From Paracyclopina nana (taxonomy: Eukaryota > Arthropoda > Copepoda > Cyclopoida > Cyclopettidae), in the NCBI GenBank assembly GCA_019096065.1, contig JAGUCH010000003.1:8990001-9054000 (forward strand): 64,000 nt of DNA, read 5' to 3'. The position numbers and the translations under genes are program-made. This document shows positions 1 through 64,000 of this stretch, one piece after another. How positions within the stretch are numbered: the stretch's first letter is position 1; every line of letters begins with the position of its first letter. The notes beneath the pieces are model-generated. The model was given only the letters and a program-made list of their open reading frames with translations. It was not told the DNA's origin and did no database searches.

Positions 1-1
1 A

Positions 2-223
2 GGACAAGTGCGGGGTCCTGCAAGTGGACAGTTCCGAGCCAATGTGGTCTGCTGGCATTGCTCCAAGAAGAATCATAGTGAGGCTGAATGCTTTTCCAGG
101 CAAGCAGATGCTGCTAGGGGCATGTACAACCCAAGGCCTGGCAGTAAGAGAGCAACAGAGCAAGAGGCAAAGAAGGTCAATGAAGTTCGTGCCTCCTACC
201 ATTCCAACCCTTTAAACTGGTAA
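2..223 (+). pseudogene. gag: gypsy copy 1 gag, C-terminal fragment with zinc knuckle
   Basis: This is the last ~73 codons of a Ty3/gypsy Gag, which packages the genomic RNA. A CCHC zinc knuckle (C-X2-C-X4-H-X4-C) lies at about 53-97, followed by a basic stretch. The frame is open from the window edge, so it is incomplete rather than visibly broken. It ends at TAA 221-223 just after the heptamer TTTAAAC (211-217), where the pol frame begins in -1. The last residues before the stop (LNW) match those of the related element at 20.3 kb, which supports this end. Confidence 0.8.
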
Positions 224-253
224 CCGACCAGGGTGGGCTCCGCACCACTGGTC
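211..253 (+). promoter_or_regulatory. Candidate -1 ribosomal frameshift signal, gypsy copy 1 gag-pol
   Basis: The heptamer TTTAAAC at 211-217 is in register with the gag frame (T TTA AAC), the canonical form for -1 slippage. Eight nucleotides downstream, 226-235 can pair with 243-253 (10 pairs, one bulged A at 247, 7-nt loop). Slipping back one base joins the pol frame, which is open from here into the protease. The gag stop lies at 221-223 between heptamer and stem. The related element at 20.29 kb has the same heptamer at the same place. Confidence 0.7.
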
Positions 254-3200
254 GTCGCAAGGTCGTTGAGCTTTTTCACGCAATCACAAGTTTCAGCCTG
301 CTATCCTCGAATGAGAATACCAAACGACCTTTTGTATCAATCCACAGCCTTGGAGCCACCTTTGAAATGTTGTTTGACACTGGCTCCAATATTTCCCTGT
401 TATCGCGTATGGCATTCAGGAGAATTGCCCCCCAACTAAGACCTCAGAGAATTACAAATGCTCCGATGTTACGTGCAACATGTGCTTCCGGAAACCCTTT
501 AAGGATCAATGGACTTTATGAAATAGACTGTATGATAGAAGGCCGACAGTTGAAGTGGCCATTTTATGTGTGCGAGGGACTTGCACTTGATGGGATCGTG
601 GGTATTGACCTGATCCATGCTACCGGCTTGTTTTATGATCCCATATCGATGGAAATCCGCTCTGCGAATAAGATACAACTTGAGGTGAGAACTCAGAAGA
701 AGACGTACATACCGGCCAGAAGTGTTGCTACAATCTCTGTGCAGCTAAAGAACCAGGACAATGCGCCAATAGGCCACTTTGAAGGATGTCTCCAAATAAG
801 CGATGCCGCCCAGCTTTGCAAGGAAGATTGCCTCATCCGCTCTAATCAACAAGGAATCGCTAATATTAAGGTTACAAATGCAGGATTATTGCCTATCGAG
901 TTAGACAAGGGTTCTTTTGTAGGGCAAATTTTCAGTGTTGATAAGATTGTCCCTGTTCATGATGTGTTCTTAAATGATAAAAATGTTTTGGGGAGGCCTT
1001 CTAGACAGGTGGAGGACAATATTCTAAAGCATGCAAATCTTGATCATCTTCCTCCTAATTTACGTCAGAGTTACTTGAAGTGTTTACTTCGTAATTCTGA
1101 CGTTATTTCCACTTCAGAATTCGACTTGGGTGATTGCACCCTGATTAAACACAAAATTGACCTACATGACCACTGACCAGTTCATGCCAGACAATTCCAG
1201 ATTCCCATGTCACATCTTGATGAAATCAACAAAAGCATTGAAGAATGGCTTAAGATGGGCATTGTGGAACCCTGCGATTCTCCCTGGAACTCAAGTATTT
1301 TCTGTGTGCCGAAGAAACTGCCCGATGGGGGTACTGGTTGGAGACCAGTGGTGGATTATAGAGGCCTAAATGCAAAAACAGAGCCCTCTAGCTACAGACT
1401 CCCTCTTATTTCTGAATGTTTGGATGACATAGGATCATCAGGTACCCGTTTGTTTTCGCAGCTTGATCTTCGACACGGATTTCACCAAATGCAATTGGCA
1501 CCATCTTCAAGACCCTACACAGCTTTCACTATACCTGGAAAGGGCCAATACAGCTATATTCGGGCACCCTTTGGCTTTACAGGGATGCCACTTACCTTTC
1601 AACGAATGATGATGTGTGCTTTCCAAGGTCTGACGCCTTCCCGTGTATTGATATACCTTGATGATGTGCTTGTCAAGGGTAGTGGGCATGAAGACATGTT
1701 AGTAGGCCTTGAAGAATGTTTTGCGAGACTTCGGAAGGCCAACCTAAAGTTGAATTTACCCAAATGTAGTTTTGGAACAGAATCTTGCACTTACTTGGGT
1801 TTCACGTTGACCCCTGAGGGCTACAAGCCAAATCGAAGGAAATTGGATGCTATATCGAATGTGAAGCCACCCTCTAATGTCAAAGAAATCAGGCAATTTC
1901 TGGGTCTAACTAACTTTTTCAGAGCGTGTATTCCTCAATTCAGCAGACATTCAAAGGAATTGTCTCGTCTCACTTGTAAGGACAGTGGATGGAAGGGCGG
2001 CCCTCTTCCTCCAAAAGCAATGAAATCTTTTGAGATTCTGAAGAAGATGCTATGTATGGAACCTGTGCTAGCCTATCCCAAACCCGGCCTAGATTTTCAT
2101 CTCTATGTTGATGCCTCTCAAGGTGCTGTTGATGCCGATGATGGAGGCCTTGGAGCAGTACTTATCCAATATCAAGATAATAGTCCACGAGTAATTGGTT
2201 ATGCCTCAAGAGGTCTTCAGAAGCATGAAAAGAACTACACTCCGTATTTGTTAGAACTGCTAGCCTGCACATGGGCAATTGATCACTTTGCAGTTTATTT
2301 AACTGGTAACCCATTTACTTTATACACTGACCATAAGCCATTAGAGAAGTTGAACAAGACACATTCCAGAACATTGAACCGCTTGCAGCAACAGATGTTA
2401 GAACACAATTTTACGATGCAGTATTGTCCAGGAGCAGAGAACCCTGCTGATTATTGTTCGAGGAATATTCCTAAACTTTTGCGAGGTGGTGAAACCCACA
2501 GTGTCGCTATTGAGGCCATGGAGGACATGGCAGCTATGAAGAAGCTACAATCCACAGATTTGGTAGTTGCGGCCTTACTTTCCTTTGTCAAACAAGGACT
2601 TGTACCCAGACAACCTGAGTTGAAGCGAATTATTAGAAGATACGGCCCTATTTGTGAAGTCAAGAATGACTTGTTGTTTGTGAAGAGTGGGCCTTTGGAC
2701 AAGTCAGTGTTGGCAGCACCGGCTGTTTGTCATGCTGACATTATAAGTGCTGCGCATGCCGCCGTTGGGCACAAGGGCATCTACAAAACCAGTGAAAGAA
2801 TTCGCGAGCAGTATTTTTGGCCTAGTTTACTGGCTGATGTTGAGGAATACATCAGTTCATGTTGGAAATGTGACAGAACCAAACCTAAGCAATCACAGCC
2901 AAATGTGGAATTGCTGCCCCACCAGCAACCAAAGGGCCCCCTGGAGCGGGTCCATGCTGACCTATTTGGACCTTTGAGGGATTCAGATGGAAAGAAGTAT
3001 ATTTTGGTTATCACTGATTCTTTTTAGTAAGTATGCAGAGTTTGTTGCTCTGGAGAACAAACAACCTGACACTGTTGCTGGGGCCATTTTTAATCGATGG
3101 ATTGCAAGATTTGGCTCGCCAGCTGTGCTCATTACCGATGGAGGGGCAGAATTCACATCAAAGTTGAGTCAATCGCTTTATGATCTGCTCCAGATAGACA

Positions 3201-4300
3201 AGCGCAAAACCAGCCCTAGCCACCCTCAGTGCAATGCGGCTGCTGAAGTTATTAATAAGCACATTATAAGTTACTTGCAGAAGATGCTTGATACATCTTC
3301 TCCTTTGGAATGGGAACCCCTTCTCCCTGCGCTTCAACTCTCCTACAACTGTGGTGTGAGTAAGGCTACGAAAATGAGTCCCTTTTTCCTCCTTTTTGGG
3401 GTGCATCCCAGAACACCGTTAATGGATCCAAATCTGGTTGACAAAACCTATTATGGGGAAGACTACATCAGTGAAATTGCTAGACGGATGAAGATTGCCC
3501 GTCAAGTTGCTATGGAAAGCAACATATCTTATCGTGACTCATACAAGCAGCTCTATGATGCCAAGATCAAGCCAGAAGACTTTAGAGAAGGGTTATTGGT
3601 TTGGTTGGATCGCCCAGAACTTCTGAAAATCAATCCAAAAATTCGTTCAAGGTGGGAGGGACCTTATGTTATTGTGAGTCTCCAGGACACAAATGCTTTG
3701 ATTCAACATCTTTCCACTAGCAAATCCAGATATGTTCACTTAAACAGATTACGTGTTTGTAAATCTACTCCTTCTAAGCCACTGGCTCAAGCAACAAATG
3801 ACTTACCAGAGACCCTGCCAGAAACTTCATCTTCCAGAAATCCTGCCCATCCAGACACAGGCTCAAAAGGAGGCTACATAACAATTGAAGATGATGACGT
3901 GATCATCATGAATCCGCAAGACCCTCCACCAGCACCCATTCCTTTCAAATCAGAGGAACCAGCTGCCAGCATTGCCTCTCCGATGACGACAACACCTCCG
4001 CCTATTAAGCAAGAACCAAACTCTCCACCTGCGGAGGAGGTACTTATTCATGACGATGTGCATGAACCCCATGCACCCACTGAAGATGATGAACCACCGG
4101 ATTTACCTTCCAGAAGTAACCCTGGCTCTCCTAGGAAACTACTCAACCTTTTCCGTGACAGCTTCCGAGGGGGACGAGACCCCACAAGCTCATTGACACG
4201 AAATCAGGCTAGAGCTCAACGAGTTTTGATTGAAGACCAGCCTTTACCAGCCAGGGCGCCAGAATACAAGCCTGGCAGGGGCCGACCTAAGAAAAAATGA
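211..4300 (+). pseudogene. pol: gypsy copy 1 pol polyprotein (protease, RT, RNase H, integrase), broken
   Basis: Domains in order: retropepsin with a DTGS active site near 373-384; reverse transcriptase with YLDD near 1651-1662; RNase H (YVDAS near 2104); integrase with an HHCC zinc domain (~2760-2870), a DDE core (HADLFGP near 2952, TDGGAEF near 3136, catalytic E near 3247) and a C-terminal barrel (~3650-3700). A disordered proline- and acid-rich tail reaches the stop at 4298-4300. Two lesions are visible: an in-frame TGA at 1174-1176 between protease and RT, and one extra T in the run at 3020-3025 that creates a stop and shifts the frame inside the integrase. The neighbouring copy lacks this T. 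Without these, pol would be a normal single frame. The extra T could be an assembly error. Confidence 0.92.
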
Positions 4301-4442
4301 TGTCTGCCTTAACATGACTTTGTTACATAAACTTATTTGACCTGACCTTACACTTTACACTTCTAACTTTTACGACTTGGTGGTGGTTTTGCTAATATCT
4401 TCATCTCCCTGTTAACAACAGCTTTCTTTAGCTTGGGAGGGA

Positions 4443-4680
4443 TGTTATGTTTTTATAACCTTCATCATGGCGCTAGCGTGTCGTGTTGTAGTAAAATGTA
4501 GTAGTATAGTAGTATAGTACGAGCCGCGCTACCTAACCACACTTTCACCTAAGCAGGATGTGCAATGCTATTCACCTTGACAGTACATTGTATATACAGT
4601 GCTTGGTTGAGAAATAAACTCAGTTGTGGCTTTGTACGAGAGAAGTCAGGTATTGCTATATAGACACCAAATTCACAACA
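4443..4680 (+). repeat. 3' LTR of gypsy copy 1 (238 bp)
   Basis: It begins TGTTATG after a purine run (GGGAGGGA, the polypurine tract) and ends ACA. It matches 6070-6299 almost base for base; the main difference is 8 extra bp in a TAGTATAG microrepeat near 4505-4527, plus a few substitutions. It contains AATAAA (~4612), consistent with the polyadenylation site. Confidence 0.9.
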
Positions 4681-5761
4681 TTTGGACAAGTCAGTGTTGG
4701 CAGCACCGGCTGTTTGTCATGCTGACATTATAAGTGCTGCGCATGCCGCCGTTGGGCACAAGGGCATCTACAAAACCAGTGAAAGAATTCGCGAGCAGTA
4801 TTTTTGGCCTAGTTTACTGGCTGATGTTGAGGAATACATCAGTTCATGTTGGAAATGTGACAGAACCAAACCTAAGCAATCACAGCCAAATGTGGAATTG
4901 CTGCCCCACCAGCAACCAAAGGGCCCCCTGGAGCGGGTCCATGCTGACCTATTTGGACCTTTGAGGGATTCAGATGGAAAGAAGTATATTTTGGTTATCA
5001 CTGATTCTTTTAGTAAGTATGCAGAGTTTGTTGCTCTGGAGAACAAACAACCTGACACTGTTGCTGGGGCCATTTTTAATCGATGGATTGCAAGATTTGG
5101 CTCGCCAGCTGTGCTCATTACCGATGGAGGGGCAGAATTCACATCAAAGTTGAGTCAATCGCTTTATGATCTGCTCCAGATAGACAAGCGCAAAACCAGC
5201 CCTAGCCACCCTCAGTGCAATGCGGCTGCTGAAGTTATTAATAAGCACATTATAAGTTACTTGCAGAAGATGCTTGATACATCTTCTCCTTTGGAATGGG
5301 AACCCCTTCTCCCTGCGCTTCAACTCTCCTACAACTGTGGTGTGAGTAAGGCTACGAAAATGAGTCCCTTTTTCCTCCTTTTTGGGGTGCATCCCAGAAC
5401 ACCGTTAATGGATCCAAATCTGGTTGACAAAACCTATTATGGGGAAGACTACATCAGTGAAATTGCTAGACGGATGAAGATTGCCCGTCAAGTTGCTATG
5501 GAAAGCAACATATCTTATCGTGACTCATACAAGCAGCTCTATGATGCCAAGTTCAAGCCAGAAGACTTTAGAGAAGGGTTATTGGTTTGGTTGGATCGCC
5601 CAGAACTTCTGAAAATCAATCCAAAAATTCGTTCAAGGTGGGAGGGAACTTATGTTATTGTGAGTCTCCAGGACACAAATGCTTTGATTCTACATCTTTC
5701 CACTAGCAAATCCAGATATGTTCACTTAAACAGATTACGCCTGAAACCCTGGCTCTCCTAG
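4681..5761 (+). pseudogene. pol: gypsy copy 2 integrase fragment
   Basis: About 359 codons open from the junction: the end of RNase H, a complete integrase zinc domain, an unshifted DDE core and the C-terminal barrel. It keeps the shorter T run at the position where copy 1 is shifted, so the integrase core here is intact. After the barrel, the ~370-bp deletion splices the frame to the out-of-frame tail and it stops at 5759-5761. It has no start codon of its own and cannot be a functional gene as it stands. Confidence 0.88.
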
Positions 5762-6069
5762 GAAACTACTCAACCTTTTCCGTGACAGCTTCCGAGGGGG
5801 ACGAGACCCCACAAGCTCATTGACACGAAATCAGGCTAGAGCTCAACGAGTTTTGATTGAAGACCAGCCTTTACCAGCCAGGGCGCCAGAATACAAGCCT
5901 GGCAGGGGCCGACCTAAGAAAAAATGATGTCTGCCTTAACATGACTTTGTTACATAAACTTATTTGACCTGACCTTACACTTTACACTTCTAACTTTTAC
6001 GACTTGGTGGTGGTTTTGCTAATATCTTCATCTCCCTGTTAACAACAGCTTTCTTTAGCTTGGGAGGGA

Positions 6070-6299
6070 TGTTATGTTTTTATAACCTTCATCATGGCGC
6101 TAGCGCGTCGTGTTGTAGTAAAATGTAGTAGTATAGTACGAGACGCGCTGCCTAACCACACTTTCACCTAAGCAGGATGTGCAATGCTATTCACCTTGAC
6201 AGTACATTGTATATACAGTGCTTGGTTGAGAAATAAACTCAGTTGTGGCTTTGTACGAGAGAAGTCAGGTATCGCTATATAGACACCAAATTCACAACA
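6070..6299 (+). repeat. 3' LTR of gypsy copy 2 (230 bp)
   Basis: TGTTATG...ACA, near-identical to 4443-4680, with the purine tract just upstream. It abuts the coding sequence of the penton-like gene on the opposite strand at 6300. Confidence 0.9.
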
Positions 6300-6977
6300 A
6301 CTCCACCTCTTTGCTGCCCTTCACCAGCTCTCTTCTCAAGCCGTAACTGCTGGCCTGACCTGAGCTATTTTTGATCCCGCTTTCGACCACATTCTCCGTT
6401 CCGCTAACATCGTCGATGAAGCCAATCATGTGATGCATAAAATACTCTCTGCTGGCGTCAGAAAACGAGAAAGTATTCTCCAACCAGGTCTTGTAGTGGA
6501 AGCAAAACTCGTTCACAGACTGACACTTGCCACCATTCACCATTACCAAGCACAAACGGAAAAGGGCGGCCGGGAACATGGTAACGGTGGAAAAATCCTC
6601 AGAGTCAGGCAGGGGATTATCATCCTTGTCCACAACTTTCACCTTACCCCACAGAAGCGTGACTCGCATATCCATATATGAGTGCGAGGGGGTAGCGTAA
6701 ACTCAAAAGTAGTCGTATCATTCAATAGCATCAACATGGGGCGAAAGAATTGGGCTCTGCCCTCCTCGACAGCAGTTTGCAGGGGAGCCGGAGAAAACAG
6801 ATTCAGCCGAGAATCCATCATAGTCTCGTTGTTGTTGTTGTTGTTGGGAAGATGTTGCTTCACAAAGTTTCCATCATCAAAGCCGGGTGCCGCGGGTAGA
6901 ATTCCTTTGAGGATGCGCTGCTGCTGCTGCTTTGATTTCAGCGAACCATCGCTCGGGTTAGTAATGCCCGATGACAT
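6300..6977 (-). pseudogene. Polinton/Maverick penton-like minor capsid protein (F54H12.2-like), truncated
   Basis: This resembles the N-terminal half of the proteins annotated F54H12.2-like, which are the minor (penton-type, single jelly-roll) capsid proteins of Mavericks/Polintons and adintoviruses. Visible hallmarks: the N-terminal LFSPAPLQTAVEEG stretch, the following jelly-roll entry, then the block with LPDSEDF...FPAALFRLCLVMVNGG and the conserved YKTWLE segment. I chose ATG 6977-6975 because it lies ~60 nt below a TATA box. A one-base frameshift near 6660-6690 moves the second half into another frame, and the gypsy LTR at 6299 removes the C-terminal half. It is dead as drawn. The family match is from pattern memory and was not searched. 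Confidence 0.75.
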
Positions 6978-7001
6978 ATCAAAGATGGCAACCGAGTAAT
7001 G

Positions 7002-7060
7002 ACTGAAAGCGGAGGGAATGACGAGGCGCTTTATATACAGCATGCTCCCGAGATCATGCA
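7002..7060 (-). promoter_or_regulatory. Core promoter of the penton-like gene with shared Polinton upstream block
   Basis: On the minus strand, TATATAA at ~7037-7031 is followed about 30 nt later by an initiator-like TCAGT (7006-7002), with the chosen ATG at 6977. The 29 bases at 7060-7032 on this strand match 12023-12051 on the plus strand at 27 of 29 positions, including AGCATGCTGTATATA. This is a promoter block common to two Polinton genes. Confidence 0.6.
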
Positions 7061-7621
7061 ACTACTTGTGAATGAACGGCTGATTTGATAAATCGAGCGA
7101 CGAGTTTTAGGGCATATAATCAGCGGTAACTATTAACGCATTTTTCAGCAGACACGCTAAGCAGCTTAGCAGAGTGAGCAAACCACGGCAAAGAAATAGT
7201 TCCTCATGTGATTCAGTTACCAAATTGGGCAAGCGTTACTCAGCTCAGTCTTCAAACACTGTCAACAAACCGATTCATGTTTTCAAATAAAGGATTTTGT
7301 TGGTAGAATTCAAAGTGTTGTGAGTTTTTCAAAGGAGTACCTTTAATCAAAGTAATTGTGATTGATTTTTATGTGCCTTATGATACCAGCAAGGACAAAA
7401 AAATAAAAGAAAGAAGAAGCCATTGATAAAGTGAGCCCATCACGACGTTGATTTATTGCGAGAAATTCATTCATTTGGTTATTAAATTCAGGTAAAAAAA
7501 TGAAAGAAGATGAAACAAAACCTTAATTGCTTTCTGGCCAACGTTACTTCCATGTTATCATAACCGGCGTTTAACAATAGAAAGTTCATAAAACAGAGTC
7601 GCATTACACTAATTTAGCAAC

Positions 7622-8030
7622 ATAGATGTTTCAGCCTTGACTTGAATGATCTTTCCTTATCATCTTGAACATCTTAGTGTCAAAGTCGTCTGGCCTGAAA
7701 AACAAAATAAAGCAATGATCAGCTCAATTGAGACCCTTGGCATCCTTTTTACCCCAGGAAATATACTTTTGAATACAGCACTTCAGCCATGACTTGAACA
7801 ACCTGTCCTTTCACCTTGAACATCCTGGAGCCAAAGCCTAACACAATTAAGTCAAATCATGATTAGCTGAGAAAAGAAGTATCATCCTCCTTACTGAATA
7901 TTAAATTGGAAGGTATGGCCTGTACTTGTCATCTTGAACATACTGGAGAACATGGACTCGTCTTCTGGAACCTTTGCTTATCTAATTGAACATCCAGGAG
8001 CCCAAGTCCGTTCTGAACATAAAATAACGT
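7622..8030. repeat. Degenerate ~140-bp tandem units
   Basis: Three diverged units start near 7622, 7765 and 7905. Each carries a version of CTTGAACATCCTGGAGCCAAAG preceded by a TGACTTGAA-type stretch. No coding potential is visible. The surrounding 7062-9145 region has no gene I can support. Confidence 0.45.
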
Positions 8031-8330
8031 CAGGATTGGCCTACAGCAATAATCAGATTCTTTGAGATGAATCCACAAGTAAAACCTATGCAAATGTACA
8101 AAAAACGTGCAAATAAACAGTGACAAATTTGAGGCTCCACATTCATCTCTCCCCACTTCCACCTTGGTCCACCTTGGTCAATCCACCTTTGGTTGCTGTA
8201 TCATCTTACCTACCTAAGCACAGTAACTTTATTTTAGAAAGCACCTAAACTAACTAAGATATGTACATAAGGGTAAAAAAATAGTAGAATGATATTGATC
8301 CAATCCAGAACAGGTGGAAGAGCTTCAATC

Positions 8331-8572
8331 AATCTTTTTTTCGTTATTTCTTGCCTAACAAGACGATTATTAGCACTTTGGTCCTCTTGAACATTGGCAA
8401 GGCGATGACAAGTGTCTGGAGATCTTCTGGGCTTCATTCAAGGGACCTAAAATCAAACAAACTGTTATTTTCGAAAATCACATCTTTTTTTTCGTTATTT
8501 CTTGCCTAACAAGACAATTATTAGCACTTTAGTCCTCTTGAACATTGGCAAGGCGATGACAAGTGTCTGGAG
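8331..8572. repeat. Direct repeat pair (~95 bp each)
   Basis: The stretch at about 8331-8430, starting with a T run and TCGTTATTTCTTGCCTAAC, recurs at about 8484-8572 with only a few changes. It shares a CTCTTGAACAT core with the degenerate units upstream. No coding signal is seen. Confidence 0.65.
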
Positions 8573-9247
8573 TCAAGGTTGGCCGACTTGGTTAGGAGCA
8601 TTGATCCTCCAGCTAGTCTTGAATGGGTCACTGGTCACTATTAATATTTTTCGCGCTTAAATGGCGATGCAATGATCTGTTTTTTGTTGACAAAAACAAA
8701 CGCAACCGGCGGCAGCAGATTGTGAAGTAAATGCTCACTGGGAGAATGGTCTTCCTTCAATTAATTTTTATAAGGAAGTATCTACTTTTAATGCTACAAA
8801 CCTTCTCAAAATGTCCCTTTTTCAGTTTATTATCTCATAATTAGTGATAAGACCTATAACTCAAATTATAATCTGAAAAACTATTCACTTTGAATGCTAC
8901 TTTTCTAACAGACTGCTACAAAATTGACTGAGAGCAATGCTCCGGTAATTGCATAAAATTATCTCCCAACCTGTTACTCAGAGGGTGAGTAATGATATTT
9001 AACTGCAAACTGATCTCACTGAGGCACCAAAACTATACTATTACACATTGTTTGGATCCCATATTGACTTACCTTTTTTTAATAGTCTGTTTAATAAAAT
9101 TAGTGGAAACAGCCAACTTAAAATTAAAAGAATTTCTTCTGTGTTATGATGCCACATGATGCCCTTTCTCAGCTAACATTCTTTGCCTATCTCAACACTC
9201 TTTTTTCACATTCCTGGCCATTTTTCCAACAAATCATTTTCCCCAAA

Positions 9248-10695
9248 ATGGAGAGGTTCATGGGTCAGGTCAAGAAATCTATTGCAAAAAAGTCCAGAAT
9301 TGCCAAAAATAGAGGAAATCCAACCGTGCCAATTAATTTTGAAGAGCTCAGGGCCCAAAATGTTAACAGAAAGCAGTATACAGTTAAAGAACGGTAAGAC
9401 ATTCATATTATAATGCAATAAAAAAAGTGCTATATACGACAGCAGTCAAGTGCAAGACATAGCACCACTTTCTTATTGGCCATTGGATTGCTCCATTTGA
9501 TGGGTAATGATGAGCTTGAATTAAAAAACCCTTCAATTTTTAGATCAATCATGGTGGAATGGACGTTAGCCCATGGTGCCAAGAGAGCACAAAATCACTG
9601 GATTGATGAATATGGAATCGATCGTGTACCTGCATTGACAACTTTCACACGTGTGACAAAAAAGTTTCAAGCGCTTGGAATGGTTCAGAATCAGGTACTA
9701 CATTTTATCCTATAAATCTTTTAATTAAAATAATGTAATTTTAAATGGTCTTTCAAGAATAAGTACGTAGAGCGAGCAAGGCCAGTGCGAACTCCTGCCA
9801 AAATAAGGGAGGTCTATGAGGGTCTGACAGCCGAAAAAGACAATCCTGTGATGATGCAAGGGTCAAGTGCACGGCGGAACAACTTCGGTAATAAGCCAAC
9901 AGAGGCTGTTATGCTGTTTTTGCTCTGATTAAAAAACTGAAGTTCAATTTTTTCATTTTTTTAATCTCAAATGTCATTTTACTCTAGGACTGAAGCCATC
10001 CAGCTTTCTTCGGGTTGTGAATGAAGACTTGGCCATGAGAGCATATAAACCAGGTAATGCAAAACTGAAAAGTCAGTTCACAAGGACTTATTCCAAAATT
10101 GAGCCTAAATTCTCTTCAGCTGAAGAGCACAAATTCAACGAAGCCGTTGATCCACAAATGAGGACAATTTTTTGTGAGTGGCTCCTGCAGCAAGTGCAAA
10201 ATGATCCAGACTTTTTGAGAAAGCTAATTATGACGGATGAAACGACTATCACTTTAGGAGGTAATTCAGATGCAAAAGACAGGACTAATTTCTAATGACT
10301 GTATTCAATAATTGGCTATAGAAACAAAATAATTTTTTACTTTTGAAGGCCATGTAAATCATCAGACCCATCGCAGATATTCCGAAGACCAAAAGGGCCG
10401 TCCCGACTTTTTTACGACCCAACCAGAAAACCAGCAAAAGCTGCATGTTTGGATTGGAGTGATTGGAGATGGCAGGAAGATACCAATCAAAGTTTTTCAA
10501 GAGAGTGTGGATGGTAAAGCATACCACAGGTAAAAAGAATGACTTCAGGCACTAATTGTTCGAGCTGATCAAAGTATTAAATTGTTTCAGAATGCTAGTT
10601 CATCATGTAATGCCTTTTTTAAGAGATGCTGTACCCGAGGAACGCCGACAGACCCTTTACTGGCAACAAGATGGGGCACCACCCCACATTTACAG
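9248..10695 (+). pseudogene. Mariner/Tc1-type transposase (DDE_3-like) gene with introns, 3' truncated
   Basis: Six consecutive exons with GT-AG introns of about 50-100 bp can be read: ~9248-9393, ~9446-9694, ~9758-9886, ~9989-10260, ~10349-10529, ~10591-10695. The N-terminal part has helix-turn-helix character (TTFTRVTKKFQALGMV). The later exons show the catalytic core of the DDE_3/mariner family: first Asp in LIMTDETT, the VWIGV strand, and second Asp in WQQDGAPPH. The third acidic residue and the C-terminus are missing; after 10695 the sequence runs into noncoding DNA and a minisatellite. The exons read cleanly without internal stops, unusual for a dead transposase, so it may be an intron-bearing family or a domesticated gene that lost its last exons. 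Exon edges are estimates. Confidence 0.7.
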
Positions 10696-10924
10696 GTATA
10701 ATGAATGAAATAGCTTAAAGGTACATAAAAAAGTACCTTAAACATCTTTTAAATATAATTTCTATTCTCTACCGGTAACCGAAAATCCCTGGTTAGGTTT
10801 CAATTTCCAAATAGTTCTCAGTTTATTTCTCTGCCGGTAGCAACAATAATGGGAAAAAAAATTGACCAGGGGTATTTTTTTCCTGGGAAAAAAAATCACC
10901 AGGCAAATTTTTTTCCCACGCAAT

Positions 10925-11465
10925 TTGTAGTCTTGAGCAGCCACAATGTGCAGGAGACGCTGCCGGGTGCGGGAGACACTGCCGGGTGCAGGAGATGCTG
11001 CCGGGTGCGGGAGACGCTGCCGGGTGCGGGAGACGCTGCCGGGAGCGGGAGACGCTGCCGGGTGAGGGAAACCCTGCCGGGTGCGGGAGACACTGCCAGG
11101 TGCGGGAGACGCTGCCGGGAGCGGGAGACGCTGGTGGGTGAGGGAAACCCTGCCGGGTGCGGGAGACGCTGCCAGGTGCGGGAGACGCTGCCGGGGGGTC
11201 CGGCAGATCACCCGGGCGATTTTTTTCCCACACAATTTGTAGTCTTGAGTAGTCACAATGTGTGGGAGGCGATCCGCAGTGCGGGAGTTGATGCCTGGTG
11301 CAGAAGACGCTGCCGGGTGCGTGAGACGCTGCCGGGTGCGTGAGACGCTGCCGGGTGTGTGAGACGCTGCCGGGTGCGTGAGACGCTGCCGGGTGGGGGA
11401 GACGCTGCCGGGTGCGGGAGACGCTGCCGGGTGCGGGAGACGCTACCGGGTGCGGGAGACGCTGA
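10925..11465 (+). repeat. GC-rich 19-bp minisatellite, two subtypes
   Basis: The unit is approximately GCCGGGTGCGGGAGACGCT, repeated over 20 times. The first block (to ~11195) has mostly GCGGGAG variants; the second (~11295-11465) starts with GCGTGAG variants. A ~45-bp AT-rich stretch containing AATTTGTAGTCTTGAG and CACAATGTG occurs before each block (~10918 and ~11228), so the array is a higher-order duplication. Long open frames on both strands here are artefacts of the repeat. Confidence 0.9.
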
Positions 11466-11599
11466 TTTTTAGCAAAGTTGTTGCTTATTTTATTTTTATT
11501 TATTTTATTACAAATTGTTTGTTTTATGTTAGAGAAATCATTAAACATTTCTTCTGCCTATCACCTATGCTCAATGAATATCATAAGTTTTTATACAAG

Positions 11600-12020
11600 T
11601 AGAATCATAGTAAAGATACCAAAAAGGTAACTATAGCTTAATTTAATAAGATGGAAAGTTGCAATTTTAGCACTTTTTGGTCAACCATGATATAAGCCAG
11701 TGACTGCAATTTGAAACTTATAAACAACTGAAATCGTTGACTGATTCAAACTAGAAGCATATAAAGGGCATTTAGCCTTTCCAAATTCTGTAATAGCTTT
11801 TTAAAAAGCCAATCTGGTAGCAATGAAGGAAGGGCATTGGCAAGCGCCATGTCAGAATCAAATCAAGCATGCAAGTCAGCATTTTTGCGTCAGAAATTCC
11901 TCCGCTACTTGCGTGGGCTCGCTCAACGCGCACGCTATTTCATTGACGCATTCAGGCAAGCTACAGAGCAAGCTTGACTCTAGCATTTTCGTTATGACGT
12001 GTTGCGCCATCTCTGGGTTA
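11600..12020. other. Gene-free stretch
   Basis: Between the minisatellite and the Polinton promoter I see no coding region, RNA gene or repeat structure that I can support. It is AT-rich to ~11820, then becomes more balanced, which may mark re-entry into Polinton sequence. Confidence 0.4.
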
Positions 12021-12022
12021 GA

Positions 12023-12064
12023 TGCATGATCTAGGAAGCATGCTGTATATATGAGAGCGCGCTC
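12023..12064 (+). promoter_or_regulatory. Polinton promoter block 2 (TATA)
   Basis: The 29 bases at 12023-12051 match the reverse complement of 7032-7060 (27/29), ending in TATATA. The half-site GCATGC is palindromic. It faces right, toward the ORF at 12214, and so is divergent from the penton promoter. This implies both flanks of the 7.1-12.0 kb insert belong to one element. Confidence 0.6.
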
Positions 12065-12213
12065 ATCTCGCGTGTGCATGCGTGATTGCAAAATTTATCC
12101 ATGCCCATATTCGTAGGTGAGAGCTTTGCGATGAGGGCGGTTACTTAGGCATGAGTAGAGCGAGCCGGTCATGATAAAGGCGTCAGTGTTAGTTGAAAGC
12201 GCAATGCGGTAGG

Positions 12214-12400
12214 ATGACAGTGTTGATAGAGACGAAGAACATTAAGCTCAGCGTTAACGTTAACAGCCCCCCGAAGCGACCGCTGTCGCAAGAGCAGCAG
12301 CAGCAACAGCAGCTGTGAGGATGGCTTACCTCGGAAGATCTGGTAAATAGGGTAAGCAATTTGCTCGACGATAATGGAGAAAATGCGTATTCCATCAAGA
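12214..12400 (+). pseudogene. Truncated Polinton ORF of unknown function
   Basis: It starts at ATG 12214 downstream of the shared promoter block. The frame runs to the LTR boundary at 12400 (62 codons) with one in-frame TGA at about 12316, just after a run of glutamines (CAG/CAA repeat 12290-12313). After the stop it reads as a plausible helical segment (LTSEDLVNRVSNLLDDNG). Element A's LTR cuts it at 12401. It may be the N-terminus of the TFIIB-like gene on the far side or a different gene; I do not recognise it. Confidence 0.4.
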
Positions 12401-12625
12401 TGTTTGGGCTCCCGCCTTATCTATTGTATTGTGACACTCTTATATTGAGCTCGACCTATGATTCGATCCGTCATGCTCGTGTTTACGTTAGTACGATTCC
12501 GGATTTCACATGTGTTAGTCGAATAAATCGACTACTACATAGAAATCATCGGCGTGCTGGATTTTATTGCATATCTCGACTTTAATATCGTTTATTGCAT
12601 CGACGACTCTCGTTAGATTCATACA
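12401..12625 (+). repeat. 5' LTR of element A (225 bp)
   Basis: It begins TGTTTGGGCTCCCGCCTTAT and ends TACA directly before the primer-binding site. Its first 20 bp recur at 35126-35145 behind a purine tract, which identifies the truncated 3' LTR. Confidence 0.68.
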
Positions 12626-12647
12626 TGGCGACCAACCGGGTTCGAGG
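12626..12647 (+). promoter_or_regulatory. Primer-binding site of element A
   Basis: It starts TGG immediately after the LTR, and its 22 bases would pair with a tRNA 3' end including CCA, a 7-nt acceptor strand, a 5-nt T-stem strand and a TTCGA-type T loop. I cannot name the tRNA isotype. Confidence 0.65.
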
Positions 12648-12753
12648 ACTCACGCAAGAGATGAAAAATGAATTCTTGCATTCTCTGGTGATCCGACATT
12701 TCTACTGAGACAGCTGACTCTAAAGTGATTTTAAGTGCTGTGATTTTATCCTC

Positions 12754-12833
12754 AACGGGGAGACGCCCAGGTCTCGCGTTAAATACCATCCTTAACGGGG
12801 AGACAGTTAAGTCTCTCGTTAACGGGGAGACAA
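12754..12833 (+). repeat. Three copies of AACGGGGAGAC in element A leader
   Basis: AACGGGGAGAC occurs near 12754, 12793 and 12822, between the primer-binding site and the gag ATG, in the position expected of packaging or dimerisation signals. The function is inference. Confidence 0.5.
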
Positions 12834-12848
12834 GCACTGGTGCCACGG

Positions 12849-14744
12849 ATGTACCAGTCTGGCAAAAAGAAGACCAAAAGTGGACGAGTGGTCAGCCCCC
12901 CACTGAAGACTCACGGTGGGGATTTTGACACGTCAACGAAGAGGACCAAGAAGTCAAGTGTACAAGATAAACAGTTACTCTCCGCTGAGGCTGAATGGCA
13001 GTTTGACGAGGACTCATTGCTCTTCATGAACGAACAAGAGGAAGTGATCACCGCTGGAGGAGAAATTCTCCATGGATACGACACACTCCTTTATAATGTC
13101 ACAATGGATGGAAACGCGCCGGCGCCGGCGCAGTCAAGAGACATGTGGACTGATGGCCTCAAGGATGTCAAAGACACCATGGAAAGTCACGTTAAGCTGC
13201 TTGGCGAGAGATTGGATGCGGCAACATCGGCTGACGTGGCGGAAAGGATCAAATTGCATATCAAGGGACTGAAGAGCGAGATTGCGGATGATGTGGACAT
13301 TTGCTGCGAGTTTGTCACAGAGGCTGACCGGAAAGACTTCGAACATCAGGTCTCACTGATCAATTATCAGCTGGCCACTTATGTCCTCAGGGCCTCGAGG
13401 GTGGTCAAAAGCAAGAGACTTAGTGAGCTAGACAACCCCATCACTGCTAACCCAGCAACAGCTTCAGGTGCTGATGCGGGAACAGTGGTGGCCAAGGCGG
13501 ACTCTCAACATGAGGAAGGGCTCCAATTGGATGAGGACACTCCAGACAACTCGGCAGAGAAAGTCTTGGAGGAATTGGATGTGGTAGTGTGCCAACTCAA
13601 AAGAGCTGATAAGTTGAGAAGGACTCTGATGGTGGGCACAGGAGCTTACAAAGACCAGGTGACTTTGATGGAAAATGCCACTAAGAGGAGGAAAGAACTG
13701 GAGAATATTGTTCAGTGCATGGGTGAGGATGATCGCAAAAAGTTTAACATGCAAAGTGTGGTCCTCACTAGCAAAGAGATCGACAACCTCATGGCATTCT
13801 CAGATCCGGACCACCATAGGAATCAACCACAAATCAATAGTGGACCAACGCTGAATCAAGGAAGAAACGACCATGAAAGCTCTACCTTCAGCAGGAAGGA
13901 CTTTAACTTGGGCATGACTACGGTTACGCTGTCAAGTGAGCTATATGAAAAGAAGATCCAGGAGGAGCAGTCATATTTGGCCCAGGATACCATCATTGAT
14001 CAAGTAAGAAGACGGGCTCGGGCTGATATTGATTGGAATGACCTATATGAAGGCAGAAATCTATCCCAATTCTATGACCCGAAAGTGCCCAGAGATTTCA
14101 TTAGAGACGATGTCAAGCCAATGTATTTCAATGGCACAGGCAAAGTCACCTACAGGGACTTCAAGGAATATGTGCACGCTGGCATTGTAATGAAGAGAAA
14201 CATGAACTGGTTTGAGAAGTGCATTAAACTCAAAAACCTGTGCACTGGAGCAGTGAAAATCAAGGTGGCGAGGTGCAGTTTGTCAAAGGATGGATTCATT
14301 GAGGCCCTTCAAAAATTGGATGGGGATTACCTGGCTCATAGAGACGAAGCCGAGGAAGTGATCCACGACCTACTCATTAAAATGAGAGAACGACCTCCAA
14401 TCTCGGTGAAGGATCTCAACTCGGTTGAGGCAGCTCTGGTCATCATTGAGGAGATTATTGACTGCAATGGCCGTGCGGGAAAAAGCCCAACAGATGGTGA
14501 GGCGTCAATACTGTCTGACATCCGGATGGACAACATCACCGAAAGAGACTACAGAGACTTCAAGGAAAAGAAGCTCCAGTCAAGAAATTCGCTCAGGCTC
14601 TTTATCACTTGGGCCAGAGTTCGAATCAGGGACCACCTGAGGACCAAGAGGACTGATATGTTGCTCAAAAATTTAACCAAATCTTTTGATGAAATGGAGG
14701 TCAAAGAAGAGAAAGACAGCCAAGAAAAGAAAAGTGACAAGTAA
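12849..14744 (+). CDS. gag: Element A Gag-like protein
   Basis: 632 codons, intact from ATG 12849 to TAA 14742-14744. It is basic at the N-terminus, then largely helical and charged with coiled-coil character (residues ~90-330), then a globular part (~380-600) that probably holds the capsid-like domain. The C-terminus is lysine/glutamate-rich. There is no CCHC zinc knuckle. The same frame continues past the single TAA through a short acidic linker into the protease, so the stop may be read through or may be a mutation. No Gag family is recognised with certainty; the assignment rests on position between primer-binding site and protease. Confidence 0.65.
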   Translation: MYQSGKKKTKSGRVVSPPLKTHGGDFDTSTKRTKKSSVQDKQLLSAEAEWQFDEDSLLFMNEQEEVITAGGEILHGYDTLLYNVTMDGNAPAPAQSRDMWTDGLKDVKDTMESHVKLLGERLDAATSADVAERIKLHIKGLKSEIADDVDICCEFVTEADRKDFEHQVSLINYQLATYVLRASRVVKSKRLSELDNPITANPATASGADAGTVVAKADSQHEEGLQLDEDTPDNSAEKVLEELDVVVCQLKRADKLRRTLMVGTGAYKDQVTLMENATKRRKELENIVQCMGEDDRKKFNMQSVVLTSKEIDNLMAFSDPDHHRNQPQINSGPTLNQGRNDHESSTFSRKDFNLGMTTVTLSSELYEKKIQEEQSYLAQDTIIDQVRRRARADIDWNDLYEGRNLSQFYDPKVPRDFIRDDVKPMYFNGTGKVTYRDFKEYVHAGIVMKRNMNWFEKCIKLKNLCTGAVKIKVARCSLSKDGFIEALQKLDGDYLAHRDEAEEVIHDLLIKMRERPPISVKDLNSVEAALVIIEEIIDCNGRAGKSPTDGEASILSDIRMDNITERDYRDFKEKKLQSRNSLRLFITWARVRIRDHLRTKRTDMLLKNLTKSFDEMEVKEEKDSQEKKSDK

Positions 14745-14959
14745 CGCACAAAATACAAACAACTAAAAGAGGCCACTGGATTCGATGATGATGATTCGAG
14801 TGGGTACCCGACAAGTGATGAGGATGATGTTGTGGCCCTTACAAAAGAGAAGAGCGATGCCTCAAGTTCATGGATGACAGTTCCTGTGGAGATTTCCACT
14901 AACATAGATTTTGCCAAAGCAATGGAAACAAATGCATTGTTGGACACTGGATCAAATGT
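14745..14959 (+). pseudogene. Element A protease, N-terminal part
   Basis: This is in frame with gag after its stop: an acidic linker (~14775-14850), then the retropepsin active site DTGSN at 14943-14957. The BEL insertion at 14960 cuts it directly after the active site. The rest resumes at 34008 in the same frame. Confidence 0.75.
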
Positions 14960-15269
14960 TGTGGAATCCAGACACCTACTATGATGACCAAAAAGACAAG
15001 AGCAATCCACTATGACTATGGATATCAACAGAGCTCTACGCTAGCTTCTCCAACAGTGACAACTGCTCTAACTCTAGACAAAAGCAGTCTGCTAGCAACA
15101 ATGCCTTTCAGAAGGCCAGGCCTTGGCCTTTGAAGGACTCAAATGACAACTCGAGATAAAGACATGTACTATCTGTTTGGGCGGTAAAAATCAACTGTTT
15201 ATTCTAGAATCAGCTTATAGTAGCGCAACTTCTTCTGGGTAATAACCAACTCATCACGCAACCTTGCCA
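14960..15269 (-). repeat. BEL LTR, 3' copy (310 bp)
   Basis: Same length as 33698-34007 and different at four positions (near 15082, 15157, 15217 and 15264). It contains AATAAA on the minus strand, consistent with the polyadenylation signal. Confidence 0.93.
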
Positions 15270-15426
15270 ATTCCTTAGCTGACTTCTTGTCGTTTTTTCT
15301 CTCCGGTCTGACCGGCTCAAAAATGACTGGGAGAGCAAGCTGTGTCGCCACGAAAATTGCTCCCGTTTTCACATTCTTGTAGTCTTCGTTAGCTTGGGGG
15401 AAGGCAAAAGCAGTCCGATTGCACAC
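15199..15426 (-). CDS. Short ORF reading from BEL internal region into the LTR
   Basis: It is open for ~75 codons on the minus strand, crossing the internal/LTR boundary at 15269 and ending in the LTR with a lysine/leucine-rich, coiled-coil-like tail (residues ~45-75). It has no ATG at the upstream end that I trust (first codon GTG-type). It could be the last exon of the third ORF, which ends upstream at 15898, or chance. Confidence 0.25.
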   Translation of the reverse strand: MCNRTAFAFPQANEDYKNVKTGAIFVATQLALPVIFEPVRPERKNDKKSAKELARLRDELVITQKKLRYYKLILE

Positions 15427-15897
15427 AGGGCCAATCAGACTTTTTTTTGTACGTTATGAATTTTTCCGTCAAATCGTAGCTTCTATGGCGGAGCTTTCTA
15501 AACATGGCAAATTTCGTCTTTTTGACTTCTTCAAACAGATAAAGTCGCCAAAAAATGCAATCAGTTCCACTTTAATCCTTGGTCATGAGACTTTTGCTCC
15601 ACTTTGGACTTGATTTTATTGAAAACCACTCATGACCCCACAACTTAGGCTTATTTTTGTTATTCTATTTTTTAGGAAAATGGGATGTTCATTTTGGGCC
15701 CAATTGTGGTCCTCCTAAAGAACTAAAACATAAGCTCAAAAGCATAAATGGGAAGAATTAACTTCAAAAATGAGTTATTTAAAAAAAACATTGATCTTTT
15801 TTGCCTAAAAGTGGACTTTTGAGCCATTTTTTTATTAGGATTTTTTATTGAGGTTTTTTAGCAAACTTGACCGGGTCACTTCTCAACCCGCTTGTTT

Positions 15898-17723
15898 CTA
15901 CGGTATGATACCGCTACCGCAAATAAAGTATTTATTTGGGTCTGTTGGAACATAAACTGCTGGTATTGAGCCAAAAAAGTGAAAAATGACGAATTTTGAT
16001 TTGTCCGAAACGTACAAAATGAAGTTTTTATGGCCCAGTGTGGTGGCTTCGCACAGTGATTTTGCTTGAATGTTAACGGCGGCTAGGCATCTTTTTTCGT
16101 GAATGATGTTGAATTGGTACTTGCGGAGAGACTCGCTCTCCAACATGTTGACGAGCACCGGTGGGATTGTAATTCCCAGGTGAGGTTCTCCAAGGCCTCC
16201 AGACAAGACCCACATGGCCAGCACCACTCCGTTTGTAGCCGCCATTGCAAACATGGTAAAAGCTTCTTTTGGAGGCGCGGGCTGCGAGAATTTGGCTCTA
16301 GCGTAGGCCGCTAATGACCACCCTGTATCGTGAATGGAGATAACACGTGAAGTTTTGGCAGTGTGGTAGAATTTTTCTCTCTTTAGCAGTTGATCGACAG
16401 CACTCCATTGAGACGAAGTGGTGTACAATATCAAACACCTTTGTCCTCGTTCTGACAAGTTGTAAGGCCCAGGCCCGGCCGATCCGTCCAGTCTGGCGTC
16501 AGCCAGCGGGTAATACTGCCATTGTGTTTTGTCAACATTGCAGTGGGGCAGAGGTGGGCCAACTAGCGGAGCGATTGACATTTCCATGGAGCAGAAAGGA
16601 TAAGGGCAGGCTTCAGAAGGCTGCTCTGCATTTAGCACAGCCTTCGCCAATGGGCAATCGGTTTCGTACGCATTGTCTATTTCTAGCGTCACTGGTGGCG
16701 AAATGATCGGATCTTGCTCACTGTTCACGATGTTGGTTTCGATGGCAATCTCTGCCAGTGTAGGATCTGGGCCGTAGACTCTGTCGTTTGCTTCTACGAG
16801 CCACCCCCGAAGTTTGCCGCTGTCTTGCGCAGGGAACTGGGCTAACACGTCTCTTAGGTCCATTTTATCTGGCTGGAACTGTTCCAGCCACCCTTGAGCA
16901 TCGTATTCTGACAGGTACCGATGGCGTTGCACAGCCACTAAGTTGAACAGGGCTGAATAAGTCTTCAATGAGATGATTCCATTGTGTTGTTGTTCTTGTG
17001 AGGGCAACGGTGGGCAGAAGGCTGTTCCAGTCGTTGCTAAGCTAGCGGCATAACGGGCGTAAAGTGAGGGGTGAGCTTGAATCATGCGGAGCACCCTCCG
17101 CAATGGCTCCTCACCTCATGGCATCCATTTGCAAGGTGGCTAGCCGAGCGCTCATGCGTTCCGTCAAGATTCTTCGGTCGGACGGCAGCGGATCAGCGAA
17201 ATCAATTTCCGAACCAAGTATCGCTTGTCTTGGGTCGGAGTAGACTAATGCTAACGCCACATAATCAAGTCGGCGTAGTTCTTGCACGTACCACGCTCTT
17301 ACGAAACCAAAATTTCTCACAAATCGAGTGGCCACCACACTTAGTTGAGCTTGCCAAGTTGACGTCGGCTGAAGCCTCATGGTGTGAAAATAGTCTATCA
17401 CAACCCGCTCTTGCTGTGCCCATTGTTCGGATGATGTCACATGATTTCCCACTCTCCACGAAATTTTGCCGTTCAGCTGCTCGAATGTCTCTGTTCACGA
17501 ACTGGCGTTGGCGGCGATACGCCCCTGGTGGCGGCCCGTCGCATTTTTTGACGTCGTCGGCGAAAACTACCCTGCGATCGGAAGAACTTCCGTTATCAAA
17601 GTTAGGAAGAGCGTCAGCTAAGGTTTCGTCGTGCTTAGCACGTTTTGCCGACGAATCACTAAATGTTTTATTATACCTCTTATTCGGGCGGCTGCCGCTC
17701 GAATTGCCATCAGGTTCAGTCAT
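15898..17723 (-). pseudogene. BEL third ORF, unknown protein, two frameshifts
   Basis: This lies between the end of pol (18143) and the 3' LTR. It starts at ATG 17723-17721 with a serine/lysine-rich N-terminus carrying two basic clusters (NLS-like, near residues 13-18 and 26-31). It then shifts frame near 17455 and again near 17105 and continues to a stop at 15898, about 600 residues in all. The middle segment is helical with tyrosines and tryptophans; the C-terminal 400 residues look globular and have a hydrophobic stretch near 16200-16250 but no clear signal peptide or membrane anchor, which argues against a standard env. I recognise no family. It could be an accessory gene or a captured host gene. 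Confidence 0.5.
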
Positions 17724-18142
17724 GTTAAGGTCAAAGGACAGTCCTTTTTCCTTAGTTAGGCTTGCGAGATTCACTTGACACAAAACTTGTCGCCGGTAAT
17801 GGATTTGCCACGTGTTGTCCGGTGCGAAGCTGAGCGGGAACTGAGCCGCTTGCTCAACACTGTCAGCAAGCAGCGCCGTCAGCCAATGAGCAATTAGTGC
17901 GATAAGAGTCGACCAATCGCGTATTTCGAAAGTGGAGTCAGCTGATTTGGGACTTGATGATTGGAGGAGAGATTTTCCGCGGGCGAGCATTTTGGGCTCG
18001 CGCGCGCTCGCGGTGGGGTTGGAATGTTCTGGAAGGTTTTGAATGAATGACCAGGTGAATGACCTCGTCAGCAACAGTCCGGGTCGATGACCGCGAGTCG
18101 AGTCAAAAACACCTGTTGCTGCAGTTTTTGTTGCTCTTTTCA

Positions 18143-18868
18143 TCACTGCGATCGCGTGACTACTTGTAGCGGTAAATCCTTGGAGAACACAGTTTCTTTG
18201 ATTCTTTTTGGGCGGGCGGGCTGCACAGGCATTATTTTTTCGGTAACTTTGTACCGCTTTAACGTTGCTCTCTTTTCCGTTTCGTTGGCGGCGTTGACTG
18301 CTTCTGAGGTGCTGATGATTTCCTTTTCGGGCTGCAGTTCGATTTCCTTTACTGGAGCTTGGTCTTGGTTGTTTTGTGTGTCTTCTTCGAACAAACTCAG
18401 CGGTACCAAATTCGATATTGGACGCGAAAGCACATACTTCGGCTGCTTTTTTGTGACAACCTGAATTTCTGCCCTTCTGGGTACGTTGTCTACCCCGCGG
18501 ACTACTTTCACCACTTTTCCATAGCGCCAATCGCATCTTCGCTCTTTGGCGTCGACCACTAGAACCATCTGCCCTTCTTTCAACTCCTCCTGGAATTGTC
18601 TCCACTTTGGCAAACGGTGGACTTGAAACAGCAGCTGTGGCAGCCACTGGGCCCAGAGGTCTTGTAAAGACTTGTCTATGATGCCGAATCTTACTTCGGC
18701 ACCGCTGATCTGGTCGGGGTAAGCCACCGGCAGCATTTCTCCCGGTGGCCCCATCACTAAAAAATGCGACGGAGTGATTATTTCACCCTTGAGTTCTCCA
18801 ATTGGTCGACTGTTGACAAGCGCGGTAGCTCGACTAGGTAAGGTATAAAACTCGTCCATGGAGAAGGT
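18143..18868 (-). pseudogene. pol: BEL integrase C-terminal part and tail (DUF5641-like)
   Basis: This continues the BEL integrase frame on the far side of gypsy C: the LNSRP-type motif (LVNSRPIG), the TPSHFL block, the WAQWLPQLL segment and the GQMVLVVDAKERRCDWRYGK barrel typical of the C-terminal domain of BEL integrases. A charged tail with a basic end follows, stopping at 18143. The 7,569-bp insert (element plus duplication) is divisible by three, so the frame is unchanged on both sides. Confidence 0.9.
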
Positions 18869-19095
18869 ATTGTACTTTTGACTTCCTGGCAATCACTCTT
18901 TTACGCAACTAACCCTTTTCCTTCTTCCGCCTAACAACACTCACTCTTATGATAGTGCCGTAACCTTGTGCGACAGATATATAAGCGCGAGTACTGCAAT
19001 AAAGAGACAGATTTGATACTGACTTTGAGCTAGCAAGTTGTGCTCATTCCGGCTCGCCATAGTTGTTAGGATCTTGGGAAGTCCAGGATCCATTA
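18869..19095 (+). repeat. Gypsy C 5' LTR (227 bp)
   Basis: Apparently identical to 26206-26432. It contains a TATATAA box near 18978, an AATAAA near 18999 and a TAGTTGTTAG stretch before the end at ATTA 19095. The primer-binding site follows one base later. Confidence 0.95.
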
Positions 19096-19096
19096 T

Positions 19097-19119
19097 TGGT
19101 GGCATCTGGTTTTTCGACC
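19097..19119 (+). promoter_or_regulatory. Gypsy C primer-binding site and leader
   Basis: It starts TGG one base after the LTR; its complement resembles a tRNA 3' end with a T-loop-like stretch. Downstream in the leader, bases near 19151-19163 can pair with 19172-19183 (CTGCCCTTTT.. / ..AAAAGAGCAG), a hairpin of the kind used for packaging or dimerisation. Isotype not assigned. Confidence 0.5.
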
Positions 19120-19211
19120 TCACGTCCTCGTTTTTAACCTGGGGGAGGGACTCTGCCCTTTTTGCTTGCTTGCAAAAGAGCAGAATTTGTGCCGGAATAT
19201 AGTCAGTTTTT

Positions 19212-20302
19212 ATGCCTGGCTCAGGACGAGTTGCAGGTGAAGAAGACGTACCAGAGGTGCCTGGTAATCAAGAGGAGCCTGCGGGTAATTTGGATTGTTT
19301 GGGCAGTCACAGGACTACTGCCATGACCAACAGGGCAATTAAGGCAATTGATTTGCCTGAGTTTTCTGGAGATCGAGCAACAGACAAGCTTGGACCTCGA
19401 GCCTGGGTGACACGCATAGATCACCTGCGTACAATTGTCAACCAGGGGGCTGCTGCTGCTGAACAACCCTGCTGGAGTGATGAAGCCACTGCAAGTTATG
19501 CAGCTTTGGCCTTGAAAGGCAAAGCAGGTCAGTGGTATAATATTTTGGCTGAGGAGAAGCGAACGCCCTCCACTTGGGAGGGGCCCGATGGATTGAAGAA
19601 GATTTTTCTTGCTCGTTTCCACCATGTGTGCACCTTGGCTGAAGAATCTGCAATTGAAGACTCCTTGGTACAGGAGCCTAATGAGACAGTCAAGGACTTC
19701 TTTGATAGGGTCAAAACTGGGACCCTGACCTTAATGGAGAACTTCTCACCTTTGGAGAACGCCCCCACCACTCTGGTTGCCGCGGGAAAACTGCCAGAGG
19801 TCCAGGAATTGGCCAAGAATGAGGCCTACCAATTTATGGTGAAGCGCCGATTTGTACACGGGCTCATCAAGACCATCAAGTCGCAGGTTGTGGTCCAAGA
19901 ATACACCAAATTGGAAGATATAGTTGGCTCCGCATCAAGAGTGGAAGCTTCATTTTCCAATGACAAGAAGGCTTCAGTACCACCACCACCAGAGGTTAAT
20001 GCCATCAACGTTCAAGAGAAAGAAGATCAACCGGCCCAACCCAAGAATCAAGAGAGCCTCGAAAATACAGTGGAGAAATTCATTGACCTTGTCAAGGTCG
20101 CCTTGGGGAACGCAGACCACCTAGGACCTCCCAGGGTAATCGCCTTAAATGCTGGTATTGCGACATTCCAGGCCACCGAGAGACGGAGTGTTTCAGCAAG
20201 AAAAGAGATCAGAAGAACAATCTATATAAACCCAAGCCTGGAAGCAAGAGGGCCAGTGAAGGGAAGCATGCTCATGAAGTTCAAGGTGATTTAAACTGGT
20301 AG
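19212..20302 (+). pseudogene. gag: Gypsy C Gag with one frameshift
   Basis: From ATG 19212 the frame is open for ~300 codons and has the helical capsid organisation of Ty3/gypsy Gag (LPEFSGD...WVTRIDHLR, KAGQWYN, LARFHHV, VHGLIKTIKSQV). Between ~20100 and 20150 the frame must change for the CCHC zinc knuckle (20150-20191) and the conserved end LNW with stop TAG 20300-20302 to be read; the uninterrupted frame instead ends at 20294 without a knuckle. One indel explains this. Gag would otherwise be ~362 residues. Confidence 0.85.
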
Positions 20303-20348
20303 GCGGCCGTCCAGTGCTCCAGCCGACGCGCTGCCCTGGTCTGGCCGC
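20290..20348 (+). promoter_or_regulatory. Candidate -1 frameshift signal, gypsy C gag-pol
   Basis: TTTAAAC at 20290-20296 is in register with the zinc-knuckle frame of gag. After a 6-nt spacer, GCGGCC (20303-20308) can pair with GGCCGC (20343-20348) and CCAG (20311-20314) with CTGG (20336-20339). The -1 frame from 20290 is the pol frame, open to 24426. It has the same heptamer and layout as 211-253. Confidence 0.7.
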
Positions 20349-23300
20349 TTCAACATTCTCGATGCTACTCTCATACTTCACAACCATGACTGTAAGTCGA
20401 CCTAATACCAATAAACGGCCATTTTTGACTGTAACTTGCCACGGAGCTAACTTCAACTGCCTTTATGATACCGGTGCTAATATCAGCTTGTTGTCACGCT
20501 CCGCCTTTAGAAAGATTCCCCTTGACAAAAGGCCTCAAAAAGTGCTCACTGCATCCCCGCTAAGAGCTACCTGTGCGTCCGGTACGCCGCTGCGAATACT
20601 TGGACTTTATCAGCTGCCATGTGACATCAAAGGAAAACAAACTCTGTGCGACTTTTATGTTTGTGACTCCTTAAATGTAGAAGGTATCCTGGGGGTAGAC
20701 ATTATCCATGCTGCTGGTTTACACTACGACCCCATCTCTATGGCCATTCACTACAAGAAAACCTCGCCAACTGCTGCTGTCGTCCACAATGACACTTTTT
20801 TGCCTGCCAGAAGCGTTGCAATTGTTAAACTGTTAATTACTGATGAAGAACGCAAACGACAACCTAATTTTGAAGGATGTTTCAAACTCAGAAATTACGA
20901 GGATTCCATGGTGTGCGCAGACGACTGCCTTCTTCGAACAGACGACTTTGGAATCGCTACTGTGAAAATCACCAACCCTGGATTGGAGCCCGCTACACTG
21001 AAGAAGGGGCTAAAAATTGGTGAACTCGTCAACATTGATTTATCCGATTTTGTACCGTTTAATGATGCATTTGCTTGTGTTTCCAGCATTTCTACTTCGG
21101 GACAGCCACCTAGGCATGATCCCATGGTGAAGGAGTATATTAACAAGCATGCCAGACTTGACCACTTGACTCCTAATGAGCGTCAGAATTATTTAAAACT
21201 GCTCTTAAACAATTCTGACGTTATTTCCATTTCAGAATATGACTTGGGTAAATGTACCCTAATGAAGCACAAGATCAATCTGACTAACAAGAACCCAGTG
21301 TTCAACAAACAATTTCCGATCCCTCAGAAACATTTGGAGCACATCAGTGAAAGTGTTGACGAATGGCTTAAAATGGGAATCATTGAGCCATCTGACTCCG
21401 AATGGAATTCCTCAATATTCTGTGTCCCAAGAAAACTACCAGATGGACAGACAGGCTGGAGACCAGTGATTGATTATAGAGGCCTGAATGCCAAAACAGA
21501 GCCATCAAGCTATCGCCTCCCACTCATCTCCGAATGCATCGATGACATTGGAAGGTCAGGAACCCAACTTTTCTCACAATTAGACCTCCGCAATGGTTTT
21601 CACCAAATGCAAATGGATGAATCGTCCAAACATTTGACTGCTTTTACTATCCCTGGAAGAGGCCAATTTCAATACTGCAGGGCACCGTTTGGACTTTGCA
21701 ACATGCCCCTATCATTTCAGCGTATGATGATGAAAGTGTTTGAACACCTGACTCCCAAGCGAGTTTTGCTTTATTTGGATGATATTTTAGTCAAGGGAAC
21801 TGATCACAATGACATGATTGCAGGTTTGGAGGAATGCTTTGCGCGGCTTCGGAGAGCAAATCTGAAAATCAACCTCCCCAAGTGCTCCTTTGGAACTACT
21901 GAGTGCACTTATCTAGGCTTCACCTTAACACCTACAGGTTACCAACCCAATAAGAGGAAATTACAAGCCATAGAAGATGCTCCTCCACCTACCACTGTCC
22001 GTGAGATAAGGCAATTTCTGGGACTATGCAATTTCTTTCGGTCCTGCATTCCAAGGTTTAGCAAGCACTCACATGCGTTATCACAGTTAACCTGCAAGGA
22101 CTCAAGCTGGCACTCTGGCCCTCTGCCCCCTCAAACCTTACAATCTTTTCAGAAATTGAAGGAGCTTTTGTGTAGTGAGCCTGTGTTGGCTTACCCCAAG
22201 CCTGAGCTCGACTACCATTTATATGTGGATGCTTCCCAAGGCACTGTGGACAACAGCTTGGATGGTGGACTGGGCGCTGTGTTGATCCAGTACCAAAACA
22301 ACGAGCCTAGGGTAATCAGCTATGCATCAAGGAGTCTCCTAAAGCATGAGAAGAACTGCACACCTTATCTACTCGAACTATTGGCTTGCACCTGGGCAAT
22401 TGAACACTATGCTGTCTACCTTACTGGAACCAAGTTCACATTGTACAGTGATCACAAACCCTTGGAGAAGCTCAACAAGACCCATACTCGCACGCTTTCT
22501 CGCCTCCTGGACCTCATGATACAGCATTCATTTACAGTCCAGTATTGTCCAGGTGACAAAAATCCTGCTGACTTTTGTTCTAGAAATGTGCCCGAGGCCT
22601 TGCGCCAAATCAACGCCTGTGTGTATGGGGTCTCTACAGAAGCCTTAGAGGATTTGGAAGTCATGAAGCAGCTGCAGAATTCAGACACGGTGCTTTCCGC
22701 TCTGATCTCCAAGATAAAGAGCGATTTAATGCCATCTTCACCCGAATTGAAGCGAATTGTGAATAGATATGCCAAGCTCTGTGAGCTCAAGGATGACATC
22801 TTGTTGATAAAAATTGGGCAACTAGGCCGCCGGGTTATTTGCGCACCGGCTATATGCCAGGCCGACATCATTAGTGCTGCTCATGCTGCTGTTGGCCACA
22901 AAGGAGTTTACAAAACGTGCGAACGAATACGAGAACAGTATTTCTGGCCAGGAATGATGGCCGATGTGGAAGAATACATTAGCTCATGCTGGAAATGTGA
23001 CAAGAGCAAGCAGAAATCGCAGTTTTCTAACACTCCCTTACACCCACTGTCACAACCTAGAGGGCCGTTTGAACGAGTACACTGCGATCTCTTTGGGCCA
23101 CTACGAACATCAGGTCGACAAAAGAAGTTTATCCTAGTCATCACGGATGCTTTCACAAAGTATGCCGAGTTCGTGGCGTTGCCAGACAAGACCCCAGAAA
23201 CAGTTAGCCGAGGCATTTTTAACAGGTGGATTTCACGCTATGGATCACCGTGCATTTTAGTGACTGATGGTGGTAAGGAATTTACAGCAAAGGTAAACGA

Positions 23301-24426
23301 TGAACTGTTCTCGCTACTGCAAATTGATAAGAAGAAAACAAGCCCCAGGCACCCCCAGACTAACGCTGCGGCCGAAGTAATTAATAAGCATATCATTAGC
23401 TATTTGCAGAAGACGCTAGATTTGGATTCGACACTTGACTGGGAAGAAATGTTACCAGCACTGCAGCTGAGCTACAATGTGGGCGTTAGCAAGGCTACAA
23501 AAATGACCCCGTTTTTCCTTCTGTTTGGGGTACACCCCAGGACCCCTTACATGGATCCAAATGTGGTAGACCACAAGTATTACGGCGATAGCTACAAAGA
23601 CGAAATTGGAAAACGTCTCCAAATTGCGCGACGAGTGGCCGCAGAAAACAACATTTACTACAAAGAGTTATACACAGCACAGCACAATGCCAAGGTAAAA
23701 CAAGAAGACTTTAGAGAAGGTATGCTGGTGTGGCTACACAGACCTGAATTATGTAAGATTAACCCTAAAATTAATTCACCTTGGGAGGGCATGTATGTTA
23801 TTGTGGGTCTGCAAGATGAGAATGCGCTCATCCAACACATGCAGACAAAGAAAACAAGATATGTGCACAAAGACAGATTGCGAATTTGCAAATCCGCAGC
23901 CAACATGCCTGGGCCTACTCAGTCAAGCGCCTTGCCTGACAACCCAAAGCCAGACGTCGCAACTCGTGCAGAAGAAAATGAAACGCATGCCTCAGAAACA
24001 AAGTCTGGCTATATAAGGATTGAAGACGACGACATCACCATTCTTAACCCTCTGGCACCTCCGCCGCAGCCCATCCCGATCAAAACTGATACTGATCAAG
24101 AGTCTGCAACTGACTTCACTCGGCCTAACGTTAAAGAGGAACCACCAAGCCCAGAATCTGCTACTGATAATCAACCCACAGGGCTGTTTCAGCGGTTACG
24201 GCAAGGTATTTCACCGTTATCTGATTTTGGTACCAAGCTAGGCAACCTGGTTGTCCCCCTCGACCCTGAAGCCCAACGCCAAGCCCGTTCCTATAAGAAG
24301 GCTACTGCTCCCACCGAACAACCCGCTACCACCCGTAGAGCTGCGGCTGCGAAAAATATCGAGATACAAGATCCAGTTTTACCTTCCAGGCCAGTTGAAT
24401 ACAAGAAATACACGAAGAAGAAATGA
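20290..24426 (+). CDS. pol: Gypsy C Pol polyprotein, intact frame
   Basis: One uninterrupted -1 frame of ~1,378 codons from the slip site. Counting from 20314: retropepsin DTGA ~residue 52; reverse transcriptase with YLDD ~486; RNase H (YVDAS) ~637; integrase zinc domain (HKGVY...CWKC) ~860-895; DDE core with D in HCDLFGP ~924, D in VTDGGKEF ~983, E in AAAEVINKH ~1019; C-terminal barrel ~1150-1190. It ends in a proline/acidic, low-complexity tail. All catalytic motifs look intact. It overlaps env by four bases (ATGA at 24423-24426), suggesting coupled re-initiation or splicing to env. Confidence 0.95.
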   Translation, partial: FKLVGGRPVLQPTRCPGLAASTFSMLLSYFTTMTVSRPNTNKRPFLTVTCHGANFNCLYDTGANISLLSRSAFRKIPLDKRPQKVLTASPLRATCASGTPLRILGLYQLPCDIKGKQTLCDFYVCDSLNVEGILGVDIIHAAGLHYDPISMAIHYKKTSPTAAVVHNDTFLPARSVAIVKLLITDEERKRQPNFEGCFKLRNYEDSMVCADDCLLRTDDFGIATVKITNPGLEPATLKKGLKIGELVNIDLSDFVPFNDAFACVSSISTSGQPPRHDPMVKEYINKHARLDHLTPNERQNYLKLLLNNSDVISISEYDLGKCTLMKHKINLTNKNPVFNKQFPIPQKHLEHISESVDEWLKMGIIEPSDSEWNSSIFCVPRKLPDGQTGWRPVIDYRGLNAKTEPSSYRLPLISECIDDIGRSGTQLFSQLDLRNGFHQMQMDESSKHLTAFTIPGRGQFQYCRAPFGLCNMPLSFQRMMMKVFEHLTPKRVLLYLDDILVKGTDHNDMIAGLEECFARLRRANLKINLPKCSFGTTECTYLGFTLTPTGYQPNKRKLQAIEDAPPPTTVREIRQFLGLCNFFRSCIPRFSKHSHALSQLTCKDSSWHSGPLPPQTLQSFQKLKELLCSEPVLAYPKPELDYHLYVDASQGTVDNSLDGGLGAVLIQYQNNEPRVISYASRSLLKHEKNCTPYLLELLACTWAIEHYAVYLTGTKFTLYSDHKPLEKLNKTHTRTLSRLLDLMIQHSFTVQYCPGDKNPADFCSRNVPEALRQINACVYGVSTEALEDLEVMKQLQNSDTVLSALISKIKSDLMPSSPELKRIVNRYAKLCELKDDILLIKIGQLGRRVICAPAICQADIISAAHAAVGHKGVYKTCERIREQYFWPGMMADVEEYISSCWKCDKSKQKSQFSNTPLHPLSQPRGPFERVHCDLFGPLRTSGRQKKFILVITDAFTKYAEFVALPDKTPETVSRGIFNRWISRYGSPCILVTDGGKEFTAKVNDELFSLLQIDKKKTSPRHPQTNAAAEVINKHIISYLQKTLDLDSTLDWEEMLPALQLSYNVGVSKATKMTPFFLLFGVHPRTPYMDPNVVDHKYYGDSYKDEIGKRLQIARRVAAENNIYYKELYTAQHNAKVKQEDFREGMLVWLHRPELCKINPKINSPWEGMYVIVGLQDENALIQHMQTKKTRYVHKDRLRICKSAANMPGPTQSSALPDNPKPDVATRAEENETHASETKSGYIRIEDDDITILNPLAPPPQPIPIKTDTDQESATDFTRPNVKEEPPSPESATDNQPTGLFQRLRQGISPLSDFGTKLGNLVVPLDPEAQRQARSYKKATAPTEQPATTRRAAAAKNIEIQDPVLPSRPVEYKKYTKKK

Positions 24427-26182
24427 ACCTACACCTGTACTTTATCGCTCTGCAACTTGTAGCAGACTTTGTGGCCACAGGGAGGGGATTGGCTGAAACG
24501 CAGAACCCCACAACTCAGCTGTTGATCAAAACTTCCAATACAGACTGGTCCCACTATGGATTCCAAAGGGCTGGCAAAGCCATGGTCTCGGTCCATTATG
24601 GCCATATCTACATAAATGTCAATCTTCATAATCTCAAGGAATACTTTTCAGTTGCTCTGAACCTCCAGCTCCTCATCTCAAGCGCCGCCACTTCTAAAGC
24701 AAATGACTTAGTACTCCAAACTCTCATGGATCTTGTCAATGAACGCACTCGCCGAATGGAATTGAAGTACAACGATGTTGTTAGCTTCTATATGCTTTAT
24801 GCAGACAACAACCAGGGCCCCAGACAGAAACGGTTCCTTGGTGTCCTCCTAGCAGGCCTCGCTGGTCTGGGCATTGGATCAACCCTATTCGGATTACTTG
24901 ACCAAGGAAAGATGGACAACCTTGCCAGAAACATCAACAAGCTGGGTTTCCGCCAGGACAAGATAATACACCTCCTTGGTAAGACTAATGAAAACGTCCG
25001 CTTAAACAGGGTAGACATTGCTAAACTAAGAGAAGCCTTGTCTGCTGTTTCCAACCTGGTAAGCAAGAACCAGCTAGAAATAGAAGTCACCGTTCTAGCC
25101 ATGCAATCTGACCACATCCTTAGCCTGATTGAAAATAAGCTTGACTTGTATGTCGCTGCAGCAGCTGCCGGAGCCCGTCACAGACTTGCCCATGGCTTAC
25201 TCTCTTACGAGGAAGCCTCCAGCTCCTTAAAAGTGGTCGCGAAGATGGCACGCAACAAGGGCTTACAGCCAATTGTTACTGACCCCCATTACCTATACCA
25301 GCTTGAGACCTCCATAATCTTTGACGTGGACGGATTTAACCTACTTGTACATGTGCCACTTACCAATGAAGATTAGGTTTTGACACTCTATCGCTACTTG
25401 CCCTTCCCCATTGAAATCACGCCAGGCCTAACTGTAGAAGTTCATCCAGAACATGACATGTTGGCCTTACACGAAGAATCCGGATCGCACTTTGAGCTAA
25501 CATGGACATCTCTATGTGTGAAAAGGTGCACAACTACTATATCTGTCCCCATATATCCTATCTGGCCAAAAGAAATCAGCCTTCCTGCGTAATGTCCCTC
25601 TATCTTGCAGACCACAATCAAGCTTTAAAAACTTGTAAACTGGCAATACGGCAAGCTACCAATTGCATCCTTCCATTTGGGAACAACGAGTTTTCTGCTT
25701 TTACTGAGGATCCAACTTATTATCAACTGACATGCAGCAATGGCACCACGAAAACTAGCCAACTACACCACTTTCATCATTTCAATTTAGAAGAGGGTTG
25801 CAATGTTGAGCTTCCACACTTCACGTTGTTTGGGGGCATAGAAATCAGAGTGGAGAAGACTATGGAAACCTACAAATGGAATGTCCCAATTCTCCAGCTT
25901 GGTCACAATATGTCACCAGACAACATTCTCAAGACTCTCAACCAGATCAACTCCACTTTACCTCCAACTGACCCACATTCTCTGGCTTTCCTCAAAAGCC
26001 ATTTTGAACCAGTCACAACTTGGAATGAGACGTTAATCATCATTGCCATCATTGCTGTCATCTCCTTAGTTTTGGTTCTCCTGGTCTACTCCAACGCCTT
26101 CAAGAATTTCCGCGTAATGACTTTCTTCCGACAAACTAAAAATCAGGACCATGACCTACTTCCCAATAACGTCACCACCTAA
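24423..26182 (+). pseudogene. env: Gypsy C envelope (F-type fusion protein), one stop and one frameshift
   Basis: Errantivirus-like Env, the presumed membrane fusion protein. Features: N-terminal hydrophobic signal segment (residues 1-~20), a dibasic furin-type site RQKR at residues 134-137 followed directly by a glycine/leucine-rich fusion-peptide-like stretch, helical heptad region (~160-230), and a C-terminal membrane anchor near 26033-26096 with a ~25-residue cytoplasmic tail. An in-frame TAG lies at 25374-25376, and a frame change near 25497-25510 is needed to reach the C-terminal half with the conserved cysteines. As read it cannot make a full protein. Resemblance to insect errantivirus and baculovirus F proteins is at the level of architecture only. 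Confidence 0.85.
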
Positions 26183-26194
26183 ATCTTTTTACCA

Positions 26195-26204
26195 TGGGGA
26201 GGGA
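26195..26204 (+). other. Gypsy C polypurine tract
   Basis: The purine run GGGGAGGGA just before the 3' LTR start at 26206 marks the plus-strand primer. Confidence 0.75.
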
Positions 26205-26205
26205 T

Positions 26206-26432
26206 ATTGTACTTTTGACTTCCTGGCAATCACTCTTTTACGCAACTAACCCTTTTCCTTCTTCCGCCTAACAACACTCACTCTTATGATAGTGCCGTAA
26301 CCTTGTGCGACAGATATATAAGCGCGAGTACTGCAATAAAGAGACAGATTTGATACTGACTTTGAGCTAGCAAGTTGTGCTCATTCCGGCTCGCCATAGT
26401 TGTTAGGATCTTGGGAAGTCCAGGATCCATTA
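26206..26432 (+). repeat. Gypsy C 3' LTR (227 bp)
   Basis: Apparently identical to 18869-19095; followed by the target duplication AAGGT at 26433-26437. Confidence 0.95.
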
Positions 26433-29400
26433 AAGGTGTATCTCCTGTATTGTCGATAGTAATACTTCTTCCACAGGCGGACTCCCGTTTCGGCCAAACC
26501 ATTAAAGTGTGGTCCATACGGAGGACTGAATGACCACTCCTTTACGCCCACATCTATGGAGTACTTTCTCAAATAATTCCAGTCGATCAGCTTCAGCTGC
26601 TGAAGAACGTCTTCATGACGCTCATCTCCCCAAATGACTTCCATGGTGCTTGGTAGGCCTGGCCCATTATCAGACCGTATCGACATTGGCACTCCTCTTA
26701 GTGCTACAGTGCGCTGAAGCGCTGATGCTACATGTTGCGTCTTCATGGATTCGGTCACCTCGGCATGGAGTGCGTGAGTGTCTCGGCACACAGTGATTAG
26801 CACATATTGCGTTAGATTGCTTCTTCCCAGTCTGACTGGGAAGGGTCCAGCGAAATCTATAGACACATGTTTGAAAGGGAGTAGATCTTTGTAAGTGACA
26901 GCATTTGGTGGTAGGGGGGCCATTTGAGGTACAGCTGGGGAGCGGACTTTCTTCTGACACGTGATGCAGTCAGCTATTATTTTCTTGGCTATGGAGTCAC
27001 AATGCAATGGCCAATATCTCGTCCTTGCTCGATTTAGCAGAGTTTTGTAGCCGATCTCATGATCGTTCTGGCGATGAATGGCCGTCAAGATTTCCTTGGT
27101 GAGCTCTGTGGGGGGCAGTATTAATCGCGAACGTCCCAAACCTGGAATAGCTAACTCTGATGTTCAGCCCATTGATCGCAATTCTCCCTGAGGTCCAATG
27201 GCGATTCGTAAGCCCGACAGTTTTGACTTACTCGGGAATCGGCCTTCTTTCTTTAAGTGAGCGAGCTCCTCTCCATAATATTGGAGTTGCTCACGCAGAA
27301 CTAGTCGTGCTTCGGCCACAGCCACCATGGGGGCATCAAATTTGGCTTCAGGCTTCCACCACGCGGCATACTCTTCGGCGTTGGGTATACGATTGTGCTT
27401 CGCTACAAATGCTCTTAGCTTCGAGGCATAAAGAATCATCCAGCCCAAGACTCGCACCAGCTTTCGATAATTGTCTTTGAAATCGCTTGTGTTTAAGGGC
27501 AATGGTTTTCTCAATTCCGCGGCCCAACGAGGGGCAACTTGGGCAACTGTGTGGGCAAGAGGGCCGTCAGCCACACCTGCCTCCATCACTGTGGTGGTGG
27601 CTAATACCACTTTAAAATCAGTGCTCGACGACTCCATAGCGATCGGGTCGGCGTCGAAACAATGCGGTTGAGGGTAGTTCTCTTCAGGCTCTAACAGCCA
27701 CGCCGGGCCATGCTTCCACAAGGAACTGTTTTCCAATTCTTGCACTGACATTCCCTTTGTAGGATAATCTGCTGGGTTATCCTTGGACCTGACGTGTCGC
27801 CAGAGGCAGCCTCTGGTCAATCGATGGATTTGACTGACTCGGTTCCCAATGAACGTCACCCAAGCTCTTCCAGACTTACCGAGCCAAGTGAGCACGCAGG
27901 ATGAATCAGTGAAGAACATAGTGGCCGAAATAGTCCAGCCCAGTCTACGAATCCTTTTTGACAGACGAGCTCCCAAAACTGCTCCCATGATCTCCAGATC
28001 CGGAATGGTTCGTCTTTCGGCTAGTGGGGCGAGCCTCTTTCTGGAAGCCAACAGATGGCATTCCACTTGTCCATCAGCCCTGGTCGATCGTAGATAAGCG
28101 ACACAGGCATATGCGATGTCTGAGGCGTCAGAGAATATGATCAGTTTTACGTCTTTGGGACGTGGAGGGATGATGCACCGTGGGAAAGTGATGTTCGGCA
28201 GGTCTGCGAGTTTTTTCAAATTGGCCTTCCAGGCTTTGACCACTTTCTTCATGTCTTCATTACTCGACTCTTCCAGTCGGGTGTCCCAGTCGATCTCCAT
28301 CACATACTTCATGGCGCAGACTTGTTGCATGGCAAATTGTGGCGCTAACGTAATAGGATCGAGTAGTCCCAAAGGATCGTAAAGTTTGGCAGCTGCTGAG
28401 GCAAAAGTCCTCATTGTAACTGGCTTATTCAAATATTGCTCCAAATCCGTAGCTGCAAACTTGAACACATCCTGCTTCATATCCAGAATCATCCCCAGGA
28501 TTTTTTCTCCCTCAGCAGCTGAGGGACCCTTCTTCAAACTGGAGTCTAGGTGCTCCAGTGTGATGTCTTGGTTGCTCATCCACTTCATGAGGGGCAGACA
28601 GGCTTCCTTCATGATCGCGTTGCACTCTTTGACTATTTGCTCAGCTTGCTCCTCAGAATCCGCTCCGGTAAGCAAATCGTCCATGTACGTGTCCTCCATG
28701 ATTGCCTTTGCTCCCAATGGGTGACTCGCTTCAAATTTCCTGGCATGCTCCCTCAATCCAAACAGGGCCATGCATGGAGAGGAGGCTGCTCCAAATACTA
28801 AGGAAATTGACTCATAGTATTCATTGTTCCAGATAAATCTGAAATATTTTCGATCTTCCTCCCTCAGCTGGAACTGCAGATACATCTTCTTAACGTCTGC
28901 GCCCACAATGATTGGCTTTTCTCTCAACTTCAGCAACACGTTGATCAAGTCGTTCAGCAGATTTGGTCCGGCCAACATTGCGTCATTGAGGCTTCTTCCT
29001 TGTGAAAACTTTCTGGAGCAATCATACACCACTCTCACTGGTGTGGAAGGCTTGTCCAGCCTTGACACCGTCAGTCCTGGTAAGTAGAAACCTGTGTTCA
29101 AATCGTCCTTGGTAGCGTCCAGCTTTCTTATGAACCCGCTCTGGAGACTGGACGCTTCTTGTCTGTTGCATCTCAGTGTGGGCTCTCCAGGCTTCCACAT
29201 GACTGGGACCACGTACCTTTTGTTGGGGAGTTGTACAATGCCCTTCTTTAAAATGTTGACGGCATACTCTTCTTCTTTTGGGGTTGGCTTCGAATCTTCG
29301 TTTTCTTCTTCCACGCCTATGCCAATAGCTTCCATGGCCCACAGATTTTCAATGACTTTTAGTGGGTCATCAGTGATTTCCATTGATTGTGTCATGTAGC

Positions 29401-31336
29401 ATATTGTGCCCCCCTCGTTTGGGCTGTCCTCTTCGGCTGCCAAGGTGGTAGCGCAAACCATTTTGTGATTGTCTGAATATAACATTACATGACCTAGTTT
29501 TGTTTCTAAGACATATTGTTCTCCAGGTGTTGATTTGGATTTGTCAGTTATCCAGTCGTAATTTTGGATTCCCAGGAGCATGTGAATGTCATTAGATGAT
29601 CGTTCAGGGAAATGGATGTTTTTGAGGGACGGGAATTTTTGCTTTAGTTCTGTCGTTGAAGGTAAGTTGAGGGGGTCAATTATCTTTGGTACTGAATAGA
29701 CAATAATTTCTTGACGGTCGGGGGACGTGGTTGATTGCAGTATGACCTTTGCTTTTTTGGAAGGAATCGACTGTTTACCGTTGAGGGATTGAATTAATTG
29801 TGGTGTGGACACGCCTGAGAGCTGCAGGGTGTCGTACACTTTTTGCGTAATGAAATTTGATTCGCAAGCAGTATCCATGAGCACGTTAATCTCCATTTGG
29901 GAGTTTGTCTCAGGGTTGATCAGTGTAGCGGGAGCAATGAAATACGATAACATTGTGGATTTATTTGTAATAAGAGCTACATGATTTGGGACTGTCCCAG
30001 TAGACTCTTCTTGGGCGGGTTTTTGTGCTTTTACGAGGTTCTTGAGGAAGTCGAGTAAATCTCTTGTTGTGACTTCGTCTTCTTTTTTGACTGTGGCAGC
30101 AGGATTTTCTTCTTGTTTTTGTGTGGCGACAGTGACTCCATCAGGGCAAATTAGGCAGTTGTGCTTCGCCGACTTGCAAATGCGGCAAACCCACTTCTTG
30201 TCGCACCTGGGCACCCGGTGTTGGCCTATAAGACATTTGAAACAGGCTCGATGTTGGATGGCAATGGTTTTTCTGTCATTGATAGACAATTCTTTGAATT
30301 TTTGACAGCGCAACAAAGTATGTTGCTCATTGCAGATGGGGCAAGCCTTAAACGGTTTGAGCTTGGAGTCAGCCGCAGCTGCTGCGGTGGCTAAGACTAG
30401 CATTGAATGCTCATCACTGTCGTATTCTGAGGACGCGTCGTCCTCGTGGGCAGGCTGTGTGACCAAAACTGTCTTTTTGTCCTTGGGTGCATCTTCATTG
30501 AACAGCTGACTCATCTGTGCTTCACACCACTGATCGAAAATGTCAAATGTGAAGCCCTTTGGGCTTAAAACCTGGCAGTAGTGGTTGAAAGCTTCCTTAG
30601 CTTTTTGAGTGAACTTCAATGAGTTGCGAGTTTGTCCGCGACTGCTGGCCAAATTTGTGCCGGGAATCTGTTGGAGTTGAACAGCAAGTTGTCCGACAGC
30701 AGCCTGAGCTTCTGATATGGAGTCGAGGTCGTTGTAGTCAATAGTTCCTAGAGATTTGAGGGAGTTGTATGCATAGTCGATTTGGCGTTCAACATTTCCA
30801 TACTTCGCTTCCAAACGTGCCAAGGCTATCTGGTAGTTCTCAGCAGTCCTGGGCAGGTAAATGTAAGATTTACTTGCTGGTCCATTTGCCGTTTTTTCAC
30901 ATAGGCGGCCGAACTTTTCTGCCACTGAGATGGTGGGGTTGTCATGGACTAAAAACTTGAAGTTGTTCTTGAAATTAAAATATTCCGAGGGGACCTTTCC
31001 AGTAAATGGCTCCATGTCCAAAGGTTTAAGCTTGATGTTTTGGTACATGTTGACGAGGGGGTTGAATGGCTGAGCCGCGTTCCAATTTGTTGCGGCCATG
31101 TTGTGGTCGTCAGTCCATTGACCAGTGCCATTTTCGGGGTTTGGATCGTCGGGGGGATCGCCCGAAGGGTCACCATAGTCTCCTGGGGGCTTTGGGGGTC
31201 GATAAACCCCCCCCCCCCCTAGTGGAGGCGGCCAGGCTCGATTATTGTCGTTGTCATGACGAGGGCGACCTCGACGTGAGCCTCCAGAGCCATGCGATGA
31301 GTTTGGCTCCTGGGGGGCCTCCTCCTCCCGTAGCAA
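26433..31336 (-). pseudogene. pol: BEL Gag-Pol: gag domain, zinc fingers, protease, RT, RNase H, integrase N-part
   Basis: Reading down from ~31336: a proline/glycine-rich stretch including a 14-C run (31207-31220); a DUF1759-type gag core (KLKPLDMEPFTGKVPSEYF); cysteine/histidine fingers (~30140-30340); a BEL-type retropepsin with DTACE near 29870-29885 in place of the usual DTG; RT with YMDDLL near 28675-28690; RNase H (FSDAS, TDSS); then an in-frame TGA at 27166-27164. Beyond it the same frame encodes the integrase zinc domain (H..H..CITCQ) and DDE core (D in VSIDFAGP, D in RSDNGPG, E in NGLAETG), interrupted by gypsy C. The C-terminal part continues at 18868-18143. The N-terminus is out of frame with the upstream ORF (change near 31310-31345). 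Confidence 0.93.
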
Positions 31337-33619
31337 CTCTCATACCTCGTGACCTAGATGATATTGACTGGTAGAAATGGGGGTCAGCGGGAGTGTCAAA
31401 AAACGAGATAGGAGCTGGGTTAGCTGCAGCCACTGTGGCTGTGGCCGCGACCTTACTCGTCGCTGCTGCTTGTGAGGTTGTGTCGTCTTCATCACTGCCT
31501 GAGTCATCATCCATTTGTCCACCCGGATTCATCAAGGGGTCATAGAATGGTTGGGGCACTACGTATTCTGGATTTTGTCGGTTGTAGCGATTGGCTGCGG
31601 TGGTGGCTCTTTGCACTAACATTCTGACGTTGACGTCTTCTTTTCTAGCTTCTTCGGAGATTTTTAGCTGGGGATGGTCGTTTAACAACGTGCTGCATTT
31701 TCGCAACTTCTGCTGCAGAAGTTGCGCGAGTTCGCATATGAAATCGCCGGATTTCTTCTTTGTCATTTCCAGCTCCAGATTTGTAGCCATCGCCCTCAAG
31801 GTGATTAAGAGTTCTCTATATTCTCGCAATGATTGTTCGTCTGTCAGCTTATTGTTGCTTAGGGACTGATGAATGTGCCGTTGATACTGCTTGAGCTCAT
31901 CATTAGCATCGTACGCCATGTCTTGCAAAGGCACATCTAAAGACTGAACAAACTGCGATGTTTTCAGGTCGGGGTGCGCCACAAAGAATTGCACTCTTGA
32001 TCTCTCGGCTTCTTTATAGTCGTTGATGGCCCTTTCTACTTGGGCTGGTCCGCAGTCGTCGTTGACGAACGAATCTAGCATTGTTTGCATACTGGCCCTG
32101 AGCCTTGCTCTTATCTCCATGTATAGCGCCTCGCTGGGAGCCAACTCTGTCGTGGAATGAGGTTGCCGGTTGTTAGGGTTGCTTGGCTTGGTGCTCCAGC
32201 AGCTGGAGAGGCCGACCGACCGTTAGGATTGGATGGTTTCTCCAAATTCTTCGATTGTTGGAGCGGCATTGGCTGCTTCAAAATATCAGTTAATGGAGGA
32301 ACGCTACCTAATGAACCAGAGCGCATGTGATGGGTAGGTGGTGAAGGGCGTGGGGGCGGAACCATGGGTGGTCTTCCATCTGACAGCAGTTGGCTCGGGC
32401 GTGAGGCCGTCTTTTCCTTTTCTTCCAGCTCTTTACGTCGCCGTTCAAGTTGCTCTTGCTCCATCCTCAATTTTTCTCGAGCCTCTTTTTCTTGAGCTTC
32501 CAACTGCTTCAGTTTCATGATCTCACGAGACATTTGCTGCATGAGAGCGACCTGAGCCTGCTGGCTCTGCTCTTTACGCAGCCTGACGCGAACTTCATCT
32601 AAATGAGCGATGTAGGACCCCAAAGATTCCACTTCTTACTCAATTCCCACCATAAGTTCGTGAGCAGCAGCACTCGGAAGAGTGCGTGCATATTGGTTTG
32701 CAGCTGCTTGCAGATTGTCGATGACCATGGCTCCATTGTCACCCAGGTCTCTGAGATTGTTTGGGCCATAAGTGGCGTCCTTGACTGCTCGGATGGCTTC
32801 CCTAGCAAACTTTTCAGCGTCTTGTTTGGCTAGCTCCAGTGCAGTCTCTTTCAACCTGGACTCCTCCCTCATAGAAGCCATGTTGGTGGTCGAGTGCCTA
32901 GACACTGATGGTGGTTGCATTGTTGAGCTGGAGGTTGACAGCGAGCTTGACGGCCACGTTGTCTCTCCTTCTCCAGGTTGCCCCTGCCTCTCCTTGATTC
33001 TGGACAGGACATCTTGCCCGCTCAGAGACAAATACAAAGTGGAATCGCCCACCGATGGCTGAGTCTGGAGTCTCAAGTTGTCCTCCGTCACGGTGCCGGA
33101 GTCGCCTGCCTGACCACTTATTTCCATGGATAAGTTCTTACGGCGGGCAGGTATAATATAGGTGTCGAAGTAGTCTCGAATTACAGGCGTGATGCGTTTT
33201 GGTTGTCCTTGCGGGTGACTGTCCCCGCCGGTGTTTTCTGAGGCGTGTGGCTTTTCGACTTCTACGGCCTGACTATTGGCCTGCCTCTGACTGTCGTGAA
33301 AAGGCAATGGAGTTATCCTCAAGGGCTGCCCTTGAGGAGTATTTGAATCCGGTGAAATCTCTCTCCGTTCCAGTGATTTTGGTTGTTGCTTACGAGCGGC
33401 GGACTTGGCTTTGTACAACCTAGACACGATGGGCTCACGAGATGATTTTGAACTCAACGTCGTCTTCAGTTGTTGGACTGTCAATCCGGATTGCTCAGCG
33501 ACTTGCTGCGCAATCTCTTCGGGCGTCAAGGGCGGTAGATTGATTCGCCTGGCGCTGAAACGAGTCGAAGCGCTAATCTCTTTGCCGTGATTTTTTCGGT
33601 TTTTTGTTGACTTGGTCAT
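31254..33619 (-). pseudogene. BEL ORF1 region (N-terminal Gag extension), stop and frameshifts
   Basis: From ATG 33619-33617 a disordered serine/glutamine-rich protein runs to an in-frame TAA at 32638-32636. The same frame then continues with a strong coiled coil (lysine/glutamate heptads, ~32500-32400) and a proline-rich part to ~32111. A frame change near 32145-32165 leads to a second helical domain (32144-31254) with an alanine/valine-rich tail. A further change joins the gag/pol frame. BEL elements normally start with a shorter gag, so this ~800-residue extension is unusual. It has no similarity I recognise. It follows the primer-binding site directly, so it is the first thing translated. 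Confidence 0.6.
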
Positions 33620-33677
33620 CAGATGGCTCGGATTCAGTTTTACTTCTTTATCGTTGATTTGTTCGGGTTCTTTCCAT

Positions 33678-33695
33678 TCCCGGGTCACGGCACCA
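33678..33695 (-). promoter_or_regulatory. BEL primer-binding site
   Basis: On the minus strand it starts TGGTGCCGTGACCCGGG two bases after the LTR, complementary to a tRNA 3' end (CCA plus acceptor and part of the T arm). The isotype is not assigned. Confidence 0.65.
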
Positions 33696-33697
33696 TT

Positions 33698-34007
33698 TGT
33701 GGAATCCAGACACCTACTATGATGACCAAAAAGACAAGAGCAATCCACTATGACTATGGATATCAACAGAGCTCTACGCTAGCTTCTCCAACAGTGACAA
33801 CTGCTCTAACTCTAGACAATAGCAGTCTGCTAGCAACAATGCCTTTCAGAAGGCCAGGCCTTGGCCTTTGAAGGACTCAAATGACAACTCGAAATAAAGA
33901 CATGTACTATCTGTTTGGGCGGTAAAAATCAACTGTTTATTCTAGAATCAGCTTATGGTAGCGCAACTTCTTCTGGGTAATAACCAACTCATCACGCAAC
34001 CTCGCCA
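33698..34007 (-). repeat. BEL LTR, 5' copy (310 bp)
   Basis: Pairs with 14960-15269. It begins TGTGG and ends GCCA on the plus strand, followed by the duplication AATGT (34008-34012). Confidence 0.93.
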
Positions 34008-35042
34008 AATGTTACACTGTTACAACCTGACCTAGCCAAAGTCTTGGGAGCCAAAGGCAAAAGGAAGAGTAAGGCAGTCCAGGTTGTGGGCGACAATCAA
34101 GTTGTGGAGCAGCCTTCCTTCAAGGGCACCATGTACATCAGAGCAAGGGGCACAAAAGAACCGGTATTTCAACTCGAGTTCAGCACCTTTAATTTGCCCA
34201 TTGCAATCCAACCAGCTGACCCTAATGAAATCAAAGCAAAATGTGCTGGGCTAAACCAAATTGAATTCCCTAAGCCAGTGGATGGTGGTGTGGGACTTCT
34301 TATTGGGTTTGACAACATGCAACTCATGATGAGTGAAAAGGACATATATGTGATGGGAGGCCCCTTGGCAAGAAGGACTCCCCTTGGTTGGGCAATGCTG
34401 TTTCACCCAAGAACGGTTGGTATTGAAGCCACTAGTTTTGGCAGTGGTTGGAAACAGGTCAACCAATGCCAGGCTGAGACCATTCAAGGTCAGAAGATGA
34501 GCACAATCAAAGGACTTCTCCCAGACCTCGGGTGTCGGGGAGAAGCTGCGAGACTGCCTAGAGAAGAGTTTGGGGCAAACAAAAACCTTGAGCAAGTGGT
34601 GCAGTGTTGGCATCAAGTTGGACCGGCCTTTCCTTTGACAATTGCCCTCCTTCCTATGGCATCGGCTGAGACTGTCAAAGACCTTGAATTCTTATTTGGA
34701 ACTCAAAGGCGGGAGTGGAATTTGCCTCATGTGGCCTTGGCACTTATTGATTGTGTGCAGGGCATCAGTGATGTGGTGGTGCCAAAAGAGCTTAGATTGT
34801 ACCCGCATGCTTGTCTCGTGTGTGGCAACTTTGAACACTCAGCCACTGACTCCAAGAAGACACCCACGCACCTCAACATTTTGTGTAGTGGCGATGGTAA
34901 TGCTACAGAGCACCATGGACGTTTTGACTTAGTGCTAGTGCTTTTGACTATACAGCTGGCTTTCCTACAACATGTCACCTATGATAGGATGTTGGACAAG
35001 GCTGGCCGTGTCCTCATTCGTCCTATTAAGGAGGGTATCTGA
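34008..35042 (+). pseudogene. Element A protease C-terminal part and unassigned tail
   Basis: This continues the frame broken at 14959. The first ~130 residues have the flap-and-hydrophobic pattern of BEL-type (DUF1758) proteases: VGLLIGFDN followed by a G..A..TPLGWA block near 34360-34400. The remaining ~200 residues match nothing I know and contain a C..C near 34815 but no RT, RNase H or integrase motif. It stops at 35040-35042, 73 bp before the polypurine tract, so the normal position of pol is empty. Without the BEL insert the frame is open from linker to stop. Confidence 0.6.
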
Positions 35043-35115
35043 CCCTGCCAATGCTAGATTCTGGTTGTGACTACACCAAGTTGCTGTGATGGTGTCGAGC
35101 TTTATCAAGATGTCC

Positions 35116-35145
35116 CAGGGGAGACTGTTTGGGCTCCCGCCTTAT
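35116..35145 (+). repeat. Element A polypurine tract and truncated 3' LTR
   Basis: CAGGGGAGAC (35116-35125) followed by 20 bases identical to the start of the 5' LTR (12401-12420). Identity ends at 35145, where the sequence leading to the TFIIB-like gene starts. The rest of the LTR (~205 bp) is missing. Confidence 0.65.
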
Positions 35146-35177
35146 TGCTCGCAGTTGCGAGTTGCTCGCATGAAACA

Positions 35178-36038
35178 ATGGAGGAGGAAAATGATGGTAG
35201 CGCCCCTCACTTACTTCAACTCAGCTTGGATTGGAGTTTTAACGCCAACATACCTCCAATTTACGCTCAAGATATGGTGGTGATACACTCGTTCCTGATC
35301 AAGCAAATACCCGAGCTGAGATATATTGAACGCGACTGTTTGTTGGCGTACTGTCTGCATTTGATTCTTTTGCGGGAAGGATGCACTAGGTCTTTTCGTG
35401 AAATTGCGGGCATTACAGGTATCTCGGAAAAAACTCTCAACCATTTGGAAAAGAAAGTTGCAAGAGCTGGTGTTGCGGGCACATTATCTCCTTTATTAAC
35501 CATGGTCGGATTAACACCTTTGGATCTTTTACCTCGCCTGAGTAGCCTCCTAGGCCTGCCTACCTCTCTACAGAAGCAATGTGTAACCGCGTTACAAGAG
35601 GTTGATTTGTTAAGCTCTAATCACCCTAGCACTTTGTGCTGCGCTCATCTCTATCACTTGATTCAGGAAAGCAACCTTAGGATACCAAATCACGGAGATA
35701 TTTGTAAAGCAGGAGGCATTAGTAAAGTTGCCGTTTTGCGCTACATTTGCCAACATCTCAAAAAAACTGAGGGAAGAAAGAAGGTAAAGATGAGGGAGCA
35801 CCTTTACAAAGAGCACTACCATCCCTCTACCATTGATACATTTGCAACCGGTATCCAATCCTTCCTTGATCCTCTAGTGAACAGCATCCCATTTGCCAAG
35901 GGACTCGCCGATGCTTTATTGGGAACAAACGAGGATGACGACAGAGCTCGCTCTCAAAGAAGGCAACAAAGACATGTTGATTTCACCGAGGGTGAGGTGA
36001 TTACTACATCATCAACACCCAGGGGAAGAACGCGATAA
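35178..36038 (+). CDS. TFIIB-like protein (two cyclin-type repeats) in Polinton context
   Basis: 286 residues from ATG 35178. Two repeats resemble the cyclin folds of TFIIB. Repeat 1 (residues ~45-100) has REGCTRSFREIAGITGISEK, aligning with the QEG.PRTFKEI....ISKKE segment of eukaryotic TFIIB. Repeat 2 (residues ~150-230) has LLPRLSSLLGLP...LQK followed by the EVDLL and ICKAGGISKVAVLRYI helices, matching the second TFIIB repeat. No N-terminal zinc ribbon is visible. A ~55-residue basic/acidic tail ends the protein. The frame is intact, and the stop is 25 nt from the integrase ATG on the same strand. It would act in transcription initiation by recognising promoter DNA/TBP and RNA polymerase. 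TFIIB homologues are known in giant viruses; I know of none in the standard Polinton gene set. Confidence 0.7.
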   Translation: MEEENDGSAPHLLQLSLDWSFNANIPPIYAQDMVVIHSFLIKQIPELRYIERDCLLAYCLHLILLREGCTRSFREIAGITGISEKTLNHLEKKVARAGVAGTLSPLLTMVGLTPLDLLPRLSSLLGLPTSLQKQCVTALQEVDLLSSNHPSTLCCAHLYHLIQESNLRIPNHGDICKAGGISKVAVLRYICQHLKKTEGRKKVKMREHLYKEHYHPSTIDTFATGIQSFLDPLVNSIPFAKGLADALLGTNEDDDRARSQRRQQRHVDFTEGEVITTSSTPRGRTR

Positions 36039-36046
36039 AAGCAAGT

Positions 36047-36060
36047 AGAGAGAGAGAGAG
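36047..36060. repeat. (AG)n microsatellite between TFIIB-like gene and integrase
   Basis: A short AG run in the 25-nt gap, which places a purine tract directly upstream of the integrase start codon. Confidence 0.8.
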
Positions 36061-36063
36061 ATA

Positions 36064-36723
36064 ATGAATTTAACTCCTCTGAAAGCTTGGCGTCATCTAC
36101 TGGCTAACTATAGATCTCCTGTCTCGTCCGTCGGGTTTGCATCACCGGGTGTTATCTACCAATTCTACGATGAAGCCCTTCCTTTAAAGAAAATAAAGAA
36201 GTTCCTCTCCACTGCAAATTTCTATACTTTGCATAGGAACTATAAAAAACCTAGGGTTCGCAACCCTATTTACTGCTATGCAAGCAGAGATCAACTGCAA
36301 TGTGATATTGGCATGATGAAAGATCAGGGAGCCCACAACTTGGGAAGGCGTTACCTATTAGTTGTGATTGATGCGTTCACCAAGCGGATTTTTGTGAGAG
36401 CTTTAAAGACAAAAAGTGCCGGTGAGGTGGTGGCAGCCTTTGAAGACATGTTTCACTCGGAAATCCGTAGAGCTCGGACCCTTGTCACCGATCTTGGCAA
36501 GGAGTTTATCAGCCGAATGTTTCTGGCAATGACTGACAGGCTCGGCATTGCAATGTACACCAGCCCAACTACGGGTAAAGCGCTCATTTGCGAGATGGTC
36601 ATGCTCACTCTCAAATCATACATTGAGCTGCGTAGTGAACAGCCGCCGCTGGCACATCAATTGTACACCTTTCAAGACAAACCCTGCGAACCGCGACTCC
36701 TCTTCGTGGGCGAGGAGGAGTAG
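36064..36723 (+). CDS. Polinton/Maverick retroviral-type integrase, C-terminally truncated
   Basis: 219 residues from ATG 36064. The N-terminal helical domain is followed by NFYTLHRNYKKPRVRNPI, the block typical of Polinton integrases, then an RNase-H-fold core with catalytic D in QCDIGMM, D in VTDLGKEF and E in LICEMVML. The DDE triad is therefore present. Polinton integrases normally continue for ~100 more residues (C-terminal barrel or chromodomain); here the recognisable sequence ends near 36630 and the frame stops at 36721-36723, close to where element D-type sequence begins. It catalyses strand transfer of Polinton ends with 6-bp duplications. It is probably inactive because of the truncation. 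Confidence 0.88.
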   Translation: MNLTPLKAWRHLLANYRSPVSSVGFASPGVIYQFYDEALPLKKIKKFLSTANFYTLHRNYKKPRVRNPIYCYASRDQLQCDIGMMKDQGAHNLGRRYLLVVIDAFTKRIFVRALKTKSAGEVVAAFEDMFHSEIRRARTLVTDLGKEFISRMFLAMTDRLGIAMYTSPTTGKALICEMVMLTLKSYIELRSEQPPLAHQLYTFQDKPCEPRLLFVGEEE

Positions 36724-37196
36724 ATCTCCTAGATGGCCAGTGTTCCCGATGAGGCTGGATGAGTTGCGATGAGGGTACAGCACGGCCGGCCCTTTGTACA
36801 CCTCGCTTAGCTCGTCCTCGCAGCGAGGGGCCTTGCGTTTAGGCCACACAATGGTGCCTTCAGCGTCAGGAGCATCAGTGTAGGGTTGCACAAGCAATGG
36901 CCCGGATGCATGGTTGAGGTAGCGTGCTAAGTATAAGATTTCTTTTTAGAGGTAGTCAGTTGGTAACTCAGACTGCAAGAGAGAAAGAGAACAATTATTG
37001 TGTGTCTTGAGTGTCTGCTTGCGACCGAATGTCATGGTTTATAAACATGAGCAGATGTGAATTATGCAAGTTATGATACGTGTGTGAAATATGAAATATA
37101 TGTGCGCACCCCCCCAAACTTTGTCGTGAGGGAGCAAAATATTGGTAGATTAGAGAGTTCTTTTTGCAGTGCAGTTATTTTCAGTCTTGGAACACA
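36724..37196. other. Unassigned stretch between integrase and element D
   Basis: No gene is supported. A minus-strand frame (36616-36897) overlaps the integrase end but matches nothing I know. The stretch at 36940-37190 looks LTR-like (AT-rich, TATAAA-type boxes near 37040) but has no partner in the window. Confidence 0.35.
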
Positions 37197-38390
37197 TCAT
37201 CGTGCGTTTCTGCTGTAGTTGCGGATGGCGCCGACGAGGATGTTGAATGCGACACTTCTCTGATAGGTGATGGAATTGATGGCCGAAGAGGTAGTGGCCG
37301 AGGTTCTAGTGGTGGCAATAGATACCTTGCCGAGTGATGCATAGGTGGTGGAGCAGGCTGCAGGTGGTGGAGCAGGCTGCAGGTGTTGCAGCGGTAACGT
37401 GTCTTCTTCTTGTGTATTTTGCCTGTCACCACTACGGGTTTTAGATCGGGATCTTTTTGAGAATGCGTCTGGCCTGCCTAAGAATTGTTCCGTGTCGGCT
37501 TGGAGCATTTCTGCATTTGACCGGCGTTTCCGCTTGGCTACCGTGCTGGTGCGCTGGGGACGAACTGCGCGGGTAGGAGATTCTTGCAGCTGTGGTGTAT
37601 TTTGCATAGGCGTGTTTTCGGTCTCAGGCTTGTGCTCCGGAGTGGATGATTGATCGTCCGTATCGGGTTCGTATCGGGTGCAGTTGTATTCAGGTATAGT
37701 CGGGTCATCATTGAAAACCGGAATAGGATCATTATTAGCTTCCGGAAACCCATACTCCCGGTCCGTCGGAGCCACCGCGTATTCGTAAGGCGTGGAGAGG
37801 TCGCTGGTTGAATTCGTTGCGGGGTCGTCTGGCGGGTCCGTGAGGAATTCGGTGGACTCGTCGCCCAGCATGAGCTCGGCGGCCCGAGTGGACCCGTGAG
37901 GCCAGTGGGTAGCTACTGCGGCCACCAGGGTGACAGTGCGGGCTGGAATGTTGACGGGTCGCAAAATCCGGACTTCGTACTCCTCCTGGACTGCAGTGGG
38001 TTGAAGGGCGCCCACCAACGGAATCTGTTTCCCGTGCACACGGAGGGTCCCTTGGGAGTGAAGCTGATCGATGCGATGATGGCTCAGGAACGGCCCCGAC
38101 AGGTTGAAATCCATGGAGAGGTTTTGCACCACTGCGGGGCGGATTGAGAAGGAGTGAGGATGATTGCCTAGCTGCACTCGTAACGGCTGCCGCAACTCCC
38201 CCAGGACCTGGAGACGTTGTTGAGCGTGGGCGGTGCCCACGGCGGGCATGTCGGGCATGGGCCGGAGGCCATGCGGAAGAACTCCGAGGCGACGGGCGAA
38301 ATTCTCGGAGATACACGTGCGCCAGCTGTTGCCACTGTCGACCAGAGCCCTGGCCTTGATCCTGCCGATGCGGATCGGGACCTGGGCCAC
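37197..38390 (-). pseudogene. Element D protease ORF
   Basis: About 397 codons open. A retropepsin active site (ALVDSGNSWRTCI) near residues 15-28 is followed by the expected hydrophobic strands (VRILRPVNIPARTVTLV near residues 150-165). The C-terminal half is disordered, serine/threonine-rich, with a basic cluster (~residues 290-300) and a duplicated glycine/proline-coding repeat at 37345-37390. It ends without entering reverse transcriptase, so pol is deleted. The frame differs from that of gag upstream. Confidence 0.7.
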
Positions 38391-38464
38391 GAATTCTTGG
38401 TGGCTGCCAATATGGTCGAGAGCTGCTAATATGAGGGAAGATGAGGGGACCCGGCTGGAGCTCT

Positions 38465-39220
38465 CTACAACCGGGTCGAGTCGTTTCCCGGTGCCGAGTC
38501 ATCCGAGGCTTCGGATTCGGGCTCCTCCCTGGACTCGGCCTTGTGGATCTCATTGACTCGCGGCTTCTTGCTGGCTTTGCCGGACGAGCCTCGCCGATCA
38601 GAAGAGCCTTTTTGATCAAAGGCTCGCCTTCGTCCTCGACCTCGAGATGATTGACCTCGGTTTCCCTGGTCCTTGTTGAGGGAGGCCGCATGGGCCCACT
38701 TGTCCACCTTGGGATCGTAGAGGCCATTACGCTTATCGGAATCAAGGGTCCTGCACTCGCTCTTGCGGTGACCCTTGCGTTCGCAGTAGAAGCATACCAC
38801 CTTGGAGTCATTACCGGACCCAGGAATCATAGCAGCGACGCGGCCTTTGCCCTGCCCCAATGACAGCCAGCACTCAGCTTGGCTGGCAGCTTCTAGGGCG
38901 TCGGACATGGTGGAAAATTTATGTCCGACGATGCCCACGTCATGACCATGTCCTTACGATGCAGCTTGGTCACGAACATGCGGATCAGGTCAGGGTAGGT
39001 CTCGACTTCCTTGGCCAGCTCTGGTTAAGCGAGGACGAAGATGCTGCGCAGCCTGGCGTGCCACTGTGGGACTCCTTCATCGGAGCGCTGGTGAGCCGTC
39101 TCGAGGGCAATGCGGGCCACCTGAGAGGACGTGGCCGTGACAAAGAACCTTTCGTAGGCATCGAGCAGGTGCTTGAGAGTGAAGCTCTCGTCCGTCAAGA
39201 ACAGGTCCACCTCATTGATG
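38465..39220 (-). pseudogene. gag: Element D gag, C-terminal part with zinc knuckle
   Basis: 38938-38465 contains a CCHC knuckle (CFYCERKGHRKSEC) and a basic, arginine-rich tail. 39220-39025 encodes a helical capsid segment (DLFLTDESFTLKHLLDAYERFF) that stops at 39024-39026, with a readable continuation through the stop and a frame change near 38940. It is clearly degraded. Confidence 0.75.
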
Positions 39221-39786
39221 CACAGTAGGGTCACTCCTAATAAAAAAGTCGCATCATTGAAAAGTATGTAAAAATGCACCATAACTTTAAGAATGCCAAA
39301 AATCATATGAAAGTCATTTTAAAGCCAGAAAAATTTAAATAAATTAGGTTTTTAGGCAGCCAATTGCCTAAATTGATCAAAAACATACCAATTTTAATAA
39401 AAATAGCCACAAGTTTGGTTTGCAAAAACTCCGCCATATCTCATAAGAATGTGGACATATGAACACAACATGGGTACTAAATTATTCCAAGGTGTCCTTC
39501 TGAAATTTTTTGGAAAGCATCTTTGAGGAATGCTGAGGTCCAAGGGATCTAGGCACATATAATTTTTTTCTGATTTTCGTGCAGCCTTTTGGGACAGATT
39601 TTCATAGACAAAATCTGAGTTTGATAAAATAAAATCTCCAAAGATAACATTTTAATAGCCCAAAAACATCATGGAAGTCAATTTTGAAGTGTTAGCATCA
39701 ATCTAGAGCCGATTTAGTGATGGCCTTTTTCGCTTAAGTTTCAGTGACAACGATGCGACTTTTTTGTTAGGAGTGACCCTTCTGTG
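39221..39786. mobile_element. 566-bp non-autonomous DNA transposon (CACAGTA ends, 5-bp TSD)
   Basis: Inverted repeats of ~38 bp start CACAGTAGGGTCACTCC on the left and CACAGAAGGGTCACTCC on the right (reverse complement). It is flanked by the direct duplication TGATG (39216-39220, 39787-39791). Removing the element and one duplication joins the two gag parts of D in one frame, which proves insertion. No coding capacity. The 5-bp duplication and CAC-type terminus are the combination seen in Transib elements, relatives of RAG1; superfamily assignment is tentative. Confidence 0.85.
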
Positions 39787-40067
39787 TGATGGTGCGGAGG
39801 GCCGCGCCCACCATGGCGTGTTTAACCTCCAGCGAGTGTTGATTTCCAGGAGGCGTAGCTCAGCCTCCCGCTGGCGAGCCTGCGCGTCAGCCTGCCGCTG
39901 GGCCTCCATGGACTTCAGGAATTGCAGCAGCATAGCCTGCGACAGGCCGTCGGTGCCTGGGCTGGCGCCAGCCGGGTTAGCCTCGGCTGGTAGGAGTGGC
40001 GTTTTAGTGCAGCGATTCGAAATTGTTTGTGCAATCCGGTCCCCGCTAGGAGATTTTGACGATCGTT
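39787..40067 (-). pseudogene. gag: Element D gag, N-terminal part
   Basis: On the minus strand from ~40067: an alanine/proline-rich start, then a glutamine/alanine/arginine helix (FLKSMEAQRQADAQARQREA) typical of Gag N-termini. A frame change near 39815-39830 is needed to continue into the capsid segment beyond the transposon. No ATG is certain. Confidence 0.5.
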
Positions 40068-41055
40068 AAGCAAGAAGGTTGTTTGGAGCGACTACTGCGC
40101 ATGCGAGAATAATGGCTTTTAGTGCGTTGACAGACAATCTCGCTAATTGCCTTGCACATGTGAAGCGCAGCATGCAGCCCTCATAAAGGGGCCAGTTTTA
40201 TGGCTTGTTTATTGGCGCTCTTTTGTCTCGCTGCAATATGGCCAATACGTAAATTGCAGCGGCAATTGTGCGTTGAAATGCATTGGAATGGAGCGGCTCT
40301 GGCACTCTAACTGATATGATCTTGGGTCGCTGCCTTAGGGGGGTTGCTGACCCGCCCTGTGTGGCCTTGGGCGACTGCGGCCTCGAGGCCGCCGATCGTG
40401 ACGTGCGTGGGTGTGGCCGACCTGGCAGTTCACTGCGCAGGTATTTGAATTGAGTTGGGAGCATGAAAATGAGCGGCGGATCGATCGTGTTGATCGCGTT
40501 TGATTTATTAGCATTCGCAATGCGTGTACAGTGACTAGTTATCATATAGTGGCTCGTTGCATCTTTCTGCTGAGTGAAGCAATGCCTACTGTATTACGTG
40601 CTTCCGGTGACCCAGGGGTTGGTGGCCTCCTTCTCAAGGGCGCCCCTGGCCTCGACGAGGAAACGGTCCTGGTGTATGGAACGGGCACAGCATCCGCACT
40701 CGGTGTCTCCATGGACAACGCGGGTGACGGGATCTGCTGCCCAAGTTGCTCCCACTCGTGAGCTTTGGTAACCTCGGTTACTGTAGCCTCAGCGAGGGTG
40801 AGGTTGATGTTCGTGGCATGCTTCCAGCCGGAACGCGAGAGTGGTGGTCACAACCACGGCAGCCTCGAGCCTTTGAGGCGAGGTGTAAGGGATGTTCGTG
40901 GCATGCTTCCAGCATGAACGCACCAATATTATTGCTTCCTGTTCCCAATCTTGATCTGGTCGTTGTCAAAAACGACCTCCTGGGAGTGGAGGCGGGAGCG
41001 AAGGCGTCGCGTGTTTTGCAGTACTCGAAGAGTTGTCCTCAGCACCGCGCCAATT

Positions 41056-41250
41056 TGTAGGGGTTCGAACACTCTTGAGGCCACGCGCTACGCCATATTA
41101 ACTTGTAGACCTTACTGCGTATTAGGGAATATATTGTCGAGCTGTTCGCTCGAGCATGGTCGTGTATTTACTGCCCATATACAATCATAGTAGTAATCGC
41201 CCCGGGAGGGAGGCGAGAGCGCAGGCACGCAGGCTCGGGATCCTGCTACA
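41056..41250 (-). repeat. Candidate LTR of element D (195 bp)
   Basis: On the minus strand it runs TGTAGCAGG... to ...CCCTACA and is followed two bases later by TTGGCGCGG, a plausible primer-binding site start, in the right position before gag. No second copy exists in the window, so the boundary is inferred. A second local repeat (GATGTTCGTGGCATGCTTCC at ~40807 and ~40890) lies in the leader. Confidence 0.4.
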
Positions 41251-41396
41251 GAACCCACACCTAGCGGATAAAGAAGACACACCCACCTTGATACTTCTGC
41301 ATGAGTCTCAGATAACATCCAGTGCTCATGCTGAGCAATCTGGAACATAGTCAGAAAGTTTGCATCCCTCATGTAACATACAGCCAGTTTGAGCTG

Positions 41397-42809
41397 ATGA
41401 CAGCGATGGAGAACCGAAACCTTAACACAACACCCTTGACTATGTCCTACCACGCTCCCAGTGACATTCTCTTTCTCAAGCTTCCCCTGCAGTATGCCAA
41501 GCATGGAGTGCTTTACATGCACACCAACTTTTCAGACTACTTCTTTTCAAAGGAACTCATTTCAACCATGTCACTCAAGAAGACAGAGATTGATGGAAGC
41601 ATGTACCATGTCCTACCCTGCTCAAGATGGAAAGTCAATCCTTCCAACCCTAAAGCCATTTTGCTACCCTCCAAGGAGAGCATTGGAGACTTTATGTCAA
41701 CCCTCTATCCTCAGATTATCAATGTGCATTGCTCTCAACTCTCACCGGGTTGGTCAACTTCCAACACTTTGGCCTCCTTTTACCCCCCACGTGAACATTG
41801 CATTTATGATTACAAGTCAATCAGCGGGTCAGGGAGGCCCACGCGTGTGCAGCATCAATTCAAGCAACCTATATTTCTCCCTACGGCAATACAGTCTCTT
41901 AATGAACTAACCATCAACCTAAAGGATGACAAAGGTGAGGTTATTGCAACTACAGAAGGAGGAGAGACCATTTTAAAGTTGCTGTTTAAAGAGGTTCGCA
42001 TGTCCTCCTCTTACCATGAAGAGGCTCAGCTACAATTCACCTCTAGAGGACTGGAGGAAAGCAAGCATGATTTCACGGTCGCATTACCTCACCCCCTACC
42101 TTATCACTCCTCTGGATGGAAGGTTGCTCTTACCTCATTGCTGCTTCTGTGCTTATTCTCCAACAACTTGACCCTTGAAGAGCGAACTTTAGTGGTTGAA
42201 TCTGTCATACCCGGGAAGCAAAATATTGAAAATCATAAAATTGTGCTACCAACACATTCTCATATTGTGGAAGAGTTGAGCTACATTTTTGAACACTCTA
42301 CCAATGGGAACCTTTTAGCCTCTGTTGATCAACAAAAAAAGTCTCTCAAGTTTTACAATCCAGCTAAGCTCACCAAGATCACTTTGAGCCGTAAGTTGTT
42401 TGACTTTCTTGGAGGGAACTTGACTGACATTCCTTCCATTGTGGAAAAGAAGACTCTCAGAGACTCTCTCTCCTTTCTGTTCCAGCTCAATCAACGCTTC
42501 TCCTTGATGAGACCACCCAAGTTTGAAGAACATGCTCCATTTGTCATCTTTTTGGAGTGTGATGTCATCACTCCTACTTTGGTTGGGTCTAAGACGAAGC
42601 CTGTGCTACGGTGTGTTCCAATTAAGTCTCAGCTCTTGGGGACTAGCCACATGTTTGAGTTTGAACACATTTACTTTCACAACTTGTCGGTTAGTAAACC
42701 GAGCAGGCTAAGATTCAAGCTACTAGATAGCTCATACAACCCAATTGCCTTCTCTCCTTCCTCGAATGATGATGTTATTATTAACCTATTGTTCAAGCCG
42801 CGTGGCTAA
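41397..42809 (+). CDS. Polinton virion-type conserved protein (PX/PY-like)
   Basis: 470 residues from ATG 41397, frame intact. The N-terminal ~230 residues are not recognised. From residue ~235 it follows the pattern of a conserved Polinton/adintovirus protein: a DFTVALPHPLPYHSSGWKVAL opening, the usual LP...l.l.g.WeVAL form. The C-terminal part has VFLECDVI..TLVGSK..PVLRCVPI (about residues 380-410), and the end FEHIYFHNL....LRFKLLDSSYNPIAF....VIINLLFKP corresponds to the terminal 'phY.pv...I.i...d..G..i.F..g.v.l.lhFr' signature. Probably a structural or entry-associated virion component; exact role unknown. It converges on polymerase B with a 20-bp gap. Ties to the family are from memory. 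Confidence 0.6.
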   Translation: MTAMENRNLNTTPLTMSYHAPSDILFLKLPLQYAKHGVLYMHTNFSDYFFSKELISTMSLKKTEIDGSMYHVLPCSRWKVNPSNPKAILLPSKESIGDFMSTLYPQIINVHCSQLSPGWSTSNTLASFYPPREHCIYDYKSISGSGRPTRVQHQFKQPIFLPTAIQSLNELTINLKDDKGEVIATTEGGETILKLLFKEVRMSSSYHEEAQLQFTSRGLEESKHDFTVALPHPLPYHSSGWKVALTSLLLLCLFSNNLTLEERTLVVESVIPGKQNIENHKIVLPTHSHIVEELSYIFEHSTNGNLLASVDQQKKSLKFYNPAKLTKITLSRKLFDFLGGNLTDIPSIVEKKTLRDSLSFLFQLNQRFSLMRPPKFEEHAPFVIFLECDVITPTLVGSKTKPVLRCVPIKSQLLGTSHMFEFEHIYFHNLSVSKPSRLRFKLLDSSYNPIAFSPSSNDDVIINLLFKPRG

Positions 42810-42816
42810 TGTTTTT

Positions 42817-42834
42817 TTATTGCACTGTTTTATT
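42817..42834 (-). terminator. Polyadenylation signals at the convergent gene ends
   Basis: On the minus strand AATAAA overlaps the polymerase stop codon (~42834-42829) and a second AATAAA lies near 42822. The stop of the plus-strand gene is at 42807-42809, so the two transcripts overlap tail to tail. Confidence 0.5.
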
Positions 42835-45800
42835 CTTTACAATCGGGACATTCTCCCTTATTCTCATCAATTTCAATGCTACCAAATGGTACCGTGTGCA
42901 ATCCACACGGGAAAATATATCTTTTAGAATCAAAGTTGAAGAGAGCTGACTTGACAACTTGCTGCGTAAAGATTCTGTATCCATCTGTTTTGATTGCACC
43001 GAAGGCTGCATAAATTTTCTTGTCTCTCATCAAAGCATCCTTGTAATGCTGAAACCTTATCTTACGTTGAGTCAAGTGTTTGGAGATCCCTGTCAAGACT
43101 TTTTCCTCTTGCTTTTGCACCGATGTACTCGCCCCTGCTTTGTTGTTGTAATCAACTTGCTGAGTTTGCAAAGCGTAGCATTTGGCTCTGAGGGCTATGG
43201 CTTCTACAATCTCACTGGTCCCTTTCATCTCATCCTTCCATAATCCCAACTGATTTTTCCTAGATCCATCATACTTTGGTTGATCGATTGGAAAGTTTGA
43301 GAAGTCAAGGCTTTGTGACATTTTCTCATACAGGTTGATAGTTTTTTCTTCAATGGACTGCTTTACTAAGCATACCATAGAATCAATGTCGGAACAAATT
43401 ATCTACAAAAAAGTGTTGTTAAAGAACCCGGGCTTAATAATAATATATATTTTACGTACTTGCAATGGAGGGAACACTGGTTGCACCTTGTAGTAGTACT
43501 CATGGCTCATAAAGTACCTACTCCACTCTAGAATTGAATAAGCTGCGGGGATGGGCTTGTCCAAGGCAGCTATAGCCTCTTTTAAGAAGACTATCGCGAG
43601 CTTGCTTGTAATTATGCGACACCCCTCATAGTTGGTCATGCTAGCATACTTCTTGAATTTCTTCTTGCTCCTTGGGAATTTCACCAACAGTCAATTCCTT
43701 GTGAGAAAAAATTATTGTTGGAAGGAAGGAACTTTTTTAGAAAGGCAAGCTACCATAAAGGGAGTTGGAGAGGAGCTTGAAAATGTTCATATCAAACTCA
43801 AGCTTGGATGCTTTCCTGAACTGAGTGCATCTCTCAATGTAGGGCCTTGCATACGCTTGCTGAACAAAAACACCCTGTGGATGGCTGTCAGCTTTAAGCC
43901 CAATTTCTTGTACATTTGAAAGTTTGCTAAAGAGATGACAACATGACTCTTATCATAAAAAGTGGAAGTTACTTTCTTCTCCTTGAACTTTGTTTTTTTT
44001 GTTGAATCTTTTAACCTCTCTCGAGAATAGGGTGATAAGTCTGCCTCAGTAATTGTTCTTTTCTCGACAACAAAAGGCCAATGTCTATGCTTTTTATGGA
44101 GTTCACTAGGATACTCGAATGACACTTCCATAATGTATCCATATCCACCATCCTTGAAAGGGTCGACAGCATAAAAAATATACTTCTTCAATTTTGTCTG
44201 AGCTCAAGAATTGAAAATCTTTCAAAGGTAGTGGTTGAGACATGCATTGTCCATATAAGTTGTTCAAATCAATGTAAAACATGGAAGATTTCTCAGACTG
44301 TTCACCGTGTCTCGTAGATGCAAATGAATGACCACCTATTATGTTTTTTTCCAAAAACTCAAACATTTCCCGGTCCGTGATCAGTTCAATTTCAGTGCTT
44401 GTGGTCAGCAATAATGCATCCAAAGCAATAGCAGGAGTCAAAAGGTAGTGGAAGCAGTCCAATCCAATCATTTTACGGTACCTAAAATAGGAGGAAAGTG
44501 GTGGTATATGAAATAACTGTTTGCACAAGATGCAACTTGCCTGAACATGCATTCAGCCAACAGTAATGTGTCAATCATGCAATAAATTGACATGTAGTCA
44601 GCCATGTTTCTGCAATTAAACTCAGTGAAGACATCCTTGGCAAATGCATACTCCTCCTGAGTAATGCTGCATTCACCCAGTATGTCTGAGTAAAAATCTT
44701 CTATTGGAGGAAACTTTTTTATGTTGCGCAACCTTTCCAAGCTAGTCGATAATGAAAAAGGGAAGAACCCTTTGCTAATCATCATGTTAAACCTTTTTTC
44801 GCTGAATGCTCTCTTCTTTGCGGATTTCTGTTTGGTTGGAACTAAAGGGTTGCACAATCTTGACTTTCTCAAGATGGAATAATCATGCTCAGAGTTTCTC
44901 AATGTCTCAGCTAGTTTCCCTAACCCACATTGTAGATGTGGAAGGGAGTCTTGGATGACAAATTTTCCAATCTTGACTGTCCTCATCTTTTCAGTATTCT
45001 TTGGTAATGCTGAAATATCTCTATCTCTATCAATCATGCTCAAGTCTTGGAGAAGGAACATGATGTCATAACTCATTGCTGAAAGAAAAGTAGTATGTGT
45101 TCTGAACTCTGAATTGAAAATATTGAATCTTACAGTTGTGAGCGTACACCAGAATTTTATTGAGAGCTTTCTCCAGATTAAGGTTGCATTTTGAATGAGC
45201 ACTTCCCACATATCATCCTGAAACTGTTTAAAGGAAAAAAACCATTATCAAGAAGACTACTATGAAAAAAAATTGAATTACTGTGACAATGATGCCTGAC
45301 AACATGCTGGTACGGAGCTTGCAGCACCATTTTTGCACATTTCAAGTCATACTCTGGATGATAGGACTTTGAACAAATGCAGCATTGTGTAGAATTTTCA
45401 AAGTCTCTTTTATCGTCCTCTGTCATTCTCATTGGTACAGCTGATGATACGTAGTCTTCAAACCAATCTTCTTTTTCAATCCATGATTCCACCATTTCCT
45501 GCGCGGCCTTTCCACACTGACTCAATGCACTCTCTTCCAAAAGAATGTCACCTAAATAATTTACCACAACATAACTATATGCAATGGCTTTATGCTCGCT
45601 TAAGTTTTTAGTTGCAATGTTTGTACCACAACAACATCGACCTCCAATCAGGGTGCCCTCTTTCAAGCAAACGTAGCATGTACCATCCATTCTCAAATGC
45701 ATCTTGCGACATAGATTGACTTACAGACTCCTCCAAAGGAACTAGAGCACACTCCAGGTAAAAAAAGATGGCAATTTTTACTGGGAACTTTTTGTTGTGG

Positions 45801-48060
45801 TTGGTAAACACCATTTTGGGTGGGTGACTTCCAGTCTCATCCTCCACTAGTTAAGGCATATTTACAAGCTGAGAACCATACAAAGTGCACCCATTTTTGC
45901 TGTGTTCATCCAGTAATCATTGTTTGTAAAATGGTGTGAGGCATTTGGGGCAGAAATATGGTATACAATGCTTGTAATTTGTAATTCCAGATGATTCCTC
46001 CACTTTAGTTACTTCTATCAGAAAGCAATCTTGATGAGGTAGTACCTGTCCTCCACATTCAGAAGGTGTATAATTTTCCCCTTTTTTCCTGCTTGCTCTC
46101 CAATGCCATTTACAAAAGGAAAAATCATATTATCATAGTAGCTCAACACATTCACGCTCAAGTTGAGAGCTGCTGCATTCAGCTCAATAAATTGAGTGTT
46201 GTATGGTTCGATTTCCATTCTATGCTTTTTTGCATTTGCTCTTAAAAAGTCTAATCTTGGGAGATCATCCAGTAGGGGCAAAACAGATGGATTGTTGCTA
46301 TCTTCAGTAATAAATAAATGGTCAATAAATGGTCTCATTTTTGGTCCACAATCAAAAAAGTTTTGTTGGGGCCAAATGAAATCAGGAAAATAGGCTGAGA
46401 TTTCCTTTGTGTCATTTTCACATTCTAAGTCATTCCAAAAGTATCCAGCTAACACACAAAAGACGAATGAATCATGATCTGGTACTTCCATAGGTATATC
46501 TGTTCAAATCCGTGCCCGCAAAAATCCGCTCAGTAAAAATCCGCTCAGCAAAAATCCGTCAATTGAAAATTCGTTTTGTCATTGCGACTTGACCTAGTCA
46601 AAAATGTTGTACTTGCAAACCAAGCAGGTTGATTTGGGTACAAAATCATTGACTTGAACTTATGCTTAGAACGCCATCCAGGATTTCATCTTCTTACAAA
46701 TATTGCATATCTTTAAATCCAGAACCATGAAACTAATGTTCTTTGCACAAGAATGTACAAAAAGTGGCCGAAAATCTTAGGTAAATAAATAATAATAAAT
46801 AAAATAATGTTGGGTAGCTTTTTAATCAATCACTCATATCACCTACGCATTACACTGGCCAAAATATTGAAGAGCAATGCAGAAAAAACAAACATAACAA
46901 TCATTTTTGTTGTGCAGCCAGATGGCATTTTGGCACCAACAAAATATCAGTTAAAATATTTCTTCATTTTTGGCATAGATTTTGACGGAGAAAAGATTTA
47001 CAGGCCGGATATTTTCGGAGCTGATTTTTACGGAACGGATTTTTGCGGATACGGATTTGAACAGTACATTCCTTCCATATCAACCAAATTTCTGCTTCGT
47101 GGAATCTTTTAATCTGATTTTCGACCTTCCATTTCTTCTTCCCAGAATCCTGAAAGAAATCAAAATTATTCAATTTGCATATTAACATATTATAAGTTGT
47201 TTTTTTTTCATATAAATTTAACAAGTGGTGCAGTTGCAAATATATCAAATCCCACACTCTGGATTGAGTGCATACTCCATCCGGATCCGGACAGATCAGT
47301 CAATTCATCAGACCTCATTTCAGCTTCATCAACAGCAAGGTAAAAGAGGGCTTGTAAGTCTTTGATTCTTGATGCAATGAGATGAAAGTCTCTAGCTCGA
47401 TGATACATGAACATTGTATCAATGACATCGCCTTGCTCATCTTGCATTTTGTAAATGACGGTAAAAACTACACCAACCTTGATGGAGCCTTTCTCAAGAA
47501 CGATGCATTTTACCAAATCATGTGCAGCATCAATCATGACCTTATGATTTCGCACAAACATGAAGGACTTTCTCTCAGCAATGTCCTCTGTGAAAAGCCA
47601 TAAATAGTTCAGAGCAGATCCATTGATGGCTTGCTTTCTTAAGATGAAATGTGACTTCAGTTTTAGCCCTCAGTTCAGCCACATGAACGGATTGGATGTG
47701 TTGCCTTTAAGTATCCATAGTTGAGAAATAAATCTTTTCAGTGCAAACAAAGCATTGGAACATACTAGAGTGGGATTCATGTTCCCTTTGAAAGTGAATC
47801 ATCACGGTGTTCTTCCTTGTGTAAAAGGCACTGCATGAAGGACACTTATGGTACAAATGTGATTGTCCTGTGCGTGCAATCCTGCTCTCAGTATGCATAG
47901 ATGCATAATGAGAGTTATCATCATTTTTAGATGATGAAACATGCTTGCACAAAGCACAAATTATGTATATTGCCTTTTTCTTCAATTTTTCTTCTTCCAT
48001 TGCCTGTTTGTGCTCATTGTTAAAGTGAAAACGCATTTCTTGAATGTTTTGAAATGTCAT
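42830..48060 (-). pseudogene. Polinton protein-primed DNA polymerase B, multi-exon, degraded
   Basis: Read on the minus strand: C2H2-like fingers (48060-47707); N-terminal domain ending in GSGW (~47620-47210); further N-domain (46491-46018); exonuclease block with FYLEC at ~45770 where family members have DxE (Asp missing), HCH...CNL region, ExoII-type N..SYDIMF (~45070); YGQ.MSQPLP region (~44230); a GYIMEV.FEYP block (~44110); NSLYG motif B (~43760); motif C SDIDS (~43390); conserved KDE..G C-terminal block to the stop at 42832-42830. Several GT-AG introns (45289-~45232, 45133-~45080, 43459-~43401, ~47205-47152) and one GC-AG intron (~44543-44482) have good sites. Lesions: in-frame TGA near 45223, frameshifts near 44170 and 43850, and a 565-bp element inserted at 46500. 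Confidence 0.85.
46500..47064. mobile_element. 565-bp MITE inside the polymerase B gene
   Basis: Inverted repeats ~60 bp long, imperfect: CTGTTCAAATCCGTGCCCGC at the left and CTGTTCAAATCCGTATCCGC at the right (reverse complement), each continuing with repeats of CAAAAATCCG. The flanks read ...TATAT and TACAT..., giving at best a TA duplication. Non-coding. It separates two exonic pieces of the polymerase N-terminal domain. Confidence 0.8.
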
Positions 48061-48177
48061 TTTACATTTTTTACCATTGACTTTGTGATAACAAACAATT
48101 TTTTATATTATAATGATCACACCTTTTTTGTTGGGATTGACTATAGCACTAATGCTTGAAGTTCTTACACCAACTTC

Positions 48178-48187
48178 TTTTATATAC
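48178..48187 (-). promoter_or_regulatory. TATA box of the polymerase B gene
   Basis: On the minus strand TATATAAAAG lies ~120 bp upstream of the first ATG (48060). It is a TATA-type promoter, like the other two Polinton promoters, but lacks the shared 29-bp block. Confidence 0.5.
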
Positions 48188-48349
48188 GCTCACTGGGAAA
48201 TGATTCAAGGATAGTAGATTGACATGTGTGCATGATTAATTTGACAAATTTAGGTTAAGAATGCAACCTTGATTGTAGCTTTAGCTTTTCATTTTTCATC
48301 CTGTCATGTTTTAAATATTCAATTTACTTGACATTAGAGTTTGAAATCG

Positions 48350-48640
48350 GAAAGAGACAAAAAAAATTTACACAACCTTTCAGTTTTGAAATCGGAACCT
48401 TTTAGTTTGTGAGAGTTTGGAGATCTTGTCGAGGCTTTCTAGTGACTATAATGCGCGCAAAAAATGAAACACTTTTGTGAGACCTTGAGGTCTTGTTACG
48501 GTTTGCTAGCGTTTCAGGTGAGCTTGAGATCGTATATTTCGTGAGCTTCAGGTGAGCTTGAGTTTACCTTTTTAAGACGTTTCAGGTAAACTTGTAGTTT
48601 TTTCCACAACATATGTGTTGGTTTCCTTGATTCCATTGAT
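48350..48640. repeat. Degraded copies of the TGTTGTGG MITE family
   Basis: Several versions of TTTCAGGTGAGCTTGAG (48516, 48550 and nearby) and one MITE arm at ~48580-48612 ending CCACAACA. No complete element is seen. No gene is found from 48190 to 49210. Confidence 0.6.
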
Positions 48641-48936
48641 GACGTTCTTTATACTTCTAGGTTAAACTCATCTCAATTCGGGCAAGAAAAAGAAGTAAAC
48701 ATTGAAATCAAGTAAATTTTTTCTTTTTGTAATCTTTCTCAGCTCCATAAAAAGCGAAAAACTACCTGGCCGAGTCCATAAGACGATTCACATTTACTTA
48801 CTATTTGTTGCTGGCTCAAAATCTCAAATAACTTCTGGTTCAGATGCTAGACATAAAAAAACTCAATAGCGACGACATACAACACTATTGGGAGAAGGAA
48901 TACTCATACACTCTTTCGCACATGAAGGTTACCATG

Positions 48937-49045
48937 TGTTGTGGAAAAAACTACAAGTTCGCCTGAAACGTTAGGGAGTTTCAGGCGGACTAGTAGTTCG
49001 TCTTTTTTGGACGTTTCAGGCGAACTTGTAGTTTTTTCCACAACA
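48937..49045. mobile_element. 109-bp MITE with 35-bp inverted repeats and 6-bp TSD
   Basis: The left arm begins TGTTGTGGAAAAAACTACAA and the right arm is its complement ending CCACAACA. The duplication ACCATG is at 48931-48936 and 49046-49051. It can fold completely into a hairpin. Related pieces occur at ~48580, 51536 and 58059. Confidence 0.92.
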
Positions 49046-49210
49046 ACCATGCTGTGATCGAATACATGAAAAATTAAGGGTTTTTATTCGAAAGAATTTT
49101 TGAGCACAATATGTAAGGAACATAATAATAATTTGAGCAAAATTAGCATTTCAATCCGAAAGTCTGAATTTCACAGCCATATTTTACAAAAAAAACAGCT
49201 TGTCAATTAG

Positions 49211-52200
49211 TTAAGACTTTATCTTGAGCTTTTTTGACGCCATGACCAATGGAGGCGGTGGTGGGGTTGGAATTGGTGTTATTGGTGGTGATTCGGCACT
49301 GGTAAAATCTATTACATCATTCAAAACCTTTTTTTCAACTATATCTAAATTGTAAGTTGGTCTTCCATCTTTTTTCTCAGCCAAAGTGTTGTAAATACTT
49401 GAACTACAAAGGATATCTCTATTTTCATTTTTTTGCGAAATATTTGAAGGCAAGCGATTTGATGGCGTAGAAATTGATCTTTGAAATAAAAGTAATTCAT
49501 TTTCTTGAGCGTTTTTTTCATCACAATCGACAAGAATTGAATTATTCAAGGACAAATCTGGATCATAAGTTGTAAATGAACCAAATTTTGAAACAAAAAC
49601 ATCATCAGCTTCTGTAAAAAACAAAAAAAAACATAAAAAAAAATTTCAGGCTTTTTTAAGTTTTAGTCACCTAAATTTGACCCAGTCCAATCATTTTTCT
49701 TGATGCCTTTCATAAAAATTTCTGCAAAACATCGTTCAGTCTTAAATTCAAAAATGTTCTCTCTGTTATATGTGGTTAGGTCGAAGCTACTCAAATTGCG
49801 GCGAGAGTCTTTTTCATCTTTTTCAGCATAGTATTTTCTTGGAAGACTTTTTGTTTTCAAATCCTAGGAACATATGGAACATATTAACATAAAGTAAATA
49901 CCGTTTTTTAAATTAATTGCTTACATTTAAATTATATGGAGAGTTTAATTGAGAATTTCTTCCAAAATTGTCTTGTGAAAGTTTAACGCATGGATAAAAT
50001 CCTTAAAATATAAAATTAGATACCAGTTATAAGCTTAAAGACACAAATAAAACCTTTTGTTCCATTTTTAGTAGCAAATTTTTGTCCATTGGAGTCAATT
50101 TTCTTGTTAAAACAGCATAGATAAATTACCATAGCAAAAAAAATTACTCCCATGAGTCCCAAAGCTATTGAAACTACAGCAATTTGAGTTTCCACATGAG
50201 TATTTGGCGATGCCGCTCTATCCATAGCTGCAAAGAAACAATCTAATTTTGATACTTCTTTGTACAAAAATGAACGTGGGAAAAATATTGATTCATAAAT
50301 AATCTTTCATAAGATGACTCAATTAGTTCTGCTTTTGGCGTATAAAGCCAATTCTAAAATGCTATCCTTTTTTCAGTGAAATTTCTTTTAAGCTTTCATC
50401 TTTTTTTTGCATTAAAATACTGTTATTGTTCACAATGAAAAAAAATAAGAAACAAAAATTTTGAAAAATCTTACGTCGTGTTTTTATAATAACCTCGTCC
50501 GAAAAATTGGAATAGCCGTCCCTGTTCCATGATCTTATTTTCAAAGCATATCTTGTTTGTGGATTTAGTCCATATACTGTCGTTTCATTACCATCAATGC
50601 GACGTATATTTTTTAATTTAAGCACTCTTTGGCCTGATTTTTCATCATAAACTTGAATTTCAAATGATTGATTGTAACCTCCATTAAATCCGGGGATCCA
50701 AGCTAAGCTTACTGAATTGTCATCAACAGCAGTTATTTCTATACTCTTGGGTTTCTCTGGTGGCCCAGGTTTAACAATCTTAAAAAAGATAATAAAAAGA
50801 TGTTTTTTGATAATAATTCATAGCTTACTTGCATATCATAGGAATCAACACCATAGATATTTGATGCACTACATCTAAAAATTGAAAAATAATGCTCAGA
50901 ACGAACATTGTCAATTACAAAAACTGAATCAAAGGCCGACGATATTGATGTTTTTTCAGGTGGTTCAATTGTTTCACCTCGATCTCTGTTATGTAAGCCC
51001 ACTTTAACCATTTCATTGTCAGTTTCTCTTTTGATAAACCAGGTAAAAGTAACGTCTGGATAACCAAAAGCTCTGCAAGTTATAAAAGCAGGAGATCCAC
51101 GAGCAAAAGCCATTTTTGACCGTTCTAAATCACGTTTAATGTACGGAGGATCTACAAAAAAGTGAAATGTGAAAAAAATAATTAATTTTAACACTCCTTA
51201 CGATTGACAAAAAGATAAGTAACAGCTGAAGTTGAATAGTTCAATGCAAAATTTTGGGTAGAACATATGAATTTTCCCATGTCATATCTTTTAACATCAT
51301 TAATTTGAAAAATTGAAATCATTTTTTCCTTGATCAATATTTTTTGGCTTCGTTGTTGCAAACTTTGATTTGTTTTTAAGTCAATGCTGTATCCGAAAAA
51401 ATTCCATTGCACCGTTTCCTCATTAAATGGATTTGCTTCAATTTCACATTTGAACTCAGCAATTTCTCCTTCGTTGACTGTTAAATTTGTAGTTAGGGAC
51501 CGAATCCTAAATAAAATTTAAGCAAAATATTATTTTACGTTTTAGGTGAACTTGTAGTTTTGTCCACAACAATTAGGACATACCTTGGAGGAAACAAAAC
51601 ATCAACAAAGAATGTGTGAGAATTATTGAAGTTGCTATGTCCATTCCAAGCAAAAATTGTGTAGTTTCCTCTGTTTTTTCTGTGAGCATTGGTCAGAGTA
51701 AAGAAGCATCCTTCAGTGTAAATTCTGTTTGAAAATGTTTCGTTGGGGAAAATCCATTTATATTTTATTTGGGGAGGATTTCCAATTGCATCAATAGTAA
51801 TATTAAGAGCTTGACCTTCATTTACATAATAAATGGCCGGATTTGTTTCCAAAAATCTTGGTTTGACTGTAAAAATTGAGAAGTGTTCGAGAACATTAAA
51901 TTTTTTTTTAACTTTTGAAAACTATTGTCTTTTAGAAGCCAAGCGCCGAATCAACTTACAGAGCACTTCAATTTTGATAGAAATGGTAAGTTCTTCCTTC
52001 GTCTCTTCAAAAAATATTGGGTTTTGGGCGAAACATTGGTAATATTTCCCATTATTATTTGGAGAGGCACGAAATTCCAAAATACTTGTAATTTGCTCAC
52101 CACCAGCATATTTTCCTTGAACTACTTCGGTTCTAGTGGATTCAATTATTTGGCCATTTTTATTCCATCGAAAAATTGGGCGAGGATTCGATTCATCTAC

Positions 52201-55200
52201 AATTTTGGTGAAAATTTTAACGAAACATTAAGAATTAAGACTTAAAACTTTGTAGATGTATATGCGTTAGGTTGAATTTTTTGCTGCATGAAATGTCACT
52301 TTTGCTTAAATTTGATGTAAAATTAGGCATAAAATACCTCATCTAGAAGCCTAAAGCTTTTTTTTTTTCATTAGCCACCTTCACTTAGAATTCTTTGACC
52401 ACCCAAAATACTCTTAAACCCTGTTTTAATGCTTTAAAAACTGTATAAATCAATTTTCGGCGCCCATCAATATATAAGACATAAAAAACAGCTCCTGCCC
52501 AAAAAGTTTTTTTTTGAAAAATGTTTCTTCTATGACTCCCTCTAAACTTAAAAATTCTAAAAAACTAAGTAACTTTTTGGCTCATGAACTCATAAACATA
52601 GTATTCTAGCTTCATAAAAAAAAGGTTTTTGCAGCTTTTTAATTCAAGGTGGGTTTATTTTACACATTATTTCGAAAAAAAGAGCTGCTAAAGGGGCAGC
52701 TTATTTTTATTTAGTGATAGGCACTAAAAAGTAATAAAGTCATTTGCATTCTTAAAATGCCACATAAAAGGCTTTTCAGAAAAATAGACATATCAGGGTG
52801 GTTAAATTCATTAGGTTTTATACCACCTTTCTGTCAAAACATTTGATCTTTTAAAATTGCTCTTAGATAAATTCCTAATTCATCTTGAAGCTTGGTAGGA
52901 GTAAATATTATCTAAGAATATATAGTTTGATCTTAAACAAATTATTTGTACGATTACTGTAATGATAAATTGTACTGTGTTTTTGAATTTTGATTCAAAA
53001 TTATATTATATGTGTTTTTATATAAAAATCTAAGAATGTTACCAGCTTCACAGCGTAACCTAACCAGTTCACCAGATAAAACAATGCGAATATCGTCTTT
53101 GCTTCTTTTTCTAAGACTCAGCTCGTATTCCAGAGTTCGGTCATATCCATTTCCTTTCTCAGGTCTTTCCACTACAATATTTAGATGTTTGGGCGGAAAA
53201 AATACTCGAAACTTTAACTTTGTCATGGCTGGATTTCCTGTATTAGCTTTGTTAACAGCTTCGCACCTATTGAAAAAAAATTATTTGATTTCACAAAATT
53301 TCAGGACAATTACCTGTATTCTTTGTTATTATCTTCTCGATTAGCAGTAAGCGAAGTTTTTGAAAATGAATGTTCACCATAACTATAATTTGAGTTGTAA
53401 TCTTCAATTTCTTTTTCATTTACAAACCATGACAAATAGGGCTTCGGAAATCCACCTGATGATTTGCAAGTGAGGGTTAAAAGCTGACCTTCTCGTAATG
53501 TTTTGTTTTCCGGGACTCCTGTGATTGCTGGTGGATTCGGCTGTTCTAAAATATAAAAAATAAAATTTTTCCAAAAAATAAATCAATTTTTTTTTACTTA
53601 GAACTGTAATCTCTTTTTTAGTGTGCATAATTGCTTCAAACTTATCATTTGCCTTTCTTAATGCAATACAAGAAAGTAAAAAAGAAGCATCCTTCTCAGT
53701 AACTGATAAAATATAGTAAGATGTAGCTCGAAGTTCAGTATGGTAATTTCCAATAGTTAAAGCTGAAGATGTTTTAAAATCTGATGAAAATTGTTCTTGA
53801 AAATCAGAAATTACAGTTTCTTCATTAATTTTCCATTCAATTTTGGGTACAGGATTAGCATTAATGACTTCACATCGATATTTGTATGATTGGTCATTTT
53901 TTACCTCAGATGGACCTAAAAGTACCATTTCCTCTGGAGGAACTAAGAAAAATGGACAATATGACGATAAATACAGAGAAAGGAAAAAAGACTCACAAGT
54001 TACATTTAGGAATATACTTTCATCACTATCGACTGGTCTAGCCATTGTTTCAGGTGCAAATGATCGGCATCGATATTCTGATTTATGATCTTTGGGAGTT
54101 AAAATGAGGCTAATTTCAGATCTACTGATATTTAAAAGACGTATTTTTTGAGAGATAATTTTCCCGTTGAATTTTTTGACATCAATATCTGAAAAAATAC
54201 TCGTAAAATTAAAAAATTGGCCATTTTGTTTTTTCATTACCGTTTGATTCATTTAAGACATTTTCATGAAGAGGTATGCCGTTTTTTAACCAAATGAGAT
54301 TTGGTAGAGGATATCCACCTTCTGTTATGCATATTATCTTTACAGTATCTCCAGATTTTAATTCTGATGATATATTTCCAAATATTTGAGGTGGTGACGG
54401 TGAAGCTTAAAAAAGGATTTTTTGTGGAAAATATATTATTTTGTGCCAAGCATAGATAGATTTTGTTTTATAAGATGTAATTTTGATTGCAATTTTAACT
54501 ATTAACTTGTTACCCAGTTTGGGTAATCTTTCGAAAAATATAAAATATATACTTACAAAAAACTGTCAGACGGTATGTATCTTGGATAAAAGGAAAAAAA
54601 TCAACAGACTGCGAAGCTCTACAACTCATTAGTGCACCGTTATCACTTCCGCTTGTTTTCATAGTAATTTTGCTGACTGTTGTAAAAGTACCATTTCTAG
54701 AACCTTGATAAACCATTTCTGATAATTCAGTAACTGAAAGCAGCAAATATTTTAATGAATCAAAATTTTTTTATATACGTACCTGAATTTTTTGAGATTT
54801 TTTTATTTCCATAAAACCAAACAATATTGGATTTAGGGTTAGAATCTTTGCTAGTGCAGCAAAGATGCAATTTTTCACCAGCTTTTACTGGATTGATGTG
54901 ACCAATTGTTACAGCTTGTGGAGGAACTGGCACAAAAAATTTTTTTTTAGCATGCACATGATGTTTAAACACGAGTACCTTTGATAGTTATGTAGACGGG
55001 TGCTCTTAAAATCATACTGCTTTGAGCGCCTTTACCTGGAGATACCTGACATTCAAAATAATCATCGTGTCCCAAAATAACATCTTGAACTTGCAAATTG
55101 TATATTCCTTGAGATTCATCGATGTGTAAATGACATCTACTGCATGTTTTCTTGATTTCTAAATTTGAATATCCTACAAAAATTTATAAAAGAAAATTAG

Positions 55201-55493
55201 ACAATCACCTAATATAACGATAAGTACCCATAGCAAATCCATTTCTCGTCCATTGTACAGTTCCTTGCCTATTACCAATTATACACCTCAAAAATATTGA
55301 TTCTCCCTCATTGACAGTTTGATTCATAGGCTTTTCAATGAAATATTGAAAAAAAATAGGGCTGTCAAAGTGCTCTGAATGTAAAAAAATACATAGTTTA
55401 AGTATGTAAATGTTCATAAAATTTACCTAACAATGTTGATTCTACAATAAAACAAAAAAATGCAAAGCTTGACAATATTTTTAAGAAAGCCAT
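49211..55493 (-). CDS. Nephrin/Sticks-and-stones/SYG-2-like Ig-FN3 transmembrane receptor
   Basis: My 19-exon model totals 4,185 nt, exactly 1,395 codons, with GT-AG introns: 55493-55427, 55374-55228, 55173-54979, 54926-54783, 54733-54557, 54405-54241, 54188-53997, 53942-53598, 53545-53314, 53266-53043, 52196-51960, 51866-51584, 51506-51202, 51151-50829, 50778-50475, 50227-50054, 50001-49925, 49863-49671, 49611-49211. Features in order: signal peptide (1-~20); first Ig domain with GTVQWTRNGFAMG, the hallmark of nephrin/Kirre proteins; about eight Ig domains; one FN3 domain (50778-50475); a membrane helix (VSIALGLMGVIFFAMVIYL); a ~220-residue cytoplasmic tail ending proline-rich. A single FN3 after the Ig array fits nephrin rather than Kirre. 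Such proteins mediate cell adhesion (myoblast fusion, synapse choice, slit diaphragm). It looks intact. Confidence 0.88.
51536..51575. repeat. MITE arm inside a nephrin intron
   Basis: It reads as one arm of the TGTTGTGG family (ACGTTTTAGGTGAACTTGTAG... ending CCACAACA) and lies wholly within the intron between the exons at 51866-51584 and 51506-51202, making up half of it. Confidence 0.75.
52197..53042 (-). other. Unusually long nephrin intron (846 bp)
   Basis: The other introns of this gene are about 45-105 bp. This one has a GTAACA donor and a TTGTAG acceptor, is AT-rich and has no recognisable element or ORF. It may contain decayed transposon sequence or intronic control elements. Confidence 0.6.
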
Positions 55494-56097
55494 GATCCAT
55501 CAAAATTGGGGAATTGACGCCAAATATGCCTAAAAGTCAGAATTATAAAATATTTAGCTACAGTTTTGGAAATTTTGAAAAGAAAGTTACCTTTAACAGA
55601 GGAAGAAATCAAAGGAGCAACTTATTTCACTTTTTAGGCCAATACTATAGGAGCAGCACTAGCTGAAGATTCGCAAGCTGGTTGGTTGCATCTGGAGAAA
55701 GACGCACAGAGAAATGAGGAGAGAAAAAAGGCGGCTCCAGCAAAATCGTAAATTTCCTTGAAGAAGCTTTTTTAAGCTGGAAGTAAAATATACTTTTTTA
55801 AAAGGAAGCAGAGCAGTGGCCAAATTAAGATTAATTGTAAAATATAATCTTTTTAAATTTTTTGAAAAATTGATCTGCTACTTAAATAAAAAATCAATTT
55901 ATGTTTAGGCTATAAGTTAATAATAAATTCTTAGAAAAAATGCATATAGATTAAATTTTTGAATGTAAGCCAAGTTTTTGTGAACTTTCTCCTAAAGATA
56001 GAAGGCAAATAGGCCAGTTTTGCTCAATGCTCCATGAAAATTGAATGATTTTGTCTGGAGATAAATTGAAATCTTTGACTTAAAATAAATATAGAAA

Positions 56098-56726
56098 ATG
56101 GCACGACAGGTTCTTGATTTAGAAGAATGGGATACGATGCTAGCAAAAATGCATCGTTTTCATGCAAACATATCCCAAGAAGTTGCAACAATAGTGCAAG
56201 CAATCCGTAAGGAAATGAAAAGTCAGCTAGTACCTTTAGCCGAAGAAAAAGCAACATTTGGAAAAGTAAGGAACTCCAAAAATAATATTTTGAAATTCTG
56301 AAATTTCTTTTTTAGGCGGTCAAAAAAGTCATAAGAGATTTGTGGGCTTTAGAATATGAAATTGTCGAAATTCAGACAGAATTTGCAAAAGGTATTGGAA
56401 GCATTGATATTAACAATCTTACTGATGATTTTGTGGAAGACGTAATGCTACAATCTAAGCCGTTGCAAGGAATTTTGATGGCAATTCGGCTAAGACAAAA
56501 GGTATTCAAAAAACTGATATAACTTTTACCGATTGTGTCGTCAAAATTGGCTGTTCCTTTTTTTCAGAACAAAATGGAGGAAGTAAAAAAGACTTATTGG
56601 GAAGATATTAAGGAGTTACCACCTCTTAAAGTAACTCGTCCTCCAAAAGCAGACAAGGTCCAAGAAAACATTGATCCAAAACCTGATGAGCTAAAATCTA
56701 CTCCATTAACACAAGTTTCAGCATGA
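56098..56726 (+). CDS. Unrecognised 170-residue helical protein, three exons
   Basis: Exons 56098-56265, 56316-56501 and 56568-56726 with GT-AG introns of 50 and 66 bp; the exons are 56, 62 and 53 codons, all phase 0. The product is mostly helical: an acidic/hydrophobic N-terminus (LDLEEWDTMLAKMHRF), a long helix, a DINNLTDDFVEDVM segment and a lysine/proline-rich tail. No signal peptide or membrane segment. I do not recognise the family. It is divergent from the nephrin-like gene, with ~600 bp between starts. A 58-codon ORF begins 29 nt after its stop. Confidence 0.75.
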
Positions 56727-56755
56727 AAAAAAAACGTCTCTAGTATACTTAAGTC

Positions 56756-56932
56756 ATGACAATGGCAAAAATTGAACGGAAATTTTCAGTCAAAGGCTCA
56801 AGAAATTTTAAAGTATGTGCTCAAATCAATAAAGCTGCTTGCATCAAAATTTTCACAAAAAAAGTATATCCTGTTCATTTAAAGTCTTTGCGGAAGCCAA
56901 GAGCCAATAAACCTAAAACAAGACAAGTTTAA
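56756..56932 (+). CDS. Small basic ORF (58 codons) 29 nt downstream of the preceding gene
   Basis: ATG 56756 to TAA 56930-56932; too short to be flagged by length alone. About a third of the residues are Lys/Arg, with two cysteines.  It could be the second cistron of a dicistronic mRNA or a ribosome-associated small protein, but could also be 3' UTR: AATAAA motifs lie inside it near 56826 and 56906. No homologue is recognised. Confidence 0.3.
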   Translation: MTMAKIERKFSVKGSRNFKVCAQINKAACIKIFTKKVYPVHLKSLRKPRANKPKTRQV

Positions 56933-57727
56933 ACAATGATTATAAGTATGAAGTAAGAAGGCAACCATACCATTAGTAGACGTATGTTTCACTAATGTAT
57001 TTCAATGGTTGAAATTGTTTGAATTATCTTCATCAGCTTCGATAATCAATATTTTTATATTTCAGGCTTTGATTGATTTAGGCTTTGTGGCAGGCAGCTT
57101 TTTCAACAACGAATGCACATATTTTGCATCATTGCATCAATTAAAATAAGATTAGGATTCCAAAAACCATGTTCTCTGTTTCTTTAAATTTGCACTAATT
57201 CTTTGGGTCTTCAGCAAATTTTTAAAGCAATTTGATAAAATAATAAAAAAATATGAAATGTCCAAAATTCAAGCTCCGCACGATATATTTTTCTTCAATT
57301 CATATGAAAATTGCAAAGATGGCCTAGAGTCAAGAATGTGTATATATTTTGAGTGGGGAATTTTTTTTGGGTTGAAAAAGCCCTGAGGTTGATTTTGAAC
57401 AAGTTTGCATAAGAAGGCAGAAAGCAAATATCTCATTTTGAGTACATTTTAGACTTGAAAAACAGAGGGGGTCATTGCTATTTATAATATAAATATTGTA
57501 AATAACAATTTGAATTTTTGAAACTGATTAACTAGAAATAATTTTATTAGGTAATAAATAATTCAGTATTTTTTTACTTCTTAGGCTTCGCACAATGTCT
57601 GTAAAACTATATTGTGAAATTTAAGGAAAAATTGTACATTTTTTTATTGTCATTTCAGTAATATATTAAGACTTTTGAAAAAATTTTACGTTGAGGGAAA
57701 ATCTAGAAATTTACCTGTAACGTCTTA
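56933..57727. other. Gene-free stretch
   Basis: AT-rich with no supported gene, RNA gene or repeat. Confidence 0.5.
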
Positions 57728-58058
57728 AAAGAGTCTATGCAGGGCCAGGTGGCAAATTCATGGTGAGCAAAAATCTAGAATCAAATGAAACCTATCCCAA
57801 AAATACCCCCATATGATGCATGATGGAGTTATTATGCAACATATGCAACATAAAAACGCTCTTAGGCTGAGGTAGAGGCTAATTTTTGGACCTAGGTGGA
57901 AAATTGGTGATTTTGTTGGTTCATTTTAGAAAGTATCAAAAATTCAATAGCTCCAGCCAGGGTAGGCAGATTCAAAAAAAATTTTACCACTTGACTGCTG
58001 GTTTATGAGAAATTTTTTGACAGCAATTTTTTTTCACTAGGCATATTAAATTGACAGC

Positions 58059-58126
58059 TGTTGTGGACGATTTGTAGTTCGTCTTTTTGAGACGTTTCAG
58101 GCGAACTTGTAGTTCTTTTCACATCA
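58059..58126. mobile_element. 68-bp MITE nested in the large inverted-repeat element
   Basis: TGTTGTGG...CACATCA with the TSD GACAGC at 58053-58058 and 58127-58132. The opposite arm of the host repeat preserves the empty site with a single GACAGC, direct proof of insertion. A shortened member of the 48937-49045 family. Confidence 0.9.
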
Positions 58127-58547
58127 GACAGCTGAAAGAGAAAACGCTCCAAACTGTTTATATTAAAAAACTTTGCGGTCGATGGTTTTGGCATAAATCG
58201 TTGGCTTTTTAGAAAGCTCTTTTTTAGTCACACATTAGGACAGGTAGTTTAGGTTGAACTGACCCAATGGCCGCTGAGCTATTCAAGCTTGAAAATGGAA
58301 AAAGTGGGCAATTTTCTTTTCTTGTGCATTTAGGGTCATTTTTATTTCATAAAATCTTTATTTTCACAAAATAATAAAGTGTTTTGGATTTCTATTACAT
58401 AAATATATTACACAAGGCTTGGAACAAATAGCAATAAGAAGTTAAAAAAAAGTGTTTTAAAAGTAAACAATGGCTCTATTTTTTGAAAAGACATAACCCA
58501 GGCATCCGATTGCATTTGGTGCTTGTTCGTGGTATCACTACAAATAC

Positions 58548-58632
58548 CTGGTGCTACAAAACGCATACTACCAGCGAAATGCACTGTACCTGGAGCCTGT
58601 ATTATGGCACACAAATCCATTTTGTAGCACCA
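58548..58632. repeat. Hairpin in the core of the large inverted-repeat element
   Basis: GGTGCTACAAAA near 58548 and TTTTGTAGCACC near 58620 form a 12-bp perfect inverted repeat separated by ~60 bp. Function unknown. Confidence 0.6.
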
Positions 58633-59303
58633 TCTGGCTTGACAGTATTTTCAGGGATGATCTGTTGCAGTAGTTCTAAATATGATGTAATAACACCATA
58701 AATAATTTTTGGTTCAATTTTTTGATTTAAGTAATTCTTATTTTATGAAAAAAAAATATTTTTTGAAGTAAAAAGTGCCCGCTTGAATAGCTCAGCGGCT
58801 TTTGGGTCAATTCCACCTAGGTTACCAGCCATATTGTGTAACTTGATCTCAGCTTTCCAGAGAGCCAAATATTTATGCCAAAACAATCGACCGCAAAAAA
58901 GTTTTTTAATATCAACAGTTTTGAGCGTTTTCTCTTTCAGCTGTCAAACCAAAAAGCCTAGTGAAATAAATTTGCTGTCGAAAAACTCCTCATAAACCAG
59001 TAGTCAAGTGGTAAAATTTTTTTTTGGGTCAGCTTCTGGCTGTAGCTATTGAATTTTTGATGCTTTCTAATAAGAGCCAATTTTCCACCTAGGTCCAAAA
59101 ATTGGCCTCTACCTTAGCCCAGGAGCATTTCTAGGCCCAAGTTGCATAACACTTAATCATTTCACTATATGGGGGTACTATTGGGACAGGTGTCATTTGA
59201 TTACCATGAATTTGCCGCCTGGCTCCTACATAGACTCTTAAATTTGTATTTAAATATTGTTTAAATACAAGACATCCATTTGTTTAAATGATTATTTTAA
59301 AAG

Positions 59304-60238
59304 CGGCATGGGTAAAGAGATAAAGCGATAAATCGAGAAAACGATAAATATTCGCGCTTAGGTGTGAAATTTTGCGCTTTATTTTGGTGGTCAATTTCTC
59401 GTTTTACCTTGGAGTATAATGATAAAATGGAATTATTCTTATCACACTACAAAGTGAAATTAGTTTGCCAATTGAAAGGCTCACTTTGCTATACCATAGC
59501 TCTATTGTTACTCTATATATGCCCAGGATCCTGGGCATTGTATGGTGACAAAATGCACTTTTTCAGCAATACAGCAAAAAACAAATCAAAGCTCAAGAGA
59601 GAAAATTATTTAGCTAGAAAGTAGGCAGATATAAAGTTTTGAGCTAATGGCTATGTATTTTGTCATGAAAGCACTGAAAGCCAATAGTTATGAGCTATCT
59701 TGGAACACAAGAAAGCTATTCCACAAACATTGAATACTTTAACATAGCACCATAATGGTAGGTAAGGACCCTTCTAGTGATAAAGCATACTAAATATAAC
59801 AATAGGCTTAGTTAAAGAATGTTTCAATGAAGAATATTGAAGCTGCATCTTATAGTTATTTTGCTCAGTATCTCTGGAACCAGATGACATGAAAACAAAC
59901 TCAGAACCAATTTGAAAAGCTACAAACCTCAGCTTTCCAACTATTAAAATTAAAAAGCTGAAATGTTTTTGGTTCTGGAGTTATAAGCCTTTAAAACTAG
60001 TCCTATTTTATTTCCATAACTCCTTAGAAGCAGCACTAGCTGTGGACAATCTTAATGAAATTGTCCAGAAAATGGTGCTCATAGTTTTCAAGTGCAGTGT
60101 GATAAAAAAAATCTTTTTATCGTTTTACCTCAAAGTAAAACGAGAAATTGACCATGAAAATAAAACGCAAAAATTCACACATAGCTGCGAATATTTTGCG
60201 ATTTATTGATTTATCGTTTTAACGCTTTACCCATGCCC
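59304..60238. mobile_element. 935-bp inverted-repeat element with 9-bp TSD
   Basis: Arms of ~130 bp start CGGCATGGGTAAAG (left) and GGGCATGGGTAAAG (right, reverse complement), both with GATAAATC and TCAATTTCTCGTTTTAC stretches. It is flanked by TTTTAAAAG at 59295-59303 and 60239-60247. Long terminal inverted repeats plus a 9-bp duplication are typical of Mutator-like elements. No transposase is visible. Confidence 0.8.
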
Positions 60239-60764
60239 TTTTAAAAGCATAAAAATACACAATAGACAAGATTTTTTTGAATTCAAAACTTTGGTTTTTT
60301 ACGATTAAAAAAGGTATTTTAATTATCATTTGCAGCATAAGCGTTCACAAAGCGTTTGTTTTCCCTAGTTTTTAAAATGTTAGAGTAAAATGACAGCATA
60401 TAATCATCAAGTGACTGTTTTTGAAACTGCTAAAAAATTTTCTTTTGCAATTTTTGTGTTAAAAAAGAACAAGATATTGCTTTGCTGCGTTTACTCAATT
60501 CATACAAAAATTCATAAAAAATGATTGTCAAAGATCTTTCACATGAATAAACATTAATTTTTGAATCAATAATGATAAAATACATTGAAATTTCTTGATT
60601 GTATCGTTTTTTATATAAAAAATATATCATATCAATATAACTTTTATGTAAGGTAATTTTTTTAATGACTTTATTGCTCTTTTGTGCTCTCTTCTCTCTT
60701 TTTACTTATAATTCAGTTGGAACAATATCGTTATTGATAGAAGTTCATTTCTTCATTATTGGAT

Positions 60765-61218
60765 ATGAATAAAAAAATTTTTTTGGTTGCTAGCTTCATG
60801 TTTTGGTTCAATGAGGTAAGAACTACCTGTGTTTTTATTGACGAACTAAAATTAAAATCTCTCTTTAGTGTTCTTTCAAGCAATTTGAAGGCCAAAATGT
60901 CATTAATTTGAACTCCAGTTTTGGCCAAATGGATGACAAACTACATGAATTATTAGCTACACTTAGCCAAATGGAAGACAAAAAAATTAAACAATACCTT
61001 GCCTTATTGGTTGACCTGATAGCCAATTTGAATATTAATTTATCAGTAAAAAAACAAAAAGTATGTTTTTTGTTATTGTATTCATAATTTTAGCTGTCTT
61101 TACAAATTTGTTTTTCCTTTTCTTTCAGATTGATTACCCATCACATCCTTTTAGTGATGAAAAAGTGTTTTACTTGATGAGAATGAAAAAAATGACTTTG
61201 AATAGAAAGGCATCTTAA
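60765..61218 (+). CDS. Small putatively secreted protein (110 residues), three exons
   Basis: Exons 60765-60815, 60869-61060 and 61129-61218 (17, 64 and 30 codons including stop), all phase 0, with GT-AG introns of 53 and 68 bp and pyrimidine-rich acceptors. Exon 1 encodes a compact signal-peptide-like N-terminus (KKIFLVASFMFWF). Exon 2 is a helical, charged segment; exon 3 a short basic end. Only one cysteine, so not a typical disulfide-rich peptide. An A-rich AATAAA lies ~25 bp after the stop. Each exon is too short to stand out on its own. No family is recognised. Confidence 0.6.
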
Positions 61219-62460
61219 AGTAACGATTGTTGTTAATCAAAATTTAAATAAAAAAATCCTCCCTTTCTGCATTGCAAAAAGTATTTTAGAAATTTTTTAT
61301 TAGATTATATTCCATTAAGTTGTAAACATTCTATAACTAAAACTTATGTTTAATTTTGTACCAGATATTACCATAGCATAAAAAGGTTTTTTTTTCAATT
61401 TGGGTAATATTAAAAACGCATCAGTTGCATAATTTTATAGCTTTCTCCCTTTAAATAAAAAAAAGAAGCCATTTGTAATAAAACTCCCTTAATTTTTGTA
61501 CACATTGACTTAATGAAGGTCCTAACTTAAAATTGTCTGAACATTTTCTTGGGGTTTATTAGGTAGTAATTTAAAAATGCTGACCTATGGCTTCCCATGA
61601 AATTTCGCAAACGTCCAGAACCAAGAAACCTAATAATTATTTTATGAGATCATCAATAGAAATGACCCACTCTGAAAAAAAAGATTATCTTTTTAATTTT
61701 ATAAGCATATTTGTAAAATGCACTCAAATTGAGACATTAGCTAACAACCTTAGTATGCAAACTTAATCAAGTTGGTATCAACTTTTAGCATGGCTATATC
61801 TCAATTTCTGTTCATCCTAGCTATTTTACCTTAAGTAATTTAAGTTTTATTTTAAACTCTAGTGTGGGTTGTTGAGCGTACCTATCCCTAAAAAATGAGT
61901 CGTTTTTGAGTTATTGGAAGCGATAGGCAAGGATTCTTATGTTATCACTACACGCTTTCAGAAAATGTATAATTTTGTGTGTTGTAAGTAGTTTGGGTTA
62001 GGTCCCTTGCCAAGTCAACGTTTATACTCAATTTTAGATAGATTGATTACCCTTAAATGGCGACTGATTTACAGGCAAAAGAAGCCGTTTAAAATTTTAT
62101 TCTAACGAATTAATCTGGAATAGAAGGCTCATTCAACGCGACAAGTAACCTGAAATCGAGGAAGCTAAAGACGCAGAATCCGACCACATCGGGTCGAAAA
62201 GAGACACCAAAAATGATCTTTTTGGGCACTTGATCATAAAAAATCATTATAAAAAACATACAATCAAAACTAATCTTTTTAAATTTTATCAGAAAGAAAA
62301 GAATTGTTTCTGATTTTTTCTCCAAGTTTTTTCATTCTAGCATACAAGTAAAGCATAAATAATGCAATAAAAAAAATAATGCCTAATTTATTGATATTCT
62401 TTACGAAGGCACAAGACAAAAAGTACAGGAAATCAAAATTATGGATTTTTTCAACAACTT
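61219..62460. other. Intergenic, nothing supported
   Basis: AT-rich; open frames here are short and lack coding character. I see no RNA gene. Confidence 0.5.
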
Positions 62461-64000
62461 TTAACGTTTTTTCCTTTTGTTGCTGTTTGAAATATCATCA
62501 TTAGCGAAGCGTTTTCTTCTATCGTCAGGTGTTGAAGTGCCACTGTGAGAAGAATCGCGCTTTTCCCTGCTTTTAGAAGTTGACCTAGCAACTAGAGGAC
62601 TTTTCAAGGATTGTGATAGGTTTTGAAACTCTTCTACAAGACTCACACTCTCCCGGTACAAATTCATGGCATTTTCATAGTCCTGAAATTAGAGCAAAAG
62701 TAAGAGAATATAGCTAATTCATGTTCTATTTGGTTACCTCGCTGTCCGAGCTATGAGTCATGACTATGTTAAGAAACATGTGATGCAAAGCAAGCTGGAA
62801 TTCTAGGCCAGAGCCAATGAGGTTAGACTCTAACTTCTTTTTGATATGCGTCAAGTTCACCTCCTTGAGAATGACGGAGCTTCCTCCTTGCAGGAGAGGG
62901 AACACGCTTTCAGATAGTTTATGAGTTCGAAGCTCCAAAACGACGCTTAGAGCACTTTTCTTCCAATTCTCATCTTCATCTGGAATTGGGCTAGGCGGCG
63001 TCGAATCTGTGGCTTCGGCTAAGCCACGTACGGGCTTTTTCCGAGAGCTTCCTTTGGAATGCTGCTGCTGCTGTGGCTCGGTATCTGATTCGTCTCCCGA
63101 ACCCGCGGGAGAGCTTGAGCGCGATACGATTGTGGCACCACTGGCACGCCGTCCTCGGTTAGACTCCGTTTCTCTAATTCTACTGAGTCGCTTATTTTCA
63201 ACTGCAGACGCCGACTCGTCCGCTATTGCCGATTGCATTTCGAGAGTAGAATCACTCTTTTTACTGCGTCTTGTAGCTCTCAATGAAGTTATTGGCAAAG
63301 AATCCTCAGCTTCATCAGACCTTTCGCTCACTTTTTTGCTCCGTGTATCACGACGCGACCGCAGGGAAGCATCGTCTAAGTCATCTTCCTCGCTCACTTC
63401 GCTACTCTTTTTTATTGACTTCGTCTCTTTTTTCAAATCATCGTCAAGCGGTTCCATCTCTTTCTTAATAGACGCCTCCAAATTTTGATGCTCAATAACA
63501 GGGTCCTCCACCAAAACGGCAACTTCAGGGTGTGTGTCAAGACTTTTTTTAGCCTTTTCAGGCTCCTGCGGAGCTTCCAAAACATGTTCAGTGCTTTCTT
63601 CTTTGATAGCCTCTGGATTTGATTTCAATGGCTCCTCCAGCACTTTTTCGGGAGCGTTCTCGTCTTGGTCGGGCTCTTTGAGTAAGATTGGTTGGTCGTT
63701 GGATGGTAAAGCGTCGACAGCCTTGTTTTCCTCATGGACCAGATTCTCATTGGGCTCCATGGCTGGCTTAATGGGGGAGACTGTGGAAGCTGGTGGCTCG
63801 AGTGGGCTTTCATATTTGGCCTCTGTGGCAGGTACCTCTGGCTCTGGCGGCAGAACGGGATTAAGGGGACTGTCAAGGTCTGAAAAACTGCTTCGCTCGG
63901 ATTGGGTTGATGCTCTTCTGGCAGCGCCTGCTTGTTGGACTGCGGCCGCAGCGGCTCCTTTCAGTGGCAGCTTGAGTGAATGAGCCTTGAGTGCGGCGAG
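62461..64000 (-). CDS. BRD8-like bromodomain protein, 5' end outside window
   Basis: Two exons are visible: 64000-62738 (open to the window edge, so the start is upstream) and 62682-62461, separated by a 55-bp GT-AG intron. From N to C: alanine-rich and acidic serine/glutamate-rich disordered region with proline-rich stretches (~63980-63050); a basic patch with RKKPVRGLAE; then a divergent bromodomain (~62980-62640) with WKKSALSVVLELRTHK, the IKKKLES and EFQLALHHMFLN helices and a final helix in the last exon. The tail is lysine/arginine-rich (NLS-like). The layout matches BRD8, the bromodomain subunit of the NuA4/Tip60 acetyltransferase complex. The loop residues that bind acetyl-lysine look altered: the usual Y...P.DL and N are not evident. 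Confidence 0.72.

Follow-up and report, generated by a model that had tools for sequence, protein, structure and literature searches.

A TFIIB-like gene with a TBP-like partner next to the integrase of Polinton elements

Pieces of a Polinton in the window

The window, by which we mean the whole 64,000-nt stretch analysed (C3:8990001-9054000, in a searched genome of 92 Mb and 10 contigs), contains an open frame at 35067-36038 on the plus strand, whose ATG at 35178 gives a protein of 286 residues in the ORF listing. Residues 77-221 of the extended ORF match the core of human TFIIB in a search of PDB structures (E=6.5e-6). A sequence-only reading of this DNA had recognized two TFIIB-type cyclin repeats here, and this assignment is upheld by the structure match together with the profile of intact relatives described below; taken by itself, the Pfam TFIIB model scores 15.2 bits, under its cut-off of 23.6. 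The neighboring ORF at 36064-36723, also on the plus strand and separated by a gap of 25 nt, encodes an rve integrase (PF00665, 46 bits, E=6.7e-12; cut-off 32.6). A single-sequence structure model of the window protein was poor (pLDDT 48.9) and was given no weight.

Comparison with the best related element, on contig C9, reveals that the window holds one family-A Polinton in pieces, with the gaps filled by other repeats or other sequence:

6299..7037, minus strand: remnant of the major-capsid gene (N-terminal part) with its upstream stretch; 89.8% identical to C9:809902-810657, where the capsid ORF is on the minus strand
12046..12404, plus strand: remnant of the capsid/TBP intergenic stretch and the 5′ part of the TBP-like gene; 83.8% identical to C9:810654-811008
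35157..36038, plus strand: N-truncated TFIIB-like gene, cyclin-repeat region without zinc ribbon; 91.4% identical to C9:811665-812542 (PDB TFIIB, E=6.5e-6)
36025..36626, plus strand: Polinton integrase, N-terminal ~188 residues only (ORF start 36064); 93-96% identical to C9:812685-813280 (rve, E=6.7e-12)
41250..46490, no single strand: continuation of the same element, with a capsid-like gene (41322-42809, plus), a 182-aa gene (42830-43378, minus) and remnants of the DNA polymerase PolB (minus); 92.6% identical to C9:813982-819254, in which PolB is found, and 93.9% to its inverted twin
47072..48611, no strand assigned: zinc-finger gene and right element end; 94.6% identical to C9:822362-820813
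48577..48611, minus strand: right terminal inverted repeat, with 0 mismatches to the repeat pattern (C3:9038577-9038611)

Element homology of the window TFIIB-like gene begins only at 35157, and the N-terminal zinc ribbon present in the C9 relative is absent. Because that relative starts further upstream with the zinc ribbon missing here, the methionine at 35178 is an internal one: the 286-residue ORF described by the sequence-only reading exists, but the protein is not intact as had been claimed. The 25-nt gap and the rve integrase had likewise been read correctly. However, ~142 nt of the C9 copy at the TFIIB/integrase junction (C9:812542 to 812685) are absent from the window, so the spacing is secondary (it is 9 nt in the C9 copy), and the integrase is element sequence only as far as 36626, where it is cut. 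The tail of the integrase ORF (36627-36723, residues 187-219, ~33 codons) belongs to another repeat found at dozens of genomic places. The window TFIIB-like gene is a decayed, N-truncated Polinton remnant with an internal start.

By eye, the TBP remnant at 12046-12404 contains an in-frame stop, and the C-terminal half of this gene is gone. The sequence-only reading missed the adjacent TBP gene because the window keeps only this remnant. The 22.7-kb gap that parts it from TFIIB contains a 1390-aa ORF on the minus strand (27164-31336), which by eye has the look of a BEL/Pao-type retroelement polyprotein. Further family-A terminal-repeat copies lie past the right end of the element in both orientations (48933-49045, 51537-51571 and 58092-58126).

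TBP, TFIIB and integrase genes in six Polinton families

A fuller family-A copy spans 22,572 bp at C9:798235-820806. Its terminal inverted repeats (TIRs) are identical at 105 of 107 compared positions, and a perfect target duplication, TACCCG, is present on both outer sides; a duplication of 6 bp is of the Polinton type, and this result on element ends covers family A. Just upstream of TFIIB lies a TBP open frame (C9:810800-811513). The TFIIB-like ORF itself has 399 codons (C9:811509-812708) and encodes a zinc ribbon of pattern C-x-H-x13-C-x2-C followed by the cyclin repeats (PDB TFIIB, E=2.3e-8; Pfam Zn_Ribbon_TF 22.1 bits, below the cut-off of 29). It stops 9 nt before the start of the integrase (C9:812718; PF00665, 43.6 bits, cut-off 32.6). 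The same element carries a family-B DNA polymerase (PolB; PF03175, 47.2 bits), split over two ORFs, and PF03175 has 15 matches genome-wide. The TFIIB-like gene belongs to the Polinton, and in family A the TIRs and target duplication of the element enclose it. Its membership had been proposed from spacing in the window; with other copies carrying the gene, the support is now stronger than the window alone could give. A second family-A Polinton (from C9:820813, locus L071) lies tail to tail with the first, and the spacer between them is exactly 6 bp, TACCCG, the same as at the left end.

A search for integrases returned 94 matches. Of these, 22 were judged Polinton-type and fall into six families (A-F); the 72 set aside matched through the foreign tail only or were distant retroelement-like integrases. 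TFIIB-like sequence is found just 5′ of the integrase at 16 of the 22 loci (A 4, B 2, C 3, D 1, E 3, F 3), and TBP too at 14, the exceptions among the 16 being the window and C6 copies of family A. The order TBP, TFIIB, integrase is seen in 6/6 divergent Polinton integrase families, all from one genome. Because further loci, and five more Polinton families, also have the pair, the association of TFIIB with the integrase is not a matter of chance; the prospect that other Polinton copies would lack the gene did not materialize, since it is present at other loci in six families. Stretches spanning the three genes on different contigs are 99.9% (C1 vs C7) and 99.8% (C1 vs C3) identical. In every family the TFIIB frame adjoins or overlaps that of TBP (from a 10-nt gap to a 97-nt overlap), and in the five families read on that side (A-D and F) a divergent capsid gene stands in front of TBP. 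A small ORF lies between TFIIB and the integrase in family B (L042:2172-2753) and family C (L052:1817-2206); judged by eye, something comparable may have been fused onto the family-A TFIIB as its long C-terminal tail.

Other Polinton genes accompany these three. Family B has an adenovirus-type (C5) protease (Peptidase_C5, 24.4 bits, cut-off 21.3), and family D a packaging-ATPase-like ORF with two sub-threshold matches (AAA_22, 25.0 bits, cut-off 27; Pox_A32, 17.0 bits, cut-off 22.8). The family-F capsid has a sub-threshold match to a double-jelly-roll-like domain (15.1 bits, cut-off 27), and those of families A and D have no Pfam match; the capsid ORF is conserved across three aligned families, with 54% mean column identity.

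Four of the 22 integrase loci, all family-E derivatives, retain only the last part of TFIIB. The remaining two are second arms of family-E derivative pairs, at which the TBP/TFIIB scan matches none. Because derivatives without TBP and most of TFIIB stand at three loci, spread does not depend on having the pair in cis. In the derivative at C7:4631868, an inhibitor-of-apoptosis gene (L014:368-907; BIR 73.4 bits, plus RING) stands where the parent element has TBP and the greater part of TFIIB; the corresponding stretches of L064 (C9) and L065 (C3) are 99.4-99.8% alike, from which we take this derivative to have multiplied recently. Its integrases occur as inverted pairs about 16.9 kb apart at the three loci (C7, C9, C3). 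The C1 and C7 copies of family E are still 99.5% identical at C1:14741000, and the element ends lie beyond.

A TFIIB profile built from five families matches human TFIIB residues 96-287 in PDB with E=1e-24. Scores of single families against the Pfam TFIIB repeats (PF00382, cut-off 23.6) pass for D (39.8 bits, two stretches) and fall short for E (23.5), B (21.7), A (14.3) and F (13.4). No family passes the Pfam zinc-ribbon cut-off of 29 (A 22.1, B 21.7 bits); by eye, zinc ligands of pattern C-x-[HC]-x12-13-C-x2-C are present in 5/5 families with an unbroken gene, the family-C TFIIB being frame-broken in both copies read. The family-F protein (L036:4805-5983) has two consecutive N-terminal zinc-ribbon motifs.

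The ORF immediately upstream of the element TFIIB is TBP-like, exceeding the Pfam TBP cut-off (PF00352, 22.9) in five of the six families (B 42.0, C 40.4, A 34.3, E 29.2, D 26.3 bits). Family F, at 15.2 bits, is sub-threshold and has no match in the genome-wide Pfam TBP scan; its three TBP genes were found by position and by a profile built here, which includes one of them, so that the assignment in this family leans on synteny and an in-sample profile. The alignment profile of all six families matches TBPs in PDB with E=1e-16, and the element TBP is collinear with a host TBP exon over a stretch that starts where repeat 1 ends and takes in repeat 2. The intercalating positions of repeat 2 are F or Y in 6/6 families, as aligned to host TBP; those of repeat 1 were judged by motif only. 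Of 16 matches in the genome-wide scan, five are fragments, either of the host TBP or of a further TBP that is host-like, and each of the remaining 11 is located 5′ of a Polinton integrase, on the same strand and within about 1.5 kb.

A proposed role in promoter recognition

From these sequences we infer that the element probably supplies its own TBP-TFIIB pair, with which host RNA polymerase II would be drawn to the element's promoters. Under this proposal, the first transcripts would be started by the host, after which the element would make its own TBP and TFIIB. The TBP would bind and bend element promoters, and the TFIIB would dock on it and recruit host RNA polymerase II via its zinc ribbon, the part that contacts polymerase in known TFIIBs. 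Element genes could thus be read independently of host TFIID/TFIIB control, by analogy with giant viruses that have their own TBP and TFIIB and with archaea that use TBP and TFB. Host RNA polymerase II is assumed because no RNA polymerase gene was found among the element ORFs given to Pfam, a scan whose range excludes C9:798351-802999.

The interface between the two proteins offers a further view of this proposal. Human TBP E284 and TFIIB R169 contact each other and define specificity, as in altered-specificity TBP/TFIIB pairs. The residue corresponding to E284 is N or Q in 6/6 families, with YEPELF of the host TBP appearing as YNPQTF, FQPEVY, LNAELF, LNSELF or QNRESY, and the residue corresponding to R169 (the arginine of ACRQEG in the host) is L, Q or K in the 5/5 families tested; the host keeps E and R. 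These changes fit a pair partly insulated from that of the host. More tentatively, the pair may be self-contained and co-diverged from the host's at E284/R169, giving an element of ~20 kb orthogonal initiation for which it would borrow only the host polymerase.

A shared TATA-containing promoter block had been put forward as the natural target of the factor, and this was not borne out. Of 32 element genes, 4 have TATAWAW in the 130 nt upstream (shuffle mean 1.2; 4 reached in 11 of 500 shuffles), one of these motifs being TATATAAAG before the family-A capsid gene, and for the shorter TATAWA, 54 of 500 shuffles reach the observed count. The case for TATA promoters as the target of the pair is weak, since TATA-like motifs precede so few element genes.

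The position of TFIIB just upstream of the integrase in 6/6 families could instead reflect integration targeting, with the TBP-TFIIB pair helping the integrase choose sites on bent, TBP-bound DNA, much as the Ty3 intasome works with host TFIIIB/TBP; PMC8632968 describes contact between that intasome and TBP. Several observations make such a role unlikely. The zinc-ribbon ligands of TFIIB are kept, which a tether would not need, and family-E derivatives that have an integrase, no TBP and little TFIIB still spread. Furthermore, a capsid-like gene follows the integrase too, so neighborhood alone says little, and TFIIB does not directly adjoin the integrase in families B and C, where a small ORF intervenes. 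We consider it just as doubtful that the element proteins shut off the host by acting as decoys on host TATA boxes or RNA polymerase II, thereby lowering host transcription. The divergent interface residues could give unproductive complexes with host partners, but a decoy needs only one of the two proteins, and conservation of both members, of the zinc ligands and of both TBP repeats is a better fit to a working pair.

Selection, origin and related systems

Mean column identity in our alignments is 53% for the integrase, 39% for TBP and 35-37% for TFIIB. Nei-Gojobori dN/dS values, which are biased by overlapping frames, are 0.181 for TFIIB, 0.175 for TBP and 0.071 for the integrase between family-F copies 1 and 2, and 0.045 for TBP and 0.075 for the integrase between families B and C, where synonymous sites are near saturation; the comparison of D with E is saturated. 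Values for the window and C9 copies, subject to the same bias, are 0.215 (TFIIB) and 0.110 (integrase). These ratios indicate purifying selection in the copies compared. From the low TFIIB value and the open frame, one might suppose that the copy in the window functions as an independent gene, live or domesticated. We regard this as very improbable: the zinc ribbon is missing, as are the partner TBP and some of the integrase, other sequence stands at each break, and a low dN/dS can date from the element's active period.

In the host genome, the TFIIB gene is split over separate frames (C2:15061714-15062694), with a partial second copy at C2:6582640 (locus L050), and a Brf1-like gene lies at C2:5519488-5520312. 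A protein database queried with the TFIIB alignment gave two matches among 5608 candidates, P0002, which looks like an ordinary cellular TFIIB, and P0003, another TFIIB. The C9 TFIIB query gave none at E<=0.01 among 8000 candidates scored, and 0 of 2313 candidates were confirmed for the TBP alignment. Searches of viral contigs with TFIIB, the integrase, PolB and alignments of the integrase, TBP and capsid confirmed none. In a tree of 10 TFIIB-type proteins, six element rows from five families fall on one side of a branch with support 96/98, and host TFIIB, Brf1, cellular TFIIB and P0003 fall on the other. This points to one origin for the element TFIIBs, provisionally, as long branches affect the tree. 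The idea that the gene is a host TFIIB/Brf paralogue lying by chance beside a Polinton fragment, which its clear TFIIB homology and the partial second host copy might favor, is refuted by the position of the family-A gene between TIRs and target duplications, its recurrence with the integrase at many loci, the separation in the tree, and the mere 26% identity of the window ORF to host TFIIB, which like the Brf1-like gene resides on C2, so that no syntenic host paralogue is the best match.

The element TFIIB profile matches human TFIIB (1e-24) ahead of archaeal TFB (1e-10), yeast TFIIB (2e-5) and yeast Brf1 (3e-4), taking the latter structure entries to be from archaea and yeast as we assume. 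Because the profile prefers human TFIIB over archaeal TFB, an origin from eukaryotic TFIIB is suggested. The element TBP profile has no human-versus-archaeal preference comparable to this.

With PolB, an rve integrase, an adenovirus-type protease, TIRs and a 6-bp target duplication, as well as packaging-ATPase-like and capsid-like ORFs (sub-threshold in Pfam here), these elements resemble Polintons/Mavericks and adintoviruses. They differ in carrying TBP-like and TFIIB-like genes, which are absent from the four-gene core of PolB, integrase, C5 protease and ATPase stated in PMC3671162. In having TBP and TFIIB genes of their own, these elements recall the giant viruses (Nucleocytoviricota): according to PMC11464507, megavirus chilensis expresses both, and giant viruses encode RNA polymerase subunits too. 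In contrast, no such subunits are found among the element ORFs scanned, and the element measures 22.6 kb. Mavirus-type virophages (EMALEs) are also Polinton-related integrating elements, and it is a co-infecting giant virus whose transcription factors are thought to recognize their promoters (PMC8547959), whereas the element described here carries its own factors. In an animal-type host, an element could not rely on finding giant-virus factors.

The two-factor recognition of promoters also resembles archaeal TBP and TFB. The element TBP profile matches best 1mp9 (E=1e-16), which we take to be an archaeal TBP, but the element TFIIB profile is, as noted above, far nearer to human TFIIB than to archaeal TFB. 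Like host TFIIB and Brf1, the element protein has a zinc ribbon and two cyclin repeats; unlike the split host TFIIB gene, to which the window ORF is so distantly related, the element genes are single open frames that overlap or abut TBP.

Kapitonov and Jurka (2006) reportedly use letter codes for additional Polinton proteins of sporadic occurrence, and a TFIIB-like protein may therefore already have been mentioned for Polintons. Among titles and the beginnings of abstracts, a range that excludes this founding 2006 paper, we found no report of a Polinton TBP or TFIIB. The accessible main text of PMC11071308, PMC11071296, PMC10120064, PMC3671162, PMC4642659, PMC4028283, PMC12220804, PMC12721341 and PMC8547959 contains no TFIIB or TBP, and sporadic TATA-binding proteins are described, in the part of PMC10675990 available, for algal elements of putative mirusvirus origin and not for Polinton-like ones. 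What seems new is the addition of a TBP-TFIIB pair to a Polinton; the kind of element is itself known.

A position close to the root of many eukaryotic DNA viruses is often assigned to Polintons, and possession of one's own initiation factors has been seen as a giant-virus trait. The retention of this pair in six families means that promoter-recognition genes are also present in ~20-kb elements without an evident polymerase. Here a possibly orthogonal TBP-TFIIB pair in a eukaryotic nucleus occurs naturally and can be put to the test, and the two genes together provide a marker pair for finding more such elements.
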